DNA of 64,000 bases, taken from positions 1 to 64,000 of the forward strand of contig NZ_BRVN01000005.1 in NCBI RefSeq assembly GCF_026011735.1, in the 5' to 3' direction. This document shows, in pieces, positions 1-64,000 of this stretch. The stretch is from Dietzia sp. NCCP-2495. Lineage in GTDB: Bacteria; Actinomycetota; Actinomycetes; Mycobacteriales; Mycobacteriaceae. A model generated the notes under the pieces. That model was not told where the DNA came from, searched no databases, and saw nothing but the letters and a program-made list of their open reading frames with translations. The translations under genes were made by a program, and so were the position numbers. The first letter of the stretch is position 1. Each line of letters starts with the position of its first letter.

Positions 1-55
1 CGAGCTCAGCCCAGCCCGGCCAAGCCCAGCGCGGCCCAACCCGGCCCCGCCCCGC
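1..55. other. Low-complexity non-coding edge
   Basis: A short stretch of repeated cccagcc/ggccaa-like words between the window edge and the pknG stop codon. No gene is supported; the open frame across it is only the antisense of pknG. The next gene downstream of pknG lies outside the window. Confidence 0.5.
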
Positions 56-3668
<3,613 letters not shown>

Positions 3669-3672
<4 letters not shown>

Positions 3673-5048
3673 AGGTACTCCCGGATCCGGGGCGCGATAC
3701 CCACGACCACCGCGAACGCCGCGAGCGCGGACAGCGCCATGATGAGGTCCGGACCCGCCGAGGACGTGCGGCGGGCCTTGTCGATGCGGGTGCGCAGGGT
3801 CTCCCGGGCCTCCTCGATGGCGTTTTGCATCGACTCGTCGAAATCGTCGAACGCGGCACCCGAGTCGCCCGGGCTCTGGCCGGAGGAGATCGCGATCGCG
3901 CCCTGGTAGTCGCCCTGCTGGTACAGCGAGTCCGCGCGATTCTGGGCGGCCATCCACTGGTCGAGGGCGCCGATGGCGTCAGTGACGGCGCCGTTGTCGT
4001 CCAGGCTGGTGTCGCGGCCGGAGTCCTCGTCGTCCAGGTACACCGTCAGCGAGCTCCGGACTCCCTCCAGGATCCGGCCGCGCTCGGCGGCCGAGCTCTC
4101 CGGATCCGTACGCCGCACTAGGTTGAGCGTCTCCTGGGCGCGCACCTTCTGCGCGTTGATCCGCTGCCGCGTCAACTCGTTCATCGGCGCCGCGCCCTCG
4201 GACAATCCCCGCGCGTTGTCGTTCGCGGCGAGGAACCCGGCGACCATCGTGAGCAGGAACGACGCCACGACGAGCAGGGTCGCCATGGCGAGCGCCGGGT
4301 TCACGCGACGCGCGGTCAGGCGCCAGAGCCACTGCTGCAGCAGGATCAGCACCGCGATCGAGAGCATCAGCAGGAAGAACGAGCCCCACGGCGGCGACGA
4401 CCACTCGCGGTCCGACTCGCCCACCGACGAGGACTGGCGGTCGTACAGATCGGCGGCCGCGGGGAGGATCGTGTCCTGCATGAGCGAGGACGCCGTGGCC
4501 AGATACGCCGAGCCCACGGGGTTGGCGACGCGGTTGTTGGTCCGCGCGGTCTCCACGAGGCCGGTGTAGGTGGCCAGTTGCGCGTTGATGTTCGCGAGCT
4601 GGTCGATGGACTCGGTGTCCGCGCGGTCCAGGCCCTGGGAGGCCGCGATGATCGCCGACGACGACGTGGCGATGGCCTCGAGATAACGGTCCCGCAGTTC
4701 CGGTGGTTCGATCCCGCCCGTGATGAACGCCGTGTTGGCCGCCGAGTCGGCGATGGTCAGCGAACTGTAGAGCGTCTGCGAGGCGTTGGCGACGGGCTCG
4801 ACCTCGGCCAGGAGCGTCTCGTGGTGGGTCTGCCGCTGGGTGATGGTGGTCGACGCGACGATCCCGCCCAGCAACACCGACACGATCGCCACGATGGTGA
4901 ACACCGACATCCGCCCCGGCGTCGTGAGCACGTCGTTCCAGAACCGCGCCGCGCGATGCCGCAGAGGGTGGCGCGAACCGACCGGGGCGGATGTGTCCTC
5001 CTTGGGGGCCGCGGGGACCTTGGGTCGTGGCAGGGTGGGAGTGGCCAT
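3669..5048 (-). CDS. glnX: Membrane signalling protein GlnX
   Basis: Integral membrane protein, about 459 aa, orthologous by position and architecture to mycobacterial GlnX, which links GlnH sensing to PknG. Visible: a cytoplasmic Pro-rich N-terminus, a first membrane segment (MSVFTIVAIVSVLLGGIVAS), a long helical extracellular part, two adjacent central hydrophobic segments (FFLLMLSIAVLILLQQWL and MATLLVVASFLLTMVAGFLA), a second helical region and a last segment (LIMALSALAAFAVVVGIA) near the end. The ATG at 5048 has GGGAGG about 11 nt upstream; a GTG four codons earlier would sit on that ribosome-binding site and is less likely. First gene of the operon. Confidence 0.9.
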
Positions 5049-5215
5049 CTGCTCACTCACCTCCCCGGTCCGGCGGTCCCGTCGGGCATCGAGTCGGACG
5101 GGCGTGGGACCCACGTTAGTGAAGTGGGGGCCGGTAGTCGGGCAGACTGGTCGTGAAGTCGGCAAGGTCGCGCCCGAAACGGTGGTGGACCCCAGCGGAG
5201 AAAGGTGGTCGACCG

Positions 5216-6358
5216 GTGGTGGTGATCGAGGGCGACGGTAACGGCTGGGTGGTGTCGGCGTCCGGTGAGCGACGGTGGGGACGCTACGGCGCCGCCGGCC
5301 TGCTGCTGCGCGCCGCCGACCCCGCCGACCCCGACACCCCGCTCGTCCTCCTCCAGCACCGGGCCGTGTGGACCGCCTCGGGTGACACCTGGGCGTTGCC
5401 GGGTGGCGCACGCGATTCGCACGAGGACGCGGCCACCGCTGCGCTGCGCGAGACGGAGGAGGAGGCAGAGATCCGGCCCGCCGACGTGACGGTGCGCTCC
5501 GAACGCGTCACCTCCCGGATGCCCGGCACCGTGTGGCACCGCCCCGGGCTGGACATGCGGCACGTCGCGGAGATGATGAGCCGGCTGCGGCCGGACCAGA
5601 AGCACACCGATGACGATTCTGGCTCCGGTGACGGTTCCGGCTCCGAGGCCGGCTCTGGTGACGGCTCCGCCTCCGGCGCCTCCGCTGCCCGGCCGAAGCT
5701 CGCGATCCCGCCGCTGGTCCAGGAGTCGACCGAACCGGTGGAATGGACCTACACGACCGTCGTGGCCGACGCGCCGCGGCCGCTGGAGACCGTGCCGAAC
5801 AACGAGAGCCTGGAACTGCGGTGGGTGCCGGAGACCGAGGTCGCCGAGATGCCGTTGATGCCCGCCTTCGCCGCCGCCTGGGAGACGGGCCTGCGCTCGG
5901 AACCCGTCGAGCTGGTGGTCGACGTGGCCAACGTGCTGGGCTCCAGGCCGAACGGCTGGTGGAAGGACCGGGCCGGGGCGACGACGCGCCTGCTCGACGA
6001 GCTGGGAGCGGGGATGCCGCGCACGCTCGACCTGCCGGCGGGCGGTGATGCCGCCGCCGGACCTGACCGCGAGTTCGGTTGGGTGGCCCGTGCCCACGCC
6101 GTGATCGAGGGCGCCGCGCGGGACGCCGAGCACTCGGGTCCTTTCGCCATCCACCGCGCCGCCGGGTCGGGTGACGATGCGATCGTGGAGCTGGTTACGG
6201 CGCTGGTCACCGGGATGGTCACGGAGCCGGACACCGAACTGTCCACCGTGCAGAATGGCGGGCCCCGACGAGTGGTGGTGGTGACCGCCGATCGGGGACT
6301 GCGGGACAGGTTGCCGGGCGGTGTCGTCGTCGTCGGACCCAGGGCCATTCTCACCTGA
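5216..6358 (+). CDS. mutT3: Nudix hydrolase (MutT3-like) fused to a NYN/PIN-like domain
   Basis: About 380 aa. Residues 1-210 form a Nudix hydrolase with the box starting at GG (63-64) and containing Glu70, Arg78-Glu79 and Glu81-82; family members hydrolyse nucleoside diphosphates linked to other groups. A Gly/Ser/Asp/Glu-rich insertion (about 131-159) interrupts the Nudix fold. Residues 232-380 look like a second, nuclease-type domain: DVANVLGSRPNGWW (Asp236, Asn239), Asp251, GSGDD (320-321) and TADRGL (Asp359), the acidic pattern of NYN/PIN-like RNases. Mycobacterial MutT3 is near 217 aa, so the C-terminal part is an addition. GTG at 5216 has GGAG-AAAGG 10 nt upstream; an earlier GTG at 5153 lacks one. 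Position opposite glnX matches Rv0413. The activity of the second domain is inferred. Confidence 0.82.
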   Translation: MVVIEGDGNGWVVSASGERRWGRYGAAGLLLRAADPADPDTPLVLLQHRAVWTASGDTWALPGGARDSHEDAATAALRETEEEAEIRPADVTVRSERVTSRMPGTVWHRPGLDMRHVAEMMSRLRPDQKHTDDDSGSGDGSGSEAGSGDGSASGASAARPKLAIPPLVQESTEPVEWTYTTVVADAPRPLETVPNNESLELRWVPETEVAEMPLMPAFAAAWETGLRSEPVELVVDVANVLGSRPNGWWKDRAGATTRLLDELGAGMPRTLDLPAGGDAAAGPDREFGWVARAHAVIEGAARDAEHSGPFAIHRAAGSGDDAIVELVTALVTGMVTEPDTELSTVQNGGPRRVVVVTADRGLRDRLPGGVVVVGPRAILT

Positions 6359-6433
6359 CCCGACCACGGCGACCTGACAACGGCGACCCGACCACGGCGA
6401 TCCGCCCGGTGACCTGCCCACGGCGACCCGAGC
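6359..6433. repeat. Short direct repeats behind the mutT3 stop
   Basis: Four copies of acggcga(c/t)c beginning near 6366, 6380, 6394 and 6420, with spacings of 14, 14 and 26 nt. They also repeat the acctgac word that spans the mutT3 stop codon. No coding signal here. Confidence 0.6.
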
Positions 6434-6478
6434 TTGCGATCCCAGGAACGATTCAGGTGCGCGGGGCACACTGGTGAC

Positions 6479-8350
6479 ATGACTGACCGCCCCGAGATTC
6501 TCGTAGGCCCGCTGCTGCGTTACGTCGACGCCACCGAGGCCACGGTCTGGGTCGAGGTGTCGGCGCCGAGCCGCGTCACCATCCGGACCGGTGACGACGA
6601 GGTGACCGAAACCAGCTGGGGAGTGTTCGGGCACCACTTCGCCCTCCTCCACCTCACCGACCTCGACACCGGCGCCGAGACCCCGTACGAGGTGCTGCTC
6701 GACGGTGAGCTCGTCTGGCCGCTGGACCCCGAGCGGCCCAGCGTGATCCGCACCCCGCGCGCCGACGACACCGTGCGGCTGGCGTTCGGCTCGTGCCGCC
6801 GCGGCGAGAGTCTGACCCCGAGGGCGCTGCGCAAGATCGGCGCGGACTCGCTGGTGGCGCTCTCGCATCGGATGGCCTCGACCGACCACGACGACTGGCC
6901 CGACGCCATGCTCCTGCTCGGCGACCAGGTGTACGCGGACATCCCCAGCGAGGACATCGCCGAACGGCTGGCAGCGCGTCGGCGTGCCGGAGGCGGTCCC
7001 CAGTCGGTGCGCGACTCGGCCGGGGCGGGCGGCGACCGCGACGTCTCGGACGAGATCTGCGACTTCGAGGAATACTCCGGGCTCTACCACGAGTCATGGC
7101 GCGATCCGGACGTGCGGTGGCTGCTGTCGACCGTGCCGAGCTGCATGATCCTCGACGACCACGACCTACGCGACGACTGGAACTCCTCGCAATCGTGGCG
7201 GCGCGAGATGACCGCCCAGCCCTGGTGGCGGGACCGGGTCACCGGCGCGTTCTCGAGCTACTTTGTGTACCAGCACCTCGGCAACCTCGCCCCCGATGAG
7301 CTGGCTGAGAACGAGGTCTACCAGGCGATTCGTGCGGCCGACTCGGACAGTGAGCGGGAGCGGATCCTGTCCGACTTCGCTGTACGGGCCGACGCCGAGC
7401 GAGGGGCCTCCCAATGGAGCTACAAGCGTGACTTCGGCCGGGTGCGCGTGGTGATGCTCGACGTGCGTGCCTCCCGGCACCTCGAGCCCGAGGACCGACG
7501 CGTCATGGATTCTGCGGAATGGGAGTGGACGCGTCATGCCTGCCTCGACACGGACGTGGACCACCTGGTGATCGGGTCGTCGCTGCCTGCGTTCATGCTG
7601 CCCGCACTGCACCACCTCGAGGGCTGGAACGAGGCCGTCTCACGGGATCGGCCGAACAAGCCCCTCAGCGCCAGGCTGGGAGAGCGGATCCGCCTCGCCG
7701 TGGACCTCGAACACTGGGCGGCGTTCCGGAGAAGCTTCGACGACCTGGTGGGACTGCTCACCGAGGTCGCGGCGGGGAAGGCGGGGACAGTCGGGCAGGC
7801 GGGGCAGTCCGGACCTTCTGGGCAGCCAGGGCAGGCAGGGCAGGATGGGCAGGAGGGTGCAGCGCCGGCGTCGATCCTCATGCTCGGCGGTGACGTCCAT
7901 TGTTCCTATCTGGAGGAGGTCGAGCTGACCGCGCCGGAGGCGGCCGGTTCGCCGACCCGCGTGCACCAGCTCGTCATGTCGCCTTTCCGAAATCCGCTAC
8001 ACAAGCCGATCCGCGTGGTGAACCGCCTCTCGGTGCGCGAGCCGTTGCCATCGGTGGCGCGCAGGTTGGCGCGAGCGGTCGGGGTTCGCGAACCGGCGGT
8101 GCGGTGGCGGATGACGAACGGCGTGTGGTTCGACAACGGCGTGATGACCCTCGTGCTGCGTGGCCGCAATGCTTCCGTGCAGGTCGACCACGCAGTGGTG
8201 GAATGGCCCGCCCGCGGCTTGGGCAAGCTGCTCACCCTGGTCCCCGGACTGGCACCCGACTCCTGGGGACGACAGCCAGACGGCGATTCCCTCGAGCGCA
8301 AGCCACGGCAGGTGCTCCGCCGCACGTTGACCAAGGATCTGACCGGCTGA
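6479..8350 (+). CDS. PhoD-like alkaline phosphatase/phosphodiesterase
   Basis: Metallophosphoesterase of the PhoD superfamily, 623 aa. Visible motifs in order: FGSCRRGE, LLLGDQVYAD, LDDHDLRDDWN and GGDVHCSYLE, which carry the metal-binding Asp/His residues; the N-terminal 100 residues look like the beta-sandwich that precedes the catalytic domain. There is no signal peptide, so it is probably cytoplasmic, unlike secreted PhoD. Just before the GGDVH motif lies a collagen-like run of about eight Gly-x-x triplets (residues about 439-462), not expected in the family. ATG is followed by TDRPEILVGP; upstream ribosome-binding site is weak. Stands alone between mutT3 and the convergent thiE. Substrate unknown. 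Confidence 0.88.
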   Translation: MTDRPEILVGPLLRYVDATEATVWVEVSAPSRVTIRTGDDEVTETSWGVFGHHFALLHLTDLDTGAETPYEVLLDGELVWPLDPERPSVIRTPRADDTVRLAFGSCRRGESLTPRALRKIGADSLVALSHRMASTDHDDWPDAMLLLGDQVYADIPSEDIAERLAARRRAGGGPQSVRDSAGAGGDRDVSDEICDFEEYSGLYHESWRDPDVRWLLSTVPSCMILDDHDLRDDWNSSQSWRREMTAQPWWRDRVTGAFSSYFVYQHLGNLAPDELAENEVYQAIRAADSDSERERILSDFAVRADAERGASQWSYKRDFGRVRVVMLDVRASRHLEPEDRRVMDSAEWEWTRHACLDTDVDHLVIGSSLPAFMLPALHHLEGWNEAVSRDRPNKPLSARLGERIRLAVDLEHWAAFRRSFDDLVGLLTEVAAGKAGTVGQAGQSGPSGQPGQAGQDGQEGAAPASILMLGGDVHCSYLEEVELTAPEAAGSPTRVHQLVMSPFRNPLHKPIRVVNRLSVREPLPSVARRLARAVGVREPAVRWRMTNGVWFDNGVMTLVLRGRNASVQVDHAVVEWPARGLGKLLTLVPGLAPDSWGRQPDGDSLERKPRQVLRRTLTKDLTG

Positions 8351-8402
8351 CCGGCTGACCGCGGATCTGCCCAGGTGGCCGCGTGGCCCCGCGGTCAGCC
8401 GG
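8351..8402 (+). terminator. Inverted repeat after phoD-like gene
   Basis: Perfect 14-bp arms (8351-8364 and 8389-8402, ccggctgaccgcgg and complement) around a 24-nt loop, starting directly after the stop codon. Probable terminator between the convergent phosphatase and thiE genes; no T-run follows. The rest of the gap to 8579 shows nothing else. Confidence 0.55.
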
Positions 8403-8579
8403 CTGCCACAACCGCTCGCCGTCTGCCCCGAGTGCTGCCGTGCGCCGCCCCTGCCCCGGCTTGTAGGCACAAGTGCGGGGCTTGTCGTCGTCACTGCGGG
8501 GATGTGCTCGGATTTTCGCAGTGTTGTCGACAAGCTTTTAGCGGGTTCCCCTCAGCGGCGGCCGGACGTGACGATCACG

Positions 8580-9350
8580 TCAGTCCAACGCCCCGCGCAT
8601 CTGGCGGGCCGCGGTCGTGGGGTCGGCGGCTTCGGTGATCGCGCGCACCACCACGGCTCTGCTCGCGCCTGCGGCCAGTACCTCGTGCAGATTGCCGGTG
8701 TCGATCCCGCCGATCGCGAACCACGGCTTGACCTGGTCAGATGAATCCGAGCTCGCGTTCGAGCCGGAGCCCGCACCCGCGCGGCGGCTGCCCAGTCCGG
8801 CAGCGTGTCGGACCAGCTCGAGCCCCGGAGCGTGGCGGCCCGGCTTGGTGGGCGTCGGCCAGACCGGGCCGGTGCAGAAGTAGTCGATCAGCGGGTCCGC
8901 GGCGGCGGCGTCGACCTCGTCGGTCGCGTGGCAGGACATGCCCAGCAGCATCTCGTCACCTATGAACCGGCGCGCCCACCGAACGGGAAGGTCGTCCTGG
9001 CCGATGTGCAGGATGTCGGCGCCGGCGGCTGCAGCGATGTCGGCGCGGTCGTTGACGGACAGCAGCGCGCCGTGGGAATCGCACACCTCGCGCATCACGG
9101 CGAGCGCCCGCAGCTCGTGTCCGGCCTCCAACGGACCGTGCTCCCGCTCGCCGGGCGAGTTCTTGTCGCGCAGCTGCACCAGGTCGACCCCGCCGGTGAG
9201 GGCAGCGGTGACATCTCGCCGCAGTGCCGGAAAGTCGCCGGTCCAGCCCTCGTCGCGGGCCTGCTCGTCGAGATGCCGTCGGGCATCGATACACAGGTAG
9301 AGGCGGGCGCTGTCGAGGCGGGCGCGGAGGGCGTCGGCGCGGGAGGTCAT
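8580..9350 (-). CDS. thiE: Thiamine-phosphate synthase ThiE
   Basis: Joins the pyrimidine and thiazole moieties to give thiamine monophosphate. TIM-barrel with family motifs: [11 protein letters not shown] (pyrophosphate end), [55 protein letters not shown] and [10 protein letters not shown]. 256 aa from ATG 9350; a GTG three codons upstream is possible and neither has a strong ribosome-binding site. It contains a Ser/Asp-rich insertion ([12 protein letters not shown]) before the FAIGG strand. Lies near thiO/thiS/thiG and thiC, as in mycobacteria (Rv0414c). Confidence 0.95.
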
Positions 9351-9384
9351 GGAGCCCACAGTAGGTGGTGAGCTCTCGGTAGGC

Positions 9385-9488
9385 GGTGCCGGTCAGACAT
9401 AGTCCGCCCGAGGGATCACCGTGGTGCCAGTCAGACTCGGTCCGCCCGCGGCATCACCATGGTGCCGGTCAGGGTCGGTCCGCCTGCC
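9385..9488. repeat. 38-bp tandem repeat, 2.7 copies
   Basis: Two full imperfect 38-bp copies (9385-9422, 9423-9460) and a partial third (9461-9488). Each begins ggtgcc(a/g)gtcag and contains (g)tccgcc. The third copy contains the last codons and stop of the neighbouring minus-strand membrane-protein gene, so the other two are copies of that gene end placed downstream of its stop. Confidence 0.8.
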
Positions 9489-10026
9489 CCAGCATCGCAG
9501 TCAGCCCGAGCGCGACCAACCCGGTGACGGCCCCCACCAGGAGTCCGGTGCCCAGCGAGGAGATCGTCCCGGCCACACGGAAGATCACCTCCTGCACGTC
9601 CGGCGAGAGGTCGGCCAGGTTCCCGCCGAGTCGCGGGGCGGCATCGTCGAGCCCGACGGCCCACAGCACCTGGTGGGTGCCGGCGAGCAGCACTCCGTAG
9701 TGGCCGCCCACCGCGAGCAATGTGGTGAACGGCCGCTCGACGCGGGCCCGCAGGGTCACCACGATCCAGACGGCCAGCGGCACGAACCCCAGGAGAAGGT
9801 TGACGAAGGTCCCCTCGTGGACCAGGTCGAGGTCGTGGAGGATCACCCGCGGCACGGCGAGTAGCGCCAGGACCACCACGGTCACCAGCGACAGCCCCAC
9901 AGCCGGGGGACGGGACGCGGCGGGTGCGGGGGCCGGCGGCCGCGAGGCGGGCGAGTCGGGGCCGGAGCCAGGCGGCGGCGAGGCCGGCGAGTCGGAAACG
10001 GAGGACGGAGGCTGGAAAGTGCTCAT
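9469..10026 (-). CDS. Small four-helix membrane protein, unknown function
   Basis: 185 aa. The first about 45 residues are Pro/Ser/Ala-rich (PPPGSGPDSPASRPPAPAPA). Four hydrophobic segments follow: VGLSLVTVVVLALLAVPRVI, FVNLLLGFVPLAVWIVVTL, TTLLAVGGHYGVLLAGTHQVL and GTGLLVGAVTGLVALGLTAM. No motif that I recognise gives a function. The ATG at 10026 is chosen because in-frame codons further upstream would run into the divergent thiO gene. Divergent from thiO with 105 nt between starts. Its 3' end is involved in the 38-bp tandem repeat. Confidence 0.7.
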   Translation of the reverse strand: MSTFQPPSSVSDSPASPPPGSGPDSPASRPPAPAPAASRPPAVGLSLVTVVVLALLAVPRVILHDLDLVHEGTFVNLLLGFVPLAVWIVVTLRARVERPFTTLLAVGGHYGVLLAGTHQVLWAVGLDDAAPRLGGNLADLSPDVQEVIFRVAGTISSLGTGLLVGAVTGLVALGLTAMLGQADRP

Positions 10027-10131
10027 GACGCTGACGCTAGGGCCGACCGACACAAAAGGCACTGGTCCGAGCCTGGAATCCGGGTGCATCCCGGGGATCG
10101 CCCCCAGTGCGCGTCGGGGTAGGTTGGCGGC

Positions 10132-11280
10132 ATGACCCCTACCCCTCCCGCTCGTCGCATCGCTGTGATCGGCGGCTCGGTGATCGGTCTGGCCTGCGCC
10201 TGGGTCATCGCCCGTGAGCTCCCGGATGCCGAGGTCGTGATCCACGAGCCCGATGACTCCGGCCCCGACGGCGTCCCCACCTCGGGCGCGGCCTGGGTCG
10301 CAGGAGGCATGCTCGCCCCCTTCAGCGAGGCGTGGCCGGGCGAGACGGAGGTGTTCGCCCTCGGCGTGGCGTCTCTACGCCTGTGGAACGGCTTCCTCGA
10401 TGCGCTCGCCCCGTACGCACCGCCCGGCACGTCGATCCGCAGCGCCACCCACACGCACATGCTGGCCGTGGACGACGCGGATGCGCGCGACCTCGAGATG
10501 GCGATGTCGTGGGCGGTGGGCAACGACGCCGTCGTCGTCGGCGGGGTGACCAGCACCGACCTGCGACGCGTCACCCGGCGCGAACTCCGCGAGGCCGAAC
10601 CGTCGCTCGCGCGCGTCGCGCGCGCCGCCTACCGCATGGACTCCGAGGGCGCCGTGGACAACCGCGTCCTCCTGGCCGCCCTGACCCGCGCGTGCCGCGC
10701 CGAGGGTGTCACGTGGGTGCGGGGCGCGGTGGACAGTCTTGACGACGACGACATCGACGCCGACCGCCTCGTCCTGGCCGCAGGCGCGGGGTCCGCGGCT
10801 CTCGCCGGGCTGCCAATCCGACCGGTCAAGGGGGAGGTCCTGCGGTTGCGGGCCAGGCCCGGCTGCGAGGACGCTCCGCGGGGAGTTGTCCGGGCGTTCG
10901 TGCGCGGTCGCCCGCTGTACCTCGTGCCCCGCGACGGTGGGCTCGTGGTGGGGGCGACGCAGTACGAGCACGGGGACGATCGGCAGGTCACCGTCGGGGG
11001 AGTGCGGGACCTGCTCGCGGATGCGGAGACGATCTTCCCTGGGATCGGCGAGTACGAGCTGGCCGAGATGATCGCCGGGCTGCGGCCGATGGCTCCGGAT
11101 AATCTGCCGATCCTCGGCGCTGACCCCGACGACCCGCGGCTCGTGTACGCCACGGGTCACGGCCGTAACGGGATCGCGCTCACTCCCATCACGGCGGCGA
11201 CTGTGCTCGCGGCCGTGCAGGGGTGTCCAGTTCCCGAGGCGGCGCGTGCGGCCGGGGTGCAGCGGCTGCGGCGCGGGTGA
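10132..11280 (+). CDS. thiO: Glycine oxidase ThiO
   Basis: FAD-dependent D-amino-acid-oxidase-type enzyme, 382 aa, that oxidises glycine to the imine used for the thiazole of thiamine. N-terminal dinucleotide-binding fold AVIGGSVIGLACAWVIA; then GAAWVAGGMLAPFSEAWPG, the substrate-domain region with PVKGEVLRLRARPG, and the C-terminal FAD segment GLRPMAPDNLPILG...ATGHGRNGIALTP. First gene of thiO-thiS-thiG; 143 nt separate it from thiS. That gap holds gcgcgg(g)gtgagc-like repeats copying the thiO end but no visible riboswitch. Confidence 0.94.
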   Translation: MTPTPPARRIAVIGGSVIGLACAWVIARELPDAEVVIHEPDDSGPDGVPTSGAAWVAGGMLAPFSEAWPGETEVFALGVASLRLWNGFLDALAPYAPPGTSIRSATHTHMLAVDDADARDLEMAMSWAVGNDAVVVGGVTSTDLRRVTRRELREAEPSLARVARAAYRMDSEGAVDNRVLLAALTRACRAEGVTWVRGAVDSLDDDDIDADRLVLAAGAGSAALAGLPIRPVKGEVLRLRARPGCEDAPRGVVRAFVRGRPLYLVPRDGGLVVGATQYEHGDDRQVTVGGVRDLLADAETIFPGIGEYELAEMIAGLRPMAPDNLPILGADPDDPRLVYATGHGRNGIALTPITAATVLAAVQGCPVPEAARAAGVQRLRRG

Positions 11281-11423
11281 GCGCGGGGTGCAGCCGCGGG
11301 GTGAGCGCGCGGTGAGCTTCGGACGGGCGCGGGTGTGGTGCGCGGCTGTGGGGTGCGACTGCGGGGTGTCGGGCGGGTGACTATCGTAGAGGCCAGCTTT
11401 GCCAGTGTCCCCGAGGAGGTCAC

Positions 11424-12447
<1,024 letters not shown>

Positions 12448-12531
12448 CGGCGTCGGACCCACGGTTCACGGGGGTGGCTGTCGCGAACGGGTCTGGGTAG
12501 GTCTGAAAGCTCGTTGCGAACGGACCTGGAG

Positions 12532-12556
12532 CAGTTCGGGTGACCGACCCGAACTG
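12532..12556 (+). terminator. Hairpin after thiG
   Basis: Perfect 10-bp stem (cagttcgggt / acccgaactg) with a 5-nt loop, between thiG and the next gene. Probable terminator of thiO-thiS-thiG; it lacks a T-run, as is common in high-GC actinobacteria. Confidence 0.6.
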
Positions 12557-12592
12557 GCCTGGGCGGGCTCGCCGCCGTGCCAGGGTGGAGGA

Positions 12593-13276
12593 ATGAGCGA
12601 ATCCACGTCGGCCCGCGGCCTCCCCGCGGACGCCACCTGGTGTGAGGCGCCGGCGGACTACATCGTCCAGACCTACTTCGTCCTGCGCCTCGTGATCGCC
12701 GGCGGCGCCCTGCTCCTCCCCGCGGTTCTGCTCCTGTGGGCGGCGGCGGACCCGGCGGTGCCGATGCAGCATTCGATCAGTGCCTTCTACTACACGCGGG
12801 CGCGCGGGGTCTTTGTCGGCGCGGTGGTGGCGATCGGTGTCGCGCTGCTGGCCTATCGCGGCTACACGCGAGGGTCGAATCTGCTCCTCAACACAGCCGG
12901 GATCTTCTCGATCGTCGTGGCGTTGGTCCCCACGACCGACCCGTCGACGGGCGAGACGGATCCCGGCAACATCATCCACGCCGTGGTCGCGCTGGCGTTC
13001 TTCATCTTCGCAGCCCTGTCGATCGTGTTCTACGGCCACACGACTGTCAGCGACATCCCAGACCCGCGCTCGCAGCGGAGGTACCGTGCCGTCTACCGCG
13101 TGATCACGGCGACCGTCGTGGTGCTGCCGGTGATCGCATTCGTCCTCGCCTGGAACGTGGAGCATGACGCGACGTTGTTCATCGTCGAGACCGCAGCGCT
13201 GTATGCGTTCGCGACCTTCTGGCTGATCAAGACCTACGAACTCTCGAGGTCGCACAGTCAGCTGAAGATCATCTAG
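12593..13276 (+). CDS. Multi-pass membrane protein, unknown function
   Basis: 227 aa with six or so hydrophobic segments, among them LRLVIAGGALLLPAVLLLWA, GVFVGAVVAIGVALLAYRGY, LLNTAGIFSIVVALVPTT and VALAFFIFAALSIVFYGHT. The pattern SISAFYYT-x4-VFVGAVVAIGVALLAYRGY resembles a widespread family of uncharacterised (DUF998-like) membrane proteins. Preceded by ggtggagga very close to the ATG. Its TAG stop overlaps the stop of the convergent gene within a CTAG palindrome. Confidence 0.78.
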   Translation: MSESTSARGLPADATWCEAPADYIVQTYFVLRLVIAGGALLLPAVLLLWAAADPAVPMQHSISAFYYTRARGVFVGAVVAIGVALLAYRGYTRGSNLLLNTAGIFSIVVALVPTTDPSTGETDPGNIIHAVVALAFFIFAALSIVFYGHTTVSDIPDPRSQRRYRAVYRVITATVVVLPVIAFVLAWNVEHDATLFIVETAALYAFATFWLIKTYELSRSHSQLKII

Positions 13277-14031
13277 CCCTCGGAGCGCCCGTGGTCGCGC
13301 CGGACCCGCCGGACACCTACTCCGCCCATGAGCGCGATCCCGGTGACCCGGACCGTGGGAGCGCCCGGCGGGGCCTTGCGGACCGGCCGCCGGTCATGGC
13401 GTCCGGAATCGTTCTGTTCGGCGAAACCGCCCATGATGCCGAGACCGTCGACCACGACGTGGATGTCGTCCGGGACCACGATCTCCATCCCTCCCCAGAA
13501 GACGATTGCCCGGATGGTGGTCTCACGGGATTCCAGCGTGGCCTCCGTGAGGTCGAGCGCCACTCCGCCCATCACGGCGACGGCCGTGTGCTCGGCCGGA
13601 ACCGTCCACTCGCCCTTGCGGTCGCACCCACTCATGACCGCCAGCGACGTCGACGGTCCTGGTCCGCCGGTGACGCGGTTGACGGGCGCCCCCGCCGTGA
13701 CCGGAGTGACCTGCGGGCCGGAGTCATGTCGACGGGCGGGGGAGAGGTCTGCCGTGAGCCGTGTGAGATCGGTCTGGAACCGTGCCTGGTACGCCTCTGT
13801 CGTGCGGTCGTCGAACTCGGCCAGCGTGAGACGCCCCTCGGAGAACGCATGTTGGAGGATCTGCGCGGTCACGTGCCGCTCAGCATCAGACGCGCGCACC
13901 TGCGGAACGTTGCTGTGCTGGTCAGGCGCCGGCGAGCGGTTGCTGTGCGGGTTGCTGCTGTTCGAGTCGTTGCCGTGCGGGTCGTTGCCGTGCGAGTCGT
14001 TGCCGTGCGGGTCACTTCCGGCGTCGTCCAT
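13273..14031 (-). CDS. DUF1707 / LiaF-like C-terminal domain protein
   Basis: 252 aa. N-terminal Asn/His/Gly repeat (DPHGNDSHGNDPHGNDS) coded by 15-bp direct repeats, then a DUF1707 module (RASDAERHVTAQILQHAFSE, GRLTLAEFDDRTTEAYQA, about residues 45-95), and a C-terminal half with AVMGGVALDLTEA, IVFWGGMEIVVPDD and GIMGGFAEQ, the repeating glycine-turn beta pattern of LiaF/DUF2154-like envelope-stress proteins. No membrane segment is seen. ATG at 14031 chosen; upstream in-frame sequence lacks protein character. Convergent with the preceding membrane gene. Function unknown. Confidence 0.78.
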   Translation of the reverse strand: MDDAGSDPHGNDSHGNDPHGNDSNSSNPHSNRSPAPDQHSNVPQVRASDAERHVTAQILQHAFSEGRLTLAEFDDRTTEAYQARFQTDLTRLTADLSPARRHDSGPQVTPVTAGAPVNRVTGGPGPSTSLAVMSGCDRKGEWTVPAEHTAVAVMGGVALDLTEATLESRETTIRAIVFWGGMEIVVPDDIHVVVDGLGIMGGFAEQNDSGRHDRRPVRKAPPGAPTVRVTGIALMGGVGVRRVRRDHGRSEG

Positions 14032-14210
14032 GTCGCCAGCGTAGTGCCCTAAAGCCTCAGTACCGCACGCGATGTGAAAGATTCTCGGGATGCAGCGCCC
14101 GGCGTACACCCACCTCACGCCGGGATTTCGGCAGCTCCCCGCCGGGACCTGAACGCCCAGTGAGGAGGAGCACGCGCGTCGAGTGCCCTGTGCCAGGCAG
14201 AATGTGCACC

Positions 14211-15125
14211 ATGATCGAGGTACGCAATCTGACCAAACGCTACGGCGCGGCCACCGCCGTCGACGACCTCACCTTCACGGTGCGGCCCGGCGTCGTCACC
14301 GGCTTCCTCGGGCCCAACGGCGCGGGTAAGTCCACGACGATGCGGATGATCGTCGGACTCGACACCCCGACCTCCGGAGAGGCGCTGATCAACGGCGTGC
14401 CCTTCCGTCAGCTCGAGGACCCCTCCGGGACGGTGGGCTGCCTGCTCGATGCGTCGTGGACGCATGCCAACCGCTCCGCTGGCGCTCACCTGAAGTCGAT
14501 CGCCGCGGCAGCGGGGATCTCCAAGACCCGGGTCGACGAGGTCCTCGGACTGGTGGGACTCGCCGATGTCGCTGGCCGCAAGGTCGGCGGCTACTCGCTC
14601 GGCATGCGCCAGCGACTCGGCCTGGCCACCGCGATGCTCGGCGACCCCGAGGTGCTGCTCTTCGACGAGCCCGTCAACGGTCTTGACCCCGAGGGCATCC
14701 TCTGGATCCGACGATTCATGCACGCGCGGGCGGCGGAGGGGCGCACCGTGCTGGTGTCCTCGCACCTGCTGTCGGAGATGGCGCAGACCGCCCAGGACCT
14801 CGTGGTGATCGGGCGCGGACAGTTGCGTGCCCAGACCTCGGTCGACGAGTTCCTCGCGACCGGGAAGTCGGCGGTCGTATTCCGCACTCCGCACCACGAG
14901 GAGTTCTCGGCCGCCGCCGTCGAGGAGGGGATCGCCGCGGAGTACGACGAGGCGGCGGGCGTGTTCCACATCGACGGCGTGAGCGCTCAGCAGGTCGGCG
15001 AGTTGTCCGCCAGCTTGGGGATCACCGTTCATGAACTGACCGAGAAGCGGGCGTCGCTGGAGGAGGCCTTCATGGCACTCACCGATCAGGACGTCGAGTA
15101 CCACGGCGAGGAGTCCGCCCGATGA
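14211..15125 (+). CDS. ABC transporter ATP-binding protein
   Basis: 304 aa ATPase of the drug/lantibiotic export (CcmA/ABC-2) type. Walker A GPNGAGKST (about residues 38-46), signature YSLGMRQRLGLA, Walker B VLLFDEP, H-loop VSSHLLSEM, and the extended C-terminal domain typical of such ATPases. ATG 14211 chosen; an in-frame ATG three codons earlier is possible. Its stop overlaps the start of the permease gene (ATGA), so both are one operon. Substrate unknown. Confidence 0.9.
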   Translation: MIEVRNLTKRYGAATAVDDLTFTVRPGVVTGFLGPNGAGKSTTMRMIVGLDTPTSGEALINGVPFRQLEDPSGTVGCLLDASWTHANRSAGAHLKSIAAAAGISKTRVDEVLGLVGLADVAGRKVGGYSLGMRQRLGLATAMLGDPEVLLFDEPVNGLDPEGILWIRRFMHARAAEGRTVLVSSHLLSEMAQTAQDLVVIGRGQLRAQTSVDEFLATGKSAVVFRTPHHEEFSAAAVEEGIAAEYDEAAGVFHIDGVSAQQVGELSASLGITVHELTEKRASLEEAFMALTDQDVEYHGEESAR

Positions 15126-15886
15126 ACCTTCTGAAGTCCGAGTGGATCAAGGCCACCAGCACCAAGAGCGCCTACTGGCTGTACGGTATCGGTCTCGCCC
15201 TGGCGGCGGGGATCGCCATTCTCGTGGGTCAGATGGAGAAGTCCTCCGGTGGCGACCCCGTCGCGGGCCCGGCCGGCCCCGGTAGCGACCCGTTGATGGC
15301 GATCCTCGGCGCGAATGTCTTCACCGTGTTGCTCGTGTGGATCGCGGCGATAGTTGCCGTGACCGGCGAGTACCGCTATCACACGATCCGCACCACCTTC
15401 CTGGTCACGCCCTCTAGATGGAAGGCCGTGGTCGCCAAAACGGTCCTGTTCACGGTCTCGTCGGTGGTCGTGGTCGCCGTCGCCATCGTCCTCGCGCTCC
15501 TCATCGCCGGCTCGCTCTCCGGCAACGAGAACTGGACCCCGTTCTCCGGTCAGGGGCTGACCTACCTGTGGCGGTTCCCGGTCTACGCCGGCCTGGGCAC
15601 GCTCGCGGTGATGGGACTGGCGTACGTCATGCGCAATGCCGCCGGGACGATCTCGCTGTTCCTCGTGTGGATCCTCGCGCTGGAGGGCATGGTCGCCCTG
15701 ATCCCGGAGGTGGGACCGAAGATCGCCGGTTGGATGCCGTTCGCGAACGGTGATTTCTGGACGCAGGGAGAGTCAGTACGCGGTCACATCACGTGGGACC
15801 AGTGGCCTGCATTCGCCTGGTTCGCCGGCGTGTGTGTCGTGCTGTGGGCCATCGGATTGGTTCTCACGCTGCGCCGCGACGCCTGA
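15122..15886 (+). CDS. ABC-2 type transporter permease
   Basis: 254 aa membrane partner of the preceding ATPase. About six hydrophobic segments, including YGIGLALAAGIAILVG, VFTVLLVWIAAIVAVTGEYR, VLFTVSSVVVVAVAIVLALL, GLGTLAVMGLAYVM, ISLFLVWILALEGMVALIP and WFAGVCVVLWAIGLVLTL. The GEYRYHTIRTTFLVTPSRW loop is typical of ABC-2 permeases of the NatB/BcrB sort. Ends RRDA; this end is repeated just downstream of the stop codon. Confidence 0.87.
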   Translation: MNLLKSEWIKATSTKSAYWLYGIGLALAAGIAILVGQMEKSSGGDPVAGPAGPGSDPLMAILGANVFTVLLVWIAAIVAVTGEYRYHTIRTTFLVTPSRWKAVVAKTVLFTVSSVVVVAVAIVLALLIAGSLSGNENWTPFSGQGLTYLWRFPVYAGLGTLAVMGLAYVMRNAAGTISLFLVWILALEGMVALIPEVGPKIAGWMPFANGDFWTQGESVRGHITWDQWPAFAWFAGVCVVLWAIGLVLTLRRDA

Positions 15887-15928
15887 CTCGAGCGCCAGCG
15901 CAGGAGCGCCGCGACGCCTGACTCGAGC
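15871..15928. repeat. Duplicated gene end (23 bp, period 35)
   Basis: The last codons and stop of the permease gene (15871-15893) recur exactly at 15906-15928, downstream of the stop. 23 of 23 bases match. Confidence 0.85.
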
Positions 15929-15937
15929 ACCACGCAC

Positions 15938-15964
15938 GCGCCCGGAACGGATCGTTCCGGGCGC
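15938..15964. terminator. Bidirectional hairpin between permease gene and thiC
   Basis: Perfect 11-bp stem (gcgcccggaac / gttccgggcgc) with a 5-nt loop, placed between convergent genes. It can serve both strands. Confidence 0.75.
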
Positions 15965-15994
15965 GTTCGCGTGTGCGCTGCCGGCCGAGCCCGG

Positions 15995-17941
<1,947 letters not shown>

Positions 17942-18018
17942 TTATGAAGTTGTGTCGTCGGAGGCTAACACCGCGAGTAGGCTCGATGGAAGTAGAACGG
18001 TCGGGCAGAGGAGTCGAG

Positions 18019-18315
18019 ATGTCGTCAGAAACGTCGTTGAAGCTGGTCCACAACGCGGACCGGGATCGTTTCGAGATGTGGGACGGCGAGACGTTCATGG
18101 GCCTCGTCGGCTACGAGCGGGACGGGGACGTCTGCATCCTCCTGCACACCGTGATCGAGGAACGATTCGGGCAACAGGGCATCGCTCGCCTGCTCGTCAG
18201 CCTCGTTTTGACCCGCATGCGGCTCGACGGGGTCAAGATCCGTCCCGTGTGCAGTTAAGTGCGTCGATTCCTCGTCAGGTTCCCCGAGTACCAGTTGCTC
18301 GTCGCGCCCGCTTGA
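18019..18315 (+). pseudogene. Small GNAT (COG2388-type) acetyltransferase gene with in-frame TAA
   Basis: The frame from ATG 18019 (ribosome-binding site gcagaggag) codes 79 residues of a small Gcn5-related acetyltransferase: FEMWDGETFMGLVGYERDGD, HTVIEERFGQQGIARLLVS, and ends GVKIRPVCS at a TAA (18256-18258). The same frame continues without interruption as VRRFLVRFPEYQLLVAPA to a TGA at 18313-18315. Family members end with a pattern like C-P-(F/Y)-x-x-x-(Y/F)-(I/L)-x-R-x-P-E-Y; the stop sits exactly at the F/Y position, so one base change (TAC to TAA) explains it. Either a nonsense-mutated gene, a shortened protein, or readthrough. The translated part lacks the last helix. Confidence 0.78.
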
Positions 18316-18323
18316 GGCGTCCT

Positions 18324-18368
18324 CCGCACGAAACCCTGCCGCACGAAAACACGCCGCACGAGAACTCA
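18324..18368. repeat. 15-bp tandem repeat, 3 copies
   Basis: Three copies starting with ccgcacga at 18324, 18339 and 18354, between the acetyltransferase frame and the dispanin-like gene, in the presumed 5' UTR of the latter. Confidence 0.7.
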
Positions 18369-18377
18369 AGGAATGTC

Positions 18378-18848
18378 ATGACCTATCCACAGCACGGTGA
18401 TGCCTCGGGCCCTGACTCGGGCTCAGGTTTCACCGACTACACCGCCCAGTCCCCGTACATGTCCCCGTCGTCCGGCCAGCCGGATTCCGGTCAGATGCCG
18501 TACGCGGGGTCGACCTATGGCCAGCAGGGATTCCGACAGGACGTCTACGGCGCGATGGCCTCGCCGTCCGGGCTCAGTACGACTGATCCGCAGACCGGTC
18601 CGCCGTCGAACATAGGCTGGGCCGTGGCGTCGATCCTGTTCTTCTGGCCGCTGTCGTTCGTGGCGATGACCCGCGCGCTGCAGGTCTACCCGCTCTGGGC
18701 TGCCGGTCGGCATGCTGAGGCCGAGGCGGCCAGTGCCACGGCCAAGAAGCTGGGGCTGATCTCGATAGCCGTGGTCGCGGTCCTGATCGTGCTGTACTTC
18801 GTGTTCATCTTCGTGATGGTGGGCGTGGCCGCCACGGCGGGCTACTGA
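18378..18848 (+). CDS. CD225/dispanin-like membrane protein
   Basis: 156 aa. The N-terminal about 75 residues are rich in Gly, Ser, Pro, Gln and Tyr (SGFTDYTAQSPYMSPSSGQP). The C-terminal half has two membrane segments: NIGWAVASILFFWPLSFVAM and ISIAVVAVLIVLYFVFIFVM, separated by a helical loop (VYPLWAAGRHAEAEAASATA). This is the arrangement of bacterial CD225/dispanin (IFITM-like) proteins, whose role in bacteria is not settled. ATG 18378 has aagga 5 nt upstream. Confidence 0.8.
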   Translation: MTYPQHGDASGPDSGSGFTDYTAQSPYMSPSSGQPDSGQMPYAGSTYGQQGFRQDVYGAMASPSGLSTTDPQTGPPSNIGWAVASILFFWPLSFVAMTRALQVYPLWAAGRHAEAEAASATAKKLGLISIAVVAVLIVLYFVFIFVMVGVAATAGY

Positions 18849-18858
18849 CAGGCCCCGC

Positions 18859-18874
18859 AGCCCGCCGCCGGGCT
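18859..18874 (+). terminator. Short hairpin after dispanin-like gene
   Basis: agcccg / cgggct arms with a 4-nt loop, 11 nt after the stop, between convergent genes. Weak but well placed. Confidence 0.35.
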
Positions 18875-18897
18875 CTCGGTGTCAGTCCAGGCGGGTG

Positions 18898-19314
18898 TCA
18901 GACCAGACCGAACCTGGGCGCCTCGATCGCGGGGCAGGTGTTCATCACCACGTCGAGGCCGGCTTGCGCCGCGCGCTCGGCCGCTGCCTCGTCGATGACA
19001 CCCTTCTGCAGCCAGACCGCCTTGGCGCCCTTGGCGATGGCGTCGTCCACCACAGCCCCGGCGAGCTGCGAGTTCACGAACACGTCCACCACATCCACCT
19101 CGCCGGGCACCGACGCCAGGTCTGCGTAACCCTGCTGGCCGTAGACCGTCTCGGCCTTGGGGTGGACAGGCACGATCTCGTGCCCGAGCTCGCGGACGTA
19201 CCCGGCGATCTCATAGGCGGTTCGCTCGGTGTTCGCCGAGAGACCGACCACGGCCCAGCGGCCCTTGTCGGACAGCAGACGCTTCATGACTTCGGGATCA
19301 TTGACATGGCTCAT
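18898..19314 (-). CDS. CoA-binding domain protein (YccU-like)
   Basis: 138 aa, a single Rossmann-type CoA-binding domain. WAVVGLSANTERTAYEIAGY, YVRELGHEIVPVHPK, GEVDVVDVFVNSQLAG, GAKAVWLQKGVIDEAAAERA and MNTCPAIEAPRFGL match the family. It resembles the CoA-binding part of succinyl-CoA synthetase but stands alone; its cellular role is unknown. It follows ppk2 on the same strand after about 110 nt. Confidence 0.88.
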   Translation of the reverse strand: MSHVNDPEVMKRLLSDKGRWAVVGLSANTERTAYEIAGYVRELGHEIVPVHPKAETVYGQQGYADLASVPGEVDVVDVFVNSQLAGAVVDDAIAKGAKAVWLQKGVIDEAAAERAAQAGLDVVMNTCPAIEAPRFGLV

Positions 19315-19350
19315 ACCCCCTTCAATGCCCGCTGGCGCCCGTTCATTCCT

Positions 19351-19436
19351 GGCGCTCGGTCCGCTAGTCCCCGACGGGCCTTGTGCGCGGGGACATCGCT
19401 ACGCTCGCTGGCGCTCGCTCCACTAGTCCCCGACGG
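19351..19436. repeat. Duplicated end of ppk2 (27 bp, period 59)
   Basis: The last codons and stop of ppk2 (19410-19436 on the plus strand) are copied at 19351-19377, downstream of its stop, with 2 mismatches in 27. Confidence 0.75.
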
Positions 19437-20316
19437 CGTCCTTGGCGCGTCGGACGATCTTCGGATCCGGGGCAAACACGACCTGCGGGTCCTTCTCCGG
19501 GTAGTCGAACTGGTGGAGGAAGTGGCGCAGGGCGTTGATGCGGGCGCGCTTCTTGTCGTTGGACTTGATGGTGGTCCAGGGTGCCCAGTCGGTGTCCGTG
19601 CGACGGAACATTTCTTCCTTGGCGGCGGTGTACTTGTCCCACTTGTCGAGGGATTCCAGGTCCATCGGCGAGAGTTTCCAGCGGCGCACCGGGTCGAGCT
19701 GGCGGATCGCGAAGCGGGTCTTCTGCTCCTCCTGGGTGACCGAGAACCAGAACTTGGTCACGCCGATCCCCGAATCGACCAGCATCTTCTCGAACATGGG
19801 CGCCTGGTCCATGAACGTCTCGTACTGAGAGTCCGTGCAGAACCCCATCACGCGTTCGACGCCGGCGCGGTTGTACCAGGAGCGGTCGTACAGGACGAGC
19901 TCACCGCGACTGGGCAGGTGACTGACGTAGCGCTGGAAGTACCACTGGTAGAGCTCGGTCTCGGTGGGCTTGATCAGGGCCACGACCCGGGCCTGCCGCA
20001 CGTTGATGTACTCGGTGAACCGCTTGATCGTTCCGCCCTTGCCGGCGGCGTCGCGGCCCTCGAACACGATGACCTGCCGGTGCCCGGTCTCGGATTGCCA
20101 GCGCTGGAACTTCAGCAGTTCGATCTGCAGCAGGTACTTCTCCACCTCGTACTGGTTCCGGTCCATCCGCTTGGAGTACGGGTAGTTCTCCCGCCACGTG
20201 TCCACGGCTTTGCCGTTGATGTCGATGAGGTCGGGGTCCTCGCCGTGGTCGTCGCGGACCGTGTAACCCTCCTCGCGGAGACGGTCGATGTAGTGGCGGA
20301 GCTGGAAGGTGGACAT
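19423..20316 (-). CDS. ppk2: Polyphosphate kinase 2
   Basis: 297 aa enzyme of the PPK2 family, which moves phosphate between polyphosphate and nucleotides. Walker A-like EGRDAAGKGGTIKRF, the lid region with Arg-rich segments, Walker B region LYDRSWYNRAGVE, and C-terminal SPMDLESLDKWDKYTAAKEEM and NDKKRARINALRHFL. The length fits the one-domain class I. ATG at 20316 has aggag 9 nt upstream. Whether GDP, ADP or AMP is the acceptor cannot be read here. Confidence 0.95.
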   Translation of the reverse strand: MSTFQLRHYIDRLREEGYTVRDDHGEDPDLIDINGKAVDTWRENYPYSKRMDRNQYEVEKYLLQIELLKFQRWQSETGHRQVIVFEGRDAAGKGGTIKRFTEYINVRQARVVALIKPTETELYQWYFQRYVSHLPSRGELVLYDRSWYNRAGVERVMGFCTDSQYETFMDQAPMFEKMLVDSGIGVTKFWFSVTQEEQKTRFAIRQLDPVRRWKLSPMDLESLDKWDKYTAAKEEMFRRTDTDWAPWTTIKSNDKKRARINALRHFLHQFDYPEKDPQVVFAPDPKIVRRAKDAVGD

Positions 20317-20431
20317 GGGTACTGGTCTCCTGGACTGGGTCTGATCCGGGTAGTAGCTGGAACGAGTCGGAGCTGGAGCGGGCGCACTGCGGAACAGCAG
20401 TGCGAGACGACGGGACGGGGGACGAGAGGCA

Positions 20432-20456
20432 GTGCCGGGTGCCTGGTGCCCGGCAC
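20432..20456 (-). terminator. Hairpin between xthA and ppk2
   Basis: 8-bp stem gtgccggg / cccggcac with a 9-nt loop, 55 nt downstream of the xthA stop on the same strand. Confidence 0.5.
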
Positions 20457-20511
20457 CGGGGCGGCGGGCGCTGCGCGGGTGGCCCGGGAGCTCCGGACCG
20501 GGCCAGGCCGC

Positions 20512-21312
20512 CTATTCGAGATCCACCACGACCGGCGCGTGATCGGATGCGCCCTTGCCCTTGCGTTCCTCGCGGTCGATGCTCGCGCCGGTGACCCGCG
20601 CGGCGAGGGCGGGGGAGTGGAGCTGGAAGTCGATGCGCATGCCCTTGCGCTTGGGGAAGCTCAGGCCGGTGTAGTCCCAGTACGTGTAGACGCCGGGTCC
20701 GGGCGTGTACTCGCGGGTGACCTCGCGGAATCCGGCTCCGTCGAACGCGGCGAATGCCTGACGCTCGGGCTCGGAGACGTGGGTTTTCCCGGCGAAGACC
20801 TCCATGTCCCACACGTCCTCGTCGAGCGGCGCGACATTCCAGTCGCCGACAAGCGCGACCTGCGCGCGCGGGTCGGCCGCCACCTCGGCGGCCGCATGAT
20901 CACGGAGTCGGGCCAGCCATTCGAGCTTGTACGTGTAGTGCGGGTCGGACAGTTCGCGGCCGTTGGGGACGTACAGGCTGTGCACGCGGACGCCGTCACA
21001 CACCGCGGAGATCGCGCGGGCCTCGGGATCCTGTGACACCTCGGGGTCCTTGTGGAAGCCGGGCATGCCGTCGAATCCGATCCGCACGTCCTCGAGTCCG
21101 ACCCGCGACGCGATGGCCACACCGTTCCACTGGCTCAGCCCGTGGTGGGCGACCTCGTAGCCGGCCTCGGTGAACGCGTCGAACGGGAACTGCTCGTCCT
21201 TGCACTTGGTCTCCTGCATGGCCAACACGTCACAGTCCGACCGGTCGAGCCAGGCGAGAACCCGCTCTTGACGTGCACGGATGGAGTTGACGTTCCAGGT
21301 GGCCAGGCGCAT
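20512..21312 (-). CDS. xthA: Exodeoxyribonuclease III
   Basis: 266 aa endonuclease/exonuclease/phosphatase-fold enzyme that cuts at abasic sites in base-excision repair. Motifs: ATWNVNSIRARQERVLAWL, AMQETKCKDEQFP, WNGVAIASRVG, VALVGDWNVAP, YTYWDYTGLSFPKRKGMRID and the final GASDHAPVVVDLE. Same position relative to a GNAT gene and def as Rv0427c. Confidence 0.95.
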   Translation of the reverse strand: MRLATWNVNSIRARQERVLAWLDRSDCDVLAMQETKCKDEQFPFDAFTEAGYEVAHHGLSQWNGVAIASRVGLEDVRIGFDGMPGFHKDPEVSQDPEARAISAVCDGVRVHSLYVPNGRELSDPHYTYKLEWLARLRDHAAAEVAADPRAQVALVGDWNVAPLDEDVWDMEVFAGKTHVSEPERQAFAAFDGAGFREVTREYTPGPGVYTYWDYTGLSFPKRKGMRIDFQLHSPALAARVTGASIDREERKGKGASDHAPVVVDLE

Positions 21313-21431
21313 GGAGCCAGTGTATTACCCCCGGGCGAACGCGGACGTGAGTCGACGGTGAACTCTCGGTATCGACGGTGAGGCGGTGCTCACTGTCGGA
21401 CGGGTGGTACTCATCGTCAGGCGGCGGGCGA

Positions 21432-22529
21432 TCAGCTGGGGTCGACGACGACGAGGTGCCGCATCGAGTGGTGGGGCTGCAGCCCGAGTTTCGCCCAGAG
21501 GCCCCGGCCGGCGGAATTGTCCGCGAACACGTGGAGGTGACACTCGGTCGCCCCGAGGCCGAGTCCCCATTGTGCGAGCGAGCCGGTGACGATCTCCGCC
21601 AGGCCCTTGCGGCGGTGGGTCGCCCCGGTCTGGACGCACGACACGGCCAGACGCGGCGTTCCGTCCGGTCCCGCGGTGACCGCCCCGCGGGCGATCGCCG
21701 CCAGTTCTCCGCCGTCCTCCAGGCGGGCGAACACGGCGTGGCCGCCGGGGCCGGGGTCGCCGCTCGAGGCGTCGGCGGTGGCGAGCATCGCCGGGCGCAC
21801 GCGCTCGGGATCCAGGTCAGCGGTGGCGTGGTAGAGCGCCAGCCAGTCGTCGGCCGGAGACTCGTCCAGCGTCACCGCCGGTCGCGTGTCGGACGGGAAC
21901 GCGGCGTCCACGATGTCCAGGAGTTCGCGGCTGTCGGCGGTGCAGAGGTGCAGCTCGCGGTCGGCGCGGATACGCGCGGGGTCGACAGGCTGGCCGTCGA
22001 GCATCATCTGCCCGGTAGAGGCCAGTCGCTCCACGTCCACGATCCGCAGGGGCTGGCCGCGGGCGGCGTACCAGTCGCGGACACCGTCGAGGTCAGTGCA
22101 GTCGGCCCACGGCAGGACCGGGACCGCCGAGTTCCGCCGGTACGACCAGTCGTCGCCGGCCCGGCAGAACCAGCCGTCGACGATCTCGTACTCCGTCCCC
22201 GGCCAGGCCAGCGCACCCGCGTACTCGTGGGCCCGGATGTCCCGTGCCCGCACCGGACGCGGCGGGATGACCTTGAGCACCGCGATGTCGGCGTCAGGGA
22301 TACGCACGTCCTCGCCGGACTCGCGGCGCACGACCAACTCGGGTTCGAGCTCGGTCACGTGCCCGATCACATCGGTGTACAGGTGCGAGGTCTCGCCCGG
22401 GGCGAGGTGCCGGCGGACCACCACCCGCGTGCCCACGGCCACCTCGCGACCGGCGTTCCAGCGCGATCGGCCGGACAGTCCACGGTCAGGGTGAGCGGGG
22501 TCTGCCGGGTCGTGAGGCAGCTCAGCCAC
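21432..22529 (-). CDS. GNAT acetyltransferase with N-terminal SH3-like region
   Basis: About 365 aa. The N-terminal part ([31 protein letters not shown]) looks like a small beta-barrel; a middle part of unknown fold follows ([18 protein letters not shown]); the C-terminal 130 residues form a GNAT fold with [22 protein letters not shown] (acetyl-CoA loop) and [20 protein letters not shown]. It corresponds in position to Rv0428c. The GTG start overlaps the def stop within GTGGCTGA; an ATG at 22568 would overlap def by 47 nt. Substrate unknown. Confidence 0.8.
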
Positions 22530-23187
22530 GGGGAGGGGCGGCGTTGTCGTCGTCGTCCTCGTCCTCATCCCGGAACGGATCGGGATCGACCGCCGGATCC
22601 CAGCTCAGGCCCGGCACACCCCAGCCCTCGTCACGGATGTGGCGCTTGGCGGCCTTGCGGTTCCGGCCGATCAGGTGGTCGGTGTAGAGGAATCCGTCCA
22701 GGTGGCCCACCTCGTGCTGGAGGCAGCGCGCGAACAGTCCGTAGCCCTCGATCGACACGGGCTCGCCGTGCTCATCGGTGCCGGTCACGCGCGCCCACCA
22801 CGCGCGCCCGCGCGGGAAGTTCACGCCCGGGACGGACAGGCAGCCCTCCATGTCGTCATCGGGATCAGGCATCGTCTCCGGGATCTCGGACGTCTCGAGT
22901 ACGGGGTTGACCACGCAGCCGCGACGCGTGATCCAGCCGCCGCGCGCCTCGACCTCCTCGCGGGACAGGCTGCCGCCGTCCTCGGTGTCCAGATCCGGGC
23001 AGTCGTAGACGAACAGGCGCTTGCTCACGCCGATCTGGTTGGCCGCGAGGCCCACACCATGTGCGGCGTCCATCGTCTCGTACATGTCCGCCACGAGTCC
23101 GGCGAGCTCCTCGGGCGACTCGGTGACGGGCTCGGTCGGTGCGTGCAGCGCGGGGTCGCCGAGAATGACGATGGGACGGATGGCCAT
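22522..23187 (-). CDS. def: Peptide deformylase
   Basis: Removes the N-formyl group of new proteins. 221 aa with the three family motifs: [18 protein letters not shown] and QHEVGHLDG (HExxH metal site; Gly before the second His where many enzymes have Asp). There is an insertion between motif 1 and motif 2 ([20 protein letters not shown]) and an acidic C-terminal tail (DEDEDDDDN). Overlaps the GNAT gene by 8 nt; same order as Rv0429c-Rv0428c-Rv0427c. Confidence 0.95.
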
Positions 23188-23321
23188 GGCCCCAGATCTT
23201 AGTGCGCGGCCCCGGGAATCGACTGCCCGGCTGGCCTTTACCGCCGTCTCGGATCTGGCACCGTGTCGGGGGTCTGTGGTTCACTACGGGGGAATCACAA
23301 CAGTGTGATCCGCCCTCCCCC

Positions 23322-23407
23322 TGACGGATCGGGAACTCTGACGGATCGGGAACCCTGACGGATCGGGAACCCTGACGGTCCGGGAACCCTGGCAGTCCGG
23401 GAACGGG
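23322..23407. repeat. 17-bp tandem repeat, about 5 copies, in the DUF3263 promoter region
   Basis: Unit tgacggatcgggaaccc recurs with exact 17-bp period (tgac/tggc at 23323, 23340, 23357, 23374, 23391), the last copies with base changes. It lies between the divergent def and DUF3263 genes, ending 35 nt before the latter's start. Every copy holds gggaac, the core of many ECF sigma factor -35 elements. Confidence 0.88.
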
Positions 23408-23442
23408 GAGCGGCGGTGCCGGCAACCGAGGAGGCACGCACC

Positions 23443-23775
23443 ATGGGGCGAGCGGCCACTACGGCACAGGACGTGCAGGTCGGAGACGAGCAGGCCATGA
23501 CCGAGCTGCACGCCGCCGACCCCACGCTGTCCGACCGGGACCAGGCGATGCTGGAGTTCGAGCGGCAGTGGTGGAAGTTTGCCGGCTCCAAGGAGGAGGC
23601 GATCCGGCAGAAGTTCGACATGTCCGGGACACGCTACTTCCAGATCCTCAACAACCTCATCGACCGCCCCGAGGCGCTGGCCGCCGACCCACTCCTCGTC
23701 AAGCGGCTTCGCAGGATGCGCAGTAGCCGTCAGAAGGCTCGCGCGGCGCGCAACCTGGGAATGCGCCTCGACTGA
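23443..23775 (+). CDS. DUF3263 protein
   Basis: 110 aa, homologous in type and position to Rv0430. Helix-rich: LSDRDQAMLEFERQWWKFA, GSKEEAIRQKFDMSGTRYFQ, ILNNLIDRPEALAADPLLVK, RLRRMRSSRQKARAARN. The middle resembles a helix-turn-helix of sigma-factor region 4 type, so a DNA-binding role is plausible but unproven. ATG 23443 has gaggagg 9 nt upstream; an in-frame GTG at 23416 is less likely. Next gene is 15 nt away. Confidence 0.85.
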   Translation: MGRAATTAQDVQVGDEQAMTELHAADPTLSDRDQAMLEFERQWWKFAGSKEEAIRQKFDMSGTRYFQILNNLIDRPEALAADPLLVKRLRRMRSSRQKARAARNLGMRLD

Positions 23776-23790
23776 CCTACACTCGGGCGC

Positions 23791-24585
23791 GTGAGCGAGA
23801 ACCCGCACGACCCGCAGCACTACGACGCGCACGCCGGCGACGCCTATGACGCCGACCCGTACGCGACCGACCACGGCCACCCCGGCGGCCCACAGGGCGA
23901 GGCCGGCCAGGCCGACGAGCCCGGTGGCCCGCCCTACCGCGCCATCGCCATGGTCCTGCTCTCGGCGGTCGTGCTGGCGATCGGAATCGGACTCGTCCAG
24001 CTGTTCGGCAGCGGGAACGACGAGAACCCCACTGCGGGCGAGGAGGGCACCTCACAGGTCGAGAGCAACGGCCAGACCGGCGCCGACGGGCAGAACGGTG
24101 CCGCTGGTCAGGACGATGCCGACGGCCAGGCCCCGCAGCCGGGCCTGGTCGGTCCGGACGGGCAGCCCCTGCCCCCGGGCGCTGACGGCCAGGAGCCCGG
24201 CGCCCCCGCCGATCCGAACGCCCCCGCCCCCGACGGACAAGCCGACCCCGCCGGCGGCCAGGGCCAGCCGGCCGACGGCTCCGCGCCGAACGTGAACTCC
24301 GTGCCCGTGCAGATCTACAACAACAGCACCGTGACCGGCCTCGCCGGCCGCACCGGCGAGCAGCTCCGCGAGGGCGGCTTCGCCGTGGGCGACGTGGCCA
24401 ACATGCCGTCCAACCGCGGAGTCGTGGCCGAGTCCACCGCGTTCTACGGCACCGGCCCGGGCGAGCAGGAGGCAGCTCAGGCCATCGCCGACACGTTGGG
24501 AATCACCGCGAAGCCGCGGCCGGCGGACATGGTCGGCGATGCACCCGGCGTGATCGTGATCGTCACCCAGGACCTCGAGCGCTGA
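23791..24585 (+). CDS. LytR C-terminal domain envelope protein
   Basis: 264 aa, corresponds to Rv0431. Cytoplasmic Asp/His/Tyr-rich N-terminus (about 48 aa), one membrane helix (AIAMVLLSAVVLAIGIGLVQ), a long Gly/Gln/Ala/Pro/Asp linker (about 75-165) and a LytR_C domain (VPVQIYNNSTVTGLAGRTGE, LREGGFAVGDVANMPSNRG, VIVIVTQDLER). The C-terminal domain faces the cell wall. GTG start at 23791 gives the expected topology. Probable operon with the DUF3263 gene. Confidence 0.88.
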   Translation: MSENPHDPQHYDAHAGDAYDADPYATDHGHPGGPQGEAGQADEPGGPPYRAIAMVLLSAVVLAIGIGLVQLFGSGNDENPTAGEEGTSQVESNGQTGADGQNGAAGQDDADGQAPQPGLVGPDGQPLPPGADGQEPGAPADPNAPAPDGQADPAGGQGQPADGSAPNVNSVPVQIYNNSTVTGLAGRTGEQLREGGFAVGDVANMPSNRGVVAESTAFYGTGPGEQEAAQAIADTLGITAKPRPADMVGDAPGVIVIVTQDLER

Positions 24586-24706
24586 CGACGATCGTCCCCC
24601 GTGGCCTCGGCAGGAGGGGCCTGACGATATGATGAGTCGGCGCACCCCACCGTACGGGACCGTGCACCTCAGCGACTTGCAGCAACCCGAGATCGAAGGA
24701 GCCCCC

Positions 24707-25078
24707 ATGGCCCCGCGTCAGACCGTCCGCCGCCTCCTGGTCGCGGTTCCCGCACTCTCGCTCGCCCTCGGCGTGACCGCGTGCAGCCCGCCCAACGAGC
24801 AGCCGGCCGATGCCGACGCGCCGTACACGCTCCCCACCTACTCGGAAGAGGCGAAGCACACGACCGCCCACGAGGAGCCGGAGGCTGCCGAGGACTCCGA
24901 GGCCACGGAGGGCGCCGAGGGCGCCGAGGGTACCGACGCTGAGGGTGCTCCGGCTGAGGGTGCTCCCGCCGAGACCGCCGTTACCGGTGCAGCGGAGACC
25001 GGCGTCGCTGGAGACCAGGCTGCGGGCGGACAGGGTGCCCCCGGCGCCGCTCCCGCCCCGGCTGTCCCCGCCAACTGA
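24707..25078 (+). CDS. Small acidic lipoprotein, unknown function
   Basis: 123 aa. Signal peptide with Arg (RQTVRRLLVAVPALSLALG) and lipobox VTAC. The mature part is low-complexity, rich in Glu, Ala, Thr and Gly (ATEGAEGAEGTDAEGAPAEG) and has no recognisable fold. Ribosome-binding site gaaggag 6 nt before ATG. It sits where M. tuberculosis has sodC (Rv0432), but nothing here resembles superoxide dismutase. Confidence 0.75.
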   Translation: MAPRQTVRRLLVAVPALSLALGVTACSPPNEQPADADAPYTLPTYSEEAKHTTAHEEPEAAEDSEATEGAEGAEGTDAEGAPAEGAPAETAVTGAAETGVAGDQAAGGQGAPGAAPAPAVPAN

Positions 25079-25088
25079 TTCCGCTCCC

Positions 25089-25112
25089 GCCGGTCGGCGA
25101 CCGCCGACCGGC
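25089..25112 (+). terminator. Hairpin after lipoprotein gene
   Basis: Perfect 10-bp stem gccggtcggc / gccgaccggc, 4-nt loop, 11 nt after the stop. Confidence 0.75.
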
Positions 25113-25168
25113 AATACTCGCGTGAGTCGCACTTTCTGCTGGTAGGTGCGCTTGAGCGAAACGCGACC

Positions 25169-25199
25169 GAGCCCTGTCCCCGCGTTGGGGGCAGGGCTC
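25169..25199. terminator. Second hairpin between lipoprotein and mrp operon
   Basis: 13-bp stem (gagccctgtcccc / gggggcagggctc, one G-T pair) with a 5-nt loop, between convergent transcription units. Confidence 0.65.
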
Positions 25200-25280
25200 G
25201 AGGCGTTCCCGGGGTGGGCCGTGTGACGGGCTTCGCGGCGGGCTCCGGGGTGTGGGTTGTCTCCCCGACGCGGGTGATCG

Positions 25281-25314
25281 TGAGGTCCGCCTGGTGGTGA
25301 GGTCCGCCTGGTGG
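25281..25314. repeat. 17-bp direct repeat, 2 copies
   Basis: tgaggtccgcctggtgg occurs twice in tandem just beyond the mrpG stop; a third partial copy (tgagg) follows. Confidence 0.8.
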
Positions 25315-25326
25315 TGAGGGGTGCCC

Positions 25327-25695
25327 TCAGCGGGGCGAGTCGGGCCAGATGTCCTTGTCGTGGAGCTTCTCGAGGACAGGTGCTTCGTGGGTGATGGTGC
25401 CGTCCTCGACGCTTTCCCTGTAGGCCAGGTTCCCGACCCGGTTGGCGATCACCGGAGACGTACATACGGCGACCAGGGCGACCAGCAGGAGCATGCCCAC
25501 GTCGATTCCGGGGAAGACGCGGATCGCCGCGCCGATCAGGATGAGCAGCAATCCGAGCACCTGCGGCTTGGCAGACGGGTGCATCCGGCTCAACGTGTCA
25601 CGAAATCGCAGGACCCCGATGGAACTGGCGAGCGTCAGGAGCGATCCGGCGAGGACGAACAGAGCGGAGATGATCTCCCGTGGGTCGTCGGTCAT
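25327..25695 (-). CDS. mrpG: Na+(K+)/H+ antiporter subunit MrpG
   Basis: 122 aa, three membrane helices: ISALFVLAGSLLTLASSIGV, KPQVLGLLLILIGAAIRVF and VGMLLLVALVAVCTSPVIAN, with the family motif RFRDTLSRMHPSAKPQ. Last subunit of the operon. Start overlaps the mrpF stop by one base (TGATG). The hydrophilic tail (EDGTITHEAPVLEKLHDKDI) is typical of actinobacterial MrpG. Confidence 0.93.
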   Translation of the reverse strand: MTDDPREIISALFVLAGSLLTLASSIGVLRFRDTLSRMHPSAKPQVLGLLLILIGAAIRVFPGIDVGMLLLVALVAVCTSPVIANRVGNLAYRESVEDGTITHEAPVLEKLHDKDIWPDSPR

Positions 25696-25985
25696 CAGAC
25701 TTTCTCCTCGGGGATTCCGGTGGCGTCGGTGACGCGGAAGCGGGCCACGGACACCGAGCCGAGGAACGCGACGAGCGCCAGAGAGACGAGCGCCGCCGCG
25801 ACAGTGGTGTCCTTGGTCCAGGCGATGTAGATGCCGAGCCCACCCTGTGCGATGGCGGCGAGCATATCCAGCGAGATGAGGCGGTCCAGGGTGTTTGGGC
25901 CGCCGACGAGCCGGATGGTCGCGATGAAGAACGAGATCGTCATCGCGATCACGGCCAGGGTCCACAGGACCAACGAGATACTCAC
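25695..25985 (-). CDS. mrpF: Antiporter subunit MrpF
   Basis: 96 aa, three helices with the MrpF pattern RLVGGPNTLDRLISLDML and a final VALVAFLGSVSVARF. GTG start overlaps the mrpE stop as GTGA. Small subunit of the Mrp complex that exchanges Na+ or K+ for protons. Confidence 0.92.
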   Translation of the reverse strand: MSISLVLWTLAVIAMTISFFIATIRLVGGPNTLDRLISLDMLAAIAQGGLGIYIAWTKDTTVAAALVSLALVAFLGSVSVARFRVTDATGIPEEKV

Positions 25986-26686
25986 GATCGGGCCTCCTTC
26001 TCCGCCTCGGATGAATCGTCCCGGGGACCGTCCACACGCGGTGCCGTGCTCTGAGACGCAGTGGTCTTGGGCGCATCGGCCTGCGGGCCGACGACTTGCG
26101 AGTTGTCGTCGTCCGGGCCGCTGTCCGGTGGCGCCGTGTAGTGCTCGGGGTTCTCGCGCCAGTCCTCGGGCCGCTCGAACGCACGCTGGAAGAGCCGCTC
26201 CACCTGCGCGGTCTGGCGATAGAAGGCCTCGACCGCCTTCTCCGTGCCGGTGTCCAGGACGTGGATGTAGACGTAGCGGGCGACCGGGTCGACGCGCACC
26301 ACGATGCCGCCAGGCATGAGGTTGAGCGAATTGACCGCGAGCGCGAGCGTGAAATCCGACCTCAGCCTCATGGGTGCGCGGAGTACCGCGGGGACCGGCG
26401 GGGCCTGGGGACGAATCGATTGCCACGCGACGATCAGCGACGAGCGGACGAGGAGGTAGCCGACCATGATGATCAGCCACAGTGTGGAGATCGGGCGGAC
26501 CAGACCCTCGACGGGGACGCGGGGGAGGGGGAGGACGAGCATGATGCCGACGGCGACGAGGAATCCGGCTGCGATCGTGCCGACGTCCAACGTTCCCCAC
26601 AGGAGCACCCAGGCGAAGGTCAACCACAGGGCCATGAAGAACCTGGAACCGGCGACGCGCCAGTTGAACTTCTGCTTTCTGCTCAT
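25982..26686 (-). CDS. mrpE: Antiporter subunit MrpE with long hydrophilic tail
   Basis: 234 aa. Two N-terminal membrane segments (ALWLTFAWVLLWGTLDVGTI, TLWLIIMVGYLLVRSSLIVA) and the MrpE core (SDFTLALAVNSLNLMPGGIV, YVYIHVLDTG). After about residue 190 comes an acidic, Ser/Thr/Pro/Asp-rich tail of about 45 residues not needed for the fold. ATG 26686, one base downstream of mrpD. Confidence 0.92.
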   Translation of the reverse strand: MSRKQKFNWRVAGSRFFMALWLTFAWVLLWGTLDVGTIAAGFLVAVGIMLVLPLPRVPVEGLVRPISTLWLIIMVGYLLVRSSLIVAWQSIRPQAPPVPAVLRAPMRLRSDFTLALAVNSLNLMPGGIVVRVDPVARYVYIHVLDTGTEKAVEAFYRQTAQVERLFQRAFERPEDWRENPEHYTAPPDSGPDDDNSQVVGPQADAPKTTASQSTAPRVDGPRDDSSEAEKEARS

Positions 26687-26687
26687 G

Positions 26688-28310
26688 TCAGCGAACCCCT
26701 GTCGGATTGCCGACGAAGCGTCCCGGTTCCAGGTCGGCGGGAATCGTGTAGATGTACTCGCCTCGCTCCATGAGACTGTGCGCCGCGCGGTCGGTGACGG
26801 CGAGTAGCGGACCTGCGAACACGGTCATGAGAGTCGAGACCAGAACGAGGATCCAGGTCGAGGACAGCATGCTCAGGGGCATGCGGCCCACGTCGTCACG
26901 CTCATCGAACTCGACGTACTCATCAGAGGGCAGCAGCGCGAGAGGCTTGGCCAGCGCGACCGCACCCTCGGGCGCGTCGGCGCGGGGCCGCCAGAACGCC
27001 TTGGACCAGACTCGCACCACCACGTAGAGGGTGAGGAGACTGGTGGCCATCGCGCCGGCGATGAGGATCCAGTTGAGCGCTCCACCGACCTCGGCGCCGG
27101 CCTGGACGACGGCGAGCTTGCCGACGAACCCCGAGAACGGCGGGATCCCGCCCAGGTTCAGGGCAGGGATCAGGAAGGTCACGGCGAGGACGGGGCTGGC
27201 CACGGCCAGCGAACCGAGTCGACGGAGAGACGACGACCCTGCTTGACGTTCGATCAGACCCACGACCAGGAACAGCGTGGTCTGGACGATGATGTGGTGC
27301 GCGACGTAGTAGATCGCGGCGCTGAGTCCCGACTCTGTGGACAGGGCGATGCCGTACACCATGTAGCCGATGTGGCTGACGAGCGTGAAGGACAGGATTC
27401 GTTTGATGTCGGACTGGGCGATCGCACCGAGGATGCCCACGACCATCGTCAGCAGACCGGCCACGAGCAGGACGTTGTCCATGCTCCCCCCGGTGAAGAT
27501 CAGTGTGTGGAAGCGGATGATCGCGTACACACCGACCTTCGTGAGCAGTCCGGCGAACACTGCGGTAACAGGTGCCGGTGCGGTCGGGTACGAGTCGGGC
27601 AGCCAGGTCGAGAGCGGGAAGATGGCGGCTTTGATCCCGAACGCCACGAGGAACACCGCGAAGATCGTGTTCCGGAGTCCGTCGGGGACCTCTGCCATCC
27701 GGGTGGCGAGTTGCGCCAAGTTGAGAGTGCCGGCCGCCGAATACGTCAGGCCGATCCCCAGGAGGAAGACCATCGAGGAGACCATCGACACGACGGTGTA
27801 GGAGACACCTGCACGGACGCGTTCCTGGCTGGCACCGAGCGTCAACAGGACGTACGACGCGGCCAGCAGGATCTCGAACCCGACGAACAAGTTGAACAGG
27901 TCCCCGGCGATGAACGCAGTGTTCAGACCCGCGGCCAGGGCGAGGTACGTGGGGAGGAAGATCGACGTCGGCTGGTCACCGGCACCGTCGCGCACACCCT
28001 GGCCGACGGCGTAGATGATGACGGTCAGCAACACCACCGCGGACACACACAGCATCAACGCACTGAGGCGATCCGCGACGAGCGTGATCCCGACAGGCGA
28101 GTCCCACCCGCCGACCTGGACGGTGTGCATGCCGTGTTGGTCGGTGAGGACCAGCAAGACCCCCGAGTTCACGAGCACACCGATGAGCGTGACGACCGTA
28201 ATGAAGTTCTGCAGGCGGGGGCTGCGGGAGACGACCAGACACAGAGCCGCCGCGAGAAGGGGGAGCAGGGTCACGGAGGGGATGAGATAGCCGAAGAGGT
28301 CAGCAGACAT
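26688..28310 (-). CDS. mrpD: Antiporter subunit MrpD
   Basis: 540 aa, NuoN/NuoL-like proton-translocating subunit with about 14 membrane helices. Conserved region AGLNTAFIAGDLFNLFVGFE, then FGIKAAIFPLSTWLPDSYPT and APAPVTAVFAGLLTKVGVYA, and SDIKRILSFTLVSHIGYM. These carry the Lys/Glu residues used for proton transfer in this family. Start overlaps the mrpC stop (TGATG). Confidence 0.95.
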   Translation of the reverse strand: MSADLFGYLIPSVTLLPLLAAALCLVVSRSPRLQNFITVVTLIGVLVNSGVLLVLTDQHGMHTVQVGGWDSPVGITLVADRLSALMLCVSAVVLLTVIIYAVGQGVRDGAGDQPTSIFLPTYLALAAGLNTAFIAGDLFNLFVGFEILLAASYVLLTLGASQERVRAGVSYTVVSMVSSMVFLLGIGLTYSAAGTLNLAQLATRMAEVPDGLRNTIFAVFLVAFGIKAAIFPLSTWLPDSYPTAPAPVTAVFAGLLTKVGVYAIIRFHTLIFTGGSMDNVLLVAGLLTMVVGILGAIAQSDIKRILSFTLVSHIGYMVYGIALSTESGLSAAIYYVAHHIIVQTTLFLVVGLIERQAGSSSLRRLGSLAVASPVLAVTFLIPALNLGGIPPFSGFVGKLAVVQAGAEVGGALNWILIAGAMATSLLTLYVVVRVWSKAFWRPRADAPEGAVALAKPLALLPSDEYVEFDERDDVGRMPLSMLSSTWILVLVSTLMTVFAGPLLAVTDRAAHSLMERGEYIYTIPADLEPGRFVGNPTGVR

Positions 28311-28918
28311 CAGTTGCCTCCCTTCCGGTCGTCCGTGGCACGACGTTCGTTCTTGGCGAGTTTCTTGCGCAACTCCTCGACGCGGGCCAGTGCCTCGGCC
28401 TTGGCCGCGGCCTCGGCTCGCGATTCCGCCTCGGCCTCGGCCTCGGCGTCCTCGAGGTCTTCGTCCTCGTAGTCGACGTGTTCGCCGAGTTCGGTGGGCT
28501 GACCCGTGGTGGGGTCATCGGAGGCGTCGCGGTCGGGAGCCGACGCGGCGTCCTGGGGCGACCGCTTGGCGATCTTGGCGTCCTCGGCGTCGTCGGCGAC
28601 CTCGTCCATGGTGGTGAACTGGTACGAGCGATATGCCAACGCGAGGATGAAGGCACCGACGCCGGCGGTGATCACGATCGCGGTGAGGATCATGGCCTGG
28701 GCCAGTGGATCCGAGTCCGCCAGGTGGTCACCCGAGCCCCGCCCGCGGATCGGTGGGTTCCCGGGGGCCCCGCCAGAGGCCAGGATCAACAGGTTGACAC
28801 CGTTGGACATGGTCATGATCCCGAGCAGGATCTTGATGATCGCCCGTTCGAGCAGGAGGTAGACGCCGGCGGCACAGAGGATGCCGGCGAGCAGCAGGAG
28901 AGCGAAGTCGGCGGTCAT
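28310..28918 (-). CDS. mrpC: Antiporter subunit MrpC with charged C-terminal extension
   Basis: 202 aa. Residues 1-110 are the NuoK-like core (GVYLLLERAIIKILLGIMTM, SNGVNLLILASGGAPGNPPI, PLAQAMILTAIVITAGVGAF). The remaining 90 residues are acidic then Ala/Glu/Arg-rich (EDAEAEAEAESRAEAAAKAE, ARVEELRKKLAKNERR), likely a long helix or coiled coil on the cytoplasmic side. The usual subunit is near 115-130 aa. Start overlaps the mrpA stop (ATGA). Confidence 0.93.
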   Translation of the reverse strand: MTADFALLLLAGILCAAGVYLLLERAIIKILLGIMTMSNGVNLLILASGGAPGNPPIRGRGSGDHLADSDPLAQAMILTAIVITAGVGAFILALAYRSYQFTTMDEVADDAEDAKIAKRSPQDAASAPDRDASDDPTTGQPTELGEHVDYEDEDLEDAEAEAEAESRAEAAAKAEALARVEELRKKLAKNERRATDDRKGGN

Positions 28919-31900
28919 GGCATTCCCCCCGGGGTGACGCCCTGGTTCTCGGCGGCTTCCAGCTGAGCGGTGCGGCGCGCGACCAGGTCGGACTTCGGTG
29001 CGGACACATCGACACCCGGGACCTTGCGGAGCGCTGCGGTGGACGGCGAGTCGGTCGCGTCGACGTAGATGGCACGGAGCTCCGCGAGGTCCTCGGCGTT
29101 GAGATCCAGTCGTGCGCCGAGGCTGCGGAGGATGTCCAGGACGAGTCCCACCACGATGAGGTAGACACCCGCGTCGAAGAACAGTGCCGTGACCAGCTTG
29201 ACCTCGCCGAACACGGGCAGGGTCCACTGGAACGTCGCGCTGGACAACACCGGTGCCCCGAAGAATAACGAGGCGGTGGCCGTACCGGCGGCGAGCAGCA
29301 GGCCCACGCCGAGGATACGGCCGGCGTCGACCGGGACGGCCTCACCGAGTTCGTAACGCCCGCCGGCGAGGTACCGCAGGACGAGTGCGAGTCCGGCCAC
29401 GAGTCCTCCGGCGAACCCGCCGCCGGGGTTGTTGTGACCGGTGAAGAAGAAGAACAGGCTCAGCACCATCATCGTGGGGAAGATGAGTCGTGTGGTCACC
29501 TCGAGGACCAACGAGCGGTTGCGAGGGTCGCGCACGGTGGCGCCCTTGAGCCAGCGGCCGGGCGAAGCGCCGGGCGCCTCGATGACGATGCGGTTGGCCT
29601 CGATGCCGAGTCGACCCGACCGGGTCTTGTCGGCGTCGGTGATCCGCGGTCCGGAGCCGTAACGACGGTTGCGGAAGACCAGGCTCGCCACGCCCGTGGC
29701 GGACACGAGAAGCACCGTGATCTCGCCCAGGGTGTCCCAGGCCCGGATATCGACGAGAGTGACGTTGACGGAGTTGGCGCCGTTGCCGATCCGATAGGCG
29801 ATGTCGGAGAACACCGTGGAGACCGCCGGATGCTGGCGGGCGTTGATGGCGTAGGCGCCGACGATCATGACGAGCAGTCCCACGCCGATGCCGAGCCAGG
29901 CACGCACGCGGCGGAAGCCGTCGGACAGCGGAACCTCCGCGGGCATCGTGCGCAGGACCAGCACGAACGACACCATCAGCAGGGTCTCCACGAGCACCTG
30001 GGTCAGGGCGAGGTCCGGGGCACCGTGGAACGCGAAGATCACGGCGACGCCGTAGCCGGTCACCGAGACGCAGATGACGGCGGCGAGACGGTTTCGCAGG
30101 ACCGTGGCGGCCACCGCGGCGACGGTCATCGGGATCATGACGATGAGGACGACGGGGTTCGCCGAGAGTTCCATCTGCAGACCCTCGCGGGTGCCGACGA
30201 GCAGCGAGATGAACGGGAACGTCACGAGGGTGACCAGGATGATCCCGAGTGTCAGCGGGAGTGAACCGCGCTGGATGCTCGCGGTCAGGCGCAGTGAGAG
30301 CAGGTCGAAGAAGCGCAGGACGCTGTCGTAGATCCGGTCGGCGTTACCGAGGGCCGGGGACTCGAACTGCATGCGCTCGACGATTCGCTGGGCGATGTAG
30401 AGCAGGGCTCCCAACACGTAGACGACGACGGTCAGCGCCAGCGGGATAGAGATTCCGTGCCACAGGCCGAGGTGGTAGTCGTGCTCACCGCGCCACGGGC
30501 TGCCGGCCGGGAAGACGGTGTCGACGTAGCTCGACAGCAGCGATTCGACGGGGGCGGACCACAGGCCCAGGACGAGGCCGGAGACGGCGAGAACCGCGGG
30601 CACCGAGAGGAAGAGCGCACCCGGTGCACGGGACTGGGCAACCGCGGGGCTCACCCCGTCCTGGAAGATGCGCTTACTGCGGAACGCGCCCCTGACCAGG
30701 CGGGCCGTGTAGGAGAACGTGAGGATCGAGCCGGCCACGAGTCCGGCGGTGACGACCAGCGCGGGCATGCCGTGCAGACGCTCCTCGGAGAGCACGGTGG
30801 CGAACGCGGCCTCTTTGCCGACGAATCCGATGAACGGCGGGAGCCCCGCCATGGAGAAGGCGGCGAGCGAGAAGACCACCGCGAGGGCCGGCCTCTTCCG
30901 GCCGAGTCCGGACAACTCGTGGATCTCGCGGGTCCCGGTGGTCTTGTCGATCACACCGACGGACATGAACAGTGCGGACTTGAACAGCGAGTGCGCCAGC
31001 AGCATGGTGAGGCCGGCGAGCATGGTGTCCCGGGAGCCGATGCCGACCAGCACGAGCAGAAATCCCAGCTGGGAGACCGTGCCGAACGCGAGCACCAGCT
31101 TGAGGTCGGTCTCGCGCAGGGCACGCCAGCCCGCCATGAGCAGGGAGACCAGACCCAGCACGATGAGCGAGAGCTGCCACGTCGAGGAGCCGGACAGCCC
31201 TGGGCTCATGGCGGCGATGAGGAACACGCCGGCCTTGACCATCGCGGCGGAGTGCAGATAGGCACTGACCGGGGTCGGGGCGGTCATCGCGCCCGGTAGC
31301 CAGAAGTGCAGGGGTGCGATGGCCGACTTGCTGGTCGCGCCGACGATCACCAGTGCGAGCGCCCAGTGGACGAGAGTGCCCGACGGCGGCGAGGCGACGA
31401 TGTCGCTGAGGAGGTACGAGCCCGTCTCCTGCGCCAGGATGATCAGGCCGACGAGCATCGCGAGACCACCAAGCGTGGTGACGAGAAGTGCCTGAGTGGC
31501 CGCACGCCGCGACGACGCCCGCTCCGCGTAGTGGCCGACCAGCAGGAAGCTCAGGACGGACGTGATCTCCCAGAAGATGTAGAGGAGGATCATGTTGTCG
31601 GCCACCACGAGGCCGAACATGACACCGGCGAAGGCCACCATCTCCGCCGCGAACAGGTGCAGTCGCGGCTCTGAGTCCTTGAAGTAGAACGTGCAGTAGA
31701 AGAGGACGAGCGCGCCGACGCCCAGGGCGATGAGCGCCATCAGCGCGGAGAGGGAATCCATCCTCAGATCGAGGGAGAGGTGGATGCCGGCGGCCCAGGG
31801 GATCGTCTCCGTCGGAGTGCCCTGGAGGTTCCCGGCCACCCAGACCGCGCCAGCGGCGGGAACCAGGGCGAGCAGGGGGAATATCCGGCGACCGAACCGC

Positions 31901-31959
31901 GCAACCAAGGGGATCGCGATCAGGGCGGCCACGGCGTGGGCCGCGAGGATCACGATCAC
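28915..31959 (-). CDS. mrpA: Antiporter subunit MrpA (A/B fusion)
   Basis: 1014 aa, largest subunit of the Mrp antiporter. N-terminal about 500 residues are NuoL-like (LLVGHYAERASSRRAATQAL, LPGAMTAPTPVSAYLHSAAM, VKAGVFLIAAMSPGLSG); then the DUF4040 segment (FAFHGAPDLALTQVLVETLL) and at the C-terminus an MrpB domain (FFFTGHNNPGGGFAGGLVAG). So separate mrpB is absent because it is fused. GTG 31959 is preferred to an ATG seven codons earlier because AGGAG lies 6 nt before it. First gene of a six-gene operon whose members overlap or nearly touch. Confidence 0.95.
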   Translation of the reverse strand: MIVILAAHAVAALIAIPLVARFGRRIFPLLALVPAAGAVWVAGNLQGTPTETIPWAAGIHLSLDLRMDSLSALMALIALGVGALVLFYCTFYFKDSEPRLHLFAAEMVAFAGVMFGLVVADNMILLYIFWEITSVLSFLLVGHYAERASSRRAATQALLVTTLGGLAMLVGLIILAQETGSYLLSDIVASPPSGTLVHWALALVIVGATSKSAIAPLHFWLPGAMTAPTPVSAYLHSAAMVKAGVFLIAAMSPGLSGSSTWQLSLIVLGLVSLLMAGWRALRETDLKLVLAFGTVSQLGFLLVLVGIGSRDTMLAGLTMLLAHSLFKSALFMSVGVIDKTTGTREIHELSGLGRKRPALAVVFSLAAFSMAGLPPFIGFVGKEAAFATVLSEERLHGMPALVVTAGLVAGSILTFSYTARLVRGAFRSKRIFQDGVSPAVAQSRAPGALFLSVPAVLAVSGLVLGLWSAPVESLLSSYVDTVFPAGSPWRGEHDYHLGLWHGISIPLALTVVVYVLGALLYIAQRIVERMQFESPALGNADRIYDSVLRFFDLLSLRLTASIQRGSLPLTLGIILVTLVTFPFISLLVGTREGLQMELSANPVVLIVMIPMTVAAVAATVLRNRLAAVICVSVTGYGVAVIFAFHGAPDLALTQVLVETLLMVSFVLVLRTMPAEVPLSDGFRRVRAWLGIGVGLLVMIVGAYAINARQHPAVSTVFSDIAYRIGNGANSVNVTLVDIRAWDTLGEITVLLVSATGVASLVFRNRRYGSGPRITDADKTRSGRLGIEANRIVIEAPGASPGRWLKGATVRDPRNRSLVLEVTTRLIFPTMMVLSLFFFFTGHNNPGGGFAGGLVAGLALVLRYLAGGRYELGEAVPVDAGRILGVGLLLAAGTATASLFFGAPVLSSATFQWTLPVFGEVKLVTALFFDAGVYLIVVGLVLDILRSLGARLDLNAEDLAELRAIYVDATDSPSTAALRKVPGVDVSAPKSDLVARRTAQLEAAENQGVTPGGMP

Positions 31960-32039
31960 CGGCGGCTCCTCTCGTAACATCGTTCGGACGACGACAGCCG
32001 GGCATGCCCGTCCGAACTGGGCGGGTGACCGGTGGCCGA

Positions 32040-32091
32040 CCGGGGCGTGGTATCTGTGAATACTTTACAGAACAGTGTTTCAGGCGCGCCG
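32040..32091 (-). promoter_or_regulatory. AT-rich patch upstream of mrpA, possible promoter
   Basis: In otherwise GC-rich DNA the minus strand reads ctgaaacactgttctg followed by taaagtattcacag. This could hold -35 and -10 elements for the mrp operon. No experimental or consensus proof. Confidence 0.3.
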
Positions 32092-32625
32092 TCAGCGCAG
32101 GTGAAGCCTGGTCGCGGTGCTCAGCAGTGCCGCGATCGAGGCTTCAGTGGAGTCCCGGCCGAAGCCCAGTGCCCACGTCGATCTCCTCCCGCAGGTGGCC
32201 CGGAGAATGGTGCACCACGATTCGGTCCCGTCGAATGCGGTTCCCTCGTACTGGTGGAACTTCTCGATCTCGGCGGGGGCGCCGACGCTGCCGAGCATGT
32301 CGGACATCGCCGTGAGGTCGCCGCACGACCGGGTGGTGAGTCGATGGGCGGTGAAGTTACCCGGTTCGTCCTGCGGTGTGCGCGTGGCGAGGATCGCCTC
32401 GTAGGCGGTGATCCCGCGGCCGAGCGGGCGGCGGGAGAAATCGGCGAGGTGGAAACGGTCGGTGGAGGGTGCGAAGGTGTCGACCATCGTCTTCCAGCTC
32501 ATCCCGGCGGCCTCGTCGGCGAAACCGCGAGGGAGGCGGCGGCCATAGCGCTCGGTGAACGGGTTGCTGGTGGTGGCGGCGGCGGACCCGGAGGTGCGGG
32601 TGGAGTGGTGCGCGGCGGAGTTCAT
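32092..32625 (-). CDS. Stand-alone LeuA-dimer-domain-like protein
   Basis: 177 aa. N-terminal NPFTERYGRRLPRGFADEAA and GMSWKTMVDTFAPS match a small family found in mycobacterial relatives and often labelled 2-isopropylmalate synthase; the C-terminal 90 residues (GDLTAMSDMLGSVGAPAEIE, KFHQYEGTAFDG, WALGFGRDSTEASIAALLST) resemble the LeuA allosteric dimer domain. The catalytic TIM barrel is absent, so it cannot itself make isopropylmalate. ATG 32625 has gagag before it; a GTG at 32679 is possible. A short Leu/Val/Ile leader peptide lies upstream, consistent with branched-chain amino acid control. Confidence 0.7.
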   Translation of the reverse strand: MNSAAHHSTRTSGSAAATTSNPFTERYGRRLPRGFADEAAGMSWKTMVDTFAPSTDRFHLADFSRRPLGRGITAYEAILATRTPQDEPGNFTAHRLTTRSCGDLTAMSDMLGSVGAPAEIEKFHQYEGTAFDGTESWCTILRATCGRRSTWALGFGRDSTEASIAALLSTATRLHLR

Positions 32626-32699
32626 GGCTCTCTCGTTGTTCGACGTCGGTGCGGCGACCGACGGAACAGGAGTAACCACGCAAGCGGGGTGCCGGTCTG

Positions 32700-32741
32700 T
32701 CAGGCCCCGTTGCGTCCGATTACTACGAGAAGATTCCGCAT
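32700..32741 (-). CDS. Leader peptide MRNLLVVIGRNGA (attenuator)
   Basis: 13-codon frame ATG to TGA containing consecutive Leu-Leu-Val-Val-Ile codons, 74 nt before the LeuA-dimer-like gene on the same strand. Leader peptides rich in Leu/Val/Ile before leu and ilv genes are known regulators in actinobacteria. The stop codon lies within a possible stem (cggggcc with ggcaccccg, one bulge), and gtcggt / accgac arms follow before the gene. No T-run is seen, so the mode (termination or translation) is open. No clear ribosome-binding site. Confidence 0.65.
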   Translation of the reverse strand: MRNLLVVIGRNGA

Positions 32742-32792
32742 GGCATGCACTCTAGCGGTCCGCTGAGGAGCCCGGCAAGGCACGCCCAGGGC

Positions 32793-35108
32793 TCAGTTCT
32801 CCCGACGCTCGGCGTACTGCCGCAGGTTCTCGACCTGGTCGGCGTCAAGAGAGGCGGTCACTGCCTCGCGGGCGCGGGACACGTCGTCGGCGGTCACCTC
32901 GGCGGCATCGATGTCCCGGCGCATCGCGGTCAGGGCCGATTCGCGCAGGAGCGCCGCGCAGTCGGCGGCGGAGTATCCCTCGAGGTCCGCAGCGAGCCGG
33001 GCGAGGTCGACGTCGTCGGCCAGCGGCACGTTGCGGCCGGCCGCGCGCAGGATGTCGGCGCGGGCCTGCGCGTCAGGCGGCGGCACGAAGACCAGCTTTT
33101 CGAGCCGGCCGGGGCGGAGCAGTGCGGGGTCGATCAGTTCGGGTCGGTTGGTCGCGCCGAGGATCACCACGTCGTCCAGCGGCTCCGCACCGTCGAGTTC
33201 GGTGAGCAGGGCCGCCACCACCCGGTCGCCGACGCCGGAGTCGCCGGTCTGTCCGCGGCGCGGGGCTAACGCGTCGATTTCATCGAGGAACACCAGCGAC
33301 GGGGCGGAGTCCCGGGCCTTCTGGAACAGGTCACGCACGGCCTTCTCCGAGGAGCCGACCCACTTGTCCATGAGCTCGGCGCCCTTGACCATGTGCACCG
33401 TCAGGCGGCCGCTGGCCGCCAGCGCCCGCACGACGAAGGTCTTGCCGCAGCCGGGCGGCCCGTAGAGCAGCACGCCGCGCGGGGGCTCCACGCCCAGTCG
33501 CTCGAACGAGTCGCGATGCTGGAGCGGCCAGAGCACGGTCTCGGTCAGCGCCTGGCGTACCTCGACCATGTCGCCCACGTCCTCGAGGGTGATGGAGCCC
33601 AGGCTCAGTTCCTCCGTGCCCGAGCGCGACAGCGGCCGGATCACGCTCACGGCACCGAGCAGGTCGTCCTGCTCGAGTCGGGGTTCGGTGTCGGAGTCGG
33701 AGCCAGAATCGGCCTCGGAGTCGGTGCCGGCACCCGTGGTCGCCCGGGCGGCGGCGCGCAGGGCGGCCTCCCGGGTCAGCGCCCGCAGGTCGCCGGCCAC
33801 GTAGCCGGGGGTCAGGTCCGCGACCGCGGCCAGGTCCAGCTCGCCGGCGGGGACGCCGCGGAGCATCACCCCGAGCAGCGCCGCGCGGTCCGCGGCGTCG
33901 GGCAGTGGCAGGTCCAGGACCCGGTCGCAGATCTCAGGGTCGCGCAGGCGGGCGTCGGCGTCCTCAGACCGTACGCACGTGGCGACGAGGGCGGATCCGG
34001 GGTGCGCCACCACCGAGCGGAGCCGGTCGAGGATCAGCGTCGCGACGGGTTCGGTCTGGGCCGGCAGGAGGGCGTCGATGTCGGTGACCAGCAGGATGCC
34101 GCCGTTCTCGCGGGTTCGTTCCGCGGCCGCACGGACGGCCTCCAGTCGGGCGGCGGGGTCGACGGTACCGACGGCGGGACCGTCCAGCACCTCGAGTCGG
34201 CGGCCGCCGGCCACTGAGCGCACCATCGTCGCCTTGCCCACGCCGGGCGGGCCGGCCACCAACACCCCGAGGTGCGGCGACGCGCCGAGGGTGCGCAGGA
34301 GCTCGGAGCGGTCCAGTGCCAGTGCGAGCCACTGGGCCAGGACCTCGGCCTGGTCGTCGACGCCCACCAGGTCCTCGCGGGCGACTTCGGAGATCGACGA
34401 GGCCCCGCCCGTGGCCGGCTGCACCGATGAGGGAGTGGACGTGGGTGGTGTCGTCGTCCTGGGGGTGGTCCCGAAGGAGGCCCCGGCCCCGGCCGCACCG
34501 CCGGCCGCACCGGTCCCGGCCGCAACGCTGGCCCCACCGCCGGCCGTCCCACCGGCCTCGAGCACCGCGGTGGTGGGCTGCACCGACACGATCCCCTCCG
34601 GCACGGTCGCCGTGACGGTGAGCAACTCGGTGCTCCACGCGGAGCCCATTGTGTTGCGCAGGGTTCGGGTGGTGTCGGAGGTGGGGAAGTCGGGGCCGAG
34701 GTCGCGGGGCAGCAGCGTCACCGAGTCGCCGACGCGCACCACCTTTCCCAGCAACGCCGACCGCAGCACGCGCTCGGGTACCCCGCGTCCTGCGGCTGGC
34801 AACCCTTGCACCTCGATGCTCTGCGCTCCCGTCACCTGCGCTGCTTGGACGGCCACTCGGGCGTTCTCGCCGAGGCCACAGTTGGCGGCCACCACCTCGT
34901 CCACGACCAGTACTCCGCTGGGGGATCCGGTACCCGCCGCCGCCACGACGGCCCCGGTGGTGCGGGCGCCGACGATCTCGATCGCGTCCCACTCGCGCAT
35001 CCCGAGTGCGAGCAGCACCTCGGGGTGGGCGCGCACGATGCCGCGGCGGGAGTCGGCGGCCGAGGCCGACAGTCGCAGGGTCAGGTCAAGGGACGGGCGG
35101 GGGTTCAC
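32793..35108 (-). CDS. Cdc48/VCP-like AAA+ ATPase with degenerate first ATPase domain
   Basis: 771 aa, counterpart of Rv0435c. N-terminal double-psi-barrel-like region (1-180), a Gly/Ala/Thr/Pro linker (about 185-240), D1 (245-450) and D2 (500-760). D1 has Walker A GPPGVGKAT (286-294) with Ala instead of Ser/Thr after Lys, and Walker B LLVTDI with Ile in place of the catalytic Glu. D2 is intact: GPPGCGKTF (550-558), LVFLDEIDA (605-613), ATNRPELIDPALLRPGRLEK with the arginine finger. A Ser/Asp/Glu-rich insert (460-480) separates D1 and D2. GTG 35108 is chosen since the earlier ATG falls inside a terminator-like hairpin. Likely an unfoldase; its substrate is unknown. Confidence 0.88.
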   Translation of the reverse strand: MNPRPSLDLTLRLSASAADSRRGIVRAHPEVLLALGMREWDAIEIVGARTTGAVVAAAGTGSPSGVLVVDEVVAANCGLGENARVAVQAAQVTGAQSIEVQGLPAAGRGVPERVLRSALLGKVVRVGDSVTLLPRDLGPDFPTSDTTRTLRNTMGSAWSTELLTVTATVPEGIVSVQPTTAVLEAGGTAGGGASVAAGTGAAGGAAGAGASFGTTPRTTTPPTSTPSSVQPATGGASSISEVAREDLVGVDDQAEVLAQWLALALDRSELLRTLGASPHLGVLVAGPPGVGKATMVRSVAGGRRLEVLDGPAVGTVDPAARLEAVRAAAERTRENGGILLVTDIDALLPAQTEPVATLILDRLRSVVAHPGSALVATCVRSEDADARLRDPEICDRVLDLPLPDAADRAALLGVMLRGVPAGELDLAAVADLTPGYVAGDLRALTREAALRAAARATTGAGTDSEADSGSDSDTEPRLEQDDLLGAVSVIRPLSRSGTEELSLGSITLEDVGDMVEVRQALTETVLWPLQHRDSFERLGVEPPRGVLLYGPPGCGKTFVVRALAASGRLTVHMVKGAELMDKWVGSSEKAVRDLFQKARDSAPSLVFLDEIDALAPRRGQTGDSGVGDRVVAALLTELDGAEPLDDVVILGATNRPELIDPALLRPGRLEKLVFVPPPDAQARADILRAAGRNVPLADDVDLARLAADLEGYSAADCAALLRESALTAMRRDIDAAEVTADDVSRAREAVTASLDADQVENLRQYAERREN

Positions 35109-35123
35109 GGCTTCGAGACTAAC

Positions 35124-35151
35124 GGCGGCCCGCCTCATGGGGCGGGCCGCC
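35124..35151 (-). terminator. Strong hairpin between mycolyltransferase and AAA genes
   Basis: Perfect 11-bp stem ggcggcccgcc / ggcgggccgcc with a 6-nt loop, 55 nt downstream of the mycolyltransferase stop. Confidence 0.8.
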
Positions 35152-35205
35152 GTCAACGGTGGAGGTGGGAGCAGGCCGGCGGGCCGCCGGTCCGGGATCG
35201 GGCCG

Positions 35206-36435
35206 TCAGCTCACCGAGTGCTTGATGGAGTTCCAGGCGACCGGGATCTGCTTGGAGTAGTACGACCAGTTGTGCATGCCGGTGGGCAGGTGGTCGATCG
35301 TGGCCGGGATGCCGAGTTCACCCAGTCGGCGGTCCGCGGCGTGGGTGCACTGGCCGGTGGCCTGCTCGAGGGCCATGCCGGCGACGAAGTTGGCGACGTC
35401 GTTGTTGTAGGAGGCCCAGTCACCGGGGTTGGCCACACCGGTGCCGGACGACATGTAGATGGCCTTTCCGCGCAACTGCTCCGCGTTGATCAGCGCGTCG
35501 TGGGCGACCCACTGGTCGTTGCCGGGAGTGCCCCACATGTTGGTGAGGTTCGCGCCGCGACTCTCGACCGTGTAGCGGGTGAGGATCTGGCCGAGCGCGT
35601 CGGTGGAGTAGCAGCCGGAAACACCGAAGACGCCCTTGTAGAGCTCGGGGTTGCGGGTGGCCATGGTCATGGCCGCGCCGGCGCCCATGGAGATGCCGCC
35701 GATCGCGCGGTTGGGGTTGTTGCTGACCCTCGGCTCGAGGTGCTTCGGCAGGTCCTGGGTGATGAACTTCTCCCACTTGCTGATGCCCAGGACCGGGTCC
35801 TGAACGTTCCAATCGGCCCACATGGAGCCCTGGCCGCCGGTCGGGATGACGAGGTTGACGTTCTGGTCCTTGAACTGCTCGGCCGCGCCCCACTGCATGA
35901 AGCCGCTGGGCAGCTCGGAGCCCACGCCGTCGAGGAGGTAGAGGAACGGGGCGTCCGGATTGGGGGCGCGGTACACCTCGACGGTGATGCCGCGCTTCAT
36001 GTCGCCGGAGTCGATGAGCCAGCGCTCGTAGCGGCCGTCCCGCTCCGTCACGCCGATGACCTTGGTCTCGGTGATGTTCGGGTTGGGCTCGGGCGACGGC
36101 GGCGGCGGACCGGCGAACATATTGGGCGAGAAGCCGATCGCGTTGGCGATGCCCATCATCGATGAGCCCGAGGATCCCGGCAGGTTGCCGAGGTACAGCA
36201 GCTGGCTCAGGCTCTCCGGGGACAGGGTGCCGAGCGCATCATTGGCGACCGACTCGGGGCTGACCGTGCCCACCGACTGTGCCTGCGCGACCGCAGGGGT
36301 CAAGCTGAGCGCGAGCGCGGTGGCGGCCGCGGCGGCGACGGCCCCGCGGGCGACGCGGCCGAGCCGGGGGGTGCGGGTGGCCCGGCGACTGTCGGGGCCG
36401 CCGGCGGTGGCGGAGGCGTCGATCTGGACGGGCAT
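35206..36435 (-). CDS. Secreted mycolyltransferase (antigen 85/PS1 family)
   Basis: 409 aa alpha/beta-hydrolase that transfers mycolic acids to trehalose or arabinogalactan. Signal peptide: Arg-rich start, ALALSLTPAVAQAQS with cleavage likely after AQA. A spacer with GPPPPSPEPNPN precedes the esterase domain: FLYLLDGVGSELPSGF, NLVIPTGGQGSMWADWN, RAIGGISMGAGAAMTMA (nucleophile Ser in G-I-S-M-G) and the His-bearing TGMHNWSYYSKQIP. ATG 36435 has aggag 7 nt upstream. The presence of such enzymes shows a mycolate-bearing envelope. Confidence 0.94.
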   Translation of the reverse strand: MPVQIDASATAGGPDSRRATRTPRLGRVARGAVAAAAATALALSLTPAVAQAQSVGTVSPESVANDALGTLSPESLSQLLYLGNLPGSSGSSMMGIANAIGFSPNMFAGPPPPSPEPNPNITETKVIGVTERDGRYERWLIDSGDMKRGITVEVYRAPNPDAPFLYLLDGVGSELPSGFMQWGAAEQFKDQNVNLVIPTGGQGSMWADWNVQDPVLGISKWEKFITQDLPKHLEPRVSNNPNRAIGGISMGAGAAMTMATRNPELYKGVFGVSGCYSTDALGQILTRYTVESRGANLTNMWGTPGNDQWVAHDALINAEQLRGKAIYMSSGTGVANPGDWASYNNDVANFVAGMALEQATGQCTHAADRRLGELGIPATIDHLPTGMHNWSYYSKQIPVAWNSIKHSVS

Positions 36436-36458
36436 GAGGACTCCTTTATCTCTGACGG

Positions 36459-36480
36459 CCAGTGGCAGCACCGCCACTGG
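36459..36480. terminator. Inverted repeat between M20 gene and mycolyltransferase
   Basis: 8-bp arms ccagtggc / gccactgg, 6-nt loop, 24 nt before the mycolyltransferase start. Could end the M20 peptidase transcript or be an operator. Confidence 0.4.
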
Positions 36481-36569
36481 TGTCACTATCGCCCCATCTC
36501 ATCACACTGTTACCGCCCACGGGAACGTCACTTCTGTTGAGGGTGGTCAGGCCTCGTGGGTGTCGACGC

Positions 36570-37985
36570 TCAGCGGTACCGCTGCAGGAACGCGGCCTCG
36601 GCGAGGGCGATCCGCTCGATCTCCCGCGGATCCACGCTCTCGTCGGGGGAGTGGATGGCCGCCGCCGGGTCCTCCACACCGAACAGGGCGATGCTCGCCT
36701 CCGGGTGCGCCCGCCGCAGCGCCGTGCACAGCGGGATGGACCCGCCGGAGCCGATCTGGGCCACCTCGTCCGCGCCGTAGGCCTGCGCGAGGCTCTCGGA
36801 CAGCAACTCGTGGACCGGATCGCTCTGCCCGGCCGGAACCGCGCGGAACGGGTGCCCCACGGCTTCCGGCTCCACGGTGACCCGCGCGTTCCACGGTCGA
36901 CGCTTCTCGATGTGCTCGACCAGCGTGCGCTGTGCCGCCTCCGGGTCCATGCCGGGCGGGACACGCAGGTTGACCAGTGCCCGGGCCCGGGGCTGGACGG
37001 CCGCGATGGCCCCCTCGACCGGCGGGCAGTCGATCCCGAGGACGGTGGCCGTGGGGCGCGACCACACGAGCTCGGCGACCGGGGCGGCCGTGGACAGCTC
37101 CACGCCGTCGAGCACCCCGGCATCCCTCCGGAACGTCTCCTCCGGGTAGGCCTCTCCGTCCCACTGTCCGGTGAAGTCCAGTCCGTCGACAGTGGTGGCT
37201 CCGGTGTCGGTGTCACGCAACGATGCGAGGATGGAGATGAGCGCCGCGAGCGCGTCCGGCGCCGCGCCGCCGAACTGGCCGGAGTGGACCCCGGCCTCCA
37301 TGGTGTCGACGGTGACGACGACGTTGGCGATTCCCCGCAGGCTGGTCGTGAGAGTGGGGGTTCCCACCGCGACGTTCCCCGAGTCCACGATGAGGATCGC
37401 GTCCGCTGCGACGAGGTCCGGCCTCTCTGCGACGAGGTCATCGAGCCCGCCTCCACCGGTCTCCTCGGAGCCCTCCACGACGAGCCGGATGCCGAGACCG
37501 TCGAGCGGATCCGCGTCGTCGCCCAATTCGGCGAGTGCGCGCAGCGCGGTGAGGTGGACGACCAGGTTGCCCTTGCAGTCGGCCGCCCCGCGGCCGTACC
37601 ACCGGCCGTCACGCTCCGTCAGCTCCCACGGTGAGCTGGTCCACGCCGCCGGGTCCCCCGACGGCTGCACGTCGTAGTGGCTGTACAGCAGAACCGTGGG
37701 ACGGCCGGGCGCGGCGGGGCGGTGCGCGAACACCGCGTGCGAGCCGTCCGAGGTCTCGATCACCTGCACGGACTCCGGCCCCAGTCCCGGTACGGGAAGT
37801 TCCCCCAGCAGGTCCCGTACCAGGTCGCGGGCCTGAGCACACGCCTGCGGCTCCGCGTCGTGGACCGAGGGGAACGCGACGAGGTCGGACAGATCGGACC
37901 GGGCGCAGTCCATCTGGGTGGCCACGGCGGCGGCGAGCGCCGAGAGGTCGGGGTGCGGATCGGTGAACGAGGGTGAATCGGCCAT
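36570..37985 (-). CDS. M20 family dipeptidase/deacylase
   Basis: 471 aa zinc peptidase. Metal-site motifs: VLLYSHYDVQPSGDPAAW (His and Asp), YGRGAADCKGNLVVHL (Asp), RLVVEGSEETGGGGLDDL (Glu-Glu general base and ligand), and C-terminal GSGGSIPLCTAL and a His-poor final region. The dimerisation lid lies between (VTVDTMEAGVHSGQFGGAAP). Family members cleave dipeptides or related amides; substrate not assignable. Upstream is a divergent hypothetical gene. Confidence 0.92.
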   Translation of the reverse strand: MADSPSFTDPHPDLSALAAAVATQMDCARSDLSDLVAFPSVHDAEPQACAQARDLVRDLLGELPVPGLGPESVQVIETSDGSHAVFAHRPAAPGRPTVLLYSHYDVQPSGDPAAWTSSPWELTERDGRWYGRGAADCKGNLVVHLTALRALAELGDDADPLDGLGIRLVVEGSEETGGGGLDDLVAERPDLVAADAILIVDSGNVAVGTPTLTTSLRGIANVVVTVDTMEAGVHSGQFGGAAPDALAALISILASLRDTDTGATTVDGLDFTGQWDGEAYPEETFRRDAGVLDGVELSTAAPVAELVWSRPTATVLGIDCPPVEGAIAAVQPRARALVNLRVPPGMDPEAAQRTLVEHIEKRRPWNARVTVEPEAVGHPFRAVPAGQSDPVHELLSESLAQAYGADEVAQIGSGGSIPLCTALRRAHPEASIALFGVEDPAAAIHSPDESVDPREIERIALAEAAFLQRYR

Positions 37986-38066
37986 GGGTCAAGGATAGGT
38001 CCGCGATACGACACGCGACGGGAGGTGAACGCAAGGTGAACGGAGAGTGACGTAATATCTCGGGGC

Positions 38067-38750
38067 ATGAGCTTTGTGATTGTGGTCACCCCAGCTGAGT
38101 CTGAGTACCGTGACGCCACCGACCTGGCACTGCTGCCGGAGCGCCTGCGTGCGGATCTAGAAGCCCTGCGTGACGAGATCGATGAGCGGTTCCCCGAATC
38201 CGACGCGATCGGGGAGACCGGTGCGCTGTCGGAGCGCCCGACCATCGAGGGTGTCGGCGTGGTCATCCATCCCGAGGTCCTCACCCGGCCGCTCGTGGTC
38301 AATGCGGTCATGCGGTTCGCCGCGCGTCGGCAGCTCCTGGTGACCTCGCCCGAGCTCGGCCTGGTGGCGGATCCGCGCGATCGCATCGATATCGACGTCC
38401 ACCGCCGACCGACCATGGCCGGCGCGGCGATCACCGACCACGCTGTGCGGGGCCGCCCGTACGGCACACTCCCGTGGGTCACCCGCGAGCTCCTGGAGCA
38501 GCTTCTCGCAGCACTGGTCGTGGACGGCGACCGTCTCGAGCTCGAGTGCGATGCCCAGCGGTGGTTCCTCTGCGAGCGTGTCGACGGCGAGCTGGCGGTC
38601 TCCGTCGCGGACGGGCCGGACACCGCGCTCCGCGCACGGGTCCTGTCGCCCGGTCACCTCGGGCTCGTGGCGGATGCCGGATGGGCGTGGGCGCGCAATG
38701 ACGCCGACTGGACCGCGTTCTTCGGTGCTCCGGAGGTGTCCGCGGCCTGA
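38067..38750 (+). CDS. Conserved hypothetical protein
   Basis: 227 aa, soluble, no signal peptide or membrane segment. I do not recognise the family. Visible segments: acidic helical start (LLPERLRADLEALRDEIDER), EGVGVVIHPEVLTRPLVVNA, DIDVHRRPTMAGAAITDHAV, RELLEQLLAALVVDGDRLEL and a Trp-rich end (AGWAWARNDADWTAFFG). ATG follows gtaatatctcggggc; the ribosome-binding site is weak. Diverges from the M20 gene with 81 nt between them. Confidence 0.65.
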   Translation: MSFVIVVTPAESEYRDATDLALLPERLRADLEALRDEIDERFPESDAIGETGALSERPTIEGVGVVIHPEVLTRPLVVNAVMRFAARRQLLVTSPELGLVADPRDRIDIDVHRRPTMAGAAITDHAVRGRPYGTLPWVTRELLEQLLAALVVDGDRLELECDAQRWFLCERVDGELAVSVADGPDTALRARVLSPGHLGLVADAGWAWARNDADWTAFFGAPEVSAA

Positions 38751-38795
38751 TCTCGCCGGCGGCGCCGACGGAATACGCCGGGCCGCCGGAAGTGC

Positions 38796-39518
38796 CTAGA
38801 CGGAGTTGTCGTACCGCAGCGATGCCACCACGGCGTCGATGACCTCGGGGTCCTGGACCCCGGGCTCGCCCTCGTCGGCCATGAGCACGAACACGATCGA
38901 GGCCGGAGCCCCGTCGGGCGTGCGCGTGGACACCGCGATGGTGTCGAACCGGATGACGGGTGGGGTGCAGATGTTGCGCGGCGGGTGCACCTCGCCGCGC
39001 AGTGACACGTGCCAGGCCGGGACCCCGGACACCCCGATGCTCTGGGCCTCGGGCACGGGCACCTCTGCTCCGGCCTGGGTGAACCGCCGGTCGATCGAGT
39101 CGGCCATCGCGCGTGAGGCCGACTCCGCCTGCTCGCGCGCCTCCCCGGGCAGAACGGCCGCACTGATCCCTGCCAGGGTCCGGAAACTCATCCCGCTCAA
39201 CGGGCAGTAGTCGCGGTCGGCGATCGCGTTGGCGACGGTGATGTAGCCCGAGCCCCAGTCCGAGCCGGGATCGGGGCCGTCCTCGGGCACGCCGAACGGG
39301 TCGCCGACCTCCCAGTCCGGCGGCACCGAGTAGACGAGCCCGCTCGGACTGTGGACGTTCTGCCAGTCGGCGGGCGGCGGGCCCTCGGCGAGGGTGGGGC
39401 CGGGTTGTTCGCGCGGGGTCTGGTCCGGGCTGTCGGCCCCGCGGTCCAGGAGCCCGCACCCGGTCAACGCCGCGACGAGGGTGCCGGAGACCAGGGTGGT
39501 GGCCGCAGCCCGGACCAT
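38796..39518 (-). CDS. Lipoprotein, unknown function
   Basis: 240 aa. Signal peptide ends in lipobox LTGC. Mature part starts with a Pro/Glu-rich spacer, then NVHSPSGLVYSVPPDWEVGD and other segments of a secreted beta-rich domain seen in actinobacterial lipoproteins (GYITVANAIADRDYCP, GVPAWHVSLRGEVHPP, VSTRTPDGAPASIVFVLMAD). Two Cys in the mature part could pair. It lies 7 nt behind the SRPBCC gene, so it is probably in one operon with it. Confidence 0.78.
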   Translation of the reverse strand: MVRAAATTLVSGTLVAALTGCGLLDRGADSPDQTPREQPGPTLAEGPPPADWQNVHSPSGLVYSVPPDWEVGDPFGVPEDGPDPGSDWGSGYITVANAIADRDYCPLSGMSFRTLAGISAAVLPGEAREQAESASRAMADSIDRRFTQAGAEVPVPEAQSIGVSGVPAWHVSLRGEVHPPRNICTPPVIRFDTIAVSTRTPDGAPASIVFVLMADEGEPGVQDPEVIDAVVASLRYDNSV

Positions 39519-39525
39519 GTCGGAC

Positions 39526-40005
39526 TCAGCTCCGCTCGACGAGGGTCTTGATCCGCTGGAGAGAGGTGGACACGCCCTGGTTCATCTCGGAGGTGAACGA
39601 GGGCTGCCCGCCGAAGAACTTGTCGGTGAGGAAGCGGGAGATGAAGGTCAGGCCCTCGGGGACCTCGCGGCGTTCGGTGAGGCGGGTTCCGCCGGATGCG
39701 GTGGGTTCGAGCTCGAACACCCAGATGGTCGTGTTCTCGGTGATCCTGTTGGCGAACTTGCGGCCGGGTTCGAACTCCACGACGCGACTGGTGGTGGGCC
39801 AGAACAGGGGCCCGCGCTTGTTGATGTTGAGGGCCCACGTGCCCTTGGTGGTGCGGCCGCCGGGAGAGATGATCTTGACGGCCTGGCTGCTCCACTGGGT
39901 GGCGTTGCGGACGTCGGAGATCACGTCCCAGACGCGTGCGGGCAGGGCGTCGATCTCGATCGAGCTCTCGATACCGGCGGTGTTCTCGGTGTTCTTGGTG
40001 GTCAT
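39526..40005 (-). CDS. SRPBCC/polyketide-cyclase-like protein, copy 1
   Basis: 159 aa START/Bet v1-like domain that binds small hydrophobic ligands. Core: SIEIDALPARVWDVISDVRN, ATQWSSQAVKII, KRGPLFWPTTSRVVEFEPG, TTIWVFELEPTASGGTRLTE and a C-terminal helix (MNQGVSTSLQRIKTLVERS). It is a tandem paralogue of the next gene upstream. Ligand unknown. Confidence 0.85.
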   Translation of the reverse strand: MTTKNTENTAGIESSIEIDALPARVWDVISDVRNATQWSSQAVKIISPGGRTTKGTWALNINKRGPLFWPTTSRVVEFEPGRKFANRITENTTIWVFELEPTASGGTRLTERREVPEGLTFISRFLTDKFFGGQPSFTSEMNQGVSTSLQRIKTLVERS

Positions 40006-40042
40006 GGGGTGCCTTCCTGATGTGGGGCGGTGCGGTGCGGCC

Positions 40043-40564
40043 TTACTGTTCGGCGAGGGCCTTGATGTGGAGCAGGGAGGATGACGGGCGCGGCGCCGCG
40101 GGGGTCGACGAGTCGGGAGAACCCGACGACGACGACGAGGTGGGCGTGCCCTTGCGGCCGGTGGGCAGCAGACCGGAGAGCGTGCGGACCGCGGCCACGA
40201 GGGCGGCGGGTGGCTCGCTGCGCTCGGTGAGGCGCGTGCCGCCGGAGGCGGTGGGCTCGAGCTCGAAGATCCACAGCGTGCCGTGACCGCCGGTGCGGTT
40301 GACGAACCGCCGCTCGGGCTCGAACCCCACCACACGGCTGGTGGTGGGCCAGAAGACGGGGCCCTGGCGGTTGACGTTGAGCGAGTTGGTCCCGAGGCGG
40401 GTGGGGCCGGAGGTGGCGTAGACCTTCCGGGCCTGGCTGCTCCACTGCGGGGCGTTGCGGACCTCGGAGACGATCTGCCACACCCGGGCCGGCGGGGCGT
40501 CGATCTCGATCGATTTCCCGCGGGATGTCGGGCCCTGTGGGGCGGCGGTGGGGTCGCTGGACAT
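40043..40564 (-). CDS. SRPBCC/polyketide-cyclase-like protein, copy 2
   Basis: 173 aa. Shares IEIDAPPARVWQIVSEVRN, QWSSQARKV, QGPVFWPTTSRVVGFEPERR and FELEPTASGGTRLTER with copy 1. The C-terminal helix is shortened and split by a Ser/Pro-rich insert (GTPTSSSSSGSPDSSTPAAP). Strong ribosome-binding site ggaggg before ATG 40564. Divergent from groEL2, so the CIRCE elements lie between. Confidence 0.83.
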   Translation of the reverse strand: MSSDPTAAPQGPTSRGKSIEIDAPPARVWQIVSEVRNAPQWSSQARKVYATSGPTRLGTNSLNVNRQGPVFWPTTSRVVGFEPERRFVNRTGGHGTLWIFELEPTASGGTRLTERSEPPAALVAAVRTLSGLLPTGRKGTPTSSSSSGSPDSSTPAAPRPSSSLLHIKALAEQ

Positions 40565-40662
40565 CGGGCCCTCCATGGGGTGTCGGGGACAGCGACTCGA
40601 TGGTAGGGCAGCGCCGGCTCCGGCGGCGGTCGTTCGCCGGCCGCGAACACTGGGCCGGATCC

Positions 40663-40689
40663 TTTGCACTCGATGGGGGCGAGTGCTAG
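40663..40689 (+). promoter_or_regulatory. CIRCE element 1 (HrcA operator)
   Basis: tttgcactc-N9-gagtgctag, close to the CIRCE consensus TTAGCACTC-N9-GAGTGCTAA bound by the HrcA repressor. Confidence 0.88.
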
Positions 40690-40697
40690 AAAAGCGA

Positions 40698-40724
40698 TTG
40701 GCACTCGGTTACCCTGAGTGCCAG
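40698..40724 (+). promoter_or_regulatory. CIRCE element 2 (HrcA operator)
   Basis: ttggcactc-N9-gagtgccag, second CIRCE copy, centre 35 bp from the first. Two operators suggest tight heat-shock control of groEL2. Confidence 0.88.
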
Positions 40725-40735
40725 CAAGACCCTGA

Positions 40736-42469
<1,734 letters not shown>

Positions 42470-42496
42470 TCTAGCCAGAACCCCCGCGCACGCGAC

Positions 42497-42536
42497 CGTC
42501 GTGGCCCCGCACCGGACCCGGTGCGGGGCCACGACG
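42497..42536 (+). terminator. groEL2 terminator
   Basis: Perfect 18-bp stem (cgtcgtggccccgcaccg and complement) with a 4-nt loop, 27 nt after the stop. Confidence 0.92.
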
Positions 42537-43024
42537 CATTTCCGAGGGCTGTGCGACACGGCCCGGGGGACGACGCAGCCGCCGGAGGTCTCACATTCTG
42601 GGCGTGCGGGTGTGGCCTTCGTCGGAACGAGAGGGCGGCGGCTGCCGGCCGACAGCTGTGGCGTTCATCTCAAAACCGACCGCAAAGTGCTTTGGTAACG
42701 AAAGATTTAAGATTAATTGTTGGTGTCGTGGTCGTGAACGGCACCAAGCGCGACGTGTGAGGCGCCCGCTGCCAGCAAGGTGAGCCTAGCTTTGCGTCGC
42801 TGCGCGCCGGTTAAACTCCCAGCTAGGGCGCTACCTGAGACTTTTATTAAGACGGCGGTTTAGGTCACATGTTTAGCTCGGGGAATGTATTGTTATCGGG
42901 AGCCGGCGACGAGATGAAGGTCACAATTGACTCTGGATTCGCTCAGTCTATTCTGGCCTTGGTCCCGGAACGTGGGGCTCGACGGGCCCCGGGGACCGGG
43001 GCGCAACAATAAAGGGAGATACAC
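42537..43024 (+). other. AT-rich non-coding region before the porin-like genes
   Basis: About 490 nt, clearly poorer in GC than its surroundings (for example gaaagatttaagattaatt and cttttattaagac). Probably holds the promoter and a long leader for the micro-proteins downstream. A 32-codon frame (42914-43012, MKVTIDSGFAQSILALV...) ends 12 nt before the first micro-protein; I do not call it a gene, though a leader peptide is possible. Confidence 0.5.
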
Positions 43025-43180
43025 ATGCCTGACTTCAGTGCGATCAGCGACCTCATCGGTGCCGTGAAGGACGTCCTCGACGGCGTCATCGGTTTCGCCG
43101 GCTCGGTGGGTGGCGACGGCGTCGAGACCATGCTCGGGCTCCTCGGCAGTGTCGATATTGAGCCCCCGGCTGCCGAGTGA
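43025..43180 (+). CDS. PorA/PorH-like cell-wall channel peptide 1
   Basis: 51-aa acidic peptide, no signal sequence: MPDFSAISDLIGAVKDVLDG, VIGFAGSVGGDGVETMLGLL, GSVDIEPPAAE. The first half makes an amphipathic helix. Strong ribosome-binding site (aaagggag) 8 nt before ATG. In Corynebacterium glutamicum the tiny porins PorH and PorA, also leaderless, acidic and amphipathic, lie downstream of groEL2, which is the placement here. Sequence identity is low, so the call rests on size, composition and context. Confidence 0.68.
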   Translation: MPDFSAISDLIGAVKDVLDGVIGFAGSVGGDGVETMLGLLGSVDIEPPAAE

Positions 43181-43294
43181 CCTTTCGGTCGCAGCGCCCC
43201 TGAAGGGCACCCCGCCCCGGCTGCGGCGTAAAGCAGCCATCCCCCACACTTTGGCACCGGGTATCCCCGGGCCGCATCCAGCAAGGAGAACATC

Positions 43295-43456
43295 ATGGGT
43301 ATTGAGCTCGGTTCGCTCAAGGGCATCGTCGGCGAGGACGGGGCCTTCGGCCTCCTCAGTGACCTCCTCGGCAACATCGGCAACTTCGTCGATGCTGCGG
43401 ACTACTTCACCGGTGAGGACTTCCAGGAGGCCATCGCCGGCGGTTTCATGAAGTGA
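43295..43456 (+). CDS. PorA/PorH-like cell-wall channel peptide 2
   Basis: 53 aa: MGIELGSLKGIVGEDGAFGL, LSDLLGNIGNFVDAADYFTG, EDFQEAIAGGFMK. Leaderless, acidic, amphipathic helix in the middle. Ribosome-binding site aaggag 8 nt upstream. 114 nt after peptide 1 on the same strand; the two may form a hetero-oligomeric channel as PorA/PorH do (inference). The gap between them shows only short inverted repeats (ggctgc / gcagcc). Confidence 0.68.
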   Translation: MGIELGSLKGIVGEDGAFGLLSDLLGNIGNFVDAADYFTGEDFQEAIAGGFMK

Positions 43457-43475
43457 GCTGACCTCGTCAGCCGGT

Positions 43476-43505
43476 GAGGGCGTCGGGAGCGATCCCGGCG
43501 CCCTC
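43476..43505 (+). terminator. Terminator of the porin-like pair
   Basis: 13-bp stem (gagggcgtcggga / tcccggcgccctc, one G-T pair), 4-nt loop, followed by gctgtattt, 19 nt after the stop. Confidence 0.85.
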
Positions 43506-43856
43506 GCTGTATTTGCACGCTTCTCGGGTAAATGTTGGACGCGCCGACAAGGTCTCGACCTGCGAGCCCGTGAAGATGTATAGGGATTTGCTCATTAATG
43601 TAACGGCCGTGCGTCACTGGTCGATACTGTGGACGTGAGCCTCGCGGAGGACCACCTGAGTTTCTGTGACCAGAACGGATATGGAAGTCTCAGGCCAGAC
43701 TCCGCAGGCGAAACGCCCAGTCCCCGGATCGCCCGAACGGTATTCGAGTTATCAGTTGGGGCTTGTGTGACTGATGGGAAAAGGGTTAACTCTTCGCTGA
43801 GAAAACTCTGACCCGGGTCTGTCTGAGAACAAACGAGAAGTAAGGCGACAAAGAAT
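43506..43856 (+). other. Non-coding region before mycolyltransferase 2
   Basis: About 350 nt with AT-rich stretches (gatgtatagggatttgctca, gggaaaagggttaactc). Likely holds the promoter and a long 5' UTR of the mycolyltransferase gene. A 60-codon frame at 43629-43811 has no ribosome-binding site or family resemblance and is not called. Confidence 0.5.
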
Positions 43857-44978
43857 ATGCGTTCAGTGAAGAGGATCGGCACGAAGGTCGGCGCAGCGGC
43901 CATCGCCGCCGCCATGGTTCCCGTCGTCGCCACGGGCACGGCCCAGGCGCAGGGTGGCACGATCAACTACACCAAGGCCACCGCCGAGAACCAGGTCGTC
44001 GAGACCGAGCTCTCGGACGGTCGTCTCATCGTGTCCGTGTGGTCGCCCTCCATGGAGCAGGAGGTGCCGAACATTGTCCAGAAGCCGCGCGACGGTAACG
44101 CCAAGGCGCCGGTGCTCTACCTCGTCAACGGCGCCGGTGGTGGCGAGGACTCGGCCACCTGGCAGGCCCAGTCCAACGTCAAGGACTTCATGGCCGACAA
44201 GGACGCCTGGACCGTCACCCCCATCGGTGGCGCCTTCTCGTACTACACCGACTGGTGGAACCCGGACCCGAACGTCCAGACCCGCTACGCCAGCGACACC
44301 AAGCCGATGAAGTTCGAGACCTTCCTGGCCAAGGAACTCCCGGACGCCTTCGAGGGGCACTACGGCGGTAACACCGGAAAGGACCGCGGGCGCGGCCTGG
44401 CGGCCATCTCCATGACCGCCACCTCGGTGCTCACCATCGCGCAGAAGCACCCGGGCCGCTTCCAGGCCATCGGCTCCTACTCGGGCTGTGCCGAGACCTC
44501 CACCCCGATCGGCCACGAGTTCATCAACATCGTCACCGGCATGCGTGGCGGCGCCAACCTGGACAACATGTGGGGCCCGTTCCCGGGCGAGCCCAAGGTC
44601 GGCACCAACAGCTGGTACGACAACGACCCGGTCTGGGGCGCCTTCCGCTTCGTCGAGCAGCGCGACAACGGCACGCTGCCCGCCATGTTCATCTCCACCG
44701 GTAACGGCCTGCCCGGGCCGCACGAGTCGCTCGAGAACTGGCGCCTCAAGAACTCGGTCCCGGCCCTGGCCAACCAGGCCATCGTCGGCGGCATCATCGA
44801 GGCGGCCACGCAGTACTGCACGGCCAACCTCGCCCGTCGCTTCAACGAGCTGGGCATCCCGGCTCACTTCGACTTCGCGCCCAACGGCACGCACTCGTGG
44901 GGCTACTGGGAGGACGATCTCGCGCAGTCCTGGCCGATGCTCGGTAACGCCATGGGCGCCCGCTGGGGTGCGATCTGA
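43857..44978 (+). CDS. Secreted mycolyltransferase (second copy)
   Basis: 373 aa. Signal peptide: VKRIGTKVGAAAIAAAMVPV followed by VATGTAQAQ, cleavage likely after AQA. Antigen-85-type fold: VLYLVNGAGGGEDSATW, WTVTPIGGAFSYYTDWWNPD, the nucleophile region GLAAISMTATSVLTIAQ with Ala before I-S-M where most members have Gly, and the His region NGTHSWGYWEDDLAQSWP. Placed directly behind the two porin-like genes; in corynebacteria a mycolyltransferase attaches mycolate to PorA/PorH serines, so the same relation here is a testable inference. Confidence 0.93.
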   Translation: MRSVKRIGTKVGAAAIAAAMVPVVATGTAQAQGGTINYTKATAENQVVETELSDGRLIVSVWSPSMEQEVPNIVQKPRDGNAKAPVLYLVNGAGGGEDSATWQAQSNVKDFMADKDAWTVTPIGGAFSYYTDWWNPDPNVQTRYASDTKPMKFETFLAKELPDAFEGHYGGNTGKDRGRGLAAISMTATSVLTIAQKHPGRFQAIGSYSGCAETSTPIGHEFINIVTGMRGGANLDNMWGPFPGEPKVGTNSWYDNDPVWGAFRFVEQRDNGTLPAMFISTGNGLPGPHESLENWRLKNSVPALANQAIVGGIIEAATQYCTANLARRFNELGIPAHFDFAPNGTHSWGYWEDDLAQSWPMLGNAMGARWGAI

Positions 44979-45010
44979 TCAGTTGACCTGCGCACCGCGC
45001 ACGTCTGACG

Positions 45011-45045
45011 GACCCCGCTTCACCCGTTACGGGTGGGGCGGGGTC
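45011..45045 (+). terminator. Terminator of mycolyltransferase 2
   Basis: Stem gaccccgc / gcggggtc enclosing cacccg / cgggtg, followed by tttcg. Confidence 0.88.
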
Positions 45046-45136
45046 TTTCGTCGTCCGGACCGTCTGACCGACCGGGCTGGCGGTCGGTGGTGACCGTGAC
45101 GTGCATCGTCCTCCGTTGATCGGGCATTCTGTACAG

Positions 45137-46081
45137 ATGACCAAGAGCGATACCCCGCACCGGATCGAACTGCGGCACCCTGATGGCAGCACCAGTCCGC
45201 TGCTGATCGTCCGCGCCGCGGAGCGGGACGAGCGACGCCCCGCCGTGCTGGTCCTGCCCGGGATCGCCGTCGGTGCCCGGTACTACCTCCCGCTCGCGCG
45301 TGCTCTCGCGGAGCACGGTGTGGACGTGGCGATCACCGAGCTGCGTGGCCAGGGCGAGAGCACGCACCGCATCGGGCGCGGGGGAGCGGCGGCCGGCTAC
45401 CACGAGAGTGCGGGCGAGGACATCCCCCTGGCATTAGACGCCATGGAACGCGAACTCGGTGCCACGCGGGTCGTGCTGCTCGGGCACAGTATGGGCGCCC
45501 AGATCGGTGTCTACCACCTCGCACGGCAGGACCGGCGTGTCGTGGGACTGGCCGCCGTGGCCGCGCAGTCCCCGTATCACCGCGGTTTCCCCGACGATTT
45601 CCGGCGCAAGTTGCGGTTCGGCGCGTACGTCATGCCCGTGGTGGGGCGGGTGACCGGACACGTGCCGGGGCAGTTCTTCGGCGCCACCGGGCGCGTGCCA
45701 GTGGATCGGATCCGCGACTGGGCCAGGCTCGCCACCACCGGGGTCATGCAGCCCGAGCGCGCCGATCTGGACTACGTCGAAGGACTGTCGCGCGTGACGG
45801 TGCCGGCCCTGGCGGTGGTGATCGCGGACGACCACCTCGCCCCCGAAGGCGCCGCCCGCAACCTCCTGGCCATGCTGCCGTCGGCGCGCACGACGCTCGA
45901 GCGCGAGGACGAGGCGCTCGGGCACAACACCTGGGCGCGGCAGCCGGCCGAGATCTCGGCGCGGGTCCTCGCGTGGATCGACCGTGAGGTCGTCGGCGGC
46001 GGGGCGCCGGTGGACCCGGGTGCCACATCGGTGAACCCGACGACGACTACGACGACTACGACGACGTCAGCCGACGCCTGA
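45137..46081 (+). CDS. Alpha/beta hydrolase
   Basis: 314 aa. PAVLVLPGIAVGARYYLPLA (oxyanion region), ITELRGQGEST, LGHSMGAQIGVYHLA with the nucleophile Ser in G-H-S-M-G, Asp in ALAVVIADDHLAP, His in DEALGHNTWARQ. Similar to YheT/lysophospholipase-like hydrolases. The C-terminus is a run of Thr (about nine) coded by acg/act triplets. ATG 45137 chosen over upstream frame. It overlaps the convergent prolyl oligopeptidase gene by 26 nt in this repeat. Confidence 0.86.
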   Translation: MTKSDTPHRIELRHPDGSTSPLLIVRAAERDERRPAVLVLPGIAVGARYYLPLARALAEHGVDVAITELRGQGESTHRIGRGGAAAGYHESAGEDIPLALDAMERELGATRVVLLGHSMGAQIGVYHLARQDRRVVGLAAVAAQSPYHRGFPDDFRRKLRFGAYVMPVVGRVTGHVPGQFFGATGRVPVDRIRDWARLATTGVMQPERADLDYVEGLSRVTVPALAVVIADDHLAPEGAARNLLAMLPSARTTLEREDEALGHNTWARQPAEISARVLAWIDREVVGGGAPVDPGATSVNPTTTTTTTTTSADA

Positions 46082-48263
46082 AGAACTCGTAGGTGAGGAC
46101 CGCTTTCCGGGCCTCCTGAGAATTGTCGGCGGCACCGGCGTGCCCGCCCTCGACGTTCTCGTAGTACTCGACCGCATGTCCGGCCGCCTCGAGCGCGGCC
46201 GTCATCTTGCGGGCGTGCCCCGGGTGGACTCGGTCGTCCCTCGTCGAGGTGGTCATGAGCACCGGCGGGTACCGCACCTCCGAGGCCGGCCGGACGTGCT
46301 GGTACGGCGAGTACAGGCCCAGGAACTCGTCCCAGTCGGAGGAGTCGGGGTCGCCGTACTCGGCCATCCACGATGCCCCCGCGAGCAGGAGGTGGTACCG
46401 CTTCATGTCCAGAAGTGGGACCGCGATGGCCAGTGCCCCGAACAGCTCCGGGTAGCGGGTGAGCATCACTCCCATGAGCAGCCCGCCGTTCGAGCCGCCA
46501 GTGGCGCCGAGTTGGTCGCGCGTGGTGACGCCCGTGTCGACGAGCGCCCGCGCGACGGCCGCGAAGTCCTCATACGCGCGGGGGCGCTTCTCGCGCACCG
46601 CGGCCTGGTGCCACGACGGGCCGTACTCGCCGCCGCCCCGGATACCGGCCACCACGTAGACGCCGCCGGTCTCGAGCCACAGCGCACCGCGCAGCGCCGC
46701 GTACGACGGGCGCATCGACACGTTGAACCCGCCGTAGCCGTAGAGGATCGTGGGCCGCGGTCCGTCGCCGCCGGGACCGCGCATGACCGTGTACGGAACT
46801 TCTGTGCCGTCGTCACTCACCGCGACGTGGCGGGAGACCGCGATGCCGGAGGTGTCGAAGCGGTCGGGGGTCGAGCCAAGAGTCTCCGTGGAGCCGTCGG
46901 CGCGGAGGAGGACCAGGGACGGCGGCACGATGGGCCCGGACACCGCGAGCACCGCGTCGTCGGGGTGGGGGGTCGCACCGGCGCTGGCGCCTGTGCTCGT
47001 GCCGGTGCCTGCGTGACGATCGAGGGAGAGCACGTCGATCGACACGTGCTCGGGCAGGCCCTCGACGGGCAGGCGTCGCCATTGGGTGGGGGCGCGCGTG
47101 GGGGAGGTGGCGTCGGCGTCGGGAATCGCACTGGTACCGGGGCCGGCATCGGTATCAGGGCCGGAACCGGGGATGGCGTACGCCTCGAGTCGTGACTCGG
47201 TGTCGTCGAGAATCGTGAGCAGCACGCGCCCACGACCCCATGAGACGTCCTCGACCGTGGTGGACGGGGTCGGGGTGAACAGCACCGTCGGCGCGGGCAG
47301 GGCGGTGGGATCGGCATCGACCGCGGACCACGGCACGACCAGCACCGAGCCGCCCGGGTAGGTGGCCCCCGCGAGGTCGATGTCCGTCCGCGGCTGCAGG
47401 ACCAACCACTGCCCGCTCATCCCCACGCGGCAGTCCTCGGGCACCGGTATCCGCGTCGGCTCCTCCGATACCGGATCGCCGCCCGGGCGCCAGAACCACT
47501 CCTGGGACGTATGGAAATCGGGAGAGCGGCTCGCGACGAGACGACCGGTGTCGAGGTCGTACCCGATGCCGACGGCGACGTCGTCGTCGTTCCCCTCGAA
47601 GATAACCGCCCCGTCCACGGGCGCGGTACCGCGTCGCCAGACCCGCGCCACACGCGCGTACCCCGAGCTGGTCGCATCGGACCCGTCCTCCGCCAGGGGC
47701 GCCGCCAGCGCCAGGGTGTCCCTGTCCAGCCACGACACCGAACACTTGACCTCTGGCAGGTGGAAGCCGCCCTCGGACGCCGGCACGAAGCGGCGCTCGA
47801 GCAGGTCGAACTCGCGCACCTCCACCGCGTCGGCGCCGCCCCGGGACAGGCGGATCAGCGCGCGGTCATCCTCAGGGCGCCGCACCACGGTCCCCGCGTA
47901 GACCCAGTTGACGCCCTCGGCCTCGGCGAGCGCGTCCACGTCGATGAGGGTCTCCCACGCGGGATGGTCGAACGCGGGCGCCCCGCCCGCGAGAACTGAC
48001 CACGGCACCCGCCGCCACAACCCCCGTGGGTGATCGCGGTCCTTCCACACGTTGTACGCGTACCCGCCCCGCAGGACCGGCCACGCGATGCGATCCGTGG
48101 CGTCCAGGATCTCCAGCGCGCGGGTGTGCGAGGCCTCCGCGTGGTCGCCCGAGGCGAGGTCGGCCACGGTGGCGTCACTGCGCTCCGTGACCCACGCGAG
48201 GGCCTCGGGACTGTCGACGGCCTCGAGGTGGAGATACGGGTCCTGCTGAGCGGAAGGGGTCAT
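46056..48263 (-). CDS. Prolyl oligopeptidase (S9A)
   Basis: 735 aa serine peptidase, counterpart of Rv0457c. N-terminal beta-propeller (about 1-440; contains a Thr/Asp/Gly-rich insertion near GPDTDAGPGTSAIPDADATS) and C-terminal hydrolase: PTILYGYGGFNVSMRPSY, GATGGSNGGLLMGVMLT (Ser in G-G-S-N-G-G), STRDDRVHPGHARKM (Asp) and NVEGGHAGAADNS (His). ATG 48263; a GTG two codons earlier is possible. No signal peptide, so cytoplasmic. Confidence 0.94.
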   Translation of the reverse strand: MTPSAQQDPYLHLEAVDSPEALAWVTERSDATVADLASGDHAEASHTRALEILDATDRIAWPVLRGGYAYNVWKDRDHPRGLWRRVPWSVLAGGAPAFDHPAWETLIDVDALAEAEGVNWVYAGTVVRRPEDDRALIRLSRGGADAVEVREFDLLERRFVPASEGGFHLPEVKCSVSWLDRDTLALAAPLAEDGSDATSSGYARVARVWRRGTAPVDGAVIFEGNDDDVAVGIGYDLDTGRLVASRSPDFHTSQEWFWRPGGDPVSEEPTRIPVPEDCRVGMSGQWLVLQPRTDIDLAGATYPGGSVLVVPWSAVDADPTALPAPTVLFTPTPSTTVEDVSWGRGRVLLTILDDTESRLEAYAIPGSGPDTDAGPGTSAIPDADATSPTRAPTQWRRLPVEGLPEHVSIDVLSLDRHAGTGTSTGASAGATPHPDDAVLAVSGPIVPPSLVLLRADGSTETLGSTPDRFDTSGIAVSRHVAVSDDGTEVPYTVMRGPGGDGPRPTILYGYGGFNVSMRPSYAALRGALWLETGGVYVVAGIRGGGEYGPSWHQAAVREKRPRAYEDFAAVARALVDTGVTTRDQLGATGGSNGGLLMGVMLTRYPELFGALAIAVPLLDMKRYHLLLAGASWMAEYGDPDSSDWDEFLGLYSPYQHVRPASEVRYPPVLMTTSTRDDRVHPGHARKMTAALEAAGHAVEYYENVEGGHAGAADNSQEARKAVLTYEFFRRRLTSS

Positions 48264-48483
48264 ACCCACGATGATGCCGTGAACTCCGGCGGGTGTCCGC
48301 GAGCGGCCGGTGACGCGCGGCGCGGGTGATCGGCCTCGCCCTCAGCGTGGCCTCAGACGAAAACCACTCAGGGTCTTGTTAGCCGGACGCTCGCTAAGTA
48401 ACATCCCATGTCAGCGGGGGTCGTCTGACCCGGCCATTCTCGACGGGGTTTCGAGGATGAACACGATAAATGGAGAATCACTA

Positions 48484-48636
48484 ATGGGTTCCATCACCGA
48501 CATCTTCAGCGGCATCTCCGAGGGCGGCTCCGCCGACGGGGGCAGCTCCACCACGAACATCACCGACCAGATCGCCGAGGCCATCGGCGACGCCGTCGCC
48601 ACCCTCCTGAAGTCGGTCCTGGGCAACATGTCCTGA
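48484..48636 (+). CDS. Third porin-like micro-protein
   Basis: 50 aa: MGSITDIFSGISEGGSADGG, SSTTNITDQIAEAIGDAVAT, LLKSVLGNMS. Leaderless, Ser/Gly-rich start and an amphipathic helix at the end, like the two peptides behind groEL2. ggagaat lies 9 nt before ATG. An in-frame ATG nine codons upstream exists but overlaps this site. Flanked by its own terminator; upstream 200 nt hold a moderately AT-rich region that may be its promoter. Confidence 0.6.
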   Translation: MGSITDIFSGISEGGSADGGSSTTNITDQIAEAIGDAVATLLKSVLGNMS

Positions 48637-48652
48637 GTCCTCCTCGCGAGCC

Positions 48653-48690
48653 CTGACGCCGCCGCTCCCCCCGGGAGTGGGCGGCGTCAG
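48653..48690 (+). terminator. Terminator after the third micro-protein
   Basis: 11-bp outer stem ctgacgccgcc / ggcggcgtcag with a further inner stem (ctccc / gggag), followed by tccattt. Confidence 0.9.
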
Positions 48691-48758
48691 TCCATTTCGG
48701 GTGTCTTCCTCCCCGCATCGGGTGACCCTGCCCCCCGGATGCGCATACCCTGTGTGTC

Positions 48759-50150
48759 GTGGCTGACACTCATTTCGATCTCATCGTCCTCGGCGCGGGC
48801 CCCGGTGGCTACGTCGCCGCCATCCGTGCCTCACAGCTCGGCCTCAAGGTGGCCGTGGTCGAGGAGAAATACTGGGGCGGCGTGTGCCTCAACGTGGGCT
48901 GTATCCCCTCCAAGGCGCTCCTGCGTAACGCGGAGCTCGCCAACACCGTCCTGCGCGACGCCAAGACGTTCGGCATCTCCGGTGACGTCTCCTTCGACTT
49001 CGGTGCCGCCTTCGACCGCAGTCGCAAGGTCTCGGACGGCATCGTCAAGGGCGTCCACTTCCTCATGAAGAAGAACAAGATCACCGAGATCAACGGGTAC
49101 GGCACGTTTGTCGACGCCAAGACGATCGAGGTCGAGGGCACCGAGTACACCTTCGACAACTGCATCATCGCCTCCGGCTCCGTCGTCAAGACGCTGCCCG
49201 GGATTGAGCTCAGCGACAACGTCGTCAGCTACGAGGAGCAGATCCTCTCCCGCGACCTGCCGAAGTCCATCGTGATCGTCGGCGCCGGCGCGATCGGCAT
49301 GGAGTTCGCCTACGTCATGGCCAACTACGACGTCGACGTGACGATCGTGGAGTTCATGGACCGCGTCCTGCCGAACGAGGACGAGGAAGTCTCGAAGGAG
49401 ATGGTCAAGCACTACAAGAAGCTCGGCGTGAAGCTCCTCACCGGGCACAAGACCACCGCGATCACCGACAACGGCGACTCGGTCGAGGTCGCGATCGAGA
49501 AGAACGACGGCGGCGAGACCCAGACGCTGACCGTCGACAAGGTGCTCATGGCCGTCGGCTTCGCCCCCCGCGTCGAGGGTTTCGGCCTGGAGAACACGGG
49601 CGTCGAGCTCACCGACCGCGGTGCCATCGCGATCGACGACCACATGCGCACCAACGTCGACGGCATCTACGCGATCGGCGACGTCACCGCCAAGCTGCAG
49701 CTCGCCCACGTGGCCGAGGCGCAGGGCGTCGTCGCGGCCGAGACCATGGCCGGCGCCGAGACCCAGACGCTCGGCGACTACCGCATGATGCCGCGGGCCA
49801 CGTTCTGCCAGCCGCAGGTCGCCTCGTTCGGTCTGACCGAGGCGCAGGCCAAGGACGAGGGATTCGACGTGAAGGTCGGCAAGTTCCCGTTCTCCGCCAA
49901 CGGCAAGGCCCACGGGCTCGGCCATGCGGTGGGCTTCGTCAAGGTCGTCGCCGACGCCACCCACGGAGAGCTGCTCGGTGCCCACCTCATCGGCCCCGAC
50001 GTGTCCGAGCTTCTGCCGCAGCTGACGCTGGCGCAGATGTGGGACCTCACCGCCGAGGACATCGGCCGCAACGTCCACACCCACCCGACGCTGTCCGAGG
50101 CCATGAAGGAAGCGGTCCACGGCATCGCCGGGCACATGATCAACCTGTAG
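48759..50150 (+). CDS. lpd: Dihydrolipoamide dehydrogenase
   Basis: 463 aa flavoprotein, E3 of pyruvate and 2-oxoglutarate dehydrogenase complexes; in mycobacteria also part of the peroxynitrite defence. FAD fold [18 protein letters not shown], redox disulfide [21 protein letters not shown] fold [19 protein letters not shown], and interface His-Glu in [17 protein letters not shown]. Starts at GTG. Corresponds to Rv0462. Confidence 0.97.
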
Positions 50151-50244
50151 TCCGACCGGCCGGGCCGGTGGGCAAGGGCGGCTAGCCGGGCCGGTGGACC
50201 CAGGGCCGGCTGGGTCAGTGGGCCCAGCTGGTCGCCGGGCAAGG

Positions 50245-50289
50245 GACCGCGAGCCGGCACCTCCGTCGTGGAGGTGCCGGCTCGCGGTC
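50245..50289. terminator. Bidirectional terminator between lpd and lipoprotein gene
   Basis: Perfect 20-bp stem (gaccgcgagccggcacctcc and complement) with a 5-nt loop, between convergent genes. Confidence 0.92.
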
Positions 50290-50318
50290 TGTCGGTCGTG
50301 TGGGGCGGCGGTTCGCTG

Positions 50319-51101
50319 TTACTCGGCCTTGAGGAGCTTGACCATCTGGGCCATGTAGATCGCGTCCAACGCGCCGGCCGCAGTCGGCAGGACCGGGTCG
50401 GCCTGCGGGTCGTTGCCACGGGCCGCGTACTCGACACTCACGGTGGTGTCGCGCGCGTAGCCGTGGATGGCGATGGCGCGGTTGAGCTGCTTGGTGCCGT
50501 CCGGCTGCGTGGTGATGAAGTCGCTGATGACGCGGAAGCCCTCGGCGCCCTCGACCTCGGGCGCGTCCTCGACGGTCATGACCAGCTCGACGTTCGGGTT
50601 GGCGACGCTCTTGGAGGTCTTGCAGGCCTCGTACAGGGAGCGGTCCATGAACTCGTCGAGCTTCTTGCCGACCATGCCGACACCGAAGCGGTGCTCGGTC
50701 TTGTCGGCCTCGGACTGCTTGTAGCGGACCACGACGGTCGAACCCTCGGTGGTGGCGAAGTTCGAGACGGTCTCCAGGCGCGAGACCTTGTCGCACGCCG
50801 GATCCTCCATGAGCTGCCGGCCCTGGTCGGCGACCAGCTTGTCGACACCCTCCTGCAGCATCGTCGGCTCGATGACCTGCACGACTCCGCCGCCCGGGGC
50901 GTCGCCCTCGGCCAGGATCCGCTCGGAGACGGGCACCGTGGGGGCCGGGGCGGAGGACGATGCGGACGAGGTGGTCTCGCCGTTGCCGGACTCCGGGGCG
51001 TCCCCGTCGGAGTCGGACGAGCAGGCCGTGAGCGTGGCCGCCGTGACCAACGCGAGTCCGGCGATCGCGACACGTCGGGGGGTACGGGTGCTCAGTCGCA
51101 T
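50319..51101 (-). CDS. Lipoprotein, unknown function
   Basis: 260 aa. Signal peptide RRVAIAGLALVTAATL with lipobox LTAC; then Ser/Gly/Asp linker and a globular domain with GGGVVQVIEPTMLQEGVDKL, GSTVVVRYKQSEADKTEHRF and RAIAIHGYARDTTVSVEYAA. Two Cys (DPACDKV, YEACKTS) could form a disulfide. Ribosome-binding site aggag 4 nt before ATG. I do not recognise the family. Confidence 0.78.
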   Translation of the reverse strand: MRLSTRTPRRVAIAGLALVTAATLTACSSDSDGDAPESGNGETTSSASSSAPAPTVPVSERILAEGDAPGGGVVQVIEPTMLQEGVDKLVADQGRQLMEDPACDKVSRLETVSNFATTEGSTVVVRYKQSEADKTEHRFGVGMVGKKLDEFMDRSLYEACKTSKSVANPNVELVMTVEDAPEVEGAEGFRVISDFITTQPDGTKQLNRAIAIHGYARDTTVSVEYAARGNDPQADPVLPTAAGALDAIYMAQMVKLLKAE

Positions 51102-51537
51102 CTCTCTCCTTCAATAACGTGGTTCCTCATATAGTGCCACCGCTGGCCTCCGCGCTGTGAACCCCGCCCCGCCGGGCGCCGAGGTCGCGGCGTGCCCGGC
51201 GGCGGTGATCCGAGGTCGCGGCGTGCCCGGCGGCGGTGATCCGACGTCGCACGAGCGCTGTCCCGCGGTGTACCGGGCGCCGTCCCCGCGGTGTCCCGGC
51301 CGTCGGAGGTGCGATTTCGGCGAGGGTTGAAGCGAGGGATAACACGACTGACATGAGGCGTCGGACACGGACGGGGGAATCGCCATCCGGAGGTTCTCGA
51401 TGAACCGCGCCGCATGTGGCTACCCTTGGTGCGTCACGAGACGAGCCTGACCGCACCGCGGACTATGCACCGCAGACCTCGCAGTGCAGATCTCACCCCG
51501 CAGACCCCACCCCGGAACCCGGAAGCTAGGACGCCAC
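51102..51537. other. Non-coding region with repeats
   Basis: About 435 nt between divergent genes. Contains a perfect 31-bp direct repeat (51181-51242) and cgcc(g)ggcg-rich words around it; otherwise no gene. Promoters for both flanking genes must lie here, but no consensus is convincing. Confidence 0.5.
51181..51242. repeat. 31-bp perfect tandem repeat, 2 copies
   Basis: Unit begins gaggtcgcggcgtgcccggc; copies at 51181-51211 and 51212-51242, with a partial third (gacgtcgc) after. Confidence 0.9.
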
Positions 51538-52389
51538 ATGAACCACGACGGCGTCGAGGCCATCCTCCTCGACCTCGATGGAGTGATCACCCCCACCGCC
51601 GAGAAGCACATGCAGGCGTGGAACCGGATGTTCACCGCGTACTTCGCCGACCGCGGGGTCGAGCCCTACTCGGACGAGGACTACTTCCGGTACATCGACG
51701 GTAAACCCCGCGCCGAGGGGATCGTGTCGATGCTCGCCGCGCGCGGTCTCACCCTGCCCACGGGGGAAGAAGTAAAGGTCGACGACGACAACGCCGCGGA
51801 CGCCGACACGGTGGCCGGACTCGGGGAGCGCAAGAACCGCATCTTCATGGAGCTCCTCGCCGAGGGGATCGAGGCGTACCCCGGATCCGTCGCCTACCTC
51901 GACTGGCTCCGCGACAACGGGATCGCCTCCTGCGTGGTCTCGAGCTCCAAGAACGCAGTTGCCGTGCTCACGGCCGCGGGGCTGCGTGACCGCTTCGAGG
52001 TGATCGTCGACGGGATGGTCGCCGCGGCCGAGGGGATCGCCGGGAAGCCGAAGCCCGACACGTACCTCCGCGGGGCACAGCTCCTCGGGGTGCCCCCCGA
52101 GCGGTGTGTGGTGGTGGAGGACGCGGTCTCCGGTGTGCAGGCCGGCGCCGCCGGCGGGTTCGCCCATGTCGTGGGCGTGGATCGCGGGGCCGGCGCGGAG
52201 ATCTTGTTGGGGGAGGGAGCCGACGTCGTCGTCGTCGACCTCGCCGATCTCATCCCCGACACCGGCACGGACACCGTCACCGACGCCGACGCCGACACCG
52301 GCACCGACGCCGACACCGGCACGGGTCCCGGCACCGGCACGGGCCACGACACGGTCACAGACACCACGACGAAGGGCGAGCGCGCATGA
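51538..52389 (+). CDS. HAD-family beta-phosphoglucomutase-like protein
   Basis: 283 aa. HAD motif I LLDLDGVITPT (nucleophile Asp and acid Asp), motif II VVSSSKNAV, motif III Lys in GKPKPDTYL, motif IV VVVEDAVSGVQAG. Cap domain with RYIDGKPRAEGIVSMLA fits beta-phosphoglucomutases. The last about 50 residues are a Thr/Asp/Gly repeat (DTVTDADADTGTDADTGTGP) absent from the family. Its stop overlaps the GH65 gene start as ATGA; the pair corresponds to Rv3400-Rv3401 and would turn beta-glucose 1-phosphate into glucose 6-phosphate. Confidence 0.9.
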   Translation: MNHDGVEAILLDLDGVITPTAEKHMQAWNRMFTAYFADRGVEPYSDEDYFRYIDGKPRAEGIVSMLAARGLTLPTGEEVKVDDDNAADADTVAGLGERKNRIFMELLAEGIEAYPGSVAYLDWLRDNGIASCVVSSSKNAVAVLTAAGLRDRFEVIVDGMVAAAEGIAGKPKPDTYLRGAQLLGVPPERCVVVEDAVSGVQAGAAGGFAHVVGVDRGAGAEILLGEGADVVVVDLADLIPDTGTDTVTDADADTGTDADTGTGPGTGTGHDTVTDTTTKGERA

Positions 52390-54860
52390 CCCCCGTCTCC
52401 CCGGGGCGCGGCCCCGCCCACACCACCACCGGACAGTCCGTGCCCGGCAACATCCGCACCACCTACGGCGTGAACCTCCGCAGCCACCTCGAGGTGCCGG
52501 AGATCAACCGCTCCACCCACCCCGTCGATCCGTGGCGCTGGGTCGAGACCACCCCCAAGGCCAGCCCGCTCGGCGTGGCCGAGACCCAGTTCGCCGTGGG
52601 CAACGGCTACCTCGGCATGCGCGGCAACCCCGAGGAGGGGCGCAACTCTCGCCACCACGGCACCTTTGTCAACGGCTTCCACGAGACGTGGCACATCCAG
52701 CACGCCGAGGACGCGTTCGGACTCGCGCGCGAGGGCCAGACCGTGGTCCAGGCACCCGACACCAAGACCATCCGCGTGTACGTCGACGACGAGCCGCTGC
52801 GCGTCACCGCCGCCGACCTCGAGCACTACGAGCGCAGCATCGACTTCCGCGACGGCATCCTGCGGCGCGAACTCGTGTGGCGCACACCGGCCGGCAAGAA
52901 GGTCGTCCTGCGCACCTCGCGCATGGTGTCGATGGTCGAGAAGCACCTCGCCGTGATGACCCTCGAGGTGGAGCTGCCGGAGGAATCGGCGCCCGTGGTG
53001 ATCGTCTCCGAGGTGCTCAACCGCCAGGACGGCGAGGACGAATACCACACCACCGACGACCTGCCCGCCGGCTTCGACCCCCGTCGCTCCGAGGGATTCG
53101 ACCACCGCGTGCTGCAGACCGAGGTGACCGAGTGCCAGCGCGGCTACCAGTCCCACGGGTACCGCTGCCGCAACTCCGGCATGACCATCGGCGTGGCCGT
53201 GGACCACGAGGTCGAGACCGTCGACGACGTGGCCATGAGCACCGACGTCAGTGACGACGCCTCCCGGGTCGTGTTCCACGTCCACGCCACCCCGGGCAGC
53301 CCTCTCAAGCTCACCAAGACCGCCGCGTACCACACCTCCACCAAGGTGCCGGCCCGCGAACTGGTCGACCGCTGCTCGCGCACCCTGGCCCGGGCCCGCG
53401 AACGGGGAGTGGCGGACCTGCACCAGTCCCAACGCGCGTGGTTCGACAACTTCTGGGACCTGTCGGACGTGGAGGTCGAGGGACCCGCGGAGACCCAGCA
53501 GGCGATCCGCTTCAACCTCTTCCAGCTCGCCCAGGCCTCCGCACGTGCCGAGGCCGCCGGGATCGCGGCGAAGGGGGTCACCGGCAGCGGCTACTCCGGC
53601 CACTACTTCTGGGACACCGAGACCTACGTCCTGCCGTTCCTCACCTACACGATGCCGCAGTTCGCGCGGAACGCACTGCGGTTCCGCTACGAGATGCTCG
53701 ACAAGGCACGCGAGCGCGCCCGGTACCTGTCCGTCAACGGGGCGCTCTACCCGTGGCGCACCATCAACGGTGAAGAGGCGTCCGCCTACTACGAGGCCGG
53801 CACCGCGCAGTACCACATCAACGCCGACATCGCGCACGCCCTCGTCAAGTACATGTGGGCGACCGGCGACGAGGAGTTCATGGTCCGCGAAGGCGTGGAC
53901 ATCCTCGTCGAGACCGCCCGGATGTGGGTCTCGCTCGGGTTCTTCGCCGGCGACGGCGCGTTCCACATCCACGGCGTGACCGGGCCCGACGAGTACACCA
54001 CCGTCGTGGACAACAACCTGTTCACCAACGCGATGGCGCGTTTCAACCTCATGGCCGCCACCATCGCGTGCAAGCGGATCGCCGACCTCGGCGACGGCCG
54101 GTGGGAGGGAATCTGCCAGCGGCTCGGCATCCGTGACGACGAGATCGACGAATGGCACCGGGCCGCCAAGAACATGGTGATCGCCTTCGACGAGGAACTG
54201 GGCGTGCACCCGCAGGACCAGGACTTCCTCGACAAGGAGGTCTGGGACCACGACCTGGACGAGCCGCGGCGGCCCCTGCTACTGCACTTCCACCCGCTGG
54301 TGATCTACCGGCACCAGGTCCTCAAGCAGGCCGACGTGGTGCTGGCGATGTTCCTGCGTGGCGACGAGTTCACCGAGGAGCAGAAGCGCGCCAACTTCGA
54401 GTACTACGACCCGTTGACCACCGGGGACTCGACGCTCTCGGCCGTGGTGCAGTCGATCATCGCCGCGGAGATCGGCTACTGCGACGAGGCGTTCGAGCAC
54501 TTCTCCAAGGCGCTCGTCGTGGACCTGGCCGACGTGCACGGCAACGCCGCCGACGGCATCCACGTCGCCTCGACCGGCGGTGTGTGGTCCGGGCTGGTGA
54601 GCGGGTTCGGCGGCATGCGCGACTACCGCGGCGACATCTCGTTCGACCCCCGCGTCCCCGCGGCGTGGGACGCGCTGACGTTTCGGCTGACGGTCCGCGG
54701 CACGCACGTGCGGGTCCGCTGCACGCACCACGAGATCACCATCACCAACCTCAACGGCAGCGACTTCGGGTGCACCGTGCAGGGGCGGCCGGTGCGGGTG
54801 CCGGCCGGCGAGACCGTGGTCGAGGAGCTGGACGAGCGCGCGCGGGTCTGCATGCCCTGA
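52386..54860 (+). CDS. Glycoside hydrolase family 65 disaccharide phosphorylase
   Basis: 824 aa. Cleaves an alpha-glucosidic disaccharide (trehalose, maltose or kojibiose in known members) with phosphate, giving beta-glucose 1-phosphate. N-terminal beta-sandwich (FAVGNGYLGMRGNPEEG), (alpha/alpha)6 barrel with GYSGHYFWDTETYVLPFLTY, catalytic Glu in GVTGPDEYTTVVDNN, phosphate-binding region near GDSTLSAVVQSI and ASTGGVWSGLVSGFGGMRDY, C-terminal beta-sheet. Which disaccharide is used cannot be read from sequence alone. Coupled to the HAD gene by 4-nt overlap. Confidence 0.93.
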   Translation: MTPVSPGRGPAHTTTGQSVPGNIRTTYGVNLRSHLEVPEINRSTHPVDPWRWVETTPKASPLGVAETQFAVGNGYLGMRGNPEEGRNSRHHGTFVNGFHETWHIQHAEDAFGLAREGQTVVQAPDTKTIRVYVDDEPLRVTAADLEHYERSIDFRDGILRRELVWRTPAGKKVVLRTSRMVSMVEKHLAVMTLEVELPEESAPVVIVSEVLNRQDGEDEYHTTDDLPAGFDPRRSEGFDHRVLQTEVTECQRGYQSHGYRCRNSGMTIGVAVDHEVETVDDVAMSTDVSDDASRVVFHVHATPGSPLKLTKTAAYHTSTKVPARELVDRCSRTLARARERGVADLHQSQRAWFDNFWDLSDVEVEGPAETQQAIRFNLFQLAQASARAEAAGIAAKGVTGSGYSGHYFWDTETYVLPFLTYTMPQFARNALRFRYEMLDKARERARYLSVNGALYPWRTINGEEASAYYEAGTAQYHINADIAHALVKYMWATGDEEFMVREGVDILVETARMWVSLGFFAGDGAFHIHGVTGPDEYTTVVDNNLFTNAMARFNLMAATIACKRIADLGDGRWEGICQRLGIRDDEIDEWHRAAKNMVIAFDEELGVHPQDQDFLDKEVWDHDLDEPRRPLLLHFHPLVIYRHQVLKQADVVLAMFLRGDEFTEEQKRANFEYYDPLTTGDSTLSAVVQSIIAAEIGYCDEAFEHFSKALVVDLADVHGNAADGIHVASTGGVWSGLVSGFGGMRDYRGDISFDPRVPAAWDALTFRLTVRGTHVRVRCTHHEITITNLNGSDFGCTVQGRPVRVPAGETVVEELDERARVCMP

Positions 54861-54895
54861 CCCGGCGGTCGCTGAGCAGCGCCGGCCGGGCCCGG

Positions 54896-55528
54896 TCAGC
54901 GGGGGACGTCGGGCTGGATACGCAGTGTGTGCAGGGCCGTGGCGAGACCGTCGTACTGGGCGATGAGCTGGACCAGCGCCACCAGCTGCGCCTCGTCCAG
55001 GTGCGTGCCGAGCTCGGCCCAGGTGTCGTCGGCGATGTCCTTGGTGCGGACCTGCTCGTCGACCGCGACCAACACGGCCCTGAGCCGGGGTGACCAGCCG
55101 GCCGTCGCGGGATCACGGGTGGTGCGGGCGATGTCGTCGTCGTCCAGTCCCACGCTGGCCCCGATCCGCTCGTGGTGAGCCCGCTCGTACGCGCTGCCCC
55201 GCACCCACGCGATGCGCAGGATCACCAGCTCGGTGGTGCGACGGTCGAGGATTCCGAACGGCATCATCATCCCCGAGTAGGCCAGCCAGGCCGGGAACAG
55301 GCGACGGGCGTGACCGAGGGTGGCGAACAGGTGGACGTCGCGCTTGCCGGTGACGCGGGCGCCGAGGCGGTTGACCGCCCAGCCGACCGGGCCGAGCTCG
55401 CGGAAACCGCCGGGGCGGATGCGGGGCGTGGCGGAGAGGGAAGGATCGGGCGCGGGGGTGTCAGTCGCGGGACTGTCGGGCGTGGGTGTGTCAGGCGTGG
55501 CGTCGGTGCTGTCGTGGGGCTGGCTCAT
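54896..55528 (-). CDS. Carboxymuconolactone decarboxylase-like (AhpD-type) protein
   Basis: 210 aa. After an Asp/Thr/Pro-rich start (STDATPDTPTPDSPATDTPA) comes a helical CMD domain: LGHARRLFPAWLAYSGMMMP, RTTELVILRIAWVRGSAYER, AHHERIGASVGLDDDDIART. The AhpD-type CxxC is absent; the motif reads RGSAYERAHH, so a peroxidase role is unlikely. Start overlaps the ramB stop (ATGA), so it is co-transcribed with ramB. Confidence 0.85.
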   Translation of the reverse strand: MSQPHDSTDATPDTPTPDSPATDTPAPDPSLSATPRIRPGGFRELGPVGWAVNRLGARVTGKRDVHLFATLGHARRLFPAWLAYSGMMMPFGILDRRTTELVILRIAWVRGSAYERAHHERIGASVGLDDDDIARTTRDPATAGWSPRLRAVLVAVDEQVRTKDIADDTWAELGTHLDEAQLVALVQLIAQYDGLATALHTLRIQPDVPR

Positions 55529-56988
55529 GGCCGCAAGGGTAGGGCAGTGGACGCGCCGGGGGAGCCGGGTTCGTCGAGGAGATAAGGGGAGAGCGCCGAG
55601 CGGTGGGCGTCGACGGTCAAGGTCCGGTTGAGCGGTGGGAACGCACGCTGCGGACAGGCCGGGCGCTCGCACATCCGGCAGCCGGGCCCGATCTTGGTGG
55701 CGGCATCCACATCCCCCAGGTCCAACCCCTGCGAGTACACGGTGCGGTGGGCGTGGCGGGCCTCGCAGCCGAGGCCGATCGCGAAGGTCTTGCGCGACTG
55801 GCCGAAGCGCATCGGGCGGGTGGTGACGGTGCGCGAGACCCACAGGTGCAGGCGGCCGTCCGGGGTCTCGGCGAGTTGTCGCATGACCTTGCCGGGGAAC
55901 GAGAACGTCTCGTACATGTTCCACAGCGGGCAGGTGCCGCCGGAGGTCGTGAAGTGCACGCCCGACGCGGACTGCCGCTTGGACATGTTCCCCGCGCGGT
56001 CGACCCGCACGAAACTGAACGGCACGCCCGCGGCGCCCGGCCGCTGCAGCGTCGACAGCCGGTGACAGATCGTCTCGTACCCCAGGGCGTGGAAGGTCAT
56101 GAGGCGCTCGACGTCGTACCGGAAGTCCTCGGCGGTGTCGAGGAACCGTTCGTACGGCATGAGGACCGCGGCGGCGAAGTAGTTCGCCAGGCCACGCCGG
56201 GCGAGGTCGCGGCCGGCGGGGGAGCTGAAGGCCCCATCCGCGACCAGCTGCTCGAGCAGCTCGCCGTGCTCGAGGAACGCCAGCTCGGAGGCGACGCGGA
56301 AGGCCTGCTGCCCGGCGGTGAGGTGGGCGGACAGGTCGAGCCGGTGGTCATCGGCGGAGAACCGGTGCCACAGGCCGTCAGGCAGGTCGACCCGGCGTGA
56401 GACGTGGATGCCGTGCGTCTCGGAGAGCCTGTTCTCGAGTTCCGTACGGACATCGCCGCGGTTCATCCGGATGCGGTTGGTGAGTTCCTCGGCCGCGGTG
56501 TCGAGGGAGTCGATGTAGTTCTGCCGCTGGTAGAAGTAGTCGCGCACCTCCTCGTGGGGCAACGCCAGGGCTGTGTGGTCGACCTCCCCGGCGAGGGCGT
56601 TGCGGCTCTCGGTGAGTGCGGCCAGCAGATCTGCCGAGTTGCGGTAGCGCTGGTTGAGGACGGCGAACGCCCGGGCGAGGCGGGGATGCGCACGGACGAG
56701 ATCGATCACCTCCGAGGCCGGGATGCCGGTCGAGACCTGGGGATCGGCCAGGGCCTCGGTCAGCTCGGCGATGAGGCGGGTGTCGGCATCCGAGGCGAAG
56801 AACGTCGAGTCGACGCCGTACACCTCCGACAACCGGGTCAGGACCCGCGAGGTGACCGGCCGGGTGTCCTTCTCGAGCTGGTTGAGGTAACTGGCGGACA
56901 GGCCGAGACTCTCCGCGAACGCGGCCTGGGTGAGGGCCTGCTCTTCGCGGAGTCGGCGGAGTCTCGATCCCATATGTGAGGGTGTCAT
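55525..56988 (-). CDS. ramB: RamB-like transcriptional regulator
   Basis: 487 aa, ScfR-type regulator. N-terminal helix-turn-helix ([40 protein letters not shown]), an ImmA/IrrE-like middle region ([17 protein letters not shown]-type helices, [20 protein letters not shown]) and a C-terminal DUF2083 part with conserved Cys ([28 protein letters not shown]). In corynebacteria RamB represses acetate genes including aceA; M. tuberculosis Rv0465c controls icl1. Here it diverges from isocitrate lyase. ATG 56988 with ggagg 10 nt upstream; the in-frame extension would cover the operator. Confidence 0.93.
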
Positions 56989-57029
56989 CAGGTCTGTTCC
57001 TCCGGTCGCGTGGTGTGCCCCACATTCTT

Positions 57030-57076
57030 CGCAAAGTTTGCAAAAGAGGCAACGAAACTCGCGGAATTTGCACAAG
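57030..57076. promoter_or_regulatory. RamB operator-like sites between ramB and aceA
   Basis: gcaaagtttgcaaaag (57031-57046) closely resembles the known RamB motif with core (A/G)AACTTTGCAAA and is nearly palindromic with its flank; a second relative, aatttgcacaag, lies at 57065-57076. They are 42-88 nt upstream of the ramB start, so autoregulation and control of aceA are both expected. Confidence 0.7.
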
Positions 57077-57183
57077 TCGCAGGTAGACGCACTGCGGATG
57101 GTGTGGCATTCTTGCGTCGTACAGGATCACGGACTCGCAATAGTGCGAACTTGAGTCCGCCCCCGAGACAGGAAAGAGAGTCC

Positions 57184-58473
57184 ATGTCGAACGTTGGTAA
57201 GGCACGTACCGCTGCAGAGATCCAGCAGGATTGGGACACCAACCCGCGCTGGAAGGGCATCACCCGCAACTACACGGCAGAGCAGGTCGCCGAGCTGCAG
57301 GGCTCCGTCGTCGAGGAGCACACCCTCGCCCGTCGTGGCGCGGAGATCCTCTGGGACAAGGTCAACAACAAGGACTTCGTCAACTCCCTCGGTGCGCTGA
57401 CCGGTAACCAGGCCGTGCAGCAGATCCGCGCAGGCCTCGAGGCCGTGTACCTCTCCGGCTGGCAGGTCGCCGGCGACGCCAACCTCTCGGGCCACACCTA
57501 CCCGGACCAGTCGCTGTACCCGGCCAACTCGGTCCCCAGCGTCGTGCGTCGCATCAACAACGCCCTGCTGCGTGCCGACGAGATCGCCCGCATCGAGGGT
57601 GACACCTCGGTCGAGAACTGGCTCGCCCCGATCGTCGCCGACGCCGAGGCCGGCTTCGGTGGCGCCCTGAACGCCTACGAGCTGCAGAAGGCCATGATCG
57701 CCGCCGGCGCCGCCGGTGTGCACTGGGAGGACCAGCTCGCGTCGGAGAAGAAGTGCGGCCACCTCGGTGGCAAGGTGCTCATCCCGACCCAGCAGCACAT
57801 CCGCACCCTGACCTCGGCCCGCCTCGCGGCCGACGTCGCCAACGTGCCGTCCGTGATCATCGCGCGCACGGACGCCGAGGCCGCGACCCTCATCACCTCC
57901 GATGTGGACGAGCGTGACCAGGAGTTCATCACCGGCGAGCGCACCGCCGAGGGCTTCTACAACGTCCGCAACGGCATCGAGCCCTGCATCGCGCGTGCCA
58001 AGGCCTACGCCCCGTACGCCGACCTGATCTGGATGGAGACCGGCACCCCGGATCTCGAGTACGCCAAGAAGTTCGCCGAGGGCGTCAAGGCCGAGTTCCC
58101 GGACCAGCTGCTGGCCTACAACTGCTCGCCGTCCTTCAACTGGAAGGCGAACCTGGACGACGACACCATCGCCAAGTTCCAGAAGGAGCTCGGCGCCATG
58201 GGCTTCAAGTTCCAGTTCATCACCCTGGCCGGCTTCCACTCGCTCAACTACAGCATGTTCGATCTGGCCTACGGCTACGCCCGCAACCAGATGACCTCGT
58301 TCGTCGAGCTGCAGCAGCGCGAGTTCAAGGCCGCCGAGGAGCGTGGCTTCACCGCCGTCAAGCACCAGCGCGAGGTCGGCGCCGGCTACTTCGACCGCAT
58401 CGCCACCACGGTTGACCCCAACACGTCCACCGCGGCGCTGAAGGGCTCCACCGAGGAGGGTCAGTTCCACTGA
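57184..58473 (+). CDS. aceA: Isocitrate lyase
   Basis: 429 aa, first enzyme of the glyoxylate shunt, needed for growth on acetate and fatty acids. [20 protein letters not shown], catalytic loop [13 protein letters not shown] with the active-site Cys, [40 protein letters not shown]. Length and sequence fit the short ICL1/AceA class. ATG 57184 with ggaaagag upstream. Under likely RamB control; matches Rv0467 next to ramB. Confidence 0.97.
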
Positions 58474-58505
58474 CCCCTGGTCGGTCCGCAACGGACCGGC
58501 GATCA

Positions 58506-58588
58506 TCGACCCCTGACGGGTCGATGCTCACCATGACGTGAATGATCCGGGGGCCGTGGCCGTCTCGATGAGACGACCCGGCCCCCGG
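58506..58588 (+). terminator. Two hairpins after aceA
   Basis: First stem tcgaccc / gggtcga (58506-58524). Second, larger: ccgggggccg / cggcccccgg (58547-58588) enclosing cgtct / agacg. Probable aceA terminator. The rest of the gap to 58733 is gac-triplet-rich and non-coding. Confidence 0.7.
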
Positions 58589-58733
58589 AGTCGTCGGTAC
58601 GACGTGGTGGGGGAGCGCGGCGACGCCGACAACGACGACGACGACAAGGCCGACGACGACAACGGCCACGACCACGACGACGGTAACGACGACCCCGCTG
58701 ACGCCGCCCCTCTTCGACGAAAGGCACGAACGG

Positions 58734-59654
58734 ATGAGTACGACTCACGACGCGACTGCCGACCAGGGGCGAATCACGCGCGTCGGCGTGGTCGGGGCGG
58801 GTCAGATGGGATCGGGCATCGCCGAGGTGTGCGCCCGGGCCCACGTCGACGTCCTCGTCTGGGAGTCGACCCGCGAGCTGGCGGCCGCGGGCCGGGGACG
58901 TGTCCTCGACTCGCTCGACCGTGGCGTCTCCTCGGGCAAGATCACCGAACGCGAACGCGACCGGGCCGCCCTGCGCCTGCGCTTCACCACCGATCTCGGC
59001 GACTTCGCCGACCGGCAGCTGGTGATCGAGGCGATCGTGGAGGACGAGGACGCCAAGACCGCGGTGTTCCGCGAGCTGGACTCGGTGGTCACCGACCCGC
59101 AGGCCGTGCTCGCCTCCAACACTTCATCCATCCCCATCATGAAGCTCGGCACCTGCACGACGCGGCCCGAGCGCGTGATCGGGATGCACTTCTTCAACCC
59201 CGTGCCGGTGCTCCCGCTCGTCGAGCTGGTGAGCACCCTCGAGACCGGGGACCGAGTCCGGGCCCGCGCGGAGCATTTCGCGCAGCAGGTCCTGGGCAAG
59301 CAGGTCATCCACTCCGCGGACAGGTCGGGGGCGGTGGTCAACGCGCTGCTCGTGCCGTACCTGCTCTCCGCCATCCGGATGGCAGAGTCCGGCTTCGCCA
59401 CTCCCGAGGACATCGACAAGGCCATGGTCCTGGGCTGCGCGCATCCGATGGGACCGCTCTCGTTGGCCGATCATGTGGGCCTGGACACAGTCAAGGCGAT
59501 CGCGGACTCGATGTACGCCGAGTTCAGGGAGCCCATGTACGCGCCGCCCGCACTGCTCATGAGGATGGTGGAGGCGGGCAGGCTCGGCAAGAAGTCGGGA
59601 CACGGTTTCTTCCGCTACTCCGGCCCACGGGCGCTCGCACGCGTGGCACTCTGA
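58734..59654 (+). CDS. fadB2: 3-hydroxybutyryl-CoA dehydrogenase
   Basis: 306 aa NAD(P)-dependent enzyme, corresponds to Rv0468 beside icl1. Nucleotide fold VGVVGAGQMGSGIAEVCARA, LVIEAIVEDEDAKTAVFREL, catalytic region ASNTSSIPIMKLG and GMHFFNPVPVLPLVELV (His), C-terminal MGPLSLADHVGLDTVKAIAD and GRLGKKSGHGFFRY. ATG follows gaaaggcacgaacgg. metE-like gene starts 5 nt after its stop. Confidence 0.95.
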   Translation: MSTTHDATADQGRITRVGVVGAGQMGSGIAEVCARAHVDVLVWESTRELAAAGRGRVLDSLDRGVSSGKITERERDRAALRLRFTTDLGDFADRQLVIEAIVEDEDAKTAVFRELDSVVTDPQAVLASNTSSIPIMKLGTCTTRPERVIGMHFFNPVPVLPLVELVSTLETGDRVRARAEHFAQQVLGKQVIHSADRSGAVVNALLVPYLLSAIRMAESGFATPEDIDKAMVLGCAHPMGPLSLADHVGLDTVKAIADSMYAEFREPMYAPPALLMRMVEAGRLGKKSGHGFFRYSGPRALARVAL

Positions 59655-59659
59655 GGTCT

Positions 59660-61948
59660 GTGTCGTCGGCGCATCTGTCATCCACGCGCGCCTCGAGCGT
59701 CCAGGGCTTCCCGCGGATCGGTCGCCGGCGGGAACTCAAGCGTGCGCTCGAGCGCTACTGGCACGGTGACGACACCCGCGCCCAACTGGAGGCGGTAGGT
59801 CGACGAATCCGCGACTCCACCTGGCACGATCTGCACGACGCCGGACTCACTCAGCTGCCGGGCAACACGTTCTCGTTCTACGACCACATCCTCGGCGATG
59901 CCCTGCTGATCGGCGCGGTGCCCGCGCGGTTCCGGGAGCTCACCGCCGGCCTGGCCCCGGTGGACACGGTGTTCGCGCTCGCCCGCGGCCGCGCCGATGT
60001 GTCACCGCTCGAGATGGTGCAGCTACAGGGCACGAGCTACCACTATCGCCAGCCCGAGTTCTCCGCGGGGATCGAGCTGGGTTTGCGGCCTGACTCCCTG
60101 GTCGACGAGATCGTCCGGGCGCAGGGGTTCGGATACGAGCTCCGGCCCGTGGTGACGGGGCCGGTGTCCCTGTTGCTGCTCAGCAAGTCGGAGTCGGGCG
60201 CTGATCCGGGTTTCACGCCCCTGGACGTGCTGGACCGCGTGCTGGAGCAGTACGAGGCGCTGCTGCGGGTCCTGGCCGGAGCGGGCGTGACGTGCGTGCA
60301 GTTCGACGAACCGTGCCTGACGGAGGAGCGCACGCCGGACGAGATCGAGGCCCTGCGGGGTGCGTACGCACGCCTCGCGTCGGTGGCCGAGCGCCCCCGC
60401 ATCCTCGTGGCGGGCCCGTACGGGGACCTCGGTGACGCACTCCCGGCCATTGTCTCGACCGATGTCGAGGCGATCGGGCTCGACCTCGTCCGTGGACGAC
60501 GTTCGGCGGCCGAGCTTGCCGCGGTTCCGGGAATGCGGGGCAAGCGCCTCTACGCCGGTGTGGTCGACGGCCAGAACGTCTGGCGCACAGACAAGTTCGC
60601 GACCCTGGACTACCTGCGCGACCTCAAGGCCGAGTTCGAAGATCTGGTCGTGACGACCTCGTGCTCCCTCTTGCACGTCCCGTACGACGTCCGTGTCGAG
60701 AACGGGCTTCCGGTGGAGCTGGCGGATTCGCTCGCGTTCGCCGACCAGAAGGTCGACGAGGTGGTGTCCCTGGCCGCCGCGCTCGAGGACGGGCCCACCC
60801 CGCGCTGGCGTCCGCTCCCCGCCCTGCCCAGCGCGCGTCGGGACGATGTGCGGGCCAGGACGGCCGGGGTCGACGACGACGACAGGGCGCGCAGCCCCTA
60901 TCCCGAGCGCGCCGCCGTGCAGGCTGCCCGGCTCGGCCTGCCGGTGCTTCCCACGTCGACGCTGGGCTCGTTCCCGCAGACCGTACAGATCCGGCGGGCC
61001 CGTCTGGACCTGGCCGAGGGCCGGATCGACTACGACCGCTACCGGGACTACCTGCGCGCCGAGATCGCCGCGGTGATCCGACTGCAGGAGGACATGGGAC
61101 TGGACGTCCTGGTGCACGGCGAGGTCGAGCGCAACGACATGGTGCAGTACTTTGCCGAGTTGCTCGACGGGTTCGCCGCGACCAGTCAGGGGTGGGTGCA
61201 GTCGTACGGCTCGCGCTGCGTACGACCGCCGATTCTCTACGGCGACGTGGCCCGTCCCGCGCCCATGACGGTGGAGTGGACCGGGTACGCGCAGTCGTTG
61301 ACCAGTCGGCCGGTGAAGGGGATCCTCACCGGCCCCGTGACGATGTTGGCGAGGTCGTTCTGCCGCACGGATCTCGCGTTGCCCGAGGTTGCCACACAGC
61401 TGGCGTTGGTGATCCGCGACGAGGTCGCGGATCTCGAGGCTGCGGGGACCGCGATCATCCAGGTCGACGAGCCGGCGCTGCGGGAGTTGCTGCCCCGGCG
61501 CGGCGCGGACCGTCAGGCGTATCTCGACTGGGCGGTGGGCACGTTCCGGCTCGCCACCGCCGGCGCGGGGCCGCAGACGCAGATCCACACGCACCTGGGC
61601 TACTCGTCGCTGACGGTGATGACCGAGGCGATCGAGGATCTCGACGCGGATGTGACGAACATCGTCGCCACGAGGTCGATCGACTGGGTGCTCGACGCTC
61701 TGCAGGACCGCACACTCACGCGCCAGGTCGGCCCCGGTGTGTATGAGTCGCGTTCGGGGTTCGTCCCGGATATCGACCTGATGCACGAGCGCCTCCTCAA
61801 AGGGGTGGAGGCGGTCGGGGTCGATCGCCTGTGGGCGGTCCCTGACGGCGGGTTGAAGAGCCGGTACACCTGGCAGTTGGAGCCCAGTCTGCGGAATCTG
61901 GTGACCGCCGCGCGCCGGATCCGGCGGGCGATTGCCCGGGACTGCTGA
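59660..61948 (+). CDS. MetE-like cobalamin-independent methionine synthase homologue without its zinc ligands
   Basis: 762 aa with both MetE halves: N-terminal GFPRIGRRRELKRALERYW and QLQGTSYHYRQPEF; C-terminal STLGSFPQTVQIRRARLDL, VLVHGEVERNDMVQYFAELL and IIQVDEPALRELLP. In E. coli MetE the catalytic zinc is held by His641, Cys643, Glu665 and Cys726. Aligning without gaps (offset +4), this protein has His645, Gly647 (IHTHLGYSS), Val669 (NIVATRS) and Gly730 (VPDGGLKSR). Three of four ligands are lost while the fold motifs remain. It may not methylate homocysteine the usual way. GTG start 59660 has gagg 4 nt upstream; likely one operon with fadB2. Confidence 0.9.
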   Translation: MSSAHLSSTRASSVQGFPRIGRRRELKRALERYWHGDDTRAQLEAVGRRIRDSTWHDLHDAGLTQLPGNTFSFYDHILGDALLIGAVPARFRELTAGLAPVDTVFALARGRADVSPLEMVQLQGTSYHYRQPEFSAGIELGLRPDSLVDEIVRAQGFGYELRPVVTGPVSLLLLSKSESGADPGFTPLDVLDRVLEQYEALLRVLAGAGVTCVQFDEPCLTEERTPDEIEALRGAYARLASVAERPRILVAGPYGDLGDALPAIVSTDVEAIGLDLVRGRRSAAELAAVPGMRGKRLYAGVVDGQNVWRTDKFATLDYLRDLKAEFEDLVVTTSCSLLHVPYDVRVENGLPVELADSLAFADQKVDEVVSLAAALEDGPTPRWRPLPALPSARRDDVRARTAGVDDDDRARSPYPERAAVQAARLGLPVLPTSTLGSFPQTVQIRRARLDLAEGRIDYDRYRDYLRAEIAAVIRLQEDMGLDVLVHGEVERNDMVQYFAELLDGFAATSQGWVQSYGSRCVRPPILYGDVARPAPMTVEWTGYAQSLTSRPVKGILTGPVTMLARSFCRTDLALPEVATQLALVIRDEVADLEAAGTAIIQVDEPALRELLPRRGADRQAYLDWAVGTFRLATAGAGPQTQIHTHLGYSSLTVMTEAIEDLDADVTNIVATRSIDWVLDALQDRTLTRQVGPGVYESRSGFVPDIDLMHERLLKGVEAVGVDRLWAVPDGGLKSRYTWQLEPSLRNLVTAARRIRRAIARDC

Positions 61949-62027
61949 GGGTCTAATAGGATCACTGGTGATACAAGTCCGGCACCGTGGGTGCGGGATA
62001 GGTAGACCGAGAGAAGAGGACGCCATC

Positions 62028-62336
62028 ATGGCCGGTCAGACGCTCGAGCACACTGGTGCCGCCATCGTCGAGGAGTACTACCCGGAATATGCGACGACCG
62101 AGGCTCCCGTGTACACGCTGTACTCGGGGCCGCTGTACCTCGGTTCGGCCATCATCCTGCTGAGCATGTGCATGCTCGGTCTGCCGCTCACCGCGGCGGG
62201 CTACTTCGCGGACGACATGGGCGTCTCCATGGGTCTCGTCATCGCCGCCGTCGTGGCCACCGCCGTCGTGTTCCTGGTCGGTCTCGGCATCTGCTTTTAC
62301 GCGTTCCGCAAGCACGGGCGTGAGGACGGGCACTGA
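62028..62336 (+). CDS. Small membrane protein with two helices
   Basis: 102 aa. Acidic/Tyr-rich N-terminus (TGAAIVEEYYPEYATTEAPV) then YLGSAIILLSMCMLGLPLTA and SMGLVIAAVVATAVVFLVGL, ending in a basic tail (YAFRKHGREDGH). No family recognised. gagaagagga lies 7 nt before ATG. Confidence 0.72.
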   Translation: MAGQTLEHTGAAIVEEYYPEYATTEAPVYTLYSGPLYLGSAIILLSMCMLGLPLTAAGYFADDMGVSMGLVIAAVVATAVVFLVGLGICFYAFRKHGREDGH

Positions 62337-62361
62337 CAGTCGGTTCCGCCGTCACGACGGC

Positions 62362-62380
62362 ACCCGCCTTCAAGGCGGGT
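62362..62380 (+). terminator. Hairpin after the small membrane gene
   Basis: acccgcc / ggcgggt stem with a 5-nt loop, 26 nt after the stop. Confidence 0.5.
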
Positions 62381-62400
62381 GATCCGTCGGACGACGCTGC

Positions 62401-62419
62401 GCGGAGGGTCGCCCTCCGC
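62401..62419 (+). promoter_or_regulatory. Inverted repeat covering the DUF445 ribosome-binding site
   Basis: gcggaggg-tcg-ccctccgc: an 8-bp stem in which the only SD-like sequence (ggaggg) before ATG 62423 is paired. It may limit translation. Confidence 0.5.
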
Positions 62420-62422
62420 CGG

Positions 62423-63631
62423 ATGAAGTTGGTCGCGACGGGGTTCCTCGTCGCGGCCGGTCTCGTTTATCTGGCCGCCGAGTACTGGCTCCACAACGGC
62501 GGACCGCAGTGGGTCAACTATGTGCGTGCCGCCGCGGAGGCGGGCATGGTCGGCGGTCTCGCCGACTGGTTCGCCGTGACCGCGCTGTTCCGGCACCCGC
62601 TCGGGATCCCGATCCCGCACACGGCGCTCATCCGCAAGAAGAAGGACCAGCTCGGCGACTCTCTCGGCGGGTTCGTGGGGGAGAACTTCCTCGATCCCGA
62701 GATGGTGAGCGAGAAGGTCCGCAGCGCCCACATCCCCGAGCGTGCCGGCGAATGGCTGGCGGTCGACGAGAACCGTGCTCTCGCCTCCGACCAGGCGGCC
62801 AAGGCCATCCGCTCGACTCTCGCGGTCCTCCGCGACGAGGACGCCGTCGCGATCATCGAACGCACTATCGTCGCCCGCATCGCGGAGCCCCAGTGGGGTC
62901 CACCGGCTGGTCGCATCCTCGCTGAACTGTTGGAGGAGGGGCGTCACCTCCCGCTCATGGATCTCATGGCCGACCGGGCCTACGGCTGGGTCGACGCCCA
63001 TCCGGAGACCATCGACCGCTGGGTCCGCGAGAAGGCGCCGACGTGGGCGCCCGAATTCGTCAACGAGCTGCTCTCTGACCGTGCGTACCGCGAGTTGTCC
63101 GAATGGACGTGGCAGATCAAGGTCGACAAGCAGCACGCGGTGCGGCTCGCCCTGATCGGGTTCGTCGAGGACTTCGCCCGCGATCTGCAGTCCGATCCGG
63201 CCACCATGGCCAAGCTCGAGACGTTCAAGCACGAGGTCATGAACCGCGACGAGGTGCGCCGTGCCGCCGGCTCGGCGTGGGCGTCCGCCAAGCGGATGAT
63301 CGTCGAGGCCACCGAGGACACCTCCTCCACGTTGCGCGTCAAGATCGACGACCTGCTGCGGCGGTTGTCCGAGATGCTGGTCGGCGACGAGAAGGTGCGC
63401 AACCGCCTCGACGACTACATGACCCGCACCGCCGCGTACGTCGCGGAGAACTACGCGGGTGAGGTGACGTCGATCATCTCCGAGACGGTCGAGCGGTGGG
63501 ACGCCGATGAGGCCTCGGAGAAGATCGAACTGCTCGCCGGCAAGGATCTGCAGTTCATCCGCATCAACGGCACGGTCGTCGGTGCGCTCGCGGGCCTGGC
63601 GATCTATACCGCCACCCAGCTCATCTTCTGA
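62423..63631 (+). CDS. DUF445 membrane protein (YjiN-like)
   Basis: 402 aa. N-terminal helix (LVATGFLVAAGLVYLAAEYW), DUF445 signature AGMVGGLADWFAVTALFRHP, LGIPIPHTALIRKKKDQLGD, a long helical middle, and a C-terminal membrane helix (NGTVVGALAGLAIYTATQLI). In-frame codons upstream (DPSDDAARRVALRR) look like the usual family N-terminus, but no ATG, GTG or TTG opens them; the nearest is a CTG at 62333. Function of the family is unknown. Confidence 0.88.
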   Translation: MKLVATGFLVAAGLVYLAAEYWLHNGGPQWVNYVRAAAEAGMVGGLADWFAVTALFRHPLGIPIPHTALIRKKKDQLGDSLGGFVGENFLDPEMVSEKVRSAHIPERAGEWLAVDENRALASDQAAKAIRSTLAVLRDEDAVAIIERTIVARIAEPQWGPPAGRILAELLEEGRHLPLMDLMADRAYGWVDAHPETIDRWVREKAPTWAPEFVNELLSDRAYRELSEWTWQIKVDKQHAVRLALIGFVEDFARDLQSDPATMAKLETFKHEVMNRDEVRRAAGSAWASAKRMIVEATEDTSSTLRVKIDDLLRRLSEMLVGDEKVRNRLDDYMTRTAAYVAENYAGEVTSIISETVERWDADEASEKIELLAGKDLQFIRINGTVVGALAGLAIYTATQLIF

Positions 63632-63873
63632 GCTCCGCAGTGGCCGGCACGCCTGCATTACATGTGTAGAGCACTGCTAGCTGTGTCGTGAGCTGAGCCC
63701 CCAGTCGCACTGCGACAGTGGCGTTATGCCTGGAGTGAACACACCCCCGGCAAGGTGGGGGCATGTGACGAACGACACCGCTAGAGGGCTCAATTAGCGC
63801 TTGCTGCAGTTAGCACGTCTTGTTAGCGTTGTCGGCGGACGAAGACGGATGCAGTGCAGAGGGGGTGGATCCC
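63632..63873. other. Non-coding region
   Basis: 240 nt between the DUF445 gene and the last partial gene. Contains ccccc / ggggg arms near 63750 and ttagc(a/g) words near 63796-63828 (caattagcgc, gttagcacg, gttagcg) that may mark a promoter. Confidence 0.4.
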
Positions 63874-64000
63874 ATGGCAGCTCAACGAGGACGTAAGAGC
63901 GAGAAGCCGACGGGTTCTGCCGACCAGTCGGTGGCTCCGGCCACCGGGGCAGCCCTTGCTCGCCGGTCCAAGCCCACGGGAGAGGTGCCGGTTAATGCCG
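63874..64000 (+). CDS. Partial gene, first 42 codons
   Basis: Starts MAAQRGRKSEKPTGSADQSV and runs open to the window edge (RRSKPTGEVPVNA). Strong ribosome-binding site gagggggtgg before ATG. The basic, disordered start could precede a DNA-binding protein, but nothing allows a functional call. Confidence 0.6.
   Translation, partial: MAAQRGRKSEKPTGSADQSVAPATGAALARRSKPTGEVPVNA

Follow-up and report, generated by a model that had tools for sequence, protein, structure and literature searches.

The gene at positions 59660..61948 of the window (the whole 64-kb stretch of DNA that was analysed) encodes a homologue of the methionine synthase MetE in which the His-Cys-Glu-Cys zinc site has become His-Gly-Val-Gly. 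It belongs to a discrete group of zinc-less proteins, termed A-type throughout, and canonical MetE here denotes the proteins that carry all four ligands (B). With a probability of about 60%, we consider the A-type protein to be a neofunctionalised MetE paralogue, a double barrel that binds an amino acid and serves in the acetate/glyoxylate response, and not a methionine synthase. The DNA is assigned to a Dietzia, its closest named relative being Dietzia aerolata.

59660..61948, + strand: A-type (zinc-less) MetE homologue, 762 amino acids, two barrels (open reading frame, Pfam and alignment)

The reading frame runs uninterrupted from a GTG start codon at 59660 to a TGA stop at 61948, and its start lies 5 nt behind the stop codon of fadB2. 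Pfam searches matched PF08267 to residues 12-325 and PF01717 to residues 430-752, both over nearly their whole length, and returned no other domain for this protein; the MetE fold is thus intact, as a sequence-only reading of this DNA had proposed. The nearest solved structure was 1u1h (E 1.3e-179), which has the same sequence as 1u1j, an Arabidopsis MetE (PMC7857596). A 668 amino acid open frame on the opposite strand (60023-62029, - strand) is apparently a side effect of the high G+C codon usage.

Alignment to 1u1h placed the four zinc-site positions of the window protein as follows.

61592..61594, + strand: His645, the sole zinc ligand retained (Thermotoga maritima His618)
61598..61600, + strand: Gly647, codon GGC, replacing a ligand Cys (T. 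maritima Cys620)
61664..61666, + strand: Val669, codon GTC, replacing the ligand Glu (T. maritima Glu642)
61847..61849, + strand: Gly730, codon GGC, replacing a ligand Cys (T. maritima Cys704)

These are the residues and codons named by the sequence-only reading. The search for further members with H-G-V-G that it suggested succeeded in a broader form, in that Cys, Glu and Cys are missing from the ligand sites of all 93 A-type proteins and His645 is retained, whilst the exact H-G-V-G pattern occurred in only 12. The remaining patterns were HTVG (49), HSVG (12), HAVG (9), HNVG (4), HGIG (3), HPVG (2), HGVF (1) and HEVG (1). Position 647 is therefore free across the group (T, G, S, A, N, P or E), position 669 is Val in 90 proteins and Ile in three, and position 730 is Gly in 92 and Phe in one. 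An isolated mutation was ruled out by this uniform loss, and sequencing errors at the three codons were excluded because the 93 proteins are distinct and derive from many genome records. A conserved alternative set of metal ligands had also been raised; the His, Cys and acidic residues gained in the A-type proteins (H35, C212, D328, D356, E659, E696 and D704) formed no replacement cluster evident by sequence among the 93.

The two groups were separated without intermediates at each sampling. A first alignment of 112 rows comprised 49 H-x-V-G rows, three of which were the window protein itself, and 63 H-C-E-C rows. The enlarged set held 158 distinct proteins, 93 A-type and 65 canonical with four ligands each; thirteen loci had been omitted (those of the window's own genome, MetH loci, near-duplicates and the partial gene L088), a protein was obtained from all 164 loci that were left, and identical proteins were merged. 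Partial genes such as L088 were left out of the residue counts, and the gene pieces of G006 and G019 entered only the identity count. Identity to the window protein was at least 57.2% for A-type proteins and at most 55.0% for canonical ones (49-55% for 63 canonical actinobacterial MetE). A circular grouping was considered, given that A and B were first split by residue 669, and was ruled out since a split by overall identity returned the same 93 and 65 proteins. In an IQ-TREE phylogeny of 52 rows, with the root drawn at the midpoint, one branch with support 100/100 divided all 28 A-type from all 24 canonical sequences; the A-type group presumably descends from canonical MetE. Near-invariant positions numbered 283 in the 93 A-type proteins against 215 in the 65 canonical ones, although the A-type proteins also resemble one another more (median identity 69%, canonical 63%).

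Annotation models treated the groups unevenly. The TIGR01371 cut-off was missed by all five A-type proteins tried and passed by all four canonical MetE, whereas PRK05222, the NCBI methionine-synthase equivalog, was passed by all nine proteins tested (the window protein, four of four other A-type and four canonical), the window protein scoring 888 bits against a cut-off of 541. The acceptance of A-type proteins by PRK05222 may explain their label as methionine synthases.

Residue roles beyond the zinc site follow the published structure of T. maritima MetE and were transferred by alignment. In that enzyme, Trp539 stacks on the pterin, Lys104 binds pterin O4 and Glu583 binds pterin N3/2-NH2; His672, Asp467 and His111 are invariant candidate proton donors; and homocysteine is contacted by Asp577 and Glu462 (amino group), Ser411 (carboxylate) and Met468 (PMC539065). 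The corresponding residues of the window protein are listed below.

60968..60970, + strand: Ser437, homocysteine carboxylate (T. maritima Ser411), kept in 93/93 A-type proteins
61121..61123, + strand: Glu488, homocysteine amino group (T. maritima Glu462), kept in 93/93
61139..61141, + strand: Met494, homocysteine contact (T. maritima Met468), kept in 93/93
61352..61354, + strand: Arg565, replacing the pterin-stacking Trp (T. maritima Trp539), by alignment
61466..61468, + strand: Asp603, homocysteine amino group (T. maritima Asp577), kept in 93/93
61484..61486, + strand: Glu609 (T. maritima Glu583), Glu in 88/93
61745..61753, + strand: Glu696-Ser697-Arg698, replacing Asp-Ile-His (T. maritima 670-672), by alignment

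The claim that the substrate motifs are intact thus stood for the homocysteine pocket and failed for folate, where Arg565, Gln121 and an altered YDIHSP motif were found. The pterin-stacking Trp is gone from every A-type protein (R in 88, F in three, L in two), and the candidate acid His equivalent to His672 is gone from 91 of them, all with Arg698, with H in the other two; YDIHSP reads YESRS in the window protein and in most of the group. Gln121 stands in the place of Lys104, which is Lys in 15 of the 93. The Asp467 equivalent (D493) is present throughout and that of His111 in 58 of 93, the window protein having both. Residues 565 and 609 covary, with Arg/Glu in 88 proteins and Phe or Leu/Thr in exactly the five that have Thr609, though these five may share ancestry and are possibly not independent; this hints at a pairing of Arg565 with Glu609, the residue that formerly bound the pterin. 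In that sub-group (L166, L167, L170, L176 and L177) the pterin-binding Glu is accordingly also gone. New near-invariant residues occur in both barrels, among them R130, Q131, R153, R247, R296, W383, W676, E696 and W738. The basic groove for the folate tail persists (R24, R519 and R522 in 93/93, K27 in 91/93), and because this groove and, in 88 of 93 proteins, Glu609 are retained, a folate-like ligand could still be accommodated. A polyglutamate cofactor similar to F420 was considered for this groove, purely as an idea.

Under the favoured reading, the A-type protein would bind an amino acid or amino-acid-like ligand through Ser437, Glu488 and Asp603 without a metal. Arg565, probably paired with Glu609, would fill the place of the pterin stack, such that ordinary methyl-folate would no longer be productively bound, and the protein would act as an enzyme when the glyoxylate shunt is on, as during growth on acetate, ethanol or fatty acids. 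The remodelling of the pterin site makes it less likely that the protein serves a new methyl acceptor while still drawing on methyl-folate as donor. A doubtful alternative is a catalytically dead pseudoenzyme, whose double barrel would take up methionine, homocysteine or a similar amino acid and sense, scaffold or buffer on behalf of the enzymes of the glyoxylate shunt; in its favour, the zinc site, the pterin stack and (in 91 of 93) the candidate acid are lost around an untouched amino-acid pocket, and position 647 varies as expected of a side chain without work. However, E696 (93/93), R698 (91/93) and R565 (88/93) make the old reaction site look rebuilt, not abandoned, and Pfam shows no additional domain. 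The neofunctionalised-paralogue reading has points against it as well, namely the kept folate-tail groove, Glu609, the PRK05222 acceptance, a RamB-like box in only 8 of 15 loci and the absence of the gene from 25 of 91 family genomes.

The supply of methionine was examined in the same genomes. The A-type gene is the only PF01717 gene in the window's genome, in which an open MetH reading frame lies elsewhere; that frame contains GGCCG, a zinc-ligand motif. The question of a normal MetE or MetH in the genome was thereby answered in the negative for MetE and in the positive for an open MetH frame. The MetH domain PF02965 was found in all 26 genomes that have an A-type gene and no canonical MetE match, these being single-match genomes with the less complete G022 and G169 omitted, and canonical MetE may have been missed in some, as the family search scored some first-look candidates per genome. 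The cobalamin riboswitch RF00174 lay upstream of five of six canonical metE loci and was found at none of six A-type loci, and no Rfam family was matched in the window between 54000 and 64000. Methionine would thus be made by MetH, or by canonical MetE, and not by the A-type protein. That the protein is instead a zinc-free or alternatively metallated methionine synthase, methylating homocysteine from methyl-folate or another donor, appears improbable: the fold, the homocysteine pocket, D493 and the folate-tail groove are retained, PRK05222 accepts the window protein, and a probable A-type protein has been treated as MetE in Rhodococcus qingshengii (PMC8557817), but the gained acidic, His and Cys residues form no evident replacement set, the pterin Trp (93/93) and the His at site 698 (91/93) are lost, and both the MetH distribution and the missing riboswitch argue the other way.

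The A-type gene, scored at 57% identity or above, was present in 66 of 151 genomes, all within the window's own family (66 of its 91 genomes, and 21 of the 23 of its genus); by identity these comprise 64 full-length and two partial genes, the zinc sites having been read in part of them. Among the 60 genomes of other families, no full-length match at or above 57% was found. One of them, G121, holds broken gene pieces with up to 74% identity over 57 residues. In a further genus, where one genome's A-type protein shows no difference over the query from the Rhodococcus wratislaviensis protein, the gene was found in 27 of 28 genomes, with a canonical-type MetE match (52-54%) in 23 and both types in 22. 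A second kind of MetE-like match, about 30% identical to residues 428-649 and probably representing a single-barrel relative, is present in at least 15 of the 23 genomes of the window's genus. A mobile gene was rejected following a tblastn search of plasmids, where 329 records matched, all below 60% identity; among the 15 matches listed, the top one was a 2.66-Mb Nocardia farcinica replicon (59.7%) and the rest were at most 51.5%.

The genes that surround the A-type gene are those of carbon metabolism, as had been proposed, and the 5-nt spacing behind fadB2 was borne out.

55525..56988, - strand: RamB-type regulator transcribed away from aceA, with HTH, IrrE-like and ScfRs domains (inferred start)
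57033..57044, + strand: RamB-box-like AAAGTTTGCAAA, between ramB and aceA
57184..58473, + strand: aceA, isocitrate lyase, upstream (start chosen in this analysis)
58734..59654, + strand: fadB2, 3-hydroxyacyl-CoA dehydrogenase family, upstream neighbour
62423-63631, + strand: DUF445 protein, downstream of the A-type gene

The order aceA-fadB2-A, in the same orientation, recurred at all 20 further loci analysed with 5-kb flanks, one per genome and picked for having the A-type gene, with L173 cut by a contig end. In an earlier set of 28 A-type loci, aceA could be identified at 24 and fadB2 at 22; several of the four and six loci, respectively, where they were not recognised hold short upstream DNA. 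A DUF445 homologue was located within the fetched stretch at 11 of the 20 further loci, at varying distance. Co-transcription of the A-type gene with fadB2 would be in line with its position. A scan of 58400-62500 detected no promoter-like site, and one terminator-like site (62428-62461) that lies inside the DUF445 gene and is not above chance.

The divergent regulator beside aceA is presumably RamB. The 64-kb window contains a single copy of the core TTTGCAAA, where 0.02 would be expected; it lies between ramB and aceA. When up to two mismatches were allowed, the 12-mer was present in eight of 15 loci and absent from seven. The published RamB site of Corynebacterium glutamicum is AA/GAACTTTGCAAA (PMC4448153). 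Position and this one box make RamB control of the locus a lead, not a result.

Purifying selection acts on the A-type gene. By the Nei-Gojobori method, the seven genes compared within the genus (21 pairs) gave dN/dS values of 0.13-0.21, and 10 pairs drawn from other genera gave 0.08-0.19. Since 25 of the 91 family genomes, including two of the 23 of the genus, lack the gene, it is not essential everywhere, and at 14 of 14 loci without it no remnant was detected by tblastn. Two such loci within the genus (L178 and L179, of G016 and G004) keep ramB-aceA-fadB2, and the DUF445 gene known from the downstream side of the A-type gene in the window comes about 0.6 kb after it. A decaying gene, a pseudogene in the making that is open by chance, might be suspected from these absences; the low dN/dS, the clean absences and the high number of near-invariant positions (in a more closely related set, as noted) in effect refute it, and we regard it as hardly credible. 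The proposal that the gene is intact and selected for a different role was supported by the fully supported branch, the dN/dS values of the genus, the invariant new residues, the conserved neighbourhood, the 14 clean absences and the MetH frame elsewhere in the genome.

Compared with MetE proper (EC 2.1.1.14; Escherichia coli, T. maritima and Arabidopsis), A-type proteins share the PF08267 and PF01717 barrels and the homocysteine and folate-tail residues, but lack three zinc ligands, the pterin Trp and, in 91 of 93, the candidate acid His, and miss TIGR01371; unlike canonical metE, their genes have the aceA-fadB2 neighbourhood and no B12 riboswitch. Loss of zinc residues within the MetE superfamily has a parallel in the MesB-like proteins of Chloroflexales, for which Price et al. 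2021 propose another function (PMC7857596). Those proteins, however, are relatives of the single-barrel 'core' synthases, with sites FSHG, YCDQ or YREQ (PMC7857596), whereas A-type proteins have two barrels, read H-x-V-G, come from a different phylum and stand in a different gene context. The core methionine synthases MesA-MesD are homologous to the catalytic barrel and lack the N-terminal barrel, and the zinc residues are described as highly conserved in MesA, MesB and MesD (PMC7857596); in the A-type protein the N-terminal barrel is present and the zinc site is gone. In the open-access literature, covered mostly at the level of titles and abstracts, no description of a zinc-less full-length MetE or of an aceA-fadB2-metE cluster was found.

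Published proteomic data may bear on the function of the group. Rhodococcus qingshengii presumably falls within the Rhodococcus genus searched here, whose A-type proteins have two cysteines in 21 of 27 cases, one in four and three in two; canonical MetE has at least three in the stretch aligned to residues 12-758 (63/63). In R. qingshengii IGTS8, a "MetE", listed in a table as peg5907, was induced 190-273-fold (PMC8557817), and as this protein has two cysteines it is probably A-type. The authors took the sulfur source as the sole variable and read the induction as methionine demand, in a medium that contained B12 (PMC8557817). In the text of that study, dibenzothiophene comes from a stock in ethanol, and ethanol is not mentioned for the cultures on sulfate (PMC8557817); by arithmetic, 0.5 mM from a 100 mM stock is 0.5% by volume. 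Another IGTS8 paper reports better desulfurization on ethanol and poor desulfurization on glucose (PMC9426449). With ethanol as carrier in one arm and as the better carbon source, ethanol rather than sulfur may explain the induction.

A bolder proposal, which we put a little below even odds, is that the A-type proteins of Dietzia, Rhodococcus, Nocardia and related genera form a new enzyme family, metal-free and pterin-free, acting on an amino-acid substrate, a regular but overlooked member of the glyoxylate-shunt cluster and strongly induced in ethanol-containing culture in at least one proteomics study, which assigned the protein to sulfur metabolism. In 66 of the 91 genomes of this large actinobacterial family, a gene that scores as a methionine synthase is probably not one; to count it as MetE in metabolic models, or to take its expression as a sign of methionine demand, would then be an error. 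The group would offer a natural dissection of MetE, with the amino-acid pocket intact and the zinc and pterin chemistry replaced, in a neighbourhood that points to C2/fatty-acid metabolism. One plastic region described in a Nocardia genome paper includes a metE together with an isocitrate lyase and three genes of citrate metabolism (PMC3751702), in keeping with the aceA-fadB2-A locus.
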